Assembly: GCF_000001735.4 (NCBI RefSeq)
Contig: NC_003070.9
Location: 5,332,001 to 5,396,000, forward strand
Reading direction: 5' to 3'
DNA from: Arabidopsis thaliana
Taxonomy: Eukaryota > Streptophyta > Magnoliopsida > Brassicales > Brassicaceae
Length of the DNA stretch: 64,000 nucleotides
How positions within the stretch are numbered: the first letter of the stretch is position 1; every line of letters begins with the position of its first letter. The position numbers were made by a program, and so were the translations under genes. Positions 1 to 64,000 of this stretch are shown here, piece after piece. The notes beneath the pieces were generated by a model that had not been told where the DNA came from, ran no database searches, and saw only the letters and a program-made list of their open reading frames with translations.

Positions 1-3000
1 TTTGGAAATTGAAACTCTTGATTCCGATAGCAAAGATAACGGCAAAGAGCAAAGGAAAGATGACGTTCATGGCGGCAACCACACCCAAGAAACCTTCTCT
101 ATATCCATAGAATTCTCTAATGAATTGCTTCACACTCATATTACTATCTGCCATAGGTTCTGTAATATCACCGAACTGTGATGCGATTAATCCATACAAT
201 GTCCATGCAACTGGGCAAAGCCAGTAGTACCATTCCCACCACACAGGCATACTCTGTTTTCGTATAAACGTTTAGGGTCAATATTTAATATTTCAATAAG
301 TTTTGGCTCATTTTGAAATTAAACAATAATAAGGTTGGTACTTACGGGACGAGGGATGAGGAAGCCGGAGAAGAGATTCCAGATGCCGTAGAAAGCGGAG
401 GAGACGACGGAGGCGATGTGGTGGTTAGGCGTCATAGCTACAGCCATCATTCCGTAGAAGGTGAAAGTTAAGAATGATCCGTACATAAAGAAGAGGTACC
501 AGAAGAACTTCACCGCCGTCCACTCGAATCCTATCATAGCGTACACTATGAGACCGTACACTATCGCTTGCACGAGAACGTATGGGATCTCGATGAAAAC
601 CTGGAACAAATCGAAGTTTGAATTTGAGGTTTCCGCAACGAAAAATCGTAAATTTCACTCTCTATGATGTTTTTTTGAAGTACCTGAGCGAAAGCATAAG
701 GCATGGCGGAGTACATTCCGGCGGCTTGTTCTCGGTAAAAGACAGTTCTTTCGACGTTGACGACTGGTTGCACTGAAGCTGCGTTTTGTAATCCGAGGAA
801 GAGAACAGCTGTGTACATTGAACCCATTGCATTCGATAAATCCTGTCTCGTTTTCCTGGAGGTGACAAAAATATTCGAACTTGGTCAATAAGGAGTTTTG
901 TTTTTGTATTGTAAAGTCTAGAATTTTGCTGAGGTTTTTTTAGCTTACGTTTTGCCTCCAAGGTCCCAGAACATTGTGCCGAACATAAGAGCAATGCCGA
1001 TTGTGAAGAGGAATCTCACGGCTGTGTAAGGAGGATTTCTCCAGTAGGACCAGTGTTGTTTCCATAGAGAAGCCATACATTGTGTCAAGAACGATTGAGA
1101 GTATTGTGTTGGGAAATATAAATCTTTTGATCCTGGAGCTGGCTGGCTTAGCTCCTTGATTAGCTCCTTGTTTCTCCTAAATAAGAGAAAAGTTATTGGC
1201 GAGATCAGATTCTGCTGTATAATATGTGAATTAACCTCAACATGATGACTGATGTACTTACTTGTAAAGTTCTGAATTTTTGTAGACTTGGGCGAAATCG
1301 ACTCCTAAAGCCGCTTCTTGAGATGTGGTTGAGACTTCAAGCATCCAGGTTGCTGGGTTGTATCCTTCTGTGATCTTGTTGATTCCTTGAATACTCTGTT
1401 GCCGAGTCAACATATTCAGTCCATGTCTTCCAAACAAGTTTTAAGTATGGTGTGTTTGTCTTAGTCGTATTTATTACCTCAAAATAGTTGATCAAATGGG
1501 TTGATTCGTGGCCAAGAGGTCCAACGTATATCTCCTCACCTCCACGCTTAAGTAGGAACAACTGCATATATACGCATACCCAAGCATGTTAACAAATGAT
1601 TAAAGTTCTTTTTCACTTTTTTGTTTTGAATGTAGTTTGAATACCTCATCAAAGGCTTCAAAGATGTCGATGCTAGGCTGGTGAATGGTGCAGACGACTG
1701 TTCTACCAGTGTCAACTGTGTTCCTTACAGTCCTCATAACGATGGCAGCAGCTCGTGCATCCAATCCTGAAGTAGGTTCATCCATGAATATGATGGAAGG
1801 ATTTGCAACCAGCTCCACCGCAATGGTCAGTCTCTTTCTTTGCTCTGTTGACAAACCGCTCTCACCAGGTAGTCCAACCAGTGCTTGCCTCAGCGGCGTT
1901 AACTCCACCAGCTCCATCACTTCCTCTATGAATATCTGTACCAAACAAAACAAAAATTGTTAGTATAGTTTCGATTTCCTCATTTTACTTCTGGAAATGA
2001 TAATGTCTCTGAATAACCTTTCTCTTGTTTTTATCAACTTCTTTAGGTAATCGGAGCCAGGCTGAGTAAACCAAGGACTCGTAAACAGTGACATGTGGGG
2101 AATGGATATCAGTTTGTTCACAGTATCCTGAGATACGGGCAAATGTTTGTTGATTCTTAGGGTAACCGGAAATGGTGATGTTGCCATCAATATAACCACC
2201 GGTTTTCCTTCCGGCAAGAACATCCATCAGAGTGGTTTTGCCAGCTCCAGAGACACCCATGAGAGCCGTGAGCACGCCTGGCCTGAATGCACCATTCACA
2301 CCTTTCAACAGGACAAGTCTGTCTTCTTGTGTGCCTTGCTCTATCATTTCCTGTGAGAAAGAATCCACAACAAAAATCAGTATGAAGTTTCTTGCATTAA
2401 TGATACGAAATCCTCGAGCAAGGTTATTACCTGGGGCATGTCAACTGAGTATACAACATTGTCGAAGGTAATTGAATGTGGCTCAAATGGAAGCACCATC
2501 CCTCTTTTCTTATTGGCACCAGCTTCAACTACACCTTCTGACCTAGCAGACTGAAGTTCTGTCTCATCACTCGCAGGCTCTTCTGCAATAACAGCTTGAG
2601 GCTTTCCCAAGGCTGTAGGCAAACAAAGTTCACAAGGATTTTTTATTTTAAGAAAACAGCTTTTGTATCAGAAGATGAGAACAAGCAAAACGGAATGATT
2701 ACGTACAGTTCAGAAACGTCAGAGCCAGCGTGAAACCAAAATTGAATAACACGACGAACCCAAGTAAGGCTCCAGTTCCAATCCAGTACCAGTATGCATG
2801 GGGTAAGAACCCACGAGACTTAAGGAAAGTAACTCCAAGTGTTTCGCTCGAGTTTTCGACAGCCTGTAATACAATCAACCCTATCAGTCCTGTCTAAAAG
2901 AAATACCAGAACCATGGAAAATGATTTCCGAATCTGGAGTGGACAGAGGAGGGTGATACTTACTCGACTCCAGCTGTGTCCAAAGAACTCATTGGCTAGG

Positions 3001-6000
3001 ATCGCGTTCTGTCCATACATTATTGGGGAGATCCAGTAACCCCATATCCACCACTTCTTAATGTCGTCTGTTTTGATCAGGTTAATGGATAAAATTAATC
3101 AGCTTTTGATATGAGAAACTGGACGCAAACAGATATGCATCAACACATACCTCGTGAAAGTACCACACCACCCAAGGCAAAGAAGACGAGCATCGCAAAT
3201 GCACCAAATGTATTTGCAACGATCATGTTTCTTCCCAATGCTGCCACCATCTTAAACAATGCTGAAGCCATTTGGTTCATGAGCACGAGGAGAATATACT
3301 GCTTAAACAGCCTGCAGCAAACCAACAAGAAACCAGGAGAACCCTTAGCAGCTCCTTCATAAGTATCCAAATTTGTCATGTTTAGTTGTTTAGTGTATTT
3401 ATGTACCTTCCAACGTTGGGATCAAAGCCGATGACATAGTAAGTGATGAATGTTGTGAGAGCGGCTTCCATGAAGCTTATAGGTATCTTGAGGAGCCAAG
3501 GAGGCAGAGAGTACACCCATGCAGGGTAGAAGAGGAGATCTCTTTGTTTGTAAAACACAGGAAGTTTTGCTATGGTCATTGAAAGTTCAGACATTCCATT
3601 GAACATGAGCATCATAAGGATGAAGAACAAGGCTCCAGTGTAGAGACTCCCATCAACCTCAGTCTTCTTTTGCATCTCCGTCCGAAAGAACAACGTCATT
3701 GTCAAAAATGCCATTACCAGCAGCTGTAAACACAAGGAAGCAAGCACAACATTTCCATGAGTCTCTCTTAAAGATAAGGAGATATTATTGCAAGATGTGA
3801 AGAATTGGTACTATATGCGTAATCACTTACTTGTCCAAACTTGAAGTAGTAAACAAAGGAGTTTCTTTTCATGAGTAAGTATTCTCTTGAGAAGCTGGTC
3901 TTGACAAGTTCTTTAATCCCAACTCCGTATTTCTTGGTGGTTAGAGCAGCCGGATGGCTCTTTGTCTTGTCAAAGGGCAAAGCAAGCTCATCTCCGATTC
4001 TCCGGCCAACGTGGAATGATTGAAACGCCTCTGCAAACTCTCTCACTCTAATGAACCTGTAAGGCTCATCACGTCGTGCCCAGTACTGCATTTGGTCTTT
4101 CTTTGATGTCACCTGCAAGAGTAGTGATCGTTAAAGTGTAAGACATGGAACAAAATCGCTCATATGATTGTGTTCTTATGAATCAAGTCTTACTTCTTGA
4201 AGGAAATCAGCAACGCCTTTTCTTGGAGGACATTTGAATCCCATGGTCTCAAAGAACTCCACAACGTGATCACGAGGGCCCTCGTAGATGATCTCGCCTT
4301 CTGCAATGAGAATGATATCATCGAAGAGATTGAATGTCTCTGGCGCAGGCTGAAGGAGAGAGATCAGAGCTGTCCCATTGAAGATATGAACATAGTTTCT
4401 GAGGGAGTTCACTATCTGGTAAGTCGTTGAACTATCTAAACCAGTCGATATCTCATCCATGAACAGAGCCCTAGACGGTCCAACCAGCATTTCACCAGTA
4501 GTGACACGCTTCTTTTGTCCTCCGGAGATGCCTCTCAACATATCATCGCCGACCATAGTGTCTGCACAGACCTCAAGTCCTAAGATCTGTAAAAATTACA
4601 AAGAGTTTAGATCATGTCAAGTACAAGACTTGATAATTCTCTTATAAAAGAAAAGTTGGAAGGAAACTATACCTTGAGGATATAATCTGTCATCACATTT
4701 GTTTTTTCACCTGCTGTTGACATCGCCTGTAATGGAGTAATGAAGTTATGACTTAGTTGTGTACTCCAAATTATTACAAAGTTAACTGTTTCGGGAGTGA
4801 TATAACTAACCTTCATGAATATATCAATATCAGGGTCAGGTTTGATGTTTGCTTCTTTCTCTCTTCTTGCCAACTCTGTCAACATGTCTAATGCACCACC
4901 AAAACATCTATGGTTAGCAAAATCAACATACCGAAATCGAATGTTTTGAGAAGATAGAAAAGTCGAGGAAATGTTCAAACTCACCATAACGCGAACCAAC
5001 ACCTTGGAAGCGAGCTGCGTAAGCAAAAGTCTCACGAACAGTCATCTCACCGATATGAACATCGTTTTGGCCGATATATGCAGCTGTTCTTTGTGGCACA
5101 AACTCGTTCATTCCATGACCATTGTATGTCACTCTTCCAGTTTGCTACAAAATCAAAGAACAAAGTTTACAATTGATTCACACAGATCATATAAACATAT
5201 CCATGAAGTTGAAACAGAGATAGAGAGAGGGAAAGATGGTTACCTTTAGTTCTTGATCAAGCTTTCCCGCCAAGGCAAGCAAGAGGGTCGTTTTCCCAGA
5301 ACTTGGAGGACCCAAAAGCAGAGCCATCCTGTAGAATTCAAAGATGGGTCAACAAGTGCAAGTATAACTAAAAATACTTTCCAATATTTTAAAATGGTGA
5401 AACAGAATCTGAAAATTCACCTGCCAGGCTTGACGATTCCGCTGACGTCGTTGAGTATAGTGAACTTCTTCTTTCGGTTCGGAACAAGATGCAGAGTATT
5501 CAGGAACTTCTGTTAATATTAACGAAAATTCCACTGTTAGAGATCTAGTTTTTGTTTGGACACAAGAAACAGATAAGTAAAAAAAACGCATTCTTACATC
5601 AGCAAAATTGGAGATGAAATTGACGAACGTAGGTAAAGCTCTGCCTCCAACATGAACCTCTGCTTCAACTTTTAGATGATCAAACCGAACTTCTATTGTC
5701 GGAAGATCGATTCCAACTCTGTCATTTTCATAATTACATACAATTAACACTTAAGTCTCCAACATGAACATCAAACAAAAACAGAGCTCCTCTGTTCCCA
5801 TTAAAAGCTAAACTAAAAAAAAAAAAGAGAGAAGTTTGTATACCTATCGATACGTTTCTTGAGTTTCCAGAGGAGTTTCTCATGCTCATCGTCACCGACT
5901 TTGATGAGCCTCTCTAGCAGTTTCTTAGTATCTTGAAACCCAAGCTTCTGAATATCGATCTCGTTGATGGGTCCTCCGGCATGTGAGGCAGTTAGGATTC

Positions 6001-6175
6001 CTTTCCTGAGACGATCAAAAGTGGGAAGCTTCTCAAGAGCAGCCCATCTCAAAGCTTCTTCATCGTCTTCTTCTCTAGATGACCTCGAGAAAATCTCCCT
6101 TCCTGAATCTTTCTTCCACACCGATGAGTTTCTTCTCATACTATTACTCGCTTGGTGAAAACTAGTTCCCTCCAT
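1..6175 (-). CDS. ABCG40: ABCG40/PDR12 full-size ABC transporter, 3' end cut by window edge
   Basis: Plasma-membrane pleiotropic-drug-resistance transporter; in A. thaliana this family member imports abscisic acid and is linked to lead tolerance (family knowledge). I read 22 exons on the minus strand: 6175-5844, 5718-5598, 5509-5421, 5328-5244, 5144-4985, 4887-4811, 4726-4673, 4586-4194, 4112-3831, 3723-3407, 3311-3151, 3067-2964, 2863-2707, 2612-2431, 2350-2018, 1935-1645, 1561-1478, 1395-1262, 1176-949, 855-684, 600-346 and 253-1. They sum to 1421 codons plus one base, so only about two residues and the stop are missing. Order is NBD-TMD-NBD-TMD. NBD1 shows Walker [10 protein letters not shown], signature SGGQKKR and Walker B ALFMDE. 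NBD2 shows GVSGAGKTT, the PDR-type signature LSTEQRKR and [12 protein letters not shown]. Each half ends in a hydrophobic membrane block. The start MEGTSFHQ follows a 5' leader with a TATA box near 6354. No break was seen. Confidence 0.97.
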
Positions 6176-6349
6176 TTTGTATCCAAGAAATCAAAGTCTT
6201 CTTCTTTTTTTTCTTCTCTCTTTTTTTGTTTGTGTCAGATGAAAGATTTAAAGAATTTAGCAAGACAATAAGACTTTAACACATGAAAAGAAACTCAAGA
6301 GAGAAATTGTAGATGAAAGATGATATGAATGTTGGGTTTGTGTGCTCCG

Positions 6350-6358
6350 TATATATAT
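6350..6358 (-). promoter_or_regulatory. Probable TATA box of ABCG40
   Basis: An alternating TATATATA run lies about 175 bases upstream of the ABCG40 start codon on its coding strand. It is the only good TATA match at a sensible distance. A TGACGTAA motif of the TGA/as-1 class lies further up at 6535-6542 on the same strand; this would suit a defence- or salicylate-responsive transporter, but that link is inference. Confidence 0.5.
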
Positions 6359-7922
6359 GCATTGAGGAGATTTCACTATTCATAATAATTAGGCACATGC
6401 ATGTATGTTTCTTCTTCACCAAAGTGGAAAAATCAGAGACGGAACGTGACCAAGAAATAAACGTTATGTGCTTTTGAATTTACGAATAAAGGAAAAAAAG
6501 AGAAACTATTACATCAGCTAACAAAAAAGAACTATTACGTCAGCTGTGACTCCTCTGTCTGGGAAATCTAGAAGGAGTCCTACTGCATCAGACGTTAATT
6601 AAAAGTAATTAATTGATCCCACACTAAAGTCTAAACTATTTCTCTAGACAGTGTGAACTCATTCATGATTAAAGGTTTTGAATATACAGTAATCATGTTT
6701 TTTCATGCAACAATCATATTGGACAGTTTTTCGTTGTTGTCTTTGCCATTTTAAATGCAACCACAAAACTTTAATTTGGCCACAAAAAGATCTTTACAAA
6801 ACAAAAACACTGGGTCCAACCACCATTTTACGTTTCCGGATTAATTATATATATGTTCCAATGATCAAAATAGTGAGAAACTGATTAACTTATTGTAAAA
6901 TCAAGTGTTCAACCAAAACAAAAGTTGGAATGTACAAATAGTAACGTGAGGAGAAGAAAACAAACGAATGTAAGTATTACTTCTAGACGTTGACGACTCT
7001 CGTTACGTGGTCTCAGCAGCCCCTTCTTGTTCGTAGTCCGCCATTATTTAATTGAATTGTATCAGCCTTGGACTTTTTATCTTCAAAATAATATTCATAT
7101 TCTTCTGATTTCTTAAAACTAAACCTGCATTTTAAGAGAGAATATATGTGTGTGGTTTGAATTGGTTATGTGTAAATTAACGTCTAGAGAAATTTACACT
7201 GAATTTATAAATTGACTTCTCAATGTATAAATTAAGTATACTAGGTCATGAATAAAGAGAGATTAAAAAATTTAAATGGTAAACGTGTGTAAAAAAAACA
7301 TATACAGTACAGTTGACCGATTTATATATTCTTTTATGGTTATTTCTTTTATTAGTCTGAGTCGAAGATTCTAATTGGACCATGAATTGAAAGTTGGTCT
7401 TCGTTAACTTCCTCCAAAAAAAACTAACGAAACAACCACTTTCTTGGAAGTTGCCATTTTTAAATATTCCAATTCTATCGAGAACGTCCCAAACCGGAAT
7501 GTAGCTTAGGATGATGAAACCAGTTATTGGTAGGCCAATTCATTAAATAAAACAGGTGATTTGGTACTTGTTGCGAATCATATTTATTGGTCGTCCAACG
7601 TTCTGTTCCAATCTAATTTATAGGTAGGTGTGTCAAATGGCTACCGTTTCTCTTCCGGTTTGATTCAATAGTGAAAATACTACTATTTTATTCTTATTTG
7701 ACTCATTAATGGGCCTTGTTAATATTATCATGGTCCATAGTTAAAGCATCCACTGTGAGTCTACCTTCTGAAAAAGAGTAAATGAAACTGAAAAACAATG
7801 TAGTACAAAAATGTCTCCTACGTTATGTACATCTGAATAGGCTTTCGAATAATATTAACAGGCCTATGGGCCCATAGACCAACATGTAAATCAAATTTCA
7901 ACTTTACTATTCCTCACAAGAC
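6359..7922. other. Intergenic: ABCG40 upstream region and LECRKS1 downstream region
   Basis: AT-rich, with no open frame of note. It holds the far promoter of ABCG40 (TGACG- and TTGAC-type motifs near 6540 and 6987). A 14-base perfect palindrome centred on GGGCCC lies at 7864-7877. A segment at 7707-7738 is echoed downstream of the oxygenase gene at 11884-11913. No gene or RNA was recognised. Confidence 0.6.
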
Positions 7923-7949
7923 AAAAAAAAAAAAAAAAAAAAAAAAAAA
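7923..7949. repeat. A27 homopolymer just past the LECRKS1 stop
   Basis: Twenty-seven consecutive A on the plus strand end 11 bases before the stop codon of the minus-strand kinase gene, so the transcript would carry U27 at the start of its 3' UTR. The exact length is prone to sequencing and population variation. Confidence 0.95.
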
Positions 7950-7960
7950 GCAAAAACAAC

Positions 7961-9931
7961 TCATGCGTGAGCAGCCGTGGAGTCTGCCGCGGCGGCGGCC
8001 GGCGTGAGCCCAGTCAACAAATCCTCTTGTGGTGAGCCAAGCAGTAGTGAAACGATCTCTCTCATATTCGGCCGCTTAGCTGGATCAGGGTGACAACAAG
8101 CCAGACCTAACTTGAGTAACAATTCAACTTCCTCCATCGTCTCACACTCGCTCCTTACTCTCTCGTCCGCTGCATCAACCACTCTTCCTCCACCGTACAA
8201 ATCCCTAACCCAATCCACAAGCACCATATCTTCCTCCTCCGCGTACTCTATCGGTCTCCTCCCACTAACAACCTCCAACACCACCACACCAAAACTATAC
8301 ACATCACTCGCCTCCGTAGGCGCCGAAGCAGACGCAAGCTCCGGAGCCAAATACCCTAACGTGCCCACCACGCGAGTCGTGTTTGGAGCCCCACCGTGCT
8401 CATATAACTTAGCTAAACCGAAGTCCCCAAGCCTCCCACGCATCTCAGAATCCAAAAGAATGTTACTTGATTTGATATCTCTATGAATCACCACTTGATC
8501 CCATCCATGGTGGAGATAATTAAGCCCTTCCGCAACATCGTTAATCACCTGACGCCTTCTCCTCCACGGCATTGGCTCTTTAGGATTATCAAAGATCCAC
8601 TGATTAAGACTTCCGTTTGGCATGTAATCGTAGACAAGCATCAGCTCGTTTTTCCGGCGACACCATCCTCTCATTTGAACTAGATTCTTATGCTGTAACC
8701 TACCCATACTCGAGATCTCCGCCATAAATTCTCTCAAACCTTGCTTCGAATCGTGATTCACGCATTTAACAGCAATCTCACTGTTGTTTGACAAAATTCC
8801 TCTGTAAACTTTACCAAATCCTCCAGATCCAAGCAGACGATCGTTAGAGAAAACCTCCGTAGCTGCAGCGAGTTCTTCGTAGCTGAAACGGTGAGGCCAA
8901 AACTCTAACTCCCACTCCTCGATCTCTTCTTCTTCTTCCTCTCTCATTAGTTTCTTCCAAATCAAATAACCCCCAAATCCGATTAGAGCTACGAAGACAA
9001 CACAACCGATAACGATCCCAGCGATTGCTCCAGTGGAAAGAGAAGAAGAAGAGTTTTCCAGGAAGAAAACAGGTAAATTCGTAGTGTTGATCTCTCGAAG
9101 AGCTCCTGTATCACTCAAGCTCCAAGCTAGAATCCTTCGAGCTTCATTCCAATTGGTTTTGGAAGCAGAGAAGCCAGCATACATATCTGCCGAGACATAA
9201 TTAGCAATAACAGGATCACGGAAAGTAAGAGTTGGCCGGCGAGGTCGAAGCACACCGACGGGAGCGACGGAAACGTTGATCTGAAAGTTAGGGCCATCGA
9301 AATCGATCCAAGCTCGAACGTTGTTTCCGTTACGCATATTAAAGCGAACGAAGCTTCCATTAACAGAATCGTAGTAGCCAGCGGTTACGGATGTGGTGGA
9401 TTCAATGTTGTTAAGATCAATTCCGACGTGGTTATCGTCGATATCGTTTACTTCAGAGTTTCTACCGGTGTCGAATTCGACGGCGAGGAGAGGAGCGTTG
9501 AATCTGACTGTGGCGTTAGTGAAGAGACCGAAGTATTGGCTGGAGATAGCATTTGGAGGAGAGGTGGAATTGGAGAGGACGAAGCAGAGGCCGAAGCCAG
9601 GACTTGTGGATATGTCAGGGAGAATGGAGAAGACGAAGGAAGTTGAGAAAGATGAGAGTCGGGTCGGGTTTCGGGTTGGATCGGGTATAATTGTGAGTTT
9701 TTGTGGGTAAAAAACACGGCCGAAAGAGAGTGGATCGGAGTCGTTGATGAGGCTGATTACGGTGGATTCTACGCGGGAATCTTCGATGAGGATTACGTCG
9801 GTTCTGTTAGTTACGGAGCTGAAGGAATTGTAGAGAAAATCAATGGCGGAAGAGGAAGAGACGAGATGAAGAACGATGAGGATAAGGAGGAGAGGGGATG
9901 GCCACTGCCGTCGCCGCCATTGCCACGACAT
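7961..9931 (-). CDS. LECRKS1: L-type lectin-domain receptor kinase S.1
   Basis: Intronless 656-residue receptor kinase, the usual structure of L-type lectin kinases. Residues 1-29 are a signal peptide. About 30-275 form a legume-lectin domain with the core AVEFDT and a downstream Asp/Asn-rich metal-site region. About 303-325 are a transmembrane helix (GIVIGCVVFVALIGFGG), followed by an acidic juxtamembrane run of Glu. The kinase spans about 362-635: glycine loop GSGGFGKV at 368-375, Lys389 in IAVKCV, HRDIKSSN at 483-490 (an RD kinase), DFG at 503-505 and APE at 529-531. All catalytic residues are present, so an active Ser/Thr kinase is expected at the plasma membrane. The ligand is unknown. 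The tail is Ala-rich. It is divergent with the 2OG oxygenase at 10587. Several antisense frames inside it are shadows. Confidence 0.95.
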   Translation of the reverse strand: MSWQWRRRQWPSPLLLILIVLHLVSSSSAIDFLYNSFSSVTNRTDVILIEDSRVESTVISLINDSDPLSFGRVFYPQKLTIIPDPTRNPTRLSSFSTSFVFSILPDISTSPGFGLCFVLSNSTSPPNAISSQYFGLFTNATVRFNAPLLAVEFDTGRNSEVNDIDDNHVGIDLNNIESTTSVTAGYYDSVNGSFVRFNMRNGNNVRAWIDFDGPNFQINVSVAPVGVLRPRRPTLTFRDPVIANYVSADMYAGFSASKTNWNEARRILAWSLSDTGALREINTTNLPVFFLENSSSSLSTGAIAGIVIGCVVFVALIGFGGYLIWKKLMREEEEEEIEEWELEFWPHRFSYEELAAATEVFSNDRLLGSGGFGKVYRGILSNNSEIAVKCVNHDSKQGLREFMAEISSMGRLQHKNLVQMRGWCRRKNELMLVYDYMPNGSLNQWIFDNPKEPMPWRRRRQVINDVAEGLNYLHHGWDQVVIHRDIKSSNILLDSEMRGRLGDFGLAKLYEHGGAPNTTRVVGTLGYLAPELASASAPTEASDVYSFGVVVLEVVSGRRPIEYAEEEDMVLVDWVRDLYGGGRVVDAADERVRSECETMEEVELLLKLGLACCHPDPAKRPNMREIVSLLLGSPQEDLLTGLTPAAAAADSTAAHA

Positions 9932-10586
9932 TTGTGTAGATTTTTCCGGTGAGAGGAGAAATGTGAATATCTGGGGAAAGGGAAAAGCATAATAAGACCG
10001 TCGAGGTTTCTTCTTATCTGTACCAAAAATTCTACCAAATCAATAAGTGAGATAGAGAGAGAGACGGTGGTCAACGTCGACGGCTGAAAGTCAAAGGTAT
10101 TTTTTACAGTTGAGAAATTACGAAACGTCAAACCCAGTCTCGATCGGTTCATTAATTAGATTTAAGACTTAACCCCGCTCCGTTCAAGAATAAAATAATG
10201 GGCTTTGACCCAAAATTAGCCCAATAATGCACTACTACGGCCTTATCGATTTCTTTGTTTCTTTTTCCATGTGTGTATTATAGGGACATGTGGATTTTAA
10301 AAATTGATTCGGACAATACGCCAAGGAAAAGCATCTATAAAAACTGAGCTTTTACATGAGTTTTTCGTATGAAGCATATTTCAATGTGAGTATAAGAACA
10401 CATCATCCGTTACACAATGGTCATATGAGTAAGTATAAAAATTTCTTAAAAGAGTGAGTAAAATTAATGTAATTAAGCTTTTTGTTATTATAGTTTATCT
10501 TCTTCGTCCAATACATGGTTAACTATATTGTTTGGTTTTTCTAATTCTTTTCTAATAAACTAACTATGATGCTTAGGATAGTTAAA
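9932..10586. other. Divergent promoter region between LECRKS1 and the 2OG oxygenase
   Basis: A shared 655-base upstream region of two divergent genes. It contains GGGCTT and GCCCAA motifs around 10200-10230, resembling plant site II/telo-type elements. No coding content was recognised. Confidence 0.5.
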
Positions 10587-11705
10587 ATGGGTGGGAATGA
10601 AACTAGAGAGCTTCCGATCATCAACCTCTCTGACAAGAACCTAAAACAGAACACAGAGCTTTGGAGCTTCACGAGAGACAGCGTCCGTGAAGCCATGGAA
10701 CACCATGGATGGTTTGTGGCCGAGTACAACAACTTTCCAACAGGACTTCACCAGTCGATTTTGGAGGCCGCTAAGGAACTACTCGATCTTCCTGTCGAAA
10801 TCAAGCTAAAGAACGAGAACCACAAGGCCGGACACGGCTACATCACCATGATGTCAGATGGCCAGCCTGTTCATGAAGGTCTTGGTATTGATCAAGTCAA
10901 CGATGTTCAACAGTGCCGCGGATTCTCTCGTCTCATGTGGCCTGATGATCATGATGATAACGACCGTTTCTGGTAATATATATATATATTTTTATCAAAT
11001 AACATAAAACAATCACAAGTATTTGTTACTATGTACTAACAATATGATATGTTATAGTGAAACTGTTCATGCATATGCGAAAATGCAAGCGGAACTAGAG
11101 CAACTTGTGATAAGGATGCTATTCGAGAGCTATAACGTGGAGAAGTATACAGAGAAATACATAGGAGGAACAAGGTACCTTCTTCGACTGCTGAAATACA
11201 GGAGACTTCCTAATGGAGAACCCAACAGGAAATTCATTTCTCATACGGACAAGAGCTTCATCTCCATTCTCCATCAGAACCACATCACCGGACTCATGTT
11301 GAAATCCGAGAAAGAGGATGTTTGGTATCATTTTACTCCTTCACCAACTCGGTTTGTTGTTATAGCAGGCGATGCCATCATGGTAAGCTAAAATCTATCA
11401 AACGGTTCAAGTTTCATATAATGTCAAATCATGTGTGTATATCAAATCATCAGGCGTGGAGCAACGACAGAATCAAGGCGTGTTACCACAAGGTGGAGAT
11501 GGAGAGCGTGGAAATGAGGTACTCGTTAGGGTTCTTTTCGTTCCAAGAAGGGATGATATCGACACCGGAAGAGATGGTGGACAAGGACCATCCTTTAGCG
11601 TACAACCCATTTCACCATGACGGACTTCTTGAGTACTATGAAACATTGGAGGTTCATCTCAAGGCTCACCGTACCATGACCAAGGCTTATTGTGGCATCC
11701 CATAA
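10587..11705 (+). CDS. AOP-like 2-oxoglutarate/Fe(II) dioxygenase
   Basis: Member of the plant 2OG-Fe(II) oxygenase superfamily, closest in feel to the AOP subgroup (glucosinolate side-chain enzymes and relatives); the substrate is not known to me. Three exons: 10587-10972, 11058-11382 and 11454-11705, giving 320 residues. The intron joins use TG|T (Cys129) and a phase-0 junction. The N-terminal DIOX_N-type part begins GGNETRELPIINLSD. Iron ligands are His191, Asp193 (SHTDKS) and His249 (CYHKV). The 2OG-binding pair is Arg259 and Ser261 (RYSLGF). All are present, so it should be active. An in-frame ATG seven codons earlier (10566) would give 327 residues; I prefer 10587 because AOP relatives begin with MG. 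It is convergent with GA3OX1. It corresponds to the A. thaliana locus next to GA3OX1. Confidence 0.9.
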
Positions 11706-12568
11706 ACCTGATCATTTTCTTGATCTTATTATAGGAAAAAATGTCTGCTTGTATCATGTATTTTGAAACTAATAGTGTGTTTTAGACTTATTTGGTTCCT
11801 TGAAACAAAACTAAAAATTTCTACTGTTTTCTCTATCTGCTTGGTACTATAGTAAAAGCTATTTTGTCCTTGTTTGTCTCTATAATGGGCCTTGTTTATA
11901 TTACTATGGGCCTTGGCTAATAGTTAGTTACCCTCGATCCTTTTTCGAGGTTTCTTTTGCAGTTTGGTTGTGGAAAATAAAACAGAACTCCACATGAAGT
12001 CTATTATACGAAAAAGTTAATTTCTATAGTCTAATCAATAACAATCAACACCAAAAGTTCCATAAACATGGGCCAATATTCTTCTGCAAACATCGAGACA
12101 GAAGATATTTCTTGTAAAATTAATGAAGATAAGATAGTATAATGAATTTGTTCTCGTCATTTTCCTTTTCTTTTTAGAGTAGACATAGGCTTGTCTTAGA
12201 TGTGCGTTGTCATTTTATTTTCAGACAATCTGACAAATAGCAACCAAACAAGATGAATTGTGATGGGATTCTGAAAATAACACCGTGTAGTTTGTCCTTA
12301 ATGTTAGTATAAAATAGATTTTTTAGTGGTTCAATCATAGAATTTCTTGGGACCCTCAACGCATAATTTTCATATTTTAATCAGATTCTCATTAGTGGCA
12401 ACATGTCATGGGGCGATTCCAGAAAGTGCTAGATTTTTTTGGGAAATTGCAATTTTGATATGTAATGCAGTTCAGATATGATTGAGGACAAACAAATCAT
12501 ATTGCTGAAATCATTTACAACAATTTATTAATCAAACTAACTAGTAGATCACAACTATTATTATCTAA
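11706..12568. other. Convergent intergenic gap before GA3OX1
   Basis: 3' flanks of two convergent oxygenase genes. AT-rich, with the repeat copy at 11884-11913 noted elsewhere. Nothing else was recognised. Confidence 0.5.
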
Positions 12569-14078
12569 TCATTCTTCTCTGTGATTTCTAATCATTGAAA
12601 GAGCTTTGTTGAAGTGAGTTGCTTTTGTTCGAAGATACTCTTTCCATGTCACCGATTGGTATAGAGGCGATTCAACGGGACTAACCAGCTTCGGTACAGG
12701 TGATATCTTGATATCAGATTGCGGACCCCAAAGGAATGCTACAGATAACCGGGCTCTGGTTTGGTTAACCCGAGCGCGGTGCAACACGCTTTTAAACAAT
12801 CCATTGGATAGGATGTGGAAGAGGTCACCAACGTTAACCACGAGCGAGCCAGGAAACGGTGGCACGGTGACCCAACCAAGATCATCGCGAAATACTTGTA
12901 GACCGGCGGTATTGTTCTGGTACAGAATGGTTAGGAGGGTGGAGTCGGTATGAGCTGCTAGACCCATGGCTCGGTCCGGTTCAGGACAAACCGGGTAGTG
13001 ATTTAGCTGGAGAGCAGCTTGGGCCCAGTTTAAATCTGAACTGAGACTGGCCCATTCAATGTCTTCTTCGCTGACCCCAAGTGAATTTAGTGCTAACCAC
13101 ATCAATTTCGATGCCAACTTTTTCATATGTTCCTCGTACTCTTCAACGATATCGCTGTTAATTAAAAACGAATTGTATTCATCTAATTAGTACAGATGAG
13201 ATTTAGACACAATTTGCATATACATACATTAAATATTTGTACGACCTTTAAATAAAATAGAAAAGCAAGTTGTTGTTTTTTTGTTTTGTTTTCTCCGATA
13301 AGATTAAAAGAATACATATCTTCAAAATCTTTGAGTTGGGTCCACTACTACACTAGATTTCATTATGCACTTAACTCTTAAATCCACTAAACTCCGAGGA
13401 CAAGGCAAATTTCGGTTGCTTCTGTTATCTATGCCCCTTGTTACTACCTATAGGGCGTCCAACGTTTGTGGATGTTCTACCTTAAATGTAAACATTGTGT
13501 CCTTATGTATATGTTTTTTGTTAATGTAGAAAAAGGTCTAATAAACACAAGTACAAGTATATAGGATCGAGTGTATAAAAGATATACCAGTAGTTGAGGT
13601 GATGTTGGGGCCAAAGTTTACGGAAATCGTTGAGAGGCGAGCCAGTGATGGTGAAACCTTCGGACCACATTTGCTTATTGAAGAAAGATGCGATACGAGC
13701 GACGCCGTAGCCGGACACACCTGTCTCCGACCGAGCAGACTTAAGCTTGCGTTGGACAGGTAGCCCGAAGAGACTACCGGTGAGAAACTCAATGTCTTGG
13801 AGAAGTCCCAAAGGCACGCCGTGGTTTGAGATTTGGAAGGCACCCCAAGTTCTACATGCATGACCGATTTGGTTAGTCGCGTCCGGGTGGTCGAGGTCGA
13901 TGAGAGGGATGTTTTCACCGGTGGCCGGAGGAGAAGGAGCAGCGGAGAAGAGGAGATCGTCTTTAGGGGTCCACTTGTAAGAATCCGGGAGCTCCCGGAG
14001 AGATGTGAAGTCAGGTATGTGAGAGTGTGGGAGGTGAATGGGATGGCCTCTAAACACATCTGTTAACATAGCAGGCAT
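12569..14078 (-). CDS. GA3OX1: Gibberellin 3-beta-dioxygenase 1
   Basis: Converts the inactive gibberellins GA9 and GA20 to bioactive GA4 and GA1, the last activating step of GA synthesis (GA4 locus; family knowledge). Two exons, 14078-13588 and 13154-12569, join through TG|C (Cys164) to give 358 residues, the expected length. The N-terminus MPAMLTDVFRGHPIHLPHSH and the segment NYCDIVEEY match my memory of A. thaliana GA3OX1. Iron ligands are His232, Asp234 (AAHTDS) and His289 (VLHRAR). The 2OG pair is Arg299 and Ser301 (RARLSV). An open frame runs through the donor side of the intron, but the GT-AG splice restores the conserved protein. A TATA box lies about 115 bases upstream. The gene is known for feedback repression by GA, but I did not identify that element here. 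Confidence 0.97.
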
Positions 14079-14190
14079 CTTGCTCTTTTTTAATTAGTTT
14101 TAAAACTTTGTAAATTTGATAGATGTTTGTGTTTTTTTTCTTATGAGAAGTGTGGTGTTTGGTGATGGGAGATTGGAAGAGTTAGAGAGT

Positions 14191-14200
14191 TTTATTTATA
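14191..14200 (-). promoter_or_regulatory. Probable TATA box of GA3OX1
   Basis: TATAAATAAA on the coding strand about 115 bases above the start codon, at a suitable distance for a short 5' leader. Confidence 0.6.
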
Positions 14201-17200
14201 GTGGTGGAGTAGAGACCAAGAGGAGGCAAAAGCATATGTTAAAGCACTTGTTTTGGTCCAATATTATTGGTTATTCTACTTGTTTATTGGATTAATACAA
14301 TACGAACAAACCAAACCTCTAGAAAATTATAGAGGTCCCGCCATTTCCTTCTTTTGTAAGAAAATAAATATAATTTCTTATTTGATTATGCAAGATAAGA
14401 TACATACACATGATGGGTTGTCAAACTATGTATAATTCAAATTGAAGTTGAGGTAGTAATATGGTATATTGTGTTCATATGTAGAAGTTAAACCGTATCT
14501 ATCCATTACAATATAATCTATAAATTTAAGAAAGTGATTAATGCGTATATAAAGGGACAATAAGTATTCAAAAGAAAGAAAGAGACAAAAAAAATTGTAG
14601 TCTAATTATTTGTTTTGTTTATGTTGATTTGGTTATTTCCTCAGTCATTGGAATTAAGTATATCCAACATTTTTCTTCAATTATTGTCATACTAAAAAAG
14701 AAGTCTTAAAAGTCTTAATATCTTCAAATCAAATTTTAAGAAAGTTATATACACAACAGTAGATATATATTTTTTCGCCACCACAAATTACTTTTTTGTA
14801 TTTCCAGCGACTGTGGTCAAATTAGTGTTGATTGATTGAAATCATAATTGTGAAAGGGGGAGACATAAAGAGGAGTGTTTTTGTTTGGGACAAAAGAAGG
14901 AACAAAAATAGAAAGGGCCAATGTTGTCTTGTACAAACAATATATAGCTAACTGCAGCAAACAACAAAATAGCTTATCTTCTTTAGATTTTCCACAAAGA
15001 AAAATGAAATGATTTTCGCAAGTAATAATTTGGAGTAAAAAATATATAAAAATAAATAAATATTTATTTGAACATACAAAAATACTTTGGAAGGGAACGA
15101 ATCTAGAAACAACTATGCTGATGACAGAAGAAAATATAATTAAAACATAAGAAGATAGACAATAAGAAGACACACCTATCTTTGAATACCAGTTATTTTT
15201 ACCACGATCGATCGATGACATTGAGTGTGATGAATGTCTGATGTATTGGTTAGACGATTACGGAGTTAAAAGTTTTATCTACCGTACGACCATATCAATA
15301 ACGTTATAGCGTATCAAATAGATACTAGCGCAAGAGGCGTATAGAATAAAGTATTAGCAATGCGTTAAAACTACACTCTTGGGAAGTAATGTGGTCGCTA
15401 GTCTATAAAATTTGTGGGATAAACCTATATTTGCCAAATCTAGAATGGCCACGTCTCATTAAGATATGCAAGCAAGATTCTTACCTAGTTACCTACAATC
15501 TAATATGGTGTTTGGAATCCAATTCGAATGAGATAAACTATATGAATACGTCTTCATGATCCAAATTCATAATGTAATTTTGTCCACTAAAGATTTAATT
15601 AATTCAAGATCCATACATTATACTAGTTTATAACTTAACCATTAGATATATTTTTCGTTTTTTTTACCAATTTACCTAAAATTATTGAAAATTAATGGTA
15701 GTAGTATCTTTGAAATAACATTACACCAACGTTCCCTAAGATTTTCAGTATCTGGATTATTTCTAAATCTATGAGAAAAAAGCATTCAAACATTTATGTA
15801 TATATAACACACGTGCATTTGTTTTGTATACACTACCTACAAATTAACAAAAAAGGTATTTGCAAATTAATATTTTGTGATTTTTGTTAGTAGTAATGTA
15901 TATATGCTGCAAAGTAGACGATTGATCGTTTGGTATAAAATCGAAAACTATTTATTAAGACGCAAAATAGACAATAAAATTAGCAGATAAGTTCAAATGG
16001 ACATATAAAGTGATTTTAGTTTTTAGATGAATAAAATGGTAATGACCGTGATATGTTAAAATATTCCAGTTTTGTTTAGTGGAAGAAAACGTTATCGTCT
16101 TTCTTTTTGCATTGAATAATGTCCTTTTCCGGAACAGTAATACAATTTACAAGTGTAATGACCAAATTTCCACAACATGACTTGCCTTTTCGCGACCTAT
16201 TTAAGCCCCTCTACTGTTTTTGGCTTCTAACTAAATTACAACAAACTCATTTCTATCCCTGATCAAATTAAAGACAAATTTGACATTCAATCCTATGTAT
16301 ATAAAGAAGATTCACGAAACAAATATATAACAAAATGTTTAATAGTGTGATGATAATCACTCCCGAATCTAATTTTATTGTTTTCTTTTGGACAAAATTG
16401 CACGTACGTCACGAATCAAGGACCCCATTCATAAAAAGTTTCGACGGACCAGTTGATTATGTGTACGAATTTTTCTAAAGGAAATAGTTACAGTTTTTGT
16501 TACTTTATAGAAGAAAAAAGTAATAATTATATTACTTGAAACGGATCAAACGTTGAATCAATATTGGGAACCAATAAAAAGTGTTGAGAGACTGGATGAA
16601 TCTCTTTTTCCTCTGGCATCTTAACAAAGGGTAAGACTACCCCATTCATTTTCTTTTTAATTTATTTAAATTTGGTCATTTCAGTCTTATTTTCTTTTGT
16701 TTTTTTCCTACTCTTTTAATTTATTTTTCTACTCTTTTTTTTTTTTGTCTTCTTCTATCCGACTTGGCTCTCACTATGCTATATTCCAAAAATAAAAAAA
16801 TATCTACAAAACGACAAAAAATTAACATCTCGTGGGTCCTTTATTTTATCTCAAAACACTAGTCCTTAAGATTAACGCATTGTATGTTTTAAAAAGGAAG
16901 AACATATCTATAAAGTTATAAACGCATTAATATACCCACTATTTTTCACGACAATCTTAGCTAATTAGTTAGCAATGAATAATCAGAAGAGTCATATAGC
17001 ATGTAGCACACACTCTGGTGATAAAAAATTATGTGTGTGCATGTTGTCAGTGTGTGTGAGTGTGACTGTGTGTCATTATATCAATAACAAAGGAGAAAAT
17101 TTAATTAATAATAATTGTCTGTTCGATCGATTTAAGTGAACAAAATGGTATCGTTTGGTATTAATCTTGTATTTTGATGAATGGTGATGATGAATCATAA

Positions 17201-19824
17201 CCAAAATTTTGTGGTTATAAGGTAGTGGTAAATGATCTCACACGACAATGTCCAACAAGCCTGAATGATCTCATGACTCGGGTTTGTTGGTGTTTCAATT
17301 TGTTTACGGTGAAGCTTGATATTTTATTTTAGTTTATTTTTACTTTTAGGTGTTGTTTTTAAATTATGTTAATTTTTTTGTGTGCTAAGAATGTATATAT
17401 CTTAGAAATAATAAAAAGAGTTAGGATCGAATTACAATGAAGTAAAAACCTATATATATTGGTTCCATAGCAAAAACAAATGATAAAAAAAACATGAAAA
17501 AAACAAAAAAGAAATCAGTTTTTTAACAGTTACGTACATACATTATTAAAATAACAAAAAATAATAATTAAAAGAACATAGCCAAACTAATATATGGAAA
17601 ACAACCAAACAAGGAATATATGTAAATAATACACATAACACATGGACATGTACACAGCACATGCATCATCATCCATGCACGTGCTCCTCACATAATGATC
17701 TCTACATCGCTTTCCAAAATGTCACAAAACAGAATAATTATGATTTTCATCATAGAGCATCTCCTCTATACCTTGTCTTCTAACCCCACACCCATAACAC
17801 ATCACATACAACTACGTACATTATTTCTATTTATTGAGTGTAATGTAGGAGCATATGTGTAGGTATGTATGAAAATACTATATGGTTGCATGAAAGAGCA
17901 TTAATATTTATTTCATGGATGGTTATCTAAATTTCCTATCATAATTTGTTTTTATAAAATAGAAACTTCAATAAAATGGTGATATAGTGATCTGAATTTG
18001 TATTGCTTTAAGATATACAAGATATCGATTTTTCTTAGAAGAAATAATTTGTTCATAATTTAGCGAAATCAATATCTGAATATCGTCTTAAAAAAACAAC
18101 GTCATCAAAAATGTTGTACGACTAAATTATATTGAGTAGTACTTTACATGTCAACATAACTGTAGAACGGTAGAAGCATTGTACTCTAGATTTCGTTTTG
18201 GGAGTCTTCGATTCGCAGTTCTTAATTCAAGAAACCAAAATCATGAGTTTTCGTAGATATGTTTTGAGTGAAAGTGATTTTCTTGTACGTTTCATATTTA
18301 TGAAAGGAATGTAGATAAAGGACTTTCATATAATAATTTGTATTTATACGAAAGTGTAACGTATAGGTTAATTACAATGTTTTTTTCATATATAATTACA
18401 ATATGAATTTGGAGATATTACAAGGGGAAAATAATATATATATATATATATTCGTGACAGCCAGAATGGGATACTTATCTCTTGGGTTTAAGGGATGTAT
18501 ACGTCTTTGACATGGTTGATAATCATCCACGTGTAATTAAATAAACCCTATCTGGACTTATTAGGGTTTTTTGTTTCTTATAACTAAATGTACAAACGCC
18601 ACCTAGAGTTTTGGAATTATATGTCGGACCTAATTTTAACAGTGGCATGTCTCTTACTTTAATTTTAAGAACAAGATTTATAATCATCTTTAATTAAAAT
18701 CTAATAAAAAAGCAAAGAAAAGTTAAGATGCGTTTGCTTCCAACGTCATTGGATACCATCGTTTTCTTTGCCATAAGCCTGCCCCATATCTTTATCCTTA
18801 ACCTTACATGGATCCCGACATTAATTAACACCACACAGACATTTAATCAAATCTGTTTTCGTTTTCTATCTATAAATTACTTGCAAGTGTTTTATATTCA
18901 AACGAGTATGTACTGTATGTTGAAAGAAAATTACAAAAAAAGTTTCAAACGAGTATAGACAAAACCAAGAAAACGACAATATTGAAATATACTCCGATAT
19001 GCTACCAAGAAAAAGTTTCAAACGAGTTAGCTTTTTTTACCCAACATGCTACGATATCACTACAAAAAAAGATCATTTTAAATCACGTCAAACCAAACGA
19101 CTCTACAATAATATATCAGCGAGTTACTTTATATATGCAGTTAACTTTTACTGATGACTCCCAAGTATAATTATCACCGCACATACTTTTTTTCTTTCCT
19201 TTTCACTACCCTTTTCTTCTCTTTCTTTTTCGTTTGAATTTCGAGTAACTTGTATATGTTAAGCTATAATGTAAACTATATCTATATTTACATCACAATT
19301 AAATCGGTATATACATATATACCCTTTTAGTAAAAAAAGAAATATATATATATCATTTTAGTATATCTATTTTACTAAAGTTAAACCACTAAATCAATAC
19401 CAGTTCACGTACTTTAATTTGTTACTCTTGAAATCGAATGTGATCTCATATATGTTTGTTGTCGAAATGACAAGCATATTCTCTCAAATTTTTGAACCAA
19501 AAAAAATAGTGGTTAAGGATTTGACAACACATTTTATTTTCTTGCAAATGTAAGACGAAAAGAGACACTTCTAAAAATCCAAGTACTTTTGAAATTGGTA
19601 GTAAATTTTATTTCCCATTTTGGTTTGATTGAATTTTTTTTTATAATGACAAAGAGCATATTACTTTATAAAGCTTCTCTTCATAACACCTTAAATATTT
19701 TCAGAGAAACTAAGAAGAATGACCATATAAACAAGTAATAATCAAACCAATGACTTTGTTATATGGTTAGGGTCCGATATATATATGTGATGACGAAAAT
19801 GCATTTGATGACACATTGTTGAAC
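14201..19824. other. Long AT-rich intergenic region upstream of GA3OX1
   Basis: About 5.6 kb without a convincing gene on either strand. It holds the GA3OX1 promoter and many poly-A, poly-T and TATA microsatellite stretches (for example 18433-18451), and a GTGTGT-rich tract near 17030-17075. The few open frames are hydrophobic AT-rich artefacts. No tRNA, CRISPR-like array or complete transposon was seen. Confidence 0.6.
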
Positions 19825-20640
19825 CACTACAAGAATATACTTTTATTGATACGAAACATTTCGTCCCAATAATTTAAAAATCGTCACAATATAAATACTG
19901 AGACGATTTTGTGACAATTTCTATCAGTTACAATATACTCGTCACAAAAATAATTTCGTATCAAAATCGTCACAATCTTGTGACAAATATATGTAGTATC
20001 TATTTTGTCACACTTCGTAACGGACCATACGAGTGACAAAACAGTTAATATTACTAACAAAACATCTAGTCTCAAAACCGTGACATTTGGATACTATAGT
20101 AACGTGACATTTCCGACTCTATTTACAACTCAAAAATAGTCACCGAACGTTATAAAAGGTGACTAACAAATGGTAACTTATACGTTACAATTACTAACTA
20201 AAATTATCGTCGCCAAAACGTATTAATTTCTTACTATTATAATGTTACAATATTGTCGCAAATTATGACGGAACTATAGTAACAAAATCATCATAAGTAT
20301 TGACTACAAAAGACGTCATCAATCAGTTCTGTTTTTTGCCACTATTTCAGTGTCTCAACTTCGTTATGATTTATTACTAAGAATCGGTCACAATGCTTAC
20401 AATTTAGCTACTGATTTCATTGTACAAAACTAGTCACTCTTTAGTTAATGGTTTTATACGCTCTAATGTATGTGGTCAAAATCCTCGATTGAAAATTAAA
20501 ATACCAGACAAATTTAAAAAAACTGCAAATGAATTACCAAACGCCAAAGAAACAATTTGTTTTTAAAAAAAACATACGTAGATCGTCTTAGATTAAAAGA
20601 AAAACAGAAGCAAACAAACTTAAATTTTGACTAAGCAAAC
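19825..20640. mobile_element. CACTA (En/Spm) terminus with subterminal repeats
   Basis: Begins with CACTACAAGAATATA, which matches the CACTACAAGAA-type terminal inverted repeat of Arabidopsis CACTA elements. The following 600 bases carry many short direct and inverted copies of TCGTCACAA and TTGTGACAA, the kind of subterminal repeats bound by TnpA-like proteins. The 3' end of the transposase-associated gene lies immediately inside (20655). No matching TTCTTGTAGTG terminus was found beyond the gene's 5' side up to about 23 kb, so the other end seems lost. Confidence 0.75.
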
Positions 20641-20654
20641 AAACCAAAGTAAAC

Positions 20655-22314
20655 TTATGTGGTACGAGCAAAGGAACGAAAACCCATGAAAGCTTGTGGA
20701 GAAGCCGATGTTCCTATAGGAGGAATGGAAGCGAAAGTAGCTGCTGAATTGATCCCATTCTGGCCTACGAGAGATTGCAGTGAAGCCGAAGTTCCTACAG
20801 GTAGAGAAGAAGCATGTGTAGCTGCTGAATTGTCCTCATTCCTACCTAAAAAGGATTGAAACATTTGCTCCATAGTGTCAAGTCGTTTATGAACAAGCAC
20901 ATTTTCATTACGACTCTTTTGCAATTCAGTTTCCAGCTCTTTCACTCGGACAGTTAACGTTTCCACTTCTCCAGTACTTTGAAGAGGAATAGGCGCACCA
21001 TCTAAAGACAAAGAAGTCCCATTTTGAAGTGAGCCAAGTCCAAATACACGACCATGTTTTGATATTCCAGCAACCTACAAGAAATATAAGTGCATGAACA
21101 ATGACATTTTAAAAATTAAAATGTTTAGTAAGAATCAGTTTGTACTCCAAAACTCCATCAAGTCTCTAAACCTATAGAGGATTAAAGTATGATCTTTACA
21201 AAGAAAACAAATGTAAGATAAGAAAAATTACCTGAACATAGATTTTATTTTTCTCCTCTATGGTAAGGGGATTCATTGTTGAATTCTCTCCATCAAAAAG
21301 CTGCATTTGTGCCATGCGTTCTTGTAAAAGTTCATCATACTTTTCAGCAATTACTCTTGCTTTTTCATCAACATATGTTCCATCAGCTTTTTGATGAGTT
21401 TTTTTCATCACCGCAATGAAAGAAGAATCTTCATTGTTTGCTTCCTACACATAAAACATTAACCAAAAGTAAACATACCTTTCAAAATTATAAAAACAAA
21501 TCACAACAACTATAAAAAGTAAATAAATATGAGCATTACCAAAGTATCTTGAACCTTGGCATAAGAACGTGATCCTGATCTGTGACAGTGTGGACCCAAA
21601 CCATCACGATTAAACAGCCGAGAAGAACGCGCTTTCTCGCTTCTTTCTTTAGCTATTGGAGTCCTCCAATAAGCTACCATAACTCTCCAATGTGCAGCCA
21701 GAATCCAGTCAGGTTGTTTACCTCTTGACTTTGCAAGGCTAACCATTCCTTTGAGCCGAGCAGCAGCAAGTGTTTCAAAGTTTGTTTTCACCAGATGCTC
21801 AATTGAAGCATCCCACTCAAACCATGTCTAAAATAAAAATTATGAAAATTGTATTAATATAACAATCGTTTCTGAAAATATTATAGAGAAATGCAATTAA
21901 ACCGAACCTTAAATGTTGAAAACCAAGCTTCTTTGTAAAAAATTGGCACTTTTTTCCAGCTATACCATGGTCCTTTAAAACACCCTTCAATGATCTTTCG
22001 AACACGTGTTGATACTTCGGTGTTGTTTTTGAACCTGTTACATGTGTATTTTCATTATTTACAATTCTATTTCATGAAATGAAGTAGTTTACCAAAAAGG
22101 AATATCATTACCATTTAGCTCCATTCCTTCGAGATGGGTGGAGAACTCGAACATTAAGTTGTACAGGTGCAATTTCTTCCATCTGGTCATTTGGTTCATC
22201 GTTTGGTTCTTGAGGATTTCCAAGATCAGGAGAAGGAGGTCTTTCAAAAACAGGAGGCAGAGAATTTGGTACCCTCCCATACGAACGTCCGCCTATCACG
22301 AGTGGTGGACGCAT
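20655..22314 (-). CDS. CACTA transposon protein, plant Ptta/En/Spm transposase (Transposase_24-like)
   Basis: Five coding exons on the minus strand: 22314-22112, 22034-21908, 21827-21540, 21444-21232 and 21074-20655. All are bounded by GT-AG and join in frame to 416 residues without a stop. The start ATG sits exactly at a 3' splice site (ttgccag|ATG), so an upstream non-coding exon is expected. The middle holds the features of the plant TnpA/Ptta family: a Trp-rich segment (GPWYSWKKVPIFYKEAW), a basic SLAKSRGKQPDW, and GSRSYAKVQDTL followed by a charged acidic stretch. The C-terminus has a heptad-like coiled coil (GEVETLTVRVKELETELQ) and a duplicated Ser/Ala-rich tail (SAATHASSLPVGTSAS / SAATFASIPPIGTSAS). 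The catalytic TnpD-type transposase of autonomous CACTA elements was not seen, so this copy is probably not self-mobile. Confidence 0.8.
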
Positions 22315-23285
22315 CTGGCAAAACAAAAGAAATTTTAAAATAATATGAATCACAATATTCATGGTTGATGCTATATGTTCTCAGCTTATTGAGATAAAAT
22401 TATGGTACTAATTTTTTGACGCATACAAAATCAAACTAATAATCTAACTAATTGTGTATCCCATTGTGTATCTCAAATTCTCTGTTTTCAGATTACGTTG
22501 CTTCTGGGTAATAAAAATGCAGTTTGTGTAACAAAAAAAAAAAATCTAACTAATTATATTTTTTTTAACACGCCACGAAGTTTTATCTCAATAATAGTTA
22601 CAAACTTTTTTGCTTTCAATAGTCTGTACATGAAGAAGAAATCAAACAGTTTCCAGCAAAATCAAAACTCAAAAGATTAATAATAGAATTCAAACCTTGA
22701 AATCAGTTGATGTGGAAGTGACAAAGGAGAAAAACTATAAATTCAGAATCTGGAAAAAAGAAACCGGTGGGAGAGCAGAGCTTTGCTTAAGAGAGTCTTG
22801 GAGTAAAACGTAAGAGGAAGAGGAGCTTTGTGACTCATTTAATATATTAAAAAATATTCTAGGGTATTGGTAACGTTTCATTAATATTATTTAGTCACAA
22901 CCAAAAATTTCAATAGTTTTTACTGGGTATTACACCGCCTAAGTGTTTTTAGTTTCCCACTCCTAAAACTAGTTCCTATAATCGTGGCTTGGAATCATAT
23001 TCTCACGTCGCCGTATCTCACGTCGCAAAGACGTTTTGCATATTTCTTCTCTTCGTGTGATATTTTTAGATAACTTAAATTAAAAGCTAGAATTTTAGAT
23101 AAATCTAAAAATATTTTTAATATATTTCAATTCAACAATAATTAAAAAGGTTTGGTCAATATATATTTAGTCCAGGATATTAGCTTTTTCATCGTTAGTT
23201 TGTTAACTTTTCATGATCTATATATATATATTCATTATCTTGCTACATTTCAATTATTTCATACATCAAAAATCAGGAAAAAAAA
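22315..23285. other. 5' flank of the CACTA gene and unassigned AT-rich sequence
   Basis: Contains the presumed leader exon of the CACTA gene (about 22680-22820, on the minus strand) and the promoter of the small protein at 23286, with a TATA run at 23220-23230. A CACTA right terminus was looked for and not found. Confidence 0.4.
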
Positions 23286-23582
23286 ATGCAACAAGAAAGC
23301 AAATCACAAGATGATCAACCCATTAGCAAGACAAATCCTCACAAATTTGATCTAAACAAACCCTATTATGGCGAAGAAGTGGTTCCTCTTAACGAAGTAT
23401 TGGAACAAAAAGATATTAGAGCAGAAAATTTCCGATCTATCGAGAAGACAATCTCTACTCGTAATTTTGATCTGAACCATCAGTATTTCGAAGAAGGAGA
23501 TTCTCAAATCAACAAAAGATGGAATGAAATTAAACTGGAAATGCTGAGGCTTTTGCTGCCTCCTCGAAATTTGAAGGATTGA
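23286..23582 (+). CDS. Small 98-aa protein with duplicated FDLN motif
   Basis: Not a family I recognise. Single-exon frame starting AAAAAAATG, with a TATA run about 60 bases upstream and a stop at 23580-23582. The striking feature is an internal repeat. Residues 20-31 (KFDLNKPYYGEE) and 60-70 (NFDLNHQYFEE) share the pattern FDLN-x-x-Y-[YF]-x-E. The first copy contains DLNKP, close to the DLNxxP form of the EAR repression motif that recruits TOPLESS co-repressors. The C-terminus is Leu-rich and basic (EMLRLLLPPRNLK). There is no signal peptide or membrane span. It is either a lineage-specific small nuclear protein or a fragment; the preserved repeat argues against a chance frame. Confidence that it is expressed is modest. 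Confidence 0.45.
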   Translation: MQQESKSQDDQPISKTNPHKFDLNKPYYGEEVVPLNEVLEQKDIRAENFRSIEKTISTRNFDLNHQYFEEGDSQINKRWNEIKLEMLRLLLPPRNLKD

Positions 23583-23604
23583 TTTGGCTATGACTTAAGA
23601 GAAA

Positions 23605-23651
23605 ATAATTATCTTATACTCTATTTATTAAGATAATTATCTTATACTCTA
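23605..23651. repeat. Tandem 19-bp direct repeat
   Basis: Two identical copies of ATAATTATCTTATACTCTA at 23605-23623 and 23633-23651 (28-base period), just after the small protein's stop codon. They look like a recent tandem duplication. Confidence 0.85.
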
Positions 23652-24166
23652 CGTAGCTTCAATGTCAAAATTGATTATTGAATTGTTATTTGTTAAAATA
23701 TATGATTGGATTTGTTTTCAAGATTTGTTTTGATTATTGCTTTGTTAATTAAAAAACGTGTGATGATATGGAATTATGATTTTGACACAAGCTGGTAATC
23801 AAACACATGCTCTGTTACATAATTATAAAAAGAAGAAAGAGACAAACATTCTTCTTTTACACACCACCGTCTTCTTCTTCTTCCCAACGGAGAGTACCAG
23901 TTGTTCGCCGACGACACTAGCTTCTTTTTCTTACTCACTAGGAATTGTAGAATGATTAACTAAAAATAAAAGCCTTATTGAATGATATCTATATAAAAAT
24001 TAAAGAAGTCCACCTACGTAGGACTCTGATTTTACGTAATCATTACGTAATCACTGATGTTTCTTTTTAAAATGACATTAAATTCATGAACTCATTATGT
24101 TCTGTGATTAAATTCAAAGGTAATCAGAAGGTATGGGAAATTGTTAATCCAAAATGAGATTTATAC

Positions 24167-24400
24167 CTGAGCATTCTGACCAATTCCTGACATAGGAAAC
24201 TGCATTTTCCAAAAAAGAAAAAAAGATTTTCAACCAGAGAATATACGAATCAGATGAAGTTTTTTTTATTCTGATATGTTACCAAAACTACGCATCAGAG
24301 GAAGTCAATGTTGTAACTGTGAATCAATCAGTTCAATGAAAATAAGTCCACAGATTCAGATATGTACCTGGCTATTTTGACCAACTCGCAATGATGGATA
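24167..24400 (-). pseudogene. Pair of 33-nt exon-like relics of an unidentified gene
   Basis: On the minus strand two related 33-base segments, 24400-24368 (reads YPSLRVGQNSQ) and 24199-24167 (reads FPMSGIGQNAQ), are each preceded by GCAG and followed by GTA at exactly matching positions. The shared GQNxQ ending and equal length suggest duplicated small exons of a decayed gene. No longer reading frame connects them, and I do not recognise the parent. Confidence 0.35.
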
Positions 24401-24609
24401 CTGCATTTTAGAAAGGAAAATAGGCATTCACGTTAGAGATTTGTTATCTGTATTTCAAAATGCTGGCAAAACCATGGCTACTTAAGTCGTATCCCACCAC
24501 ATATGGATCACGTTAGACTTCGCCATATTCTCGCTCAATTTGGAGAACTCGGAAGGATTATAAACAGAGAATGTGATTTTTAATGGCTGCCAAAATATAG
24601 AGGGTAAAA

Positions 24610-24663
24610 TATCTTCATGAAGAGGGTAAACAGATAGTTAACTATCTTCATGAAGAGGGTAAA
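24610..24663. repeat. Tandem 21-bp direct repeat
   Basis: Identical 21-base copies at 24610-24630 and 24643-24663, beginning TATCTTCATGAAGAGGG, with a 33-base period. Confidence 0.85.
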
Positions 24664-24806
24664 ATAAAAAAGAAATCTGAGAAGGTGCAGTACAATTCTT
24701 TTAGTGTAATTAAAGAAAAGGAGATGTTGAAGAACGTTTTTATTTGATTTTTCCTTAAAACAAAATAAATGTTGAAGAAGGTGTAAAGTTTTTCTAGTCT
24801 TTCAGA

Positions 24807-25073
24807 CCATTTCCAATTGTTGCTTCTATTTTTTCATCTAAATATAGAGAAAAAATTAGGGATCTCTATTTTCACTCTAATAGTTTTTCAAAAATAAAAA
24901 TCTCTACTTGTTAGAAGAAAAAAATAGAGGAAACAATAAAAATCTCTACTTTTTCCTCTATATATAGAAAAAAGTAGAGATCTTTATTTTACAGATAAAA
25001 ATAGAGATGAGTTGGAGTGAAATAACGTCAAAAATAAAATATAAAAACAAAAATAGAGATGAGTTGGAGATGC
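24807..25073. mobile_element. Degenerate MITE-like inverted-repeat element
   Basis: The left end (CATTTCCAATTGTTGCTTCTA) resembles the reverse complement of the right end (CATCTCCAACTCATCTCTA), and both are followed by T-rich sequence. The interior repeats 'AATCTCTACTTTT' and its complement, forming a strong hairpin at about 24940-24983. There is no coding capacity. This style resembles small non-autonomous DNA transposons common in Arabidopsis; the family is not assigned. Confidence 0.45.
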
Positions 25074-28000
25074 CTCATGTTCTCCAAATAGTCACTCGAT
25101 TAATATATTACACAAACTCAATCAAAATATGCGTACAAATGCAATTTCCACAAATATGCCTTTAATTTTATAAAAAGTATGTCGTTAATTGCTAATTAGA
25201 GTAATTAACATCAAAAGTATGGTTTGGGTTGATATAACAAAGCATTGATATTTAGTACTATTTGTTTGCCCCGAAAACAAGATGTTTTAGATAAAAGTGC
25301 AAAGATTTATATAATGGTTTTAAAAACTAGCCATAACTTAATAGTTAGTTGTATACAATATTCAACTAATCATTAAAAAAACTGCATAATTAAAGAATTA
25401 ATCAAAAGTATCAAAATATATTTAAAGTTTATTTAGAAAATTGTAAAACATCTTATAAGAAAGAATAAAAAACCTTCTTAAACATCTTATAAAATTTGAA
25501 CAGAGACAATAGTATATGTTTCTATTTTAATTGATTGAGGATCCTATGTCATCGTAGGTCTCTACAGATGTTCTTATGCGATGGACGAATCGCTATTCAA
25601 AAATTAAATTTGTTTCTTATTATCAATTTTTCATTTTGTGTTGTTTTATCTTCAATTACACGGTACAAAAAAATAATTTTTAAAATAACACTCATCCTAA
25701 AAATTGCTTCACATACTTTTTATTGTGGAATCTGAAAAAAAAAAAAAAAGTTTATAAATCTTTTGTAGATGTGTGCTCTCGGTTGAATGGTCGTAAATGA
25801 TTAGCGACTTGTTTCAAAGTTTTTATGAATCTTTTGTAGAGGTGTGAGGACGATCAACGGCTCGTTTCAAAGTATTTGTTAAATGTTTACGATTTGAGTA
25901 CCAAAAATTGAAATCAATATTCACACAAGAGTAAATTTGAATATATATAGTTATTTATTTGAGAACAATATATACGAATTTTAACAAATTCTTTACTTAA
26001 AAAAAAAAAAGTTTTGCAACAAATTCTATACTTCCTCCATCAGTTTTGCTTTCTCTCAATTATTATTAACTTTTTAACTCATTATAAGATTATTAGTTCC
26101 GTAAAGTGAACTGTTGTTCACTTGTTCGTATTACTCTTACACCAGTCGGGAGTGACGAAAATTGAAGGCCGCTTATTTGATAAGTTTTTTTGTGTCAGTC
26201 CATAAAGTCCAAATTCAAGTAGATAAATAACGATAAAGATTTGTCTAGAAACATTTCGTTTTACTTATTGGATATAAAACAATATCTCATAACGACAAAA
26301 AAACAAAACAATATCTCATTAAGTTATTAATAATTGTTAAAACAAAGTGCACCTTTGTTATTATATTGGTTAATATAAAGAGGTCAAAATTGTAGTTCCC
26401 AATGTTAGAAAGATGAGGAAACATGAAGGAGAGAAATATTATTGCTGCTGACATAATGTAAGTATTTTCCAAACTTCATATATATAACTAAGGACTGTTT
26501 ACGTAACTATGCAAAAAAATTAGAAAATGAAATTGAAAACCACAAAAAAAAAAAACGATATTTAACCCAAAATGAAACAACAGAAAAGTGACATTCGCGA
26601 CTTTTTTTCCCCTACCTTTTTTGTAGACATTTAATTACATTTTTTCCCAGTTTTGTAATTAACCACATGGTTCTTAGAATGCAAATAAATAAAAAACTTA
26701 GAAAGTTCTGATCTTTTTATCTTTTTAAAATTTTATGTTTCAATACTATATATTACATAGTCAATCATACCACAACCTCTTACCAATCAAAAACAAAACC
26801 TTTATCTCCAAGTCTATTATTTTCTGCTAAAACCTGCAACCGTCTTGAATCACAAAAAATGTCTATAGTTTTGTAAATATCTTAATAGAAAAATAGAATA
26901 GTGATAACAGAAAACAAAATTTCATATATACTTCTAATCCGAAGATAATCACAAGTTGATCAAAATTATAGATTTTTTAGTGCAACAAAAACTGTCATTT
27001 TTTTATATTACGTAATAATCATTTTTTTTTCTTTTAAATATTTGGAAATTCAAACCAAAAAACCATATATCTTTTAAAAGCGGAACCCACACCAAATTAA
27101 AAATATTTCTTTCAATATGCCTTGAATCCAACACTTCCACCTGAAAGATTTACCATTGGACCATGAGTACGTTGCAAATTTCATATTGTGTTTCATTGTG
27201 ATAAACAAACAACAAAACAAGAAAACTAATAAAGGCTCTTTCATTGCACTGTAGATCATATGGACTAGTTTTTTATGTAGCGTCTAAGTTATTATACTTG
27301 AAGAAAATTGGTATCATAATTAGTCATGATCTATAAGAATGAGAAAATTGGTATCATAAAGTTAGTCATGATCTATTAGAATTTATTCCCGTTTATTTAT
27401 GATTTTCTCTAAACTTTTCTTCGTTGTTCAAGTCATTGAGTAGGTTTTTTGCTAAACTGTTAATATCATTAGAAAAAATGAAAATGTTTGGCCTTTACAG
27501 AGAAGGAGCCTTTGGCTCTTGAAACCTTGGCAAAAATAAGTCATTGAGTAGTTTCAAAGTGAGTATTATCTACTTCTTTTGTTTGTGTGTGTGTGTGAAC
27601 ATGGGTGTAGTTCAGTTCAAATTACACTTTTAGCTGACAATGATAAAGGCCTCCAATCTCAAACTTTATCTTTTATGTCAGTCGACAACAGTCCAAACGT
27701 ATCATTTAGATTATATCTCTTCCATAGAAGCAACATTTTAATTTATTGGTTGGGATAAATCAGTTAACAAATGAATTAAAACAAGTAACGATCAAGTGGA
27801 GATGTTTTGGCCAATCTGAACTCTGGGAACCACTTGTCATGTTTCTCGACATCTGTGACACGTACCTTGTTCAGTGCCTCTTCGATATCACATTTGCTAT
27901 TGGAGTTTTCGAGATAGACATCGTCTTTTAGACATGCTCTTGAGCTTAATTATCCCTAAGGTTTTCCATTCATCGACGAGTACCTAGTCATATTTTTCAG

Positions 28001-29190
28001 ATCCTCTACATTATATCAATTGCTTCCCATAGCCGTCTTCTCAATAACTTCTGATGTTTATAATGGTCGCATTTTAGTTATATATAACAATTGAACCACT
28101 GATCATCTAACCTCAAGTGTTCTTAATTTAATATCGATAGGTGCCTTATGACTTTCGATGGTGGGAAGATCAAAGATGTGTATATGTGTTTCGCCAGCCT
28201 CCTCCTGGAACCTATGACATTCGAACAGTCTGAGTAAGATGAAATATCAAAAAAAAAGAGGGACCCTGAGAGCTCCATCTAGGTCCCATGGGTATGCAAA
28301 TATTTAAGGCTAGGAAATTACCGTAAGAGAGTTGCAAAGAAAATCAATCTCATCAATGAAATTATTGGTCACGGCCCGTTTTTTATTGGGCCATTACTGG
28401 GCCTGTTTTATAAGAGAATCCAGCAAAGTCAGCGGTAAAGGAGTTCTTTTTTAATAAAATTAAAATTTTCTTATAAAAAAGTGATTAAAATAACGTCACA
28501 CCACTATATAACGCGACGGGACCATCGGTTTCAAAAACATAACATAAAACAAATAACATATTTCTTTTAAAAATTCTTTGTTTTTCTTTAAAATTTTTTT
28601 AAAGCCATGGTTACTATTATACTCACGTGATTGTACTGTAGAATTTAAATAAGTATGAAGAAATGGACCACCACCAAACATATCCATTATGTAAAATCCA
28701 ATTGTATCCTATCAATTCATGTTCTAACAAATGTACATCTTATATAGTTAATGCGATAAGGAGGAATGGAGGGAAAATCTGAGTTCAAAACTTGAACTTG
28801 GACCAACCAAACAGTAAATTTTGCATGAGTATAAATAATTCTTAGATCTCTCTTTTAACTTTTTTTTTTTTGGGTGACTTTGTTTGTGTTTTGAATATTA
28901 GATCTACCTTTTTGGTTTGTTGATAAACATTATTAGGTCCATGACTTCTTGTTGTTATACGTCCATCTCTCGTTAGTATTTTAGAGTCATTATTAAACTT
29001 TAAGACTTTAGAGTAAGTAAGTCAAATAAAATAATAAGACTTTAGATATACACAACCAAGTTTTTAGTTTGAATTCAAAACTCGAACGAAGTCTGATTAT
29101 ATAATCACGTGTTGTAACTAATTTCAAAGAAACTATGATTGACTCATCATACTATGAAAATATCGTTGACTTATTACAGTTTTTTCATCA
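25074..29190. other. AT-rich intergenic region with decayed sequence
   Basis: About 4.1 kb with no convincing gene. Visible items are an imperfect direct repeat of about 60 bases at 25750-25876, a tandem repeat of about 40 bases at 27303-27383, and a protein-like but broken minus-strand segment at 27790-28230. Two GGGCC motifs lie near 28385-28402. The open frames in this stretch are short and AT-driven. Confidence 0.5.
27303..27383. repeat. Tandem repeat of about 40 bp
   Basis: Two near-identical units beginning GAAAATTGGTATCATAA, followed by TTAGTCATGATCTAT, at 27303-27341 and 27343-27383. The second has a two-base insertion. Confidence 0.8.
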
Positions 29191-29320
29191 ACAAAATATA
29201 TATACATCTCATATGGTTGAAGTATAACTACTATCATATCATCATTCATCAATCACTTTTGTTGTTACTGTTTTCAGAGAGATTACTACATAGTAGTACA
29301 TAACAAGAGAAAACAAAGCC

Positions 29321-29479
29321 ATGACAAGAAACATCAACAAAATTCTAAAAAGCAAGAAGACGAAGCTGGACAAGATCTCTGCAGCATTTAACATACACCA
29401 CTCCACTCGCAATGAAGTTTTATCGTGTTGGGACCTCCGATTTTGGACTTTTTTTAATTTTACTTACTTTGGTAATTAA
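29321..29479 (+). CDS. Candidate small ORF, 52 aa, unknown
   Basis: An ATG following a well-formed plant promoter arrangement: TATATATAC at about 29199-29207, then about 115 bases of CA/TC-rich leader. It opens 52 codons beginning MTRNINKILKSKKTKLDK. The first half is basic and Lys-rich; the second half is aromatic (CWDLRFWTFFNFTYF). It belongs to no peptide family I recognise. It may be a real small peptide, the 5' part of a decayed gene, or a non-coding transcript. Confidence 0.3.
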   Translation: MTRNINKILKSKKTKLDKISAAFNIHHSTRNEVLSCWDLRFWTFFNFTYFGN

Positions 29480-29969
29480 GTGATTTTTTTTTGCTACTAC
29501 ATGTGAACCAAAAAGAAAATGAAAACAGAAAGTTGTATTAATGGCTAGGGATTTTAACTTGTAGCTCGGTTGCTTCTCATTAATTAGTAAACGGTGTGAA
29601 TTAATGGCATATATACCATTGTACGTAACAAGGATCATAAATGTGGCAAAAATTAAATCACAGTTGTAGACAAATAATAACCCCAGATCTCACGGGTTGA
29701 TCTCCCAAATCTATGTTTAAGCACGCTACTAAATTCAAAAAATTAAGCACTAATTTAATTAACTCAAGTCTCCCCCAATAAAAACACTTCCTTTTTGTCT
29801 ATCTCCCATATATGTAATGGTCAACAAGTCAAATTTTTAAAATTCATTATATTCTCTGTACATGAAAACATTTAGTAATGTTTCTTTTTAAAAAACACTG
29901 TTTTGATTTAATGTCGTTAGTAAAGTTTATTATTTTGATTTCTTTTTAACTTTCCTTAATTATTTCTAA

Positions 29970-31033
29970 ATGTGTCTTCTTTATCGTTTAAACCACACTA
30001 GTGTGTGCGTGTCTCCTTCACTTTCAAAGACAGTCTCTTTCCCCAAAGAGCGGATTCAGGATTCACCATCTCGATCTGTGTCCAAAGCTCCTATCTTTCT
30101 TCTTTCTTCCCTGAAGAATTTTCTGGAGCTTCTCAGGTCAAATCTCAAATCTTTTTTTAACTTAATTTTGTTATTTCTATCAGAAAGTTTCGATTTTTAT
30201 GCTCATGCTTGTGCATCCGCGTACCTGCATTTCGTTTTGTGTTTGAGCCGCCAAAGTTTTCAACTTTTTTTTTTGGGATTTATTGCAAATTTGTCGATGT
30301 TGAAAGGTTTTCTCAAGGAGAATGTGAAGAAAAAGGAAGAGAATGTGAGTTGATTTTAGGCATAGGGTTTTGTGGGTTCTTTCAGATTTATGTAGAATGG
30401 TGCAGCTCTGATTCATGGGTTTGCAAATGGTTTCTCACGATCTGTTCGTTTTCCCAAGGAAATGTAGCTGCTTTTTTTTTTTTTTTTGTCATCAGATTGA
30501 AATGTAGCTGCTTTTGAAGAGAAAAGTCTGATGCTTCTCTTCCGATTTTTTATGGATGGTATTTATAAAAGAAAGAAATAGTAGTTAGATTGTCGAATAT
30601 TGGTTTTCCTAATCTTTTTTCTTCTCTAGATTTTATAAAATTGGAGTCTTTTTCTGCATTACTGTTTGCATTGTTCAATAAGGAAATCAAATAACTTTTG
30701 ATTCTACCATTGAATCTTACGGAGTTTTGAAAAAAAGTTTGAAGCTTTGAACTTTAATGTATCTTCTATTGATACTTTTGTTGATCAGTGGAAAATTTTC
30801 AAGGAAAATCCTCTGTAAGACTCAATTGGTTCGATTATTAAGTCAAATTGGCCATCTTTTTTTCAGAACATTTTTATATGCATGGTTGCAGATTGCTATC
30901 TGCTCTGAATGTTGATCTCTCTATTGCCTTAACTAATGATCTTTGCGTTCTTTTGACAGATCAGAGGAAGATGATGCAATCCTAAGACTCTAAGACTTCT
31001 TCAAGGCTGTGTTTTATCGTGGGATTTTTAAAC
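29970..31033 (+). promoter_or_regulatory. 5' leader region of CYCA2;3 with an intron and a short uORF
   Basis: A TC-rich stretch around 30005-30135 looks like a first non-coding exon ending CTCAG|GTCAAA. A long T-rich intron-like segment runs to CTTTTGACAG at about 30960. The second leader piece (30961-31033) holds a 4-codon upstream ORF (ATG ATG CAA TCC TAA, 30971-30985). The exon layout is inferred from splice-like sites only. Confidence 0.45.
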
Positions 31034-33218
31034 ATGGGGAAGGAAAATGCTGTGTCTCGGCCATTCACTCGTTCCCTTGCCTCTGCTTTGCGCGCTTCAG
31101 AAGTGACTTCTACTACACAGAATCAACAGAGAGTAAACACAAAAAGACCAGCCTTGGAGGATACAAGAGCCACTGGACCCAACAAGAGGAAGAAGCGAGC
31201 GGTTCTAGGGGAGATCACAAATGTTAACTCCAATACAGCTATACTTGAGGTTGTTAAAACTATATTATGTTTCTTTATAGTGTTTGGTTTCCTGTGAATT
31301 TTTGTAAAGATCTTGTGAAGTAAAACATGCATCACTGAAACATGGGTTTTGCCATTTCAGGCCAAAAACAGCAAGCAGATAAAGAAAGGACGCGGTCATG
31401 GATTGGCGAGTACATCCCAGTTGGCAACTTCTGTTACTTCAGAAGTCACAGATCTTCAGTCCAGGACCGATGCAAAAGTTGAAGTTGCATCAAATACAGC
31501 AGGAAACCTTTCTGTTTCTAAAGGCACAGATAACACAGCTGATAACTGTATTGAGATATGGAATTCTAGATTGCCTCCAAGACCTCTTGGGAGATCAGCT
31601 TCTACAGGTGATCCATTTAACACAAGTTTTCATATGATTAGTTCCTATTGTATAAAGGAGTGGTCTTTAATGACTTATAAATCTTTTTTGCAAATGGTTA
31701 CAGCTGAGAAAAGTGCTGTTATTGGTAGTTCAACTGTACCGGATATCCCAAAATTTGTAGACATCGATTCAGATGACAAGGATCCTTTACTGTGCTGCCT
31801 CTATGCCCCTGAAATCCACTACAATTTGCGTGTTTCAGAGGTAATTCCTAGGCTTTGATAGTCTCTAAAGAAACTTGGTGAGCCAAAGGACTGAAAGTTT
31901 TATTGCTTGTGCTTCTGTGTCACTTCTCTTCTGGCAGCTTAAACGCAGACCACTTCCGGACTTTATGGAGAGAATACAGAAGGATGTCACCCAGTCCATG
32001 CGGGGAATTCTGGTTGATTGGCTTGTGGAGGTTAGTGTTTAGTTCTACTTTTGATGCTAACTTTTGAAGCTACTATGACCTTTTCCGGGTTCTCACAAAA
32101 GTCTGATTTCAATCACAGGTCTCTGAAGAATACACACTTGCATCTGACACTCTCTACCTCACAGTGTATCTCATAGACTGGTTCCTCCATGGAAACTACG
32201 TGCAAAGACAGCAACTTCAACTGCTCGGCATCACTTGCATGCTAATTGCCTCGTATGTTCCTCTCCAATCTCACTAGTAAATCTCTTCTCAAAAGCTAAA
32301 CTAAACTTATACTGCATTTGTTTATAAACTTTTCAGGAAGTATGAGGAAATCTCTGCTCCACGCATTGAGGAGTTTTGCTTCATTACGGATAACACCTAC
32401 ACAAGAGATCAGGTATACCGAGATTGCTGTCTGAATCCTCAAAAAAGAAAGTGTGCAATGTGCTAATGGAGTCGTGATGTGCAGGTCCTGGAAATGGAGA
32501 ACCAAGTACTTAAGCATTTTAGCTTTCAAATATACACTCCCACTCCAAAAACGTTCCTTAGGAGATTTCTCAGAGCAGCTCAAGCCTCTCGCCTGGTATG
32601 CATTTCGCAATTTGCTCCCCTATCTCTTCTAATTACAAAGTTTAGTAGAAAGACTGAGAATGTGTCCATATTTGATTGCTGATTCGGCAGAGCCCAAGCC
32701 TTGAAGTCGAGTTTCTAGCCAGCTATCTAACAGAGTTGACATTAATAGACTACCATTTCTTAAAGTTTCTTCCTTCCGTTGTTGCTGCTTCAGCGGTTTT
32801 TCTCGCCAAGTGGACAATGGACCAATCAAACCACCCATGGGTCTGTGATGTTGCTTCTCTTTTGTATATCCAGACACAGTTTAGCTCCACAAAATCTTTG
32901 ATCTTTAACATCTTTTTGATTTTTCCCCCGGCAGAATCCAACACTTGAGCATTACACAACGTACAAAGCATCGGATCTGAAAGCATCTGTTCATGCCTTA
33001 CAAGATCTGCAGCTTAACACCAAAGGTTGCCCCTTGAGCGCTATACGCATGAAGTATAGGCAAGAGAAAGTAAGCTTATCAGTTAAAACCACATACTAAA
33101 ACCTGTTTGGTATAACTTTAGTTTGGTTTCCTTGATTCTCATAAGACTTATTATGGATTTGCAGTACAAATCTGTGGCGGTTCTCACGTCTCCAAAGCTA
33201 CTTGACACGCTATTCTGA
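31034..33218 (+). CDS. CYCA2;3: A-type cyclin CYCA2;3
   Basis: Regulatory subunit of CDKs in S-G2/M; in A. thaliana CYCA2;3 limits endoreduplication (known for the family). Ten coding exons: 31034-31249, 31361-31607, 31704-31840, 31938-32030, 32119-32252, 32337-32412, 32485-32595, 32691-32840, 32935-33069 and 33165-33218. They give exactly 450 residues. The N-terminus begins MGKEN, a KEN degron, and a destruction box RAVLGEITN lies at 55-63; both are APC/C signals. The cyclin N fold carries the A-type signature MRGILVDWLVEVSEEY. The cyclin C fold follows, ending KLLDTLF. A GTG codon five triplets upstream is in frame but is not used as start. It is convergent with IAA5, 545 bases apart. Confidence 0.97.
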
Positions 33219-33763
33219 AGGTTTCAACTCCTAACCGATAATAGTTTTGTCACATTGATGGTCCAATTTCGTTTTCATTCATCTGTTACTCTTTGTTCAT
33301 AAAACAGAATTTCCACAGTCCCACTCATCTAATACCTGATTAGAATTCGGTTTAGCCTAGTTTGATCCGTGGTTTGGTTCTTCCAAACCCGGGAACATCT
33401 AATCGGTACCTAGAGTTTTTTTTATTGTAACGAGAATGTACATTTTTCTCCCATCTTGAGGCAATGTAAACAGATTCGGAATTTTCATATCAGTTTTCTG
33501 ATATGAAGTAGGTTTAAGTATTTATATTTCAAATTTCATTGATTGTTGATATTGAACTGTCATGCAGTAGCTTATAAGAACCGCCTCTAGACTTTAGTCC
33601 AGTGACCAAAAGATAAAGATGAATGAACTATGTCAAAGAAAACAACTTCTACAGAAATTTCGGAAATCTTAGACTTCCGAAGAGAAATATTGAGTAACTG
33701 CAAAAATGTATATTTAGATATCTGTAAGGCTCACTCACATTCACATGTGACTATAAATATCAT
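33219..33763. other. Convergent gap between CYCA2;3 and IAA5
   Basis: 3' UTRs of the two genes. No further feature was seen. Confidence 0.6.
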
Positions 33764-34460
33764 TCATCCTCTGTTACATGATCTCTTCATAATCCTTAAC
33801 CTCTTGCACGATCCAAGGAACATTCTGCACACAAATAGTTTCATAATTTATTAGATATCAATTAAATAAAAGAAAGTAAATTTGAATGTTATAGAGGTCG
33901 CTAGAAACTTACTCCCAAGGAACATCTCCAGCAAGCATCCAATCTCCATCTTTGTCTTCATATATTGGTACACATTCACTTTCCTTCAACGTATCATCTT
34001 CATTTTCATATATAAAGATTATAAAGTTAATATCGATGTTTTGGATCATTAGTTGCCTTGATAAGTAAAGACTAAAACCAAAAATATATACTATATATAG
34101 AAACATAAACTAACCAAAATTGATATAGCATCCGAACAGAATTTGCAGAGCGGAAGCAAGATCTTGGTAACATTTGTACATTTCCAAATCAATCTTCCTT
34201 AAAAATGCAGCTCCATCTACACTCACTTTCACGTACGAACTTTTGGTCCGTTCGAGACTGTTCTTTCTCCGGTACGAACAAACCGGTGGCCAACCCACAA
34301 CTTGACTCTTTTTCGCCGGTTCACATTTCAAATCAATCTCTACTTCCGGAGAAGCCCTCTTCTTCCCGGAGATGGACTCACCGGAGACGACGATATCTCC
34401 GGGAAGACCTAGCCGTAGTTCGGTGATTTCGAGTCCAAGATTATTACTCTCATTCGCCAT
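33764..34460 (-). CDS. IAA5: Aux/IAA auxin repressor IAA5
   Basis: Short-lived nuclear repressor of ARF transcription factors. Three exons, 34460-34115, 33997-33913 and 33824-33764, encode 163 residues, the A. thaliana IAA5 length. Domain I is LRLGLP (15-20), an EAR motif for TOPLESS. Domain II is VGWPPV (55-60), the degron seen by TIR1/AFB receptors with auxin, intact. Domains III and IV (PB1) run from [18 protein letters not shown] to [20 protein letters not shown]. The last 19 residues lie in the third exon ([12 protein letters not shown]). The basic KKRAS near 33-37 suits a nuclear localisation signal. The upstream region carries auxin response element cores. Confidence 0.97.
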
Positions 34461-34520
34461 CTTTGATGTTTTTGATTGAAAGTATTGGTGTTAATGTGTT
34501 TGAACTTTATTCTGTTGCCA

Positions 34521-34723
34521 CTTTATATGTTCTCATGGGAACATAAACGATGGCGTTTGAGACAAGCTTGTTTAGCATTGATTTATCTTGTCGGCCCCAT
34601 TCGAAGATCTTGTCGAAATTTTTATGTCATGTTTTTTCATTCCTTTGCCGCTTCGTGTTTAAATGTCGATAATATGGATCCGTTGGTTCGACACACTGGA
34701 CGGCCACGATTTTGTTACCGACA
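34521..34723 (-). promoter_or_regulatory. IAA5 promoter: TATA box and auxin response elements
   Basis: On the coding strand TATAAAG lies at 34527-34521, about 60 bases above the ATG. AuxRE-type ARF sites are TGTCTC (34564-34559), TGTCGG in reverse orientation (34589-34594 on the plus strand) and TGTCGG on the coding strand (34723-34718). TGTCGG is the higher-affinity ARF core. This fits the rapid auxin induction known for IAA5. Confidence 0.55.
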
Positions 34724-35373
34724 AAGTAGGGTTTCTTTCTCAGCCGTTGGATCAGAAACACGTTACTTTCTATTAGACATCCCATGTTATGTGTGATTTG
34801 TTATGTCTGTATCCCATTCTTTTAATCAACGACATAATAATAAAACAACATATTCATGGTCGAATATATATTAGTGCACTTTAAAATCTACGTATATTTA
34901 TGTTTCTCGACAACCGAACACGTGTTACTCAAGGCTAAGACAAGTTATTATATTATTTCATTTTTTTCTACACGTAACACACTACACAGTGCATACATAA
35001 TTTCAAAGAAAAAAATGCATCTACGTTTTCGTCATATATCTTGTTTCTGCTATTCACACATGTGCCCGATACTTTCATTACATCATACGTAATCTACACA
35101 TGTACACCATACTTTTGTCATTATTTGTTACGAAATAGAAACAGAACTGATCAAAATATCAATTACGGGATATATTTCCATTTTTCATAGATATTTCCAT
35201 ATCTTTGTATCTCCAATAGTACATTTTTGGAATGTTCACATGTTGATAGATAAGCTAGATTAGTCAAATTTCCTTGTACACAATTTCTAGTTTTCGATTG
35301 ATCATGTAGAATTGCGTATAATATATTGTCGGCTGGCTTTAGCCAATGAATAACACAACAAGACTTTGTGATA
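34724..35373. other. Intergenic between IAA5 and the membrane-protein array
   Basis: AT-rich sequence serving both divergent promoters. No gene was recognised; the small frames here are not supported. Confidence 0.5.
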
Positions 35374-36514
35374 ATGGACAGCGAATCCCACAGTGATAAT
35401 GATGATCACATAATCGACATTACAAACGATGAAGATTCTTCATCAAGATCGTCTTTGGACGAGAGAAGCTATCCTTCATTAAGTTCGTCTCTGTCTACGG
35501 ATGACGAATCGTCAGATGAAGGTGCAAGTTCATCTACGAGAGACTGTGGTAGTCTTTGGAATATAATGGAATTAGTAGTCACTTTGGTTCAGATTGTTGC
35601 ATCATTAATAGTTTTAACTCTGGCAAAAGATGAACATCAACAAGCACTTTTGTTAACATGGGTCATCGGTTACACTTGTGGCTGTATTACCATTACGCTC
35701 CTTATTCTCCTCTCGTGTGTCCGCAAATACAACCGAATTGGTGTTTACTCAAAAACGAGGTATAATAAACAACACTTGTTTCACTTAACATTAAGAGTTT
35801 AATTAGCTAAATCAAACCGAACCGTTGTTGGTGGCAGAACGGATAGGGTAATGGATGCTTTGAAGATGGGGAATGAATGTTTCTTTGTTGTGTGGTTAGT
35901 TATGGGGATTCTATGGATTTGTTATGGACACTCATCTTCTTCTGATACTCCTAAGCTCTACAGGTTTGACTCACAATCATGTCACAGTAGAGATTTAGTT
36001 AAACCCTAACTAATCAGTACTAACTTTTGTCTTCTTGATTATGTTTTGGCAGGTTATGTGTAGTCTTCATTGCTTTCAGTTGCATTAGATTTGCATATGC
36101 ATTACTATTATGCGCAGGTATTTTTTTCGCTTAATGTTCACTAGAGTTTGGAACATTTTTTTCTCATATCTATGATGTGGATAAGTTGAAATCAAATGAT
36201 GTAGATTCTGTAAGGGAAGGTATAGGAGGTAGATTTGTTTTCAAGAAACCGAGCCATGATGATGTGAGTAATAATTTCATATCACATTAATTACTCTGTT
36301 TTAAATAGCATTTTTTTGTTGTTGTTGTTGTTTAATTTTCATGGTTTGATGGTGTGTGCAGAGTTGTTGCATATGCTTGGGGAAATATGGAGAGGAAAAA
36401 GGAGTAGGACTAAGGAAACTTGAATGCTCACACGTATTTCATTCGCAATGTATAGACAAATGGCTGAAAATCAAATCCACATGCCCTCTCTGTCAATCAC
36501 AAGTTAGGTGGTGA
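35374..36514 (+). CDS. Gene A: multi-pass membrane RING-H2 protein (putative E3 ubiquitin ligase)
   Basis: First and only RING-bearing member of the seven-gene array. Five exons, 35374-35759, 35838-35963, 36053-36117, 36205-36263 and 36362-36514, give 262 residues. An acidic Ser-rich N-terminus holds one copy of the family motif (DHIIDIT). Hydrophobic spans follow: MELVVTLVQIVASLIVLTLA, WVIGYTCGCITITLLILLSC, FFVVWLVMGILWICYG and LCVVFIAFSCIRFAYALLL. The last exon encodes a RING-H2 finger with ligands Cys214, Cys217, Cys234, His236, His239, Cys242, Cys253 and Cys256, plus Trp246, so all zinc ligands are present. Membrane RING-H2 proteins usually act as E3 ligases at endomembranes; the target is unknown. 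I start at ATG 35374, not the in-frame GTG two codons earlier. Introns 1 and 2 have the same positions and phases as in B-G. Confidence 0.88.
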
Positions 36515-36922
36515 TGAGATGAGGTTGATTTTTTTTTTATTTTTTTTTCGCTCAAGAGTAATTGTACACATTCAATAAACAAAAGTGGTGGGAAACTGAA
36601 AGATACGATCCTGTCTTCTTGTGTTGTCTGTCTTAAAACAGAAAATAAATATCATACAGATCATTTGACCTATTAACAATTTAACTTGTCCAAAACATCT
36701 GCAATATATATAAACATTGAAATCTCAGCTTTGATCTTCATTTTTCAAAATAATGTTTTATTTGTAACACGACTAATACGTACTTAGTATTGATCTGGTC
36801 TAAAAAAATACTAATAATTTTATCAACAAAGAAGGAAAGGTATATGCTTTGTGCTCGTCAACGCAAATTTGAATGAACTTTTCATTTGATCGGCAAGAAA
36901 TAGGAAAAACCAAAAGTGATCA

Positions 36923-37761
36923 ATGGAGGGCCCTTTGTTGAGCGAGTGTGAACACATCATTGACATTACAAGCGATGGTAGTTCTTCATCAATTGATGGT
37001 CAGCAACCACACGAGGGTGTTGAATTGGGTGATCCATACACAAATGAAAGCATTTGTAATTCAATCGAGTTTGTTGTGACTTTGGTCTTGATTGCTGCGG
37101 TCATAATCGTTCTGATTGAGCCAAGAGATGAAGAACATCCACAAACAATGTTGTCTATATGGATCATCGGTTATACATGTGGCTGTATTGCCACTCTCCC
37201 TATCCTATGTTGGCGTTTTTGGCTTTATAACCGAAGCGTTGGCTCCGAATCTACAGATGAATACTTAAGAGAGACAAGGTATATATAAATTGTGTTTTCT
37301 TTTATCTTTTTATGCATTAGATTGAGATATAATGGTTTTATTGGTTTGCAGAATCAACAAGGATATGGACTTTTTTATGACGGGTTTCTTCGTGGGTTGG
37401 TATGTGGTGTTTTTATGGATTCTTTCTTCCAAAGCATTCGACTCATCAGCTCTAGATGATACTACAACTCAATACTTCTGGTGCGTATCAAACGAAATTT
37501 CCAATCATATGTATACCTTAAAACGTATATATTGACCTTTCTTATACTCATGCCTTTGGCCTTCTTCATTGTCTCTTTTGCAGGTTATGTTTGGCTCTCC
37601 TTACTTTCAGTTGCATTAGATATGTTCTTTTTAATCTAACATTGGCAATGGTCTGTTATACTACTCCTTTGCTTTTACTTACGCCTGTGGTCATATGTGT
37701 TCTCCTTGCTGTGGAAGTCTTAAAAGGCATTGTAGCATGCATTGTATCATGCATCTGCTGA
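36923..37761 (+). CDS. Gene B: RING-less paralogue, multi-pass membrane protein
   Basis: Three exons, 36923-37278, 37352-37480 and 37584-37761, give 220 residues. It begins MEGPLL with one N-terminal motif copy (EHIIDITSDGSSSS). Membrane spans are IEFVVTLVLIAAVIIVLI, WIIGYTCGCIATLPILCW, FVGWYVVFLWIL and, in exon 3, LCLALLTFSCIRYVLFNL plus a further long hydrophobic tail (LLLLTPVVICVLLAVEVL) ending CIVSCIC. Where gene A splices on to its RING exons, B reads on into hydrophobic sequence and stops. Intron phases (AG|A and TG|G junctions) are identical to gene A. Function unknown; a membrane partner or decoy of RING member A is possible but not shown. Confidence 0.82.
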
Positions 37762-38792
37762 AATCGAACTAATAAAAATATTTTGTTTGTAAGCCTAGGA
37801 GAATGGGCGTTTAAAATCAAAGTAAAGCAGAGTACCAGAATAAAAATGTTTTGTGTTCATGTTGATGATTTTAATCTTATTAAGGTAGAGAAAAACAGTA
37901 GCTAAGGTTTTTTGAAATGATCAAATATGATCATCTCGTCTTATTTCCTCTTTTTATTTTATTTTTCTCCCTCGTTAATATTATTCTCCATTAAATGACA
38001 GTTTTGACTGACCATTCTTATTCGTGCGTTTTCGCTATTCAGATATGTATTTTAAGGGCCCGTACTTTAATGGGCTTTTTAAAATCTGACTTATTTCGAG
38101 TCGAGTCCTACCTCATTGTGACATTTACCCAAATAATCACGTGTTTCAGAATAACCTTTTATAGGCCTTATTATTTTGACAGATTTGGGTAAATCGAAAT
38201 GGATATATAGATAACTTTAACACCAAAGATAAGATAACTAAGAAAAATAATAAAATATTATAGTTTCCCAAATAATAAAATTTAACACCAAAGATTTCTC
38301 CTTTTACAAAAAAGACATATTACTTCTTCTAGCTTCCCAAATAATACATCAAGCACCAAAGAATTAGGAAGACTATAATTTAGAACCAAATATTTTGAAA
38401 TTTTACTCTAACGGGCTACAATTGACTAATAATTGGTCTTGGTGTAGGTAAAACAAAAACACACAAAACAAATGTAGCTCCGAAAGTCTACTCATTGTAA
38501 AGGACTTTATGTGATTGACTTAGAATTGGTATTGGTGTCGATTAGGTCTTAAGATAATAATATAGCTGGAAATGTCTATTATTCGTATTTAGAGAAGAAT
38601 GACTAACTTTTTTTTTGTTCGTTAGAAGTTTACAATTGACTTATAGAATAGATCTTGACGTAGATTGGGTCTTAGAATAATAATTTAGCACCAAAGAATC
38701 GGAGAGGGCTTTATGTAATTTGTATTTCAACGCTTGTTTAGATGAACTATTAATTCGATTGGACAAAATAGAAGAAAGCAAAAAAGTGATCA
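37762..38792. other. Intergenic B-C with family upstream module
   Basis: Contains the 3' flank of B and, at 38636-38790, the conserved upstream module shared by C, D, F and G (TTGACTTATAGAATAGATC, then AATTTAGCACCAAAGAA). No RING-exon relic was recognised here. Confidence 0.5.
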
Positions 38793-39679
38793 ATGGAGGG
38801 CCCTTTGTTAACCAAGAGTGAGCACAACGTCGAAGACGTTACAATCCATGGCGATTCTTCCTCAAATGATGAGCACATCATCGACATTACAATCAATGGC
38901 GGTTCGTCATCAGCTGATCATGAGCAAACTCCACATGAGGCATTTCAATGGAGTTGTCCATTTACAAGTGGAAGTTTCTGGATTTTGGTCGAGTTAGCTG
39001 TGACTTTGGTCCAGATTGTTGCAGCCATATTTTTTCTGATTCTAACAAAAGATGAACGAGATCCAGAACTAGATGTAGCTTTGTTTACATGGATCATCTT
39101 TTATACTTGTGCCTCTATTGCCACTTTGCCTTTTGTATGTTGCCGTTTATGGCAGTATATCCAAAACGCTAGCTCAGAGACAAGGTATAAACTGTGTTTC
39201 TTTTTCTTTTTCAGGCATTAGAGACTGATATCCTCAACAATGGTTTTTATTGATTTGCAGCAACGAGGTGATGGAGTACCGTTTGGAAAATTTTCTTGAA
39301 TCTTTCTTCGTGTCCTTGATTGTGGTGTCTTTATGGCATATTCTAACCGAGTCATCATCACGTCAAGATACTAGTCGACACTTCTGGTGCGCATCTAACT
39401 AAATTTACAATTATGGCTAAACAACATAATTTACCTCTCTAGAACTAACAAATGTCCTTTTCCAGGTTATGGCTGGGTCTACTTGCTTTCAGTTGCATTC
39501 GATATGTGCTTCCTAATTTCCAATTTACCGTACAGTTATTCATGTTGCCTGGGGTGTCCCTTGTTACTGCACTTGTGGCCGCCATAGTAACGATGATTAA
39601 TTCGTTACTCTCACTCTTTTTGGTCATCATTGGACTCTTTGCGTTAACCTTTTCGTGGATCATTGGAATGTGCGGATAA
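38793..39679 (+). CDS. Gene C: RING-less paralogue, multi-pass membrane protein
   Basis: Three exons, 38793-39184, 39261-39386 and 39466-39679, give 243 residues. It begins MEGPLLTKSEHNVEDVT and has two N-terminal motif copies (HNVEDVTIHGDSSS and HIIDITINGGSSS). Spans include ILVELAVTLVQIVAAIFFLIL, WIIFYTCASIATLPFVCC, FFVSLIVVSLWHIL, LWLGLLAFSCIRYVLP and a long C-terminal hydrophobic stretch ending IIGMCG. It is closest to F in the N-terminus, membrane core and exon 3, and the two also share their 3' flanks. It lacks RING exons; a RING-like relic lies about 500 bases downstream. Confidence 0.82.
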
Positions 39680-40195
39680 AAATGATGGATCATGTTGTTT
39701 TCTTCAACAATTGTTGTAATACTCTCTTTCTATTTATTAAATAAAGCCAAGTGTCATTAGCATTACCGAATCCTCTATTCCTGAAATGGCCGGCAAAACT
39801 GAAACTAAAGGCTTCTCTGTACCAATATCTCTGCAGCAAGATAAACATTTCAGTATCTGCATTTCAACATGTACAACTGGTTTGTCTATTGTAAAAGGCC
39901 TCTTTGGCCATCTTGATGAAGCGCTTCATGTTGAGACAGCATGTGGCACGCCCGACAATTCTTTTTAAGAGTGCACCCATAACATATATGTTCTTATGCT
40001 ATCAAACAACCCACAAGGAACCTGAAGATGATAACTACTTGATAGAGATGATATGACTTCAATCAATCTCGATCGGGTTCGGTTAAGGGCACTAATAGAT
40101 AACCTGCTATATGGGAGTGTGAAGACCATTAATTGGTTTTTCACATATATATGACTGAAGAAATCAGCCGTAACCAAATATTAGTGTTTTTGCAT

Positions 40196-40270
40196 CAGTT
40201 GGGGCCTTGGGGGTCAATTATGGAGTGGAATAATACATGAAAACTTGAATGGTCGCATGCAGAGCAGAGG
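40196..40270 (+). pseudogene. Decayed RING exon relic between C and D
   Basis: Nucleotide similarity to the RING exon of gene A in order: a CTTGGGG block, then TATGGAG-GGAA, then AAACTTGAATGGTCGCATG against gene A's AAACTTGAATGCTCACACG. In that frame it reads KLEWSH where gene A has KLECSH, so a zinc ligand is replaced, and an in-frame TGA precedes it. Too short to be certain. Confidence 0.4.
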
Positions 40271-41552
40271 TAGCCTTTAAATTAAAGCACACATCAAAAT
40301 GTAGTGCAATGTTGCGAACTTTTATTCAACTAAACAATTTAACACTCGATCTTTGTGCGCCAATACCTCTGCACAACAAACAATTTAATCTCATCAATAT
40401 GATCCGATTTTGAAGAACCACCTTCTTCTTCAGTGACTTCTCTGGCTACCTTCCATTAACTGTCGCTGTCATAACGACGTGGAAGTTAACTTAATTGACT
40501 TTTAAAAGATTAATGATGCTGTATATTGGTCTTAAAATGGCACAAAAGGTTCCGTCTAGGCTTTGTGTTTCACTTTAAGTCTATAACTTAAAAAAAAAAA
40601 ACTACTAATTTAGCACCAAATAATATCATAACCATTTTATTATAAATGACTATAATTAACGTAGAATTGGAATTGGTCAGTTGGTCTCGAGATAATAATT
40701 TAGCTCCAACGAATCGGACATATCTATGCTTTTATGTTTTTTTTTGGGTATAAGAATTTGTTATTAATTCTTATACCAAAATTATAGATATGATATTGTT
40801 TTATTTTAAAACAAAATAAATAATATATATATGAATGGTTTGATCTGATATTGGTTACGGTTAGGATACAAATTTTAATCCTGATACCATAGAGGTTTTA
40901 TTAGTTCAATTTTCTTTCCGTTTGTTTATGCTCAACTTCAGATTCGTTGTCTTGCAATATTAAGATATGGTTCAATTATTGAGATATCATTTCAGTTACG
41001 TTCGCATCCGATTTGTTTAAGGTAATTGTAATGTTTTAATGATCACTTTTATTTGAATTCTGAAAATTGAAGTTTTAAAGATATTTTTTAAATAATCGAT
41101 TTCAACAAAATAGAAAGAATTGTAATACATATTTTTTTTATCATAATATGAATTTTATATTTAATAGAAAGTTTCGATTATGCATTTAATTTCATACAAT
41201 TGACTTTTCGACTGTTCATTTTTTTTAATTTTATTTTACAACGACTTTTAGACACTTCTTAGCACGAAAGAACTAAACGCAACATGTGCTTTGTAATTAA
41301 ACGTCGAATGAATATGAATTATATTTGACCTAGGATTACGAATGATGTCGATCTGGAGTAATAATTTAGAACCGAACGACGACTTCGAAATATTACAATT
41401 GACTTATAGAATAGATCTCGACGTAGATTGGTCTTAAAATAATAATTAAGCACCAAAGAACTGGAGATGGCTTTATGTGCTCTGTGTTTTAAAGCGGATT
41501 AATAAGGACTTTTAATTCGATTGGGGAAAATAGAAGAAAGCAGAAGTGATAA
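40271..41552. other. Intergenic C-D: family flanks and AT-rich filler
   Basis: A 'CCAATACCTCTGCA' block near 40360 repeats the 3'-flank pattern seen after C and G, suggesting that the relic at 40196-40270 was once the end of a gene unit. A minus-strand segment at about 40380-40470 is open and protein-like but has no partner exon. The upstream module of gene D spans about 41390-41552. Confidence 0.4.
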
Positions 41553-42476
41553 ATGGAGGACCCTTTGTTGACTCAGAGTGAGCACATCGTCGATGACGTT
41601 ACAATCCATGGCGATTCTTCTTCAAATGAAGAGCACATCGTCGACGTTACAACCAATGGCAATCCTTCATCAGCTGATGAGAAAAGACCGCATGAGGGTG
41701 TCCAATGGAGTGATATATTTACATTTACCACTGTTTGTATTTTGGTCGAGTTTGTTGTGGCTTTAGTCCAGATTGTTGCCGCCATTGTTGTTCTGACTCT
41801 GGCAAAAGATGAACAACCTCCACAAAAAATGTTTCCTACACTGATCCTCAGTTATACCGGTTGCTGTATTGCCACACTCCCTATTCTAGGTTTGCGTTTC
41901 TGGCATTCTTACCGAAGTGTTAGCACAGAGACAAGGTATAAACTATAATTTGTATGTTAATTATTTGTTTTAAAGGCATTAGAAACCGAAACCGATATAG
42001 TGGTTTTATTGATTTGCAGAATCTACGAGGTGGTGGACATTTTGAAAAAGATGCTTGAATATTTCTTCGTGGGTTGGGTTGTGGTGCTTTTATGGCATCT
42101 TATCAACAACTCATCATCTATAGATAATACTACGCAACAGTTCTGGTGCGCATCAGAAGAAAATTATAACTATATATTCGTGTCCCGAAAACAGACTAAA
42201 TTAACGAAGTCTCTCTAATAATACCACCCTGCATTTTCCTTTTGCAGGTTATGTATGACTTTCCTTGCTATCAGCTGCATTCTACATGTTCTTCGTAATC
42301 TCCCCTGTGCGGGAGTTTGTTTTCTGTATCCTATGATACTATATCTTTCCCAATCGATAGACTTCGTTGGTGACATTACTGATGAGATAAATTTGACTAC
42401 GTCTATAATCCTATTATGCTTTGGAATCTTTGCCTGCATTATCTGTGGTTGTTGTTCCAGATGCTTATGCAGATAA
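41553..42476 (+). CDS. Gene D: RING-less paralogue, multi-pass membrane protein
   Basis: Three exons, 41553-41935, 42020-42145 and 42248-42476, give 245 residues. It begins MEDPLLTQSEHIVDDVT and carries two N-terminal motif copies. Membrane spans are ILVEFVVALVQIVAAIVVLTL, LILSYTGCCIATLPILGL, FFVGWVVVLLWHLI, LCMTFLAISCILHVL and IILLCFGIFACIICGC, with a Cys-rich tail CCSRCLCR. Exon 3 is strongly like that of G (shared NLPCA-x-x-CFLYPMI and SQSIDF/TQSIDF). There is no RING sequence. Function unknown. Confidence 0.82.
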
Positions 42477-42934
42477 AAAGAAGAATGATCATGTCGCTTT
42501 CTTCTTTCTTTTGTTTAAAATGTTGTAATACTCTATTTATTTATCAAATAAAGCCAAGTGTCACGATTGAATCCTATATATCTTCCTGAAATTGTTGGTA
42601 TAAAAGAACAATTTAGCGCCAGCGAATTGGAAAGGTCTATGTTTTGTGTTTCAAATTCAATAAACAAAAGCGACTTTATATAATTGGTTTTGGTGTAGTT
42701 GGTCTTAAAATAATAATTTCACCAAATAATTTGAAACAGTCAATGCTTTGTGTTTCATTGTAGAATATACTATAATTTAGCACCAAGTAGTTCAATAGTT
42801 ATTTCATTGTAGGAATACCATAATTGACTTAGGAATGGTCTTGGCGTCTAATTTGAAAGGTCTATATATGCTTTGTGTTGCAACGCAGATTTTGATTGAA
42901 TCCAAGAGAAGTAGAAGAAAATCATAAGTGATTA

Positions 42935-43655
42935 ATGGAGAGCCCTTTGTTGAGCAACGATGATGAGCACATCGTCGACATCGACATGACAGCCGATGAC
43001 TATGCTTCATTAATTTATACGCTAGTATCAATTCCAATTGCAATTGCTTTGAACTCGATTGAGTTTGTTATGACCTTGGTCCAGATTGTCGTAGCCATAC
43101 TAGTTGTGAAAGGAACAAAAGGTGAATATCCAGAAGCAACATGGATCCTCGTCTATGCTTATGGTAGTATTGCCAATCTCCCTATTCTTTGTTGGCGTTT
43201 CTGGCAGATCCGTCATCCTGTCTCACACTTAAGGTATATATATATAACTTGTGTGTTCTTGTTTTTCTTTGTTCACGCATTAGAACCCGCAAAATGGATA
43301 ATGGTTTTTGATTGGTTTGCAGAATCAACCGAGTCATGTTTCGTTTGAGGACGATATTTGAATGTTTCTTTGCGGGTTGGTTCGTGGTGTTCTTCTGGGT
43401 CTTTGTTTGCAGCTCATCATCTCTAGACCATTCTAGTCAACTCTTCTGGTGCGCATCGAACAAAGTTTACAATAATGTCCCAAAAAAATACTTATGCTAC
43501 TCTCTCTAATATATATTCAACATTTGTCCATTTGCAGGTTATGTGTGGTTTTCCTTGTTTTCGGTTGCATTCGATATGTGCTCCCTATGGTAATATGTGC
43601 AGCGACGTGTTGCTGTGTGTTTATGACGTTATGTTTTAACGCCGTTAACACTTGA
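42935..43655 (+). CDS. Gene E: shortest RING-less paralogue
   Basis: Three exons, 42935-43233, 43323-43448 and 43538-43655, give 180 residues, the smallest of the array. It begins MESPLL with one degenerate N-terminal motif (EHIVDIDMTADD). Spans are IEFVMTLVQIVVAILVV, ILVYAYGSIANLPILCW, FFAGWFVVFFWVFVC and LCVVFLVFGCIRYVLPMVIC. Exon 3 stops early (FNAVNT), so the extra C-terminal helices of C, D, F and G are missing. It keeps the array's intron phases. It could be functional or an early stage of decay; frame and splice sites are intact. Confidence 0.75.
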
Positions 43656-44149
43656 GGATCGGAGTGATTAAACTCGTTGTGTCACTTATCCGTGGATTCC
43701 TTGCGAGATACAAATGGTGGATCATGTTGTTATCTTATTTCCTTTGCTCAAAAGTTGTTGCAATGCTCTTTGTTTTTCTCTTTTTTGAATGAAATTGTTT
43801 CTTTGTTTGAAATAAAGCCAAGTGTCATTACTGAATCTTCTCGTCTTGCATGTGTATCAAATTACCTCGGCAAGAGAACATTTTAATCATCTGCATTTTC
43901 CACAAGTCAACAACTAATTGCCTTTATAAACTGTCAAGAGAACGCTAGAACTCATTAATGGAGAGACTCAAAAGGGTTTCATAAAAAAATAATATATATA
44001 TATATATTAATTAATTTAATATTGTTTAATTATATATGTAAAATTTATATATTTTTAAAGAATCAAACCATTAATAATGTGAAACTTGTTTGGAGAGGTT
44101 CTAAAGAAATTATTAAAGGTATATCATTTGAAATACATGTATATATAGG

Positions 44150-44450
44150 ATTCAGAAACTGAAATCGATAATGGTTTGATTAATTTGCAAAATAAACGAG
44201 GTGATGGACAATTTGAAAATATGGTTACCATGAAAGTACAGAATTATAAAAAGCTTTTATTCATATTGTTATTATTATATAGATTAGTCTTTCGTTATAT
44301 GTTTTTCTTCTATCTTTGATTAACGGTAGTTTTTTTTTTTGGTGGATAATTTTAATGGTACGTGTTGATCCACCTGCTTGAGAAAATATGGAGAGAAAGA
44401 AGATGGAAAAACGAGGAAACTACTCGCTTGTATTTTCATTGTAACGGATG
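44150..44450 (+). pseudogene. Decayed member of the RING membrane family
   Basis: 44150-44225 matches intron 1/exon 2 of the array (AATTTGCAAAATAAACGAGG against D's GATTTGCAGAATCTACGAGG), with the acceptor AG mutated to AA. 44370-44450 matches gene A's RING exon: it reads TCLRKYGEKEDGKTRKL against gene A's ICLGKYGEEKGVGLRKL, after which the frame loses the Cys/His ligands. Exon 1 and the third exon are not recognisable. This is good evidence that a RING-bearing copy once stood here. Confidence 0.75.
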
Positions 44451-44987
44451 ACAATATAATTGACTAATAATTGATCTTGGTGTAGGTCAAAAAAAAAACA
44501 AAACAATTTAGCTCTGAAAGTCTACTCATCGTGTTCAACTGTTCATTGTAAAAGACTACATGTAACTGATCCCAAAAACAAAAAGACTACATGTAATTGA
44601 CGTATTGTTGGTGTTGATTCGGCTAAAAAATAATAATTTAGTTGGAAATGTCTATTTTTGTATTTTATTGTAAAAGACTATAATTTAGTTGTTATTTTAC
44701 AGTATAATATACAATTGGTTGAGGAATCACTATTTGTTAAATTGTAATGTACCTTTTTTTTTAGTATTATAGATGTGTTAGCATTCAGAATCAACCTCAT
44801 ATAATACATATTCACATCGACTAGTGTACAAGTGAATTTTAGAATAGATCTTGACTTAGATTGGTCTTAAAATAATAATTTAGCACCACAGTATTAGCTA
44901 GAGAGCCATGTGATTTGTATTTCAACGCTGGTTTAGATGAACTATTGATTAGATTGGACAAAATAGAAGAAAGCAAAAAAGTGATCA

Positions 44988-45938
44988 ATGGAGAGCCCTT
45001 TGTTGACCAAGAGTGAGCACAACGTCGAAGACGTTACAGTCCATGGCGATCCTTCCTCAAATGAAGAGCACATAGTCGACATTACAACCAATGGAGATTC
45101 TTCACCAGCTGATGAGCACATCGTGGACATTACAATCAATGGCGATTCGTCATCAGCTGAAGAGCAAACTCCACATGAGGCTTCTCAATGGAGTTGTTCA
45201 TTTATAAACGGAATTGTCTGGATTTTGGTCGAGTTAGCTGTGACTTTGTCACAGATTGTTGCAGCCACATTTTTTCTGACTCTGACAAAAGATGAACAGC
45301 ATCCAGAACTAAATCATGTACCTTTGTTAATATGGATCATCTGCTATACTTGTGCCTCTATTGCCACTGTACCTATTGTATGTTGCCGTTTATGGCAATA
45401 TATCCGAACCGCTAGATCAGGGACATGGTACAAACTGTGTTTCTTTTTTTTTCTTTTTCTTTCAGGCTTTAGGACTGATATCATCAATAATGGTTTTTAT
45501 TGATTTGCAGTTACGAGTTGATCGGTTTGGAAAATTTTCTTGAAACTTGCTTCGTCTGTTTGGTTGTGATGTTTTTGTTGGGTTTTTTAACGGAGTTATC
45601 ATCACGTGATCCTAGTACTAGTCAACACTTCTGGTACGCATCGAACTAAATTTCAAATTATGTCTAAACAGCGAAGTTCACCTCTCTGAAACTAACCAAT
45701 GTCCTTTTCCAGGTTATGGCTGGCTCTAATTGCTTTCAGTTGCATTCGATATCTGCTTCCTAATCTCACATGTGTCAAAGAGTGCTTCGTGTGGCCTGTG
45801 CTTTTCCTTGTTAAACAACTTTGGGAAGGCATAATAGCAATGATTGATGCGTTAACTGCACTCATTGGGCTCATCATTGCAATCATTGGGTACATCTTAT
45901 TTTTGATCCTTTCAATCTTTATGTACATCTGCGGATAA
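44988..45938 (+). CDS. Gene F: RING-less paralogue with three N-terminal motif copies
   Basis: Three exons, 44988-45427, 45511-45633 and 45713-45938, give 262 residues. It begins MESPLLTKSEHNVEDVT. The N-terminal motif occurs three times (HNVEDVTVHGDPSS, HIVDITTNGDSSP, HIVDITINGDSSS), the most of any member. Spans are ILVELAVTLSQIVAATFFLTL, WIICYTCASIATVPIVCC, FVCLVVMFLLGFL, LWLALIAFSCIRYLLP and a long C-terminal hydrophobic stretch (IGLIIAIIGYILFLILSIFM). Its intron 2 donor is GTACGC, against GTGCG in the other RING-less members. It is the closest sister of C, including the 3' flank. Function unknown. Confidence 0.82.
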
Positions 45939-47076
45939 AAATGATGCATGGATCATGTCGTTCTCTTCAACAATTGTTGTAATACTCTCTTTCTATTTAT
46001 CAAATAAAGTCAAGTGTCATTAGCATTACTGAATCCTCTATTCCTGAAATCTTCAGCAAAACTGAAAGATCTCTGGCAAATAAACATTTTAAGTGTCAGC
46101 ATTAAACAATGCGGCTTTGTCTTTTGTAAAAGGGCTTCTTTTGTCATCCTGAAAAAGCGCTTCATGTTGAGAAAACATGCGCCATGCCCAACAATTCTTT
46201 TGAGATCGTTGAGAAAACATGTGCTAGGGTTGGACATAAAACCTGAAATCCAAAATCCGATCTGACATCGATCCAAAAAATAGTTATAAAATTCCAACGA
46301 AAAAATAAATTATTCTATCTAAATTATCTGATCTGAATCCGATACGAACCGAAAACCGAAAAGATATATAAAACCTCAAAATAAAATTATATATCAAAAA
46401 TTATTAGTTATATTTAGTTAGAGTTTTATATTCAAGATTACTAAATAACAAAATTATCCAAAATAACCTAGATATCCTAAATTTTTTTAGTTTTATTTAT
46501 TAAAATTATACATTTTTTTGTAAAGAGTAACCAAATTTTTCGTAAAACTAAAACAAATTTTTTACAAAATTGAACTGCCGGATTATTTTTTTTTGCAAAT
46601 GTTCTCATTTGAAGGAAGAATTTGAGAGAAAAATAAAACACTAGTTAACAATTGAAACTTAAGACCGGTCTTAAAATAATAATTAAAGGGAAACACTAGT
46701 TTAATATTGAAACTTTAGGCCGGTCTCAAAATAATAATTTAGCACGAAATAATTAAGGCAACATGTGCTTTGCACTTCAACGCGGAATCATATGAATTAT
46801 ACATTGACTTAGGATTATTATTGACGTCGATTCGGCCTTTAAATTATAATTTAGAACCAACCATAATTATAATATCACTACAATTGGTTAGTATCAAACA
46901 ATTTAACAACTGTTAAATATCACTGCAATTGACTTTTAGAATAGATCATGATAAAGATCGGTCTTTAAATAATAATTTAGCACCAAATAATTAGAGAGGC
47001 TATGATTTGTATTTTAAATCGGTTATTTATGGACTTTAATTTCGAGTGGGAAAATAGAAGAAAGCAAAAGTGATCA

Positions 47077-48027
47077 ATGGAGGGGCCTTTGTTGACTAAG
47101 AATGAGCACATCCTCGACGACGTTACAATAATCCATGGCGATTCTTCCTCAAACGAAGAGCACATCGTCAACATTACAACCAATGTCGATTCTTCATCAG
47201 ATGATGAGCAAACACAGGATGATTGTGGTGATCATTTGAGACGTATAATAGCTCTTTTTGTGGATGAAGGGTGTGATGGATTTACATCTAGTCATGTTTG
47301 GGTTATGGTCGAGTTTGTTTTGACTTTGCTCCAGGTTGTTGCAGCCATTGCTGTCCTGACTCTGACAAAAGATGAAACAGATCCACAGAAAGTGTTTCGT
47401 ACACTGATCATCTGTTATACCGGTGGCTGTATTGTCGTGCTCCTTATTCTAGGTTTGGATTTCTGGGATTATTGCGGAAGGTATAAACTATAATTTGTTT
47501 ATTCTTTGTTTTTAAGGCATTAGAAACCGAAATCGATAGATAACAGTTTCTTATTGATTTGCAGATTCTACGAGGTGATGGAGAATTTGAAAAAGATGCT
47601 TGACTATTTCTTCGTGGGTTGGGTTGTGGTGTTTTCATGGCATCTTATAAACAACTCATCATCTCCAGATAATGCTACACAACAGTACTGGTGCGCAACA
47701 ATACTAAATTTTCTAACTATTTAGTATGTCTCGAAAACAGAGTAAATCTCTCTAATGATGATAATCCACCATGCATTTTCCTGTTGCAGGTTATGTATGG
47801 CTTTCCTTGTTGTCAGTTGCATTCTACATGTGCTTCCTAATCTCCCCTGCGCGGCGGCTTGTTTTCTATATCCTATGATACTTCGTCTTACCCAGTCTAT
47901 AGACTTCTTTGATGACATTACTGAAAAGATAGAGGACATTAACTGGTTAATCTTTGTATACTTTTTTGGAATCTTCTCCTGCATTATCTGTTGCATTTTT
48001 ACTTGTTGCAGCAGATTATGTAGATAA
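47077..48027 (+). CDS. Gene G: RING-less paralogue, last of the array
   Basis: Three exons, 47077-47480, 47565-47690 and 47790-48027, give 255 residues. It begins MEGPLLTKNEHILDDVT, with two N-terminal motif copies, then a unique insertion rich in Asp and Cys (DDCGDHLRRIIALFVDEGC) before the first span. Spans are VMVEFVLTLLQVVAAIAVLTL, LIICYTGGCIVVLLILGL, FFVGWVVVFSWHLI, LCMAFLVVSCILHVLPNL and WLIFVYFFGIFSCIICCI, with tail CCSRLCR. It is sister to D in exons 2 and 3. No RING exon or relic was seen downstream. Confidence 0.82.
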
Positions 48028-48906
48028 AATGAAGAATGGATCATGTCGTTTCTCCTTTCTTTTGTTTAACAATGTTGTAATACTCTTATCTATGTATCAA
48101 ATATAAAGTCATGACTCATGACTGAATCCTCTCTTCCTGAAATCGTTGGCCTGAAAGACACGATGCTTACGTCCCAATTACCTCTGCATGGACGAGCTTG
48201 TGAACCGCATGTACAAGTATCCATTCCTTTGTTGGTCCTAGAGCTGATCCATTCCTGCATACGAATTAATAATCCAATTCAAAGAGAGAGTAGTAGACCG
48301 TGAGTTCAAGTCTTCTGAAGCAGCATCACGTTTGAACCACGTTATCGATCGGTTCAGTCTTCAACTAAAGTGAAGTCTTAGGTGTATGAAATGTAACTAA
48401 TTAGTCTTCCAACAACACTTAAAACTCATAAGAGCAAAACTTCTTTTAGGAATAAGTAAAACAGAGCAGAAGAAGCAGTCAAGTTAATCGGGATTACCAA
48501 GAACCAATGGTCAACCTCCAAATTCTTCAAATTTCCTGGAAAAACACATAAGGGGGAAAGCAAAACACCAAATATAAACACATTCCTCGAGCGCTTAACT
48601 ACGTAACAACAATATTATCAATATTGCATGATTACAACTCTAAATCTCTATATATTTTGATGATCTATAATTTTTTGCTTTGATAAAATAAAGTTATGAT
48701 CTTTGATTTAAAAGTATAAAAAGATTTGGAATAGGAGAAAAAAAAAAAGCAAAATATAGATATAACTGAAATTCATAGTTGCAAAAGGGGAAGTGGAGAA
48801 CTGGAGTTCGTGGGTGAACGGTTAAGAAAGGTTGGCTGGTTTGACATTATTGGTCCATCATGCAACAATAATATATTAAGAGTTTAGAGGATAAGAATTT
48901 CAACAA
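48028..48906. other. Intergenic: 3' flank of gene G and upstream of tRNA-Ser
   Basis: The first 250 bases repeat the array's 3'-flank module (GTTGTAATACTC, then GACTGAATCCTCTCTTCCTGAAAT). The rest is AT-rich. A CAA motif stands just before the tRNA gene, as is typical for plant tRNA transcription starts. Confidence 0.5.
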
Positions 48907-48988
48907 GTGGACGTGCCGGAGTGGTTATCGGGCATGACTAGAAATCATGTGGGCTTTGCCCGCGCAGGTTCGAATCCTGCCGTTCACG
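48907..48988 (+). tRNA. tRNA-Ser (anticodon AGA)
   Basis: An 82-base cloverleaf. The acceptor stem GTGGACG pairs with CGTTCAC, and the discriminator is G. The anticodon stem CATGA/TCATG closes loop CTAGAAA, with anticodon AGA. A long class-II variable arm (GTGGGC...GCCCGC) and T-loop GGTTCGAATCC are present. The B box is intact and a T-run terminator follows directly. Confidence 0.95.
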
Positions 48989-49229
48989 TTTTTTGTTTTT
49001 ATTTTACCTTATCCCAGTTTTGTCCTTTTTAGTTTCCTCAATGTTTTCAATCCCGCCTATATTTTACCCTAGATTTTTAATTAATTGATACCGAATCCCG
49101 CTTTCTGAAATCATTTTCAATTTTCAAAACTCATCTCCTCTCTCTCTTTCACTCTATCTCCTTCGATCTCTCTCGGTGTCAGTGAATTTAACTGAAATCC
49201 CATCGCCGGGGAATTTTCCGGTGATTTAG

Positions 49230-52200
49230 ATGGCTGATGTGAGCCGGAGTTCAAGTTTATATACCGAGGAGGATCCCCTTCAAGCTTACTCAGGGCTTTC
49301 GTTGTTTCCTCGCACACTAAAATCCTTGTCGAATCCTCTTCCTCCTTCTTATCAATCAGAAGATCTACAGCAGACTCATACTCTCCTTCAATCTATGGTA
49401 AGCTCTTGATCTGCTTAAACCTTCGATTTTGATGCATTAGCTAGGGTTTGGTTTCCTCAGTGAGTAATTAATTACGGAGACGATTCGAGTTTGTGATTTT
49501 GACGGTTACGAAATCAATTTCAAATCTGGCTGATTTAATCGTATCCGTGCTTTGTTTCTTCTCATCCGCTTCTGGGTGTTCCCAAATGACCAAGATGGAT
49601 GCTTTATTTTTTGGGTTTCTTCAATTAGGACGAAAAGTCTGTGGTAAACTGCAAATACTTAGCTGTTACTTTGAAATTTTAAGCAGCATGATTATACTGG
49701 ATAACTGTAAGGTTTAGGCGTTGTGTCTCAAGGAGGCACAATATCTCCATGTTTGCTCAGTATATAGCCTGCTAATGTACATTGGCTTCTTCCTATTCTT
49801 TTGGGTTAATGCTTTTCTTAGGGATTTAGTTGTGAAGAATTGCAGTACGAGAGTTTAGTAAACAAACTGCAGATTTTTACATTATTCTTTGTCGCTTGTG
49901 TATATTTTTTCTTTACTGACATATCAACTTCAGTATCTCAAACTAAATAATTGTCAAATTCTTGGCTTCTATCTTACAGCCTTTTGAAATTCAAAGTGAG
50001 CATCAGGAGCAGGCAAAAGCTATCTTAGAAGATGTGGATGTCGATGTCCAGCTGAACCCTATTCCAAATAAACGAGAAAGAAGACCGGGATTAGACCGTA
50101 AGCGAAAAAGCTTTTCTCTTCACCTTACGACAAGGTAAAGATCATAGCCACTGATCCATTGATTCAGTATAACAAATTTCTTTATTTGTTACTTTATCTG
50201 ATTCCTTTACCAAGTTAGTTGAAGCCTCTATCAAATATTCTTGTTGCAGTCAACCACCTCCAGTTGCACCAAGCTTTGATCCTAGTAAATATCCAAGATC
50301 TGAGGATTTCTTTGCTGCGTATGATAAATTTGAACGTGAGTTATAGAAGTATCTTTTCTGATGTTCATAGCCTTCCACGTTTATTATATAACTGTCATTA
50401 GCTGGATTTGAAACAGTTGCCAATCGAGAATGGCAGAAACAGACTGGCTCCAGTGTAATAGATATACAAGAGAACCCGCCATCAAGGCGCCCTCGCAGAC
50501 CAGGAATTCCAGGGTATGTACTATGAGCAACTCTGATAGAGCATGTTTAAGAGTTGTTCCATTTGCATATTTTGCTTTCTGTTTCCCTTGATGGTTACAT
50601 ACTTACATTTTCAATTTCCAGGAGGAAACGTCGTCCATTCAAGGAAAGTTTTACGGATAGTTATTTCACTGATGTTATCAACCTGGAAGCTTCAGAAAAG
50701 GAAATCCCCATTGCTTCTGAACAAAGCTTAGAGAGTGCCACAGCTGCACATGTTACGACTGTGGACAGGGAAGTAGATGGTGAGTGAGCACTTGTTAGAT
50801 CATTGTCGCTACCATTTTGTTAAATCATGCTACCATCTGATAGGGTCAGACACTGTGTTTTGCAGATTCAACCGTAGACACGGACAAAGACTTAAACAAT
50901 GTGTTGAAAGATTTGCTTGCTTGCAGTCGAGAGGAGCTTGAGGGAGATGGTGCCATCAAGCTTTTGGAGGAGCGCTTGCAAATCAAGTCCTTTAATATAG
51001 AAAAATTCTCTATCCCTGAGTTTCAAGATGTTCGAAAAATGAACTTGAAGGCATCTGGAAGTAACCCACCAAACCGAAAGAGTCTGTCAGATATACAGAA
51101 TATTCTGAAAGGAACTAACAGAGTTGCGGTTCGAAAAAATAGCCACTCGCCATCCCCTCAGACGATAAAACATTTTTCATCACCAAATCCACCAGTGGAT
51201 CAGTTTTCATTTCCTGACATCCATAATTTGCTTCCAGGAGATCAACAGCCTAGTGAGGTTAATGTACAACCTATAGCAAAAGATATACCTAATACATCCC
51301 CAACTAATGTAGGTACTGTAGACGTTGCTAGCCCTTTCAACGACTCAGTGGTGAAGAGGTCCGGTGAAGATGATTCTCATATTCATTCTGGCATCCATAG
51401 ATCTCATTTAAGTCGAGATGGGAATCCAGATATTTGTGTGATGGATAGCATTTCAAACCGAAGTTCAGCCATGCTACAGAAAAATGTAGATATGCGAACA
51501 AAAGGAAAAGAGGTAGATGTGCCCATGAGTGAAAGTGGGGCAAATAGAAACACTGGCGACAGGGAAAATGATGCTGAAATCAATGAAGAAACTGATAATT
51601 TAGAAAGGCTGGTTAGTTTCTCCTTCACTGTACGGGACTTTGTACTAACATATTTGGATCTCTTGTTGATTACATCTCTTGTGAATTTGTTTGTTATATA
51701 GGCGGAATGTGCATCTAAAGAGGTTACAAGACCATTTACTGTAGAAGAGGATAGCATCCCGTATCAGCAAGGTATTAAAACTTTTTGTACATGCATGTTA
51801 TAGCAAGATCTTAAAAAGTATAGTATATCTCCTAACTTAACTTGTCCATTAGATGCTTACTAGTTGCTACCATTAACATTTTCAGTCACCTTAAAATTGT
51901 GGCACGAAGGTTTTCTTTATGCCGTTATGTTGCCTACAGGTGCATCCTCAAAATCTCCAAACAGAGCTCCAGAACAATACAACACAATGGGTGGATCCCT
52001 TGAACATGCAGAGCACAATCAGGGACTACATGAAGAGGAAAATGTCAACACGGGCTCCGCTTCTGGACTTCAAGTAGAAAATGCTCCGGTTAGTTCCTCA
52101 TCATTGTCTCTTCACCTCTGTAGAGTCTTGATAATTAAGTCAAGGCCAATTCATCTTCATGTTGTTTCAATTGTTAGACTCGGTTCATTTTTTCTCTATC

Positions 52201-53057
52201 TTTATCCTTCGCTAAAGGTACTTTTAATTGCAGTAGTGTGCTGGATCCGTATGTTTAAATCCATGATAAAACTAACAATCTGTGTTTGTGTAAGGGTGTT
52301 AGTTCCGCTTAGGCTACTCTAACTATGAGCTTGCTTAACAAAATGAATTCGAGAGTTCTTGATTAACTTATTTTCAGCAGGAGGTTCACAAATATTCACA
52401 CAAACAAACAAATAAACGAAGAAAGAGAGGATCTTCTGATAGCAATGTGAAAAAGCGAAGTAAGACTGTGCATGGTGAGACTGGAGGGGACAAGCAAATG
52501 AAAACATTACCACATGAGAGTAGAGCGAAGAAGCAAACCAAAGGAAAATCCAACGAGAGAGAAGAGAAGAAGCCGAAGAAAACTCTTACGCATGAGGGGA
52601 AACTATTCTCTTGCAGGAAAAGCCTTGCTGGTACAGAAACTTGCCAATAAATACTAAATTCCATTACTCGTTCTTCAGAGCTGTTTCGTAGAAATATTAA
52701 ACCTGACATGTGTTCTTTTTTTTTTTGCCTTTGTCAAAGCTGCTGGTACTAAAATTGAAGGTGGTGTCAGACGAAGTACAAGGATTAAGTCGAGACCGCT
52801 CGAATACTGGAGAGGTGAAAGATTCTTGTACGGACGCATCCATGAGAGTAAGTCACATATTCGTTTTACGACATCGATTTCAATACGGATGTTTTTCAAT
52901 TCATAATTTATCTACTATTTCCATAGGTTTGACTACTGTTATCGGCATAAAGTATGCATCCCCTGGAGAAGGTAAAAGAGATTCGCGCGCATCTAAGGTG
53001 AAATCATTCGTCTCCGATGAGTACAAAAAGCTGGTTGATTTTGCCGCCTTGCATTGA
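49230..53057 (+). CDS. CENPC: Centromere protein C (CENP-C)
   Basis: Inner-kinetochore protein that binds CENH3 nucleosomes and anchors the outer kinetochore. Eleven coding exons: 49230-49397, 49980-50134, 50250-50335, 50417-50513, 50622-50779, 50866-51611, 51702-51771, 51940-52088, 52381-52630, 52740-52847 and 52927-53057. They total 705 residues. The diagnostic CENP-C motif ([19 protein letters not shown]) lies at about 637-655 in exon 10. The large exon 6 is Ser/Asn-rich and poorly conserved; a Lys/Arg-rich block precedes the motif. Only about 46 residues follow the motif, so the C-terminal cupin known from fungal and animal CENP-C is not evident. Exon 4 has a second in-frame acceptor 15 bases upstream (50402), and exon 9 has a CAGCAG tandem acceptor, so small isoforms are possible. 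Confidence 0.95.
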
Positions 53058-56000
53058 TATGAAGAATGATAAGCCTAGGAAGGAAATGATCAACCATCCT
53101 CTTGTGATCATTATTGATAGTATCTTGTGTCAATGACCTTCACTTAGGTCCAAACTTGTCACTGTCTTTCTTTAAAACTGCAACACTTTTAAGACTTTGC
53201 AAATGTAACGGAGGTTTTCAACTTTCAGTTTAGTCTCTTCCATGAGACTTTGTCAACTTGCATTTGTCACTTTAGTCTTTGCCTCTTTGATATTTCTTTA
53301 GGGCACTTGTTGTTATCACCTTTCTCGCTTAAATGCTGCCTTTGACTATTTTATTATAAAATTATAATCTCTTAATAAAAGTCAAATATAATTTATTTAG
53401 GGTTGCTACTTTGATTTAAACTGAATTAACCAGATCAAACTCAAATCGTGGGTCATTGTCGAATTAAAGTATCTCTTTAGAAGAAAAACGGTATACAATT
53501 TTCTTGATTCTTTTTTTCGCCATTTTCTTGATAATTAACTCTATGATACAATGATTATAACAATAGTTTTTAAATACTTTTTTCTTCATAAGTTTCCAAA
53601 ACAGAAACGAAATGTCCACTCTTAACTTAGCTGTTTAGACTTTTTCATCACTTGAACTCGATATTCGTACCCCCTCCTCGATCCACTTTTCTTGGATCGT
53701 GTCGTGGAAATGAAAGTTGAATAGCAATATCGCTATTGATACATATGGTCCTAATCTTTTAAAAGAAGTAGCAACTTGATTTTGGTACAAACAGTTTACT
53801 TTTTAGGTAAAATGCCAATATTGGCAAGAACCCACAAATTTGGAAGAGCACAATTAAACCTGACGTTATTACTTCTTTTGATACGCTTCAATTTTCTTTG
53901 CGAATAAAAGTATATGAATTTCGACTTTGAGTAAAATCCGCCTCTGTCTTTAGTGACCTTTCTCGAATTTTGTCGCCCGCTTTTTACGCTTTACTTCAGG
54001 ACAAGCTTACAGAAACAAGGAGATACATACAAGTAAAAACAAACAAAGACTCGAGACTCAAGAGTCAAGCCTTTTATTATTATCTAGTTTTGAAAATCAA
54101 ATTACTAATTTATCTCCGCTATAGTTTTTTTTGTTAAACATGTAAAGAACCGCTATAGTTTTACTGGTAAACAAAAGACAAATAATACACCTCAGCAAAT
54201 TGGATAACGATCATACAAGTTGATGAAAAACCACGGGCTCGTTACAACATTTGATTAGACGTCGACCGTACAAAACAAGAATAGAGTCCTTCTTTTGTCA
54301 CGTAGTAAATATATAAATGTTACTATGTCTTAATCTGACCAAAGATATATTTGACAAGTTCAAAATAAAACCGATTGTATGGATTTGGCAAATGGCCTAT
54401 TCTAGATCTTAATACGTAATTCAGTATCATTCGTAGTACCCAGTCGAGTTAAAATACTACTCGCTATCGTTCTTACATCATCAATAAAAATATTGATCTG
54501 ATTCATTTGGTGTTTCATAATAACTCGACTTTTTTTTGTTGTACTTGTTTATTTTCTTATCTATGTACGTATGATTGAGTTTTTCTATGTATGTTTATTG
54601 CGTTGACCTAAAGAATCAGCCGACTATGCTTGCCTTTGAGATATTGACACCTTATCGTTTGTTATTTTCCAATTATTGTCACCAGACGCCGTGTCGTTTT
54701 TCCAACGATTACCAGCTAGAATGCCGTGCCATTTTTGCTTTCCTTTGTTTGATCTGACTACTCCAAGAGTTATATGCCTACATGCTTACAAATCAAAATA
54801 TATGAAAAGTAATGGGAATTGTGAAACTGTTGCGCGACTTGTGACTTGTGAGTCTCAATGGTTTGGTTTAGTGGTGAAAAACGTTTTTTAGGCTATACCA
54901 AATTTTCAAGATTGGTTTAGAAATGGGAATTTGGAGAGTGGACAATCCAATTTGTTTTCCTATATTATTTCATTTGAATGGAAATAAAGATATCAGTTGC
55001 GTAAATGACACGATCTGGATTTGGGGATGTTGTGGACCCTAGAACGAGTCCAAGTTGCATGGGACATGCAGTTTCCCAAACTTTGTAATAGTATCATTTC
55101 ATGTTTTTTGTTTGTCATTTTCTTATCAAAAAATAAAAAGTTTATGGTTAGAACCATGTTTTGACTCCTACCATAGAGAGTAAAGGATGGCTTAATAAAC
55201 CCGCGCATGGTACGTTATGCATGCTCAAAAAATGTTTGGCAAAAGAGATGATCGGTCCGAAAAATGAGATTGTCGACATTCGGATAAGGGCCTAATGGTA
55301 GATGTTTTCTGAAATCTACTTAGGGAGTGACGTGATTCACTTGTCTTTAGAGCTATTTATGTCGATTGTAATGTAGACATACCGTTTCACTCGTTGGTCT
55401 CATCTAGTATTGATTCTTTTAACATGTCATTTAACTGCCATAGGTTGATTGGCAACCAGAAAAATTATCTTCGTATATAGTATATTTAAGTCAACTTTAC
55501 AGAAACTATTATAATTTCGGAGGGGACAAACTTAGGATTGGATACGTCATTCTTGTTAATATAATACATATACGATCATTAATATTTTGCTATGATAATA
55601 TTGTATTTGTATGAAACTAACAAGCTTTAATAAAAATCGTTGTTCTTCTGGATGGTTTAGCCAATCTCTCTAATACAATTATTCAATGGCCGACAAACAA
55701 TAGAGAAAGGATACACAAAAAAAAAATTAAAATAAGAGGATGGAAGGAACCACAAATATTGAAGTTTTCAATTTTTAGGCTGTTTCTTTTCTAATTCCTT
55801 TTTCACGTTTTCTTTTGCGCTTAAACAATATTGAATTGTTAATTATGAGTATTGTATAGTACACTGGTCACTTTTTGGATAAGCCGTTCACATGGAATCA
55901 AATGAAACTAAAATATCAAATTGATTAGAAAGATGTTTAAAATATGACAGTTGTCTTAGAACAATCTCATGCTGATAGAATAAACACATTGATATTATAA

Positions 56001-57536
56001 AACGGAAATAAATATATACAATATGCACCTTTGAATTAATTATGCGTACTTCGAACAAATGGTTAGCTTAGTATCTACTATATTGTTTTAAATGTCTAAT
56101 TTGACATACATGAATGTAACAAAACAACGAAGTCAGTGAAAGTGACAAGGTGTTGCCTCTTTTAAAGTCGCTTTACCTCCTATGGTTTCGTCTTATCGTC
56201 TTGTGCGTTGGGCCACTTGTGCCAATTATCATTTTCTTAATGATCTGGTGAATTTAGAACCAAGTTTGTACTTTCATATCTTTAACAAATTATGCAACCA
56301 TTTTTAAGACCTTATAAAAAGTGACCAAAAAAGGTACTTATGTGATAAAAAAAAAAAAAACAGATGGTGCGATTCGTCGTTAACTGCAATCTACATAGCA
56401 ACGTTTCAAACCATCGAAACATCGTCTCTAGACGCTTTGGTTTAAACTAACCAGTCTTTAACTCCCAAGTCCCAACTATTTGAATAACTCAACCATTAAT
56501 TTTATCCGTGTATAATACGATAGGCTATAGTATTAGAATATAATAATCGTTTGGTTGGCTATTGGTTAACATGTCTTCGTGAACATTACCGCACATGGGA
56601 TCACATGGACCTTTGTATATTTCGAATATTTTAACTATACAATACTCTTGACTTTGTTTATATATATTTTAAAAAATGTTGGAATATAGCATAGATTTAG
56701 ATCCCTACATGCATTATTCATTTTTTTTTTATATCCACTACTCGGGCTAATTTAATACTACTATTTTTATATAATCTGTCTCTACAACGTGGTAGAACAG
56801 CTTCATTAATACGTTACTTGAAGATTCACTAATTATTTATACATGTACACTTCAATAATTACGGCAAAAAGGTAACGTTAATTCCACGTCGAGCATCTTA
56901 ATATTACTAGCTATTAGTCACATAGATAACTTTTCCTTCATTCGTAAAGTAACCCGTAAAAATTACGATGCTTAACGTGAAACGGTGAAATATGAATTAA
57001 TTATTTATCCAACATATAATCCGATAGATGTCATTTTCGTGTCAGTACACATTTAGTCTACGATATAACCAAAAAAAGAAAGACATAAAGAACGATTTTT
57101 TAATAAACAAAATAGATAGTCGAAAATAGATTAATTAACAAGACTTTGATTTAGCTAACTTGATTGCTTGCAAAACTGGTCTTAGATCTAGAAATCCAAT
57201 GACCATCACATCATTCAACATGTCCCAATTGGTACACCGTCTCCATCATATAAACCAAAACCCGCACATTAATCCCATTAACCGAACGGTACTCTCTCCG
57301 GACTTCTGTTAACTTCTCCTATCAAAGTTACGTTTATAGAAGAAATTCATGTATACATCGAAAAACAAAATGTCTTAAAAGCAAAAGAATTCAAACAACA
57401 TTGAACTTTTCCTATTGACGAAAAGTCAAAACTTTTACTTTTCTAGTCTTCTTAACCAATTATCTCTTGTTGGAATCGTAAATAGGTTAATAAAATAAAT
57501 ACATATCTCTATAATTTAAAATGGAAAAAAATATCA
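53058..57536. other. Long intergenic region between CENP-C and KFB01
   Basis: About 4.5 kb, AT-rich, with no convincing coding frame, tRNA or intact transposon. It includes the 3' UTR of CENP-C (to about 53250). The few open frames (around 54575-54890 and 54993-55208) lack conserved features. Confidence 0.55.
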
Positions 57537-57930
57537 CCAGTTTACTATTTTTTTTGATTTAAATTATAAACTTTATACTTAGGATTATGTTGATTTCCAA
57601 TTAAATCATTAATTTTTCTTGACTAAACCAATTGAGATACTGATTTTTTTTTTCAGCGCCATCAATTGATTTAGACACGAGAGATTACTTCGAATTCGAA
57701 AAAAATAGAAAATCCGAAGTAGAGGAGAAAATCCGTATAAAAAGGTAGAAAAATTTGAAATCGATTTTAGAGATCTAGGGTTTGTGGTTTGGAAAATTTC
57801 TAATAATGTGTATTAACTGGATTAGTCAACGAGAGTTCGTAATTAAATTGAAAATCAATATAAAATTAAGGATTTAAATCACTAGGTCAAAAGTTCATGT
57901 TCTAAAACCAACAAAAATGGTAAACTAGTG
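57537..57930. mobile_element. Degenerate inverted-repeat (MITE-like) element
   Basis: The left arm, from CCAGTTTACTATTTTTTTTG, is matched by the reverse complement of the right arm, CTAGTTTACCATTTTTGTTG. Further matches run inward for about 120 bases (AAACTTT, TTGATTT-CAATT-AAT). The interior of about 150 bases carries AGATCTAGGGTTTGTGGTTT. There is no coding content. It lies within 200 bases of the KFB01 start, so it is part of that promoter region. Confidence 0.5.
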
Positions 57931-58118
57931 CTGATTTAAATGATATTTTTACCAATTGAAAATACACTTTCCTTTTTTATTGTTCTAGAAGACTTATCCC
58001 TCTATAAAGTAGCCACACTCTTCTGTCTTCTCTCATCACCTCATTCATATCTCTCTCAACCTGAACATTTTCATTTTTTCTAAATCAAGAACTTCAAATC
58101 TTGAAACTTTCTAAAAAG

Positions 58119-59198
58119 ATGGAGCTTATTCCTGATCTTCCCGAAACTGTAGCCTACGAGTGTCTCCTACGCTCCTCCTACAAGCAATTCCCTCTTATGG
58201 CCTCTGTTTGCAAACTCTGGCAGCGAGAAATCAGCCTCTCTGATTTTTTCCGACACCGGAAAGCTTCAGGACATAGTCAAGAGCTTGTTGTCTTGTCTCA
58301 AGCTCGGGTCGACCCGGTTAAAGAACTCGTATCGGGTAATAAAACCATCCCCACCCCCGTGTACCGAATCTCGGTTCTTGAACTTGGTACCGGTCTAAGG
58401 AGCGAGCTGCCTCCGGTTCCAGGTCATTCCAACGGGTTGCCTCTGTTCTGCAGATTAGTCTCTGTCGGGTCGGATCTTGTTGTATTGTGCGGGCTTGACC
58501 CGGTTACATGGCGTACCTCTGATTCGGTCTTCGTTTTCAGCTTCTTGACCTCCACGTGGCGCGTCGGGAAGAGCATGCCAGGTGGACCGCGTTCCTTCTT
58601 TGCCTGCGCTTCGGATTCTCAACGGAACGTCTTTGTGGCTGGAGGACACGACGAAGACAAGAACGCGATGATGTCAGCTCTGGTGTATGACGTGGCAGAA
58701 GACAGATGGGCTTTCTTGCCGGATATGGGCCGTGAGCGAGACGAATGCACAGCTATTTTCCACGCTGGCAAATTCCATGTCATCGGTGGTTACTCCACGG
58801 AGGAACAAGGGCAATTTAGTAAAACTGCTGAATCGTTCGACGTCACCACATGGCGGTGGAGTCCACAAGGAGAAGAGTTTCTCTCTTCGGAGATGACTAT
58901 GTGGCCTCCGATTTGTGCTGCCGGTGAAAACGGAGATTTATATGCTTGTTGTCGCCGTGATCTGATGATGATGAAAGATGACACGTGGTATAAAGTTGGG
59001 AATCTACCTGCTGACGTGTGCAATGTATCTTACGTGGCGATAAGGAGGTCTGGAAACCTGGTTGTGATCGGTTCGGCTCGGTACGGCGAACCAAGTGTAG
59101 GGTATAATTGGGATATGAGCAATTCTCGATGGTTAAAACTGGAAACACATGATAAATATGAAGGCCACGTTCAAGCTGGTTGCTTCTTGGAGATATAA
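58119..59198 (+). CDS. KFB01: Kelch-repeat F-box protein KFB01 / KMD2
   Basis: Substrate adaptor of an SCF ubiquitin ligase. In A. thaliana this protein (KFB01, also KISS ME DEADLY 2) promotes turnover of phenylalanine ammonia-lyase and of type-B response regulators in cytokinin signalling (known for this small family). It is a single exon of 359 residues. The F-box is at about 1-45 (MELIPDLPETVAYECLLRSS, then LMASVCKLWQREI). About 100-345 hold kelch repeats with the usual landmarks: FVAGGHDE, ALVYDVAEDRWAFLPDM, FHVIGGYS and AESFDVTTWRW. The upstream in-frame TTG at 58101 is not a start; the ATG at 58119 has AAAG before it and fits the family start MELIPDLP. Confidence 0.96.
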   Translation: MELIPDLPETVAYECLLRSSYKQFPLMASVCKLWQREISLSDFFRHRKASGHSQELVVLSQARVDPVKELVSGNKTIPTPVYRISVLELGTGLRSELPPVPGHSNGLPLFCRLVSVGSDLVVLCGLDPVTWRTSDSVFVFSFLTSTWRVGKSMPGGPRSFFACASDSQRNVFVAGGHDEDKNAMMSALVYDVAEDRWAFLPDMGRERDECTAIFHAGKFHVIGGYSTEEQGQFSKTAESFDVTTWRWSPQGEEFLSSEMTMWPPICAAGENGDLYACCRRDLMMMKDDTWYKVGNLPADVCNVSYVAIRRSGNLVVIGSARYGEPSVGYNWDMSNSRWLKLETHDKYEGHVQAGCFLEI

Positions 59199-59425
59199 AA
59201 AAACTTTAGAAAAGGTTCCGAATCTTTTGTACGTCGTCCTTGCGAAATGACGGTAAATTTGGTCGGTTGATTTTGTCAAGTGTGACTGTATAAATATTAT
59301 ATTGTTATAGATAAATTTGTTAGCTTGAATGTAAAAAAATTATTGTCGAGTGATTTTATAGTTTTTAATCTTATTTTTTAAGTTGTTGTGTGATGTTACT
59401 AAAGTTAGTGGTAGATTTTATATTT

Positions 59426-60675
59426 GGGTTGCCTAAATTTTCAGCCATGTACTATTTGGAATCTCAACTTTCCTACTTAAACTTTTAGCCACTTGAAAAA
59501 CCACCATAAACAATTTTAATCTCGATAAAACTATATGTACTTTCGGATTTGTTCTTAAAACTACGCCTCCAATTGAACCGACCAGTTAACCGTTAATTAT
59601 ACATCTGGTTTGACTTATCCATAATTTAACCGAAATTAATTCGATTTAACTCTATTTTAGCCTAATTTTGACCTAAATGTAAATAAATTGCCTTATTAAG
59701 AAGTAAAAGTGTTTTTATTAATTTTTATTTGTGATAAAAAATTAAAAATATTAAGTTATAACTTAATTTTAGCGAAAATTAATATGACAAAATATACCTC
59801 AAATTATATTTTGAGCTACATTTTGTTATAGAATTTTGATAATATACAAGCATATACATTTTCTTTTTGGCAATCATTTATATTTTTTTATAAATTTAAA
59901 GCTATGTCTTTTTTTTAAACAAAATATTCATTTTTCTTGAAATCATAATATATGACCTTTGAACTTTATATATGTAATGAAATTCAAAATATATGCCAAA
60001 TTAATTTTTATATATATCCGTAAACACCACAATCAAAGTATATATTATGGTATTTATAAATTCATTTTTCTTTATAGATTCAGTTTTCTTTTTATATATT
60101 CAAGATGAGTTATATATATATATATGGTTATGGTGTTTTTAAAAAGAAAATGTCCTTTGAATTATTAAATTTAGAGTATATACCAAATACATTTATATAT
60201 ATAACACCATTTTATTTATAAAAAGAATTTATTGTCTATTTTGTTATATTATTTTGCGGTATATTTTTTTATTACCAAAATATATACTAAAATTTTATTA
60301 TATAATTTTGTGTGGTATATTTGTTATTTTATTATTTTGGTAAAATTAATTAATTAATTTTTAAGTTTTTATCAAAAATAAATAAAAATAAATAAAGTAT
60401 TTTTCTTCTAGAGAATATATTTTTTGGGTCTAAATTGGGTTAAAATAGAGTCGAAATCGAATTAAGTTCGGTTAAATTTCGGGTAAGTCAAACCGGATGT
60501 ATAATTATCGGTTAACTGGTCGGTTCAATTGGAGGTGTAGTTTTAAGAACAAATCCGAAAGTACATGTAGTTTTATCGAGATTAAAATTGTTTATAGTAA
60601 TTTTTCAAGTGGCTAAAAGTTTATGGTGGAAAATTGAGATTCCAACTACTATAGGGTTGAAAATTCAGGCAACCC
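59426..60675. mobile_element. Non-autonomous Mutator-like element with long terminal inverted repeats
   Basis: The left end GGGTTGCCTAAATTTTC and the reverse complement of the right end, GGGTTGCCTGAATTTTC, begin inverted repeats of about 260 bases (roughly 59426-59690 and 60415-60675) with high identity. The flanking bases TTTATATTT (59417-59425) and TTTATACTT (60676-60684) match at 8 of 9 positions, the 9-base target-site duplication expected for Mutator-like transposons. The inner 700 bases are AT-rich with no transposase, so it depends on a partner in trans. Confidence 0.85.
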
Positions 60676-61406
60676 TTTATACTTTACAATTTAATGTTAG
60701 TCCTAATAAGCCCAACTAAAGTACACTTACTCTATTGATCTAACGAAGCTTACAAGGACAAGAGTGTCGATACGTTATGTTAGTCCCATTTCGTGTTAGA
60801 ATTGAAAATTTAACATTCGTGTCATTTCGCCAACAATCTCGAAAGAATCCCAAAGTGCAGTTGCCGAGATAGAGCGTATTTGAAGACTCGGGTTATAAAT
60901 TTTTTGGAAACATGGGCTAAGCTAAGCCAAGCCCAATATTCCAAAATATTAGTTTTTTAAAAAACACTAAGAAAACCAAACCAGCAAAGTCTTAGTTCAT
61001 CTCTAATTTTCTTTCCTCATCACAACGACGCAACTATAAATAACCAATAAGTTGTGGGCTTGTGGCTTTAGTTCATCTCTAATTTTTAGGGCTTCTGTCT
61101 TCCTCGTCAAGTTATTCAGATTTGCTCTTCAAGATGTATCTTTAACATGCGAAACTAAAGAAATCGAAATTTATCAGAAAGTTGGAAAAATATATACATT
61201 TACCCGAGTAGATTATCCTAACAAAGATTTTTTTTTATAAAAAAAACTAAAGATAATAATTGAGTTTTGTCGTTATGAAACCCTAAAAAATTATCATCCT
61301 AGAGATCCGGATGAAACCCTAACAAAATAAGCTTATAATAAATAAAATTAACAAATTGAGTTTTGTCATGATGAAACAGTAAATAGAGAGAAAAAGATAT
61401 ATCCTG
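60676..61406. other. Upstream region of the F-box gene
   Basis: Contains GGGCTAAG and AGCCCAAT motifs near 60908-60935, of the plant site II type, and the probable promoter and leader of the F-box gene. The short phrase 'GTGGCTTTAGTTCATCTCTAA' near 61061 partly repeats one near 60992. No gene was recognised. Confidence 0.45.
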
Positions 61407-62639
61407 ATGGAGAATCGAGAAGTAAACTGGATGAAGAGTGGTTGCAAGCGTAGAATAGAGCTTCCAGAGGAATTATTGGCAGAGATAGTGGCGAGATTAC
61501 CTTTTATAAGTATAACGAGGTTCAAGTCCGTGTGCAAAGGATGGAGATCATTAATAGAATCAACGTATTTCCGTCATCTATTTGTGTTTGCTCACCGAAA
61601 CTCTTCATCGTCGTGGTCACTCGTGTGCGGGACATTTGGTTGGTCAGTCGAGGAAATGGCGGGGTTCTACGGATGCAAGAGATATGGTCTTCCCCGTAGG
61701 CTAGGTTCATACATCCCGCCTCATGGCTTGGTGGATAAACATAAGATCGTAGCCTGCACGGACGGATTGGTTTTGCTTCAAACCGTAACGAAAAGAGAGA
61801 CGTTCAGTGTGGGTAGCCCGGTGTTACGGCAGTGGGTTCAGCTCCCACCTCACCCTTGGAAAGGGATCAGTTCATCAGTTTTGGCGATAGGTCTAGTCAC
61901 CCGAGTAGAAGACGGTGTCGTTATGGAGTATAAGGTGGTTTGTATGGATATTGATTACCGTTGGGAAGTTGAGTCCCTTATCTTGGAGATATATTCGTCA
62001 CTGACGGGAACGTGGACTCGCAAAAAAGTCCGTTGTCCTAGTCTCATCGTTTCTTTATCCTATAAAAGATGCTTGAGTTTGAAGAAGATGCTTCACTGGC
62101 TTGACACCCATTATCGTTGTCGGAGTAGCGTGGGAGCCATTGTAGCATATGATGTCTATGCTGATGATGATGAGCAGCAGTTTCGCATTATCCCTTTTCC
62201 TGATCAAAAGGCTTGCTTTAGAAGAGCCTACACTACTTCAGGGGGATTCCTTGTGTGTATTAACAAAATCCATCTTCTATTGAGGCTTTGGAGGCTTGAA
62301 GAGTACACAAGTGATTCAGGGAGATGGCAACTAACGCAGGAAATAAATCTAACATCTTTTGGTTGCGATCACCATTACTTTCCGGTGGCAATGCATCCCT
62401 CTGAAACCCATATCACTTATATGGGCAATCCGGAAAAGGCTTTGGTATCAATAGACTTGAAGACACACAAGCTTACACTCCACACTAAATCATCGGCTTA
62501 TAGAGACACAATGGTTTACCACTATTTGGATACTGTTTATGTATCAGTGGAAGCAAGTTTTGATCACGACGTTTTCTACACACCCCAATTCACACTCCCA
62601 ACGTGGATGGGGTCGGTCCCTCGTTCACCTTCAATATAG
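61407..62639 (+). CDS. F-box protein with F-box-associated domain
   Basis: 410 residues, intronless. The F-box lies at about 17-57 (IELPEELLAEIVARLPFISI, then FKSVCKGWRSLIES), the SKP1-binding part of an SCF ligase. The rest looks like the F-box-associated interaction domain of the very large plant FBX family, with typical landmarks: ACTDGLVLLQ, SPVLRQWVQLP, YKVVCMDI, VESLILEIYSSLTGTW, HWLD, GGFLVCI and ISIDLKTHKL-type strands near the end. The target is unknown. Start ATG at 61407. It lies about 2.2 kb after KFB01 but is not closely related to it (no kelch repeats). Confidence 0.9.
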   Translation: MENREVNWMKSGCKRRIELPEELLAEIVARLPFISITRFKSVCKGWRSLIESTYFRHLFVFAHRNSSSSWSLVCGTFGWSVEEMAGFYGCKRYGLPRRLGSYIPPHGLVDKHKIVACTDGLVLLQTVTKRETFSVGSPVLRQWVQLPPHPWKGISSSVLAIGLVTRVEDGVVMEYKVVCMDIDYRWEVESLILEIYSSLTGTWTRKKVRCPSLIVSLSYKRCLSLKKMLHWLDTHYRCRSSVGAIVAYDVYADDDEQQFRIIPFPDQKACFRRAYTTSGGFLVCINKIHLLLRLWRLEEYTSDSGRWQLTQEINLTSFGCDHHYFPVAMHPSETHITYMGNPEKALVSIDLKTHKLTLHTKSSAYRDTMVYHYLDTVYVSVEASFDHDVFYTPQFTLPTWMGSVPRSPSI

Positions 62640-63478
62640 CCCATTCTTTGCTTGTTCGTTTTCTTTTTGTGAAAGATTGCATTTGCTTAATATAGTACTA
62701 GTCCAAGATATGTATTTCTTTATGACCCTCCTTTTTGTTTTTGGGATATGTACGCATCATGAATTTCGTAAGAAAGACAATGCATCAGATCACCACAGTT
62801 CTTGCGTTTTCTTTGGAGATGTCTTGCGGATTGGAGGATATATTTGTTGAGAAGTCTGTTATTCCTCTCAGTCCATATCCTATAAACTCTCTTTTTCTCA
62901 TCAAGAAAGAATTCATTTATCAAAATGTTTCCCTCTTCTTCATGGCCTTTATGAAAACCGAAAAAATAACTGAATATACGCTACATATAGTCGTCTCTCT
63001 TAGGAAAATAATCGCACAATGAAGTAGGAAAATAAAAGAATAAAGCATTTGACAACATTCTGTTATTCATTTTTTGCCAGTATACAAATCTTTGGAAAAT
63101 TGAGCACAAGAGAAAAACATTTTTTCAAACGTAAATTGTGGTTTAAGTTACAATTGAGTCATAGATAAAAAGATAAAAAAGAGAATTAAAACTGAGCGCT
63201 AAATACTTTTATTCTCTATATATATTTCGTTGGTGCAAAGTATGAGCGGTTTAGTTTCTTGCTTCGAGGGTCTGGTTATTGTTTTCCCTTGAATCTCTCT
63301 CTCTTCTTTTCTACTTCATTCAGATCATTATCTAATTGTTTTGGGATTCTTTTTTATTGTTCATTCGACTTGAATCTCTCTGTTATATTTTTACTTCGAT
63401 CATTATCTATGTAGCTCGTGGGTCTTGCTCTTAATAGTTTTTTTGAATCTCTTTTGCTTCCACACATACGACTGGATG
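62640..63478. other. Downstream region of the F-box gene
   Basis: 3' UTR and AT-rich sequence, with a TC-rich leader-like stretch at 63280-63420 (repeated TTGAATCTCTCT phrases) before the fragment at 63479. The open frames here are not supported. Confidence 0.45.
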
Positions 63479-63848
63479 TCGGAAAGAGAGAGAACCTTCT
63501 CCGCCGTCACAGCGACCGCAAAAGAGATCTCAACCACCGGCAAAGATTCCATCGATGTCGCATGCACGAAACCGATCACCGAGACACTTTCAAATTAATG
63601 AAATTCAGGTCGGCGAGTGGAGTCAAGATTCTTCCCTCATCGAAGGTCTCAAAGCACGAATCTATGGAGGCTCAGATAAACTAGTATGGGAGTTAGACCA
63701 TAAACGAGCAAGAAAAAGGAAGATAAAGATCGTTTTTGGTAACGTTTCCTCGATGCAATTTAGCGCATGCTCAAACATATGCAAGGTTCAGAGACAAAAA
63801 AACAAAAAACAAAACAAAAAAAAACAAAACTGGACACTTATATATTGA
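63479..63848 (+). pseudogene. Fragment resembling the plant TRF2/HOY1 PH-like domain protein
   Basis: The plus-strand frame holds a basic Pro-rich lead (REPSPPSQRPQKRSQPP), then from the first ATG (63555) HFQINEIQVGEWSQD, LKARIYGGSDKLVWEL and a KRKIKIVFGNVSSMQF run. This order matches the plant family whose core reads F-x-K-L-x-I-G-x-W, LVAKCYxAKKKLVWE and KSKIEIQWSDI (TRF2/HOY1 PH-like domain). After SSMQF the similarity stops, and a Lys/Asn/Gln low-complexity tail runs to the stop. The usual continuation of the domain is not visible, so this is a truncated copy, or the first exon of a gene whose later exons are lost or beyond 64000. Confidence 0.5.
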
Positions 63849-64000
63849 AATCATTTTTTTTTATAAGAATAAACACATAAAAAACATCATTTACAAAAAA
63901 TAAAGGATTTAGCCCAATAAATCATTTTTTTTTTGAAATTGTTGGTGTATTTAATCAACAAATTTACAAAAAGAAGAATTACGTTAAGCTTTAAAGAAAT

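Follow-up and report, generated by a model that had tools for sequence, protein, structure and literature searches.

Probable descent of the SYAC1 gene family of Arabidopsis thaliana from a transmembrane RING-H2 ubiquitin ligase by a single loss of the RING domain

Introduction

Pseudoenzymes and non-catalytic paralogues of E3 ligases have lost the catalytic part of an enzyme and kept the part that binds. Among the RING-H2 ligases of Arabidopsis thaliana, At1g80400, At4g32600 and the RIE1 group, which we take from gene positions to consist of At1g12760, At1g63170, At4g11680 and At2g01735, have a membrane core and two phase 2 introns in common with the array studied here and a RING-H2 exon in common with its gene A; an N-terminal EHIVDIT-like motif is also present in At1g80400. 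RING-dependent ubiquitination activity has been described for At1g80400 and At4g11680 (PMC4641371).

The SYAC1 family, as defined by Hurny et al. in 2020 (PMC7195429), comprises AT1G15590, AT1G15600, AT1G15610, AT1G15620, AT1G15625, AT1G15630, AT1G15640 and the dispersed AT1G44010. In the main text of that paper, SYAC1 is termed a protein of unknown function and the word RING does not occur. According to the same text, SYAC1 links auxin and cytokinin to cell wall secretion, is located at the Golgi, the TGN and endosomes, binds YIP4a, YIP4b, YIP5b and ECH, and is proposed to be a negative regulator of the ECHIDNA/YIP complex; SYAC1 mutants show phenotypes, and the growth of yip4a yip4b is improved by the loss of SYAC1. 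In this work, the array was analysed within a window of 64,000 nucleotides (NC_003070.9, positions 5,332,001 to 5,396,000) and compared with the ligases named above.

Results

Layout and identity of the array

Seven genes, A to G, with GT/AG splice sites and open frames, lie on the forward strand (Table 1), as the preliminary description had it. Exons 1-3 and the intron phases are common to all of them, introns 1 and 2 being in phase 2 in 7 of 7, and likewise in At1g80400, At4g32600 and At1g44010, whose gene structures are models made in this analysis. At1g80400 also has the N-terminal motif of the array. The shared four-span membrane core stood up in alignment, but a Kyte-Doolittle scan finds 3 to 6 hydrophobic segments per protein, and in C, in E and in G one segment of the core goes undetected at the threshold used. 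The RING-less proteins have the N-terminus MExPLL and up to two further hydrophobic segments in the tail. The published SYAC1 guide RNA has its single match in the window within B, which is SYAC1; the array thus corresponds to the published cluster of seven genes, with one dispersed RING-less copy, A and C-G being mapped by order only.

Table 1. Positions of the genes and gene remnants of the array, counted from the first nucleotide of the window
Feature	Position	Strand	Description and evidence
Gene A, AT1G15590 (by gene order)	35374..36514	+	262 aa; four-span core and RING-H2; gene model, phases, Pfam, hydropathy
Exons of gene A	35374-35759, 35838-35963, 36053-36117, 36205-36263, 36362-36514	+
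Extra intron of A	36118..36204	+	exon 3 of relatives continuous at this place
RING-H2 exon of A	36362..36514	+	all eight ligands; PF13639; matches solved RING E3s
Gene B, SYAC1 (AT1G15600)	36923..37761	+	RING-less; 220 aa in 3 exons; guide RNA match 36995-37014
Gene C, AT1G15610 (by order)	38793..39679	+	RING-less; 243 aa in 3 exons
Probable decayed remnant of a RING exon, 3' of C	40186..40257	+	nucleotide comparison; weaker than the E-F remnant
Gene D, AT1G15620 (by order)	41553..42476	+	RING-less; 245 aa in 3 exons
Gene E, AT1G15625 (by order)	42935..43655	+	RING-less; 180 aa in 3 exons; ancestral CCC, then stop
Fragment of a further copy, nearest D	44154..44219	+	last part of intron 1 with first part of exon 2; 82% to 41981-42048
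Decayed remnant of a RING exon in the E-F interval	44364..44454	+	stop in the RING frame; nucleotide comparison, blastn
Gene F, AT1G15630 (by order)	44988..45938	+	RING-less; 262 aa in 3 exons; duplicated from C
Gene G, AT1G15640 (by order)	47077..48027	+	RING-less; 255 aa in 3 exons; duplicated from D

Presence of the RING in A and its absence from B-G

That only A carries a complete RING-H2 was borne out: A matches PF13639 at 51.7 bits (cut-off 27.3), and the Pfam profile search of the proteins returned no RING model match in B, C, D, E, F or G. A search of plasmids with the RING exon of A gave no match. The kinship with the ligases is seen on both sides of the division, B being 51% identical to At1g80400 (E 5.9e-19) and A 48% identical to it in the first part of the core and 64% in the RING. 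A combines RING-H2, homologous core and phase 2 introns and is predicted to be a transmembrane RING-H2 E3 of the type of At1g80400, a relative with demonstrated ligase activity; B-G share the core and the introns, and, unlike the relatives, they and At1g44010 have neither the RING nor the charged linker.

The preliminary description spoke of a family that repeatedly sheds its RING. The phylogeny does not support this, since B-G and At1g44010 form one clade (support 96/96 with proteins, 97/95 with a mixture model and 100/99 with DNA), for which one loss suffices, and two trees in which this clade is broken by placing A inside it were rejected (p-AU 0.012 and 0.014). The position of A in the tree is not fixed (p-AU 0.225). 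E branches earliest among the RING-less members in the protein tree (87/86) and not in the all-position DNA tree, and this placement is not claimed.

Exon 3 and the dead RING exons

The hydrophobic segments into which exon 3 of B-G runs had been regarded as new. In the two nearest RING-bearing relatives, however, exon 3 is long (280 and 289 nt) and also enters a hydrophobic CCCLPC stretch, of which CCC is retained in E and, at the same place, C-x-x-x-P in B, D, F and G. The long exon 3 is thus ancestral, and it is A that deviates, having an additional intron there, an exon 3 of 65 nt, and neither the CCCLPC stretch nor the long linker within it. These two features are common to the relatives compared and are not known to be a requirement. 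The additional intron of A is probably a piece of the ancestral exon 3: intron 3 and exon 4 together score 36 against exon 3 of At1g80400, one point above the maximum of 300 shuffles (35). Taken singly, neither intron 3 (10 with a shuffle maximum of 22, and 24 with one of 30) nor exon 4 (25 with one of 31) is significant. Past the CCCLPC point, all 14 comparisons of the B-G tails with the linker of the relatives were non-significant, 50 to 314 of 500 shuffles being as good, so that the far tails appear to be new or altered past recognition.

Between E and F a decayed RING exon has persisted, with a score of 64 against a maximum of 34 in 60 shuffles and of 48 in 1500 shuffles, none of which reach it, and with a blastn E of 1.4e-7; it may be part of a separate fragmentary copy. 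A second remnant, after C, is probable. It scores 46 against a maximum of 40 in 60 shuffles, 2 of 1500 shuffles reach this score, and the highest of 46 scores of real-sequence tiles is 39; the query that gave it was used in 12 region-strand comparisons in the array, and the remnant is not among the blastn matches listed. Nucleotide comparison gave no convincing RING trace after B, D, F, G or At1g44010. Downstream of E (43837-43978), the exon 3 tail of the relatives gave z values of 3.2 and 3.4, which are not claimed as a signal because the control stretch 50000-53000 gave a z of 3.0 against the At1g80400 RING. When ten family proteins were compared by tblastn with the seven stretches 3' of the genes, in search of a distant RING exon to which B-G might splice, the stop-broken E-F remnant was the sole match in the RING register.

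Evolutionary rates, frame maintenance and expression

In the RING-less clade dN/dS is about 1.1, versus 0.17-0.22 on the other branches; for the post-core codons of A and At1g80400 omega is 0.17, and a degenerate estimate for the N-terminus of this pair was excluded together with further large dS values, which are saturated. The clade average is not different from 1 (2dlnL 0.52), and with strict columns omega is 1.00. Taken literally, this is the value near 1 that the preliminary description had set against a retained function, and it would suit functionless, decaying leftovers. The reading frames are preserved, however. They are intact in 7 of 7 RING-less genes (B-G and At1g44010), without the broken frames of pseudogenes; coding indels are multiples of three in 10 of 10 cases versus 1 of 19 noncoding ones in two gene pairs (Fisher 5.5e-7); and simulated neutrality predicts 4.4 and 3.8 stops where none are seen (P 0.012 and 0.027). 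Together with the phenotypes of SYAC1 mutants described in the main text of PMC7195429, these observations make decay very improbable. B-G do not look like relics, and where frames are preserved an average near 1 is better explained by rapid or diversifying evolution than by decay.

Such diversification could be immune-facing, if pathogens targeting secretion shaped the array, its members being inducible brakes on secretion or decoys of a pathogen target, with the changing residues meeting pathogen molecules. A class of sites has an omega of about 4, weaker with strict columns (p 0.046), and exon 3 of C and F has diverged beyond its noncoding neighbours (57/214 versus 82/577, p 8.8e-5). B, C, F and G are present in published expression results. 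C is induced by NHP, G is listed among genes whose expression is induced where downy mildew is present, and overexpression of SYAC1 is reported to raise susceptibility to clubroot. On the other hand, B responds to growth hormones, coding and noncoding divergence are equal in D and G (p 0.81), where the omega of the tail, 0.50, is not different from 1, the strongest sites are close to alignment gaps, and the model does not include gene conversion. As a general explanation of the array, this scenario is considered improbable.

Discussion

The explanation we favour, with a probability of roughly 0.6, is that the membrane half of a RING-H2 E3 ligase has become, after one loss of the RING, a fast-evolving family of non-catalytic secretion regulators. 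The array would have originated from a transmembrane ligase close to At1g80400 and At4g32600, with the RING retained in A. In the common ancestor of B-G and At1g44010 the end of the gene would have moved into exon 3, leaving the RING exon outside the coding sequence to decay, and the remaining four-span membrane protein would have been kept and multiplied, partly by the duplications of C to F and D to G. In the membranes of the Golgi, TGN and endosomes the RING-less protein would bind ECHIDNA and YIP proteins and brake the secretion of wall material, as published for B only; the membrane core may be the binding part, and C-G and At1g44010 may act in the same way. Without a RING no recruitment of an E2 is expected, and such a protein would act by binding, not by ubiquitinating. 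Individual members of the family respond to separate cues, namely auxin plus cytokinin, SA/NHP, and infection. If the RING-bearing relatives do not bind ECH and the YIPs, the binding would have been gained after the loss of the RING.

That the membrane part was retained for a role of its own, as had been suggested, is supported by the maintained frames, the presence of B, C, F and G in published expression results and the identity of B with an ECH/YIP regulator; an action of B-G on A is not needed as an explanation, because the known partners of SYAC1 are ECH and the YIPs. Such an action would be that of a decoy or dominant negative, in which RING-less proteins prevent ubiquitination by assembling with A, At1g80400 or At4g32600 or by taking up the substrates of these proteins, the effects on secretion being secondary. 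The core is indeed common to ligase-active relatives, A adjoins the RING-less genes, and the ubiquitin receptor DSK2 was recovered in the SYAC1 pull-down; the text of the same paper reports no binding of DSK2 to SYAC1 in yeast, however, and a figure legend weak binding (PMC7195429). Moreover, no evidence was found that these E3s form oligomers or have partners in common, and an omega of about 1.1 in the core of B-G is unlike what would be expected if its contact surface with a conserved E3 were fixed, so that we regard this mechanism as unlikely.

A bolder and decidedly doubtful version combines several of these elements: the RING was lost once, the membrane half became a new class of ECH/YIP secretion brakes, forming an immune-facing tandem array that positive selection then diversified, and, conversely, At1g80400, At4g32600 and A are ubiquitin ligases of ECH and the YIPs with which the SYAC1 proteins compete.

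Under the favoured explanation, B-G resemble pseudoenzymes in that the catalytic part is gone and the binding part is retained and maintained. They differ from them in that the catalytic domain is absent, not mutated, one copy has given rise to a tandem family, and a dead exon persists. What the present analysis adds to the main text of PMC7195429 is the proposed descent from a RING ligase by one loss, and the dead RING exon. The family would offer a clean example of a catalytic domain lost once, followed by expansion, with the dead RING exon still lying within the array, and it is a case where a dN/dS near 1 does not equal decay. If it is indeed what was the membrane half of such a RING-H2 ligase, SYAC1 would gain a parent and a testable biochemistry, which raises the question of whether ECH and the YIPs are bound and ubiquitinated by At1g80400, At4g32600 and A, and whether SYAC1 blocks this.

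Gene structure of the array and its relatives

All seven gene models of the tandem array (A-G) were confirmed, the coordinates and exon reading of the preliminary description proving accurate, and introns 1 and 2 are in phase 2 in each of them. The RING-H2 finger of A, a five-exon gene, matches PF13639 with 51.7 bits (cut-off 27.3), and none of the six other genes (B-G) matches a RING model. In alignment, the A RING carries a two-residue insertion, Glu replacing the usual Pro ahead of the third Cys and, immediately behind the last Cys, a Gln in place of the Lys of At1g80400 and At4g32600. Other RINGs depend on the residue at this Gln/Lys position for activating the E2, so the ligase activity of A may be weak.

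In a six-frame search of the genome with A and B as queries, the four-span membrane core common to A-G was found outside the array in At1g44010, which is RING-less, and in At1g80400 and At4g32600, which carry a RING in exon 4; the RIE1 group yielded only a weak core match (E-value 0.03 and above, query B). The AGI names of all these loci are those that we take to apply from their genome positions. Four exons, with intron phases 2, 2 and 0, make up each of At1g80400 and At4g32600, and their exon 3 (280 and 289 nt, respectively) encodes the fourth span, a hydrophobic CCCLPC stretch and a linker. Because both relatives also run on in exon 3, reading on in this exon, as observed earlier for B-G, is the ancestral state. 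In the CCCLP register, a cysteine and a proline are retained in B, D, F and G, and CCC in E; past this position, the tails of B-G are not significantly similar to the linker of the two relatives.

By comparison of gene structures, A is the odd member, with a short exon 3, ending after 65 nt, and an extra intron of 87 nt next to it. Intron 3 and exon 4 of A taken together resemble the distal exon 3 of At1g80400, their score of 36 lying one point above the best of 300 shuffles (35; null mean 20.2), and neither intron 3 alone nor exon 4 alone is significant against that exon. Part of the ancestral exon 3 has probably turned into an intron in A.

The start motif MExPLL, similar to the dileucine motif that sorts the vacuolar channel TPC1, is found in all six of B-G and in At1g44010; A lacks it, and the corresponding position of At1g80400 reads DPLL, ahead of an internal Met. 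The N-terminus varies in repeat units, as an EHIVDIT-type acidic motif is present twice in C, D and G and three times in F, where a 48-base repeat encodes the additional copies.

Features of the array and its surroundings (window positions unless L061 is named)
Feature	Position	Remark
RING of A	36362-36514	
MExPLL starts of B-G	36923, 38793, 41553, 42935, 44988, 47077	
SYAC1 guide RNA match	36995-37014	exon 1 of B
C/F duplicate block	38627-39965 with 44823-46201	78%
RING match after C	40186-40257	
D/G duplicate block	41396-42607 with 46926-48158	77%
Intron 1 and exon 2 fragment, nearest to D	44154-44219	just ahead of E-F RING remnant
E-F RING remnant	44364-44454	between E and F
48-base tandem repeat	45062-45166	2.2 copies, 85% match; exon 1 of F
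55-base tandem repeat	46636-46739	1.9 copies; F-G intergenic
tRNA-Ser (anticodon AGA)	48907-48988	directly past the array
At1g44010	L061 1157-2005	dispersed RING-less copy within the RING-less clade; three exons, intact frame, 227 aa

A single RING-less clade and a dead RING exon

The seven RING-less proteins form one clade with support of 96/96 (141 core columns, 15 proteins); a mixture model (97/95) and a DNA tree (100/99; 10 rows, without the RIE1 outgroup) recover it too. The preliminary description had the family shedding its RING repeatedly, a view that these trees do not uphold, as a single loss would be sufficient. Two trees placing A inside the clade were rejected (p-AU 0.012 and 0.014). 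Either the RING-less clade or At1g80400/At4g32600 may be the closer kin of A (68/64; p-AU 0.225).

A dead RING exon lies between E and F. It matches the A RING exon with a score of 64, reached by none of 1500 dinucleotide shuffles (maximum 48; blastn E-value 1.4e-7), and its RING frame carries a stop. Since a D-like fragment is located just ahead, this remnant may be part of an additional copy, most of which has been deleted. The match after C is weaker (score 46, reached by 2 of 1500 shuffles, maximum 50; 46 tile scores from real sequence were 39 or lower). In both places the A RING exon outscores those of At1g80400 and At4g32600, and nucleotide comparison downstream of B, D, F, G and At1g44010 revealed no convincing RING remnant. 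The way in which the RING was lost is something we infer.

Fast amino acid change in maintained frames

Omega (dN/dS) was estimated with our own implementations of models without gene conversion. The two-ratio model (core, 127 codons, 10 genes) gave 1.10 for the RING-less crown, not different from 1 (2dlnL 0.52), and 0.22 for other branches, with 2dlnL of 59.7 over one ratio. Setting the stem apart yielded 0.17, 1.09 and 1.04, and setting A apart yielded 0.11 for At1g80400/At4g32600, 0.47 for A and 1.08 for the RING-less genes, whose end branches range from 0.72 (E) up to 2.79 (C) and 4.14 (G); B against At1g80400 gave 0.57 (2dlnL 6.3).

A core omega of about 1.1 would fit decay, and a dN/dS near 1 had been named earlier as a sign against a retained role; the reading frames nevertheless speak against decay. 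In the C/F and D/G pairs, indels are divisible by three in 10 of 10 coding cases and 1 of 19 noncoding ones (Fisher 5.5e-7), and a simple neutral simulation of the duplicate pairs predicts 4.4 and 3.8 stops, with 0 observed (P 0.012 and 0.027). The RING-less genes are being maintained, with a rapid turnover of amino acids.

Positive selection is suggested by these comparisons, the best case being C/F. For this pair the omega of all codons together, 1.54, does not differ from 1, and that of the tail is 4.79 (2dlnL 8.3); its exon 3 has diverged more than the noncoding surroundings (57/214 vs 82/577, p 8.8e-5), whereas exon 1 (46/392) is not above noncoding (p 0.29). For D/G, omega is 2.34 in the core (2dlnL 4.9) and 0.50 in the tail (2dlnL 2.6), with equal coding and noncoding divergence (p 0.81). 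Site models, in which branch lengths were kept in proportion, place 15% of core codons in a class with omega of about 4 (M2a over M1a, p 2.5e-6; M8 over M8a, p 2.7e-7), the best sites being near alignment gaps; when gap-proximal columns are dropped (60 columns), p is 0.046, and for C, D, F and G the core gives 0.023 and the full set of codons 1.9e-5.

Identity with the SYAC1 family and functional implications

B is SYAC1 (AT1G15600), a published regulator of the ECHIDNA/YIP (ECH/YIP) secretory complex, as the guide RNA used against that gene (PMC7195429) has a single, mismatch-free match in the window, at bases 73-92 counted from the start of B; the mutation was placed 90 bp past the ATG (PMC7195429). 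This match locally confirms the window (C1:5332001-5396000) as part of chromosome 1 of Arabidopsis thaliana. The published family comprises AT1G15590, 15600, 15610, 15620, 15625, 15630, 15640 and AT1G44010, seven of them clustered on chromosome 1 (PMC7195429); A and C-G were assigned to these codes by gene order only. A link between SYAC1 and RING ligases was absent from the titles and abstract starts of the open-licence PMC papers that searches on this family and on ECH/YIP listed, and may be in print elsewhere.

SYAC1 has been localized to the Golgi, TGN, endosomes and prevacuolar compartments, has YIP4a, YIP4b, YIP5b and ECH as partners and is a proposed negative regulator of their complex, as its loss improves yip4a yip4b growth; the ubiquitin receptor DSK2 was in its pull-down, with text and legend in conflict on yeast binding (PMC7195429). 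RING-dependent ubiquitin smears have been reported for At1g80400 and At4g11680 (PMC4641371). Among the other members, C appears in the late strong and F in the late weak NHP list (PMC11663584), and G is on a list of genes with induction at sites of downy mildew (PMC4498041) as well as on irradiation lists (PMC9697804). AT1G15620 was once named a seven-span receptor candidate (PMC1794564), and stock-centre clones of AT1G15600, 15610, 15620, 15630, 15640 and 44010 were acquired for yeast autoactivation tests (PMC5485742).

A decoy role of the RING-less members, as proposed in the preliminary description, is possible but not required. ECH/YIP binding would be carried by the membrane core, C-G may act like SYAC1, and the absence of the RING would make these proteins binding regulators rather than ligases.
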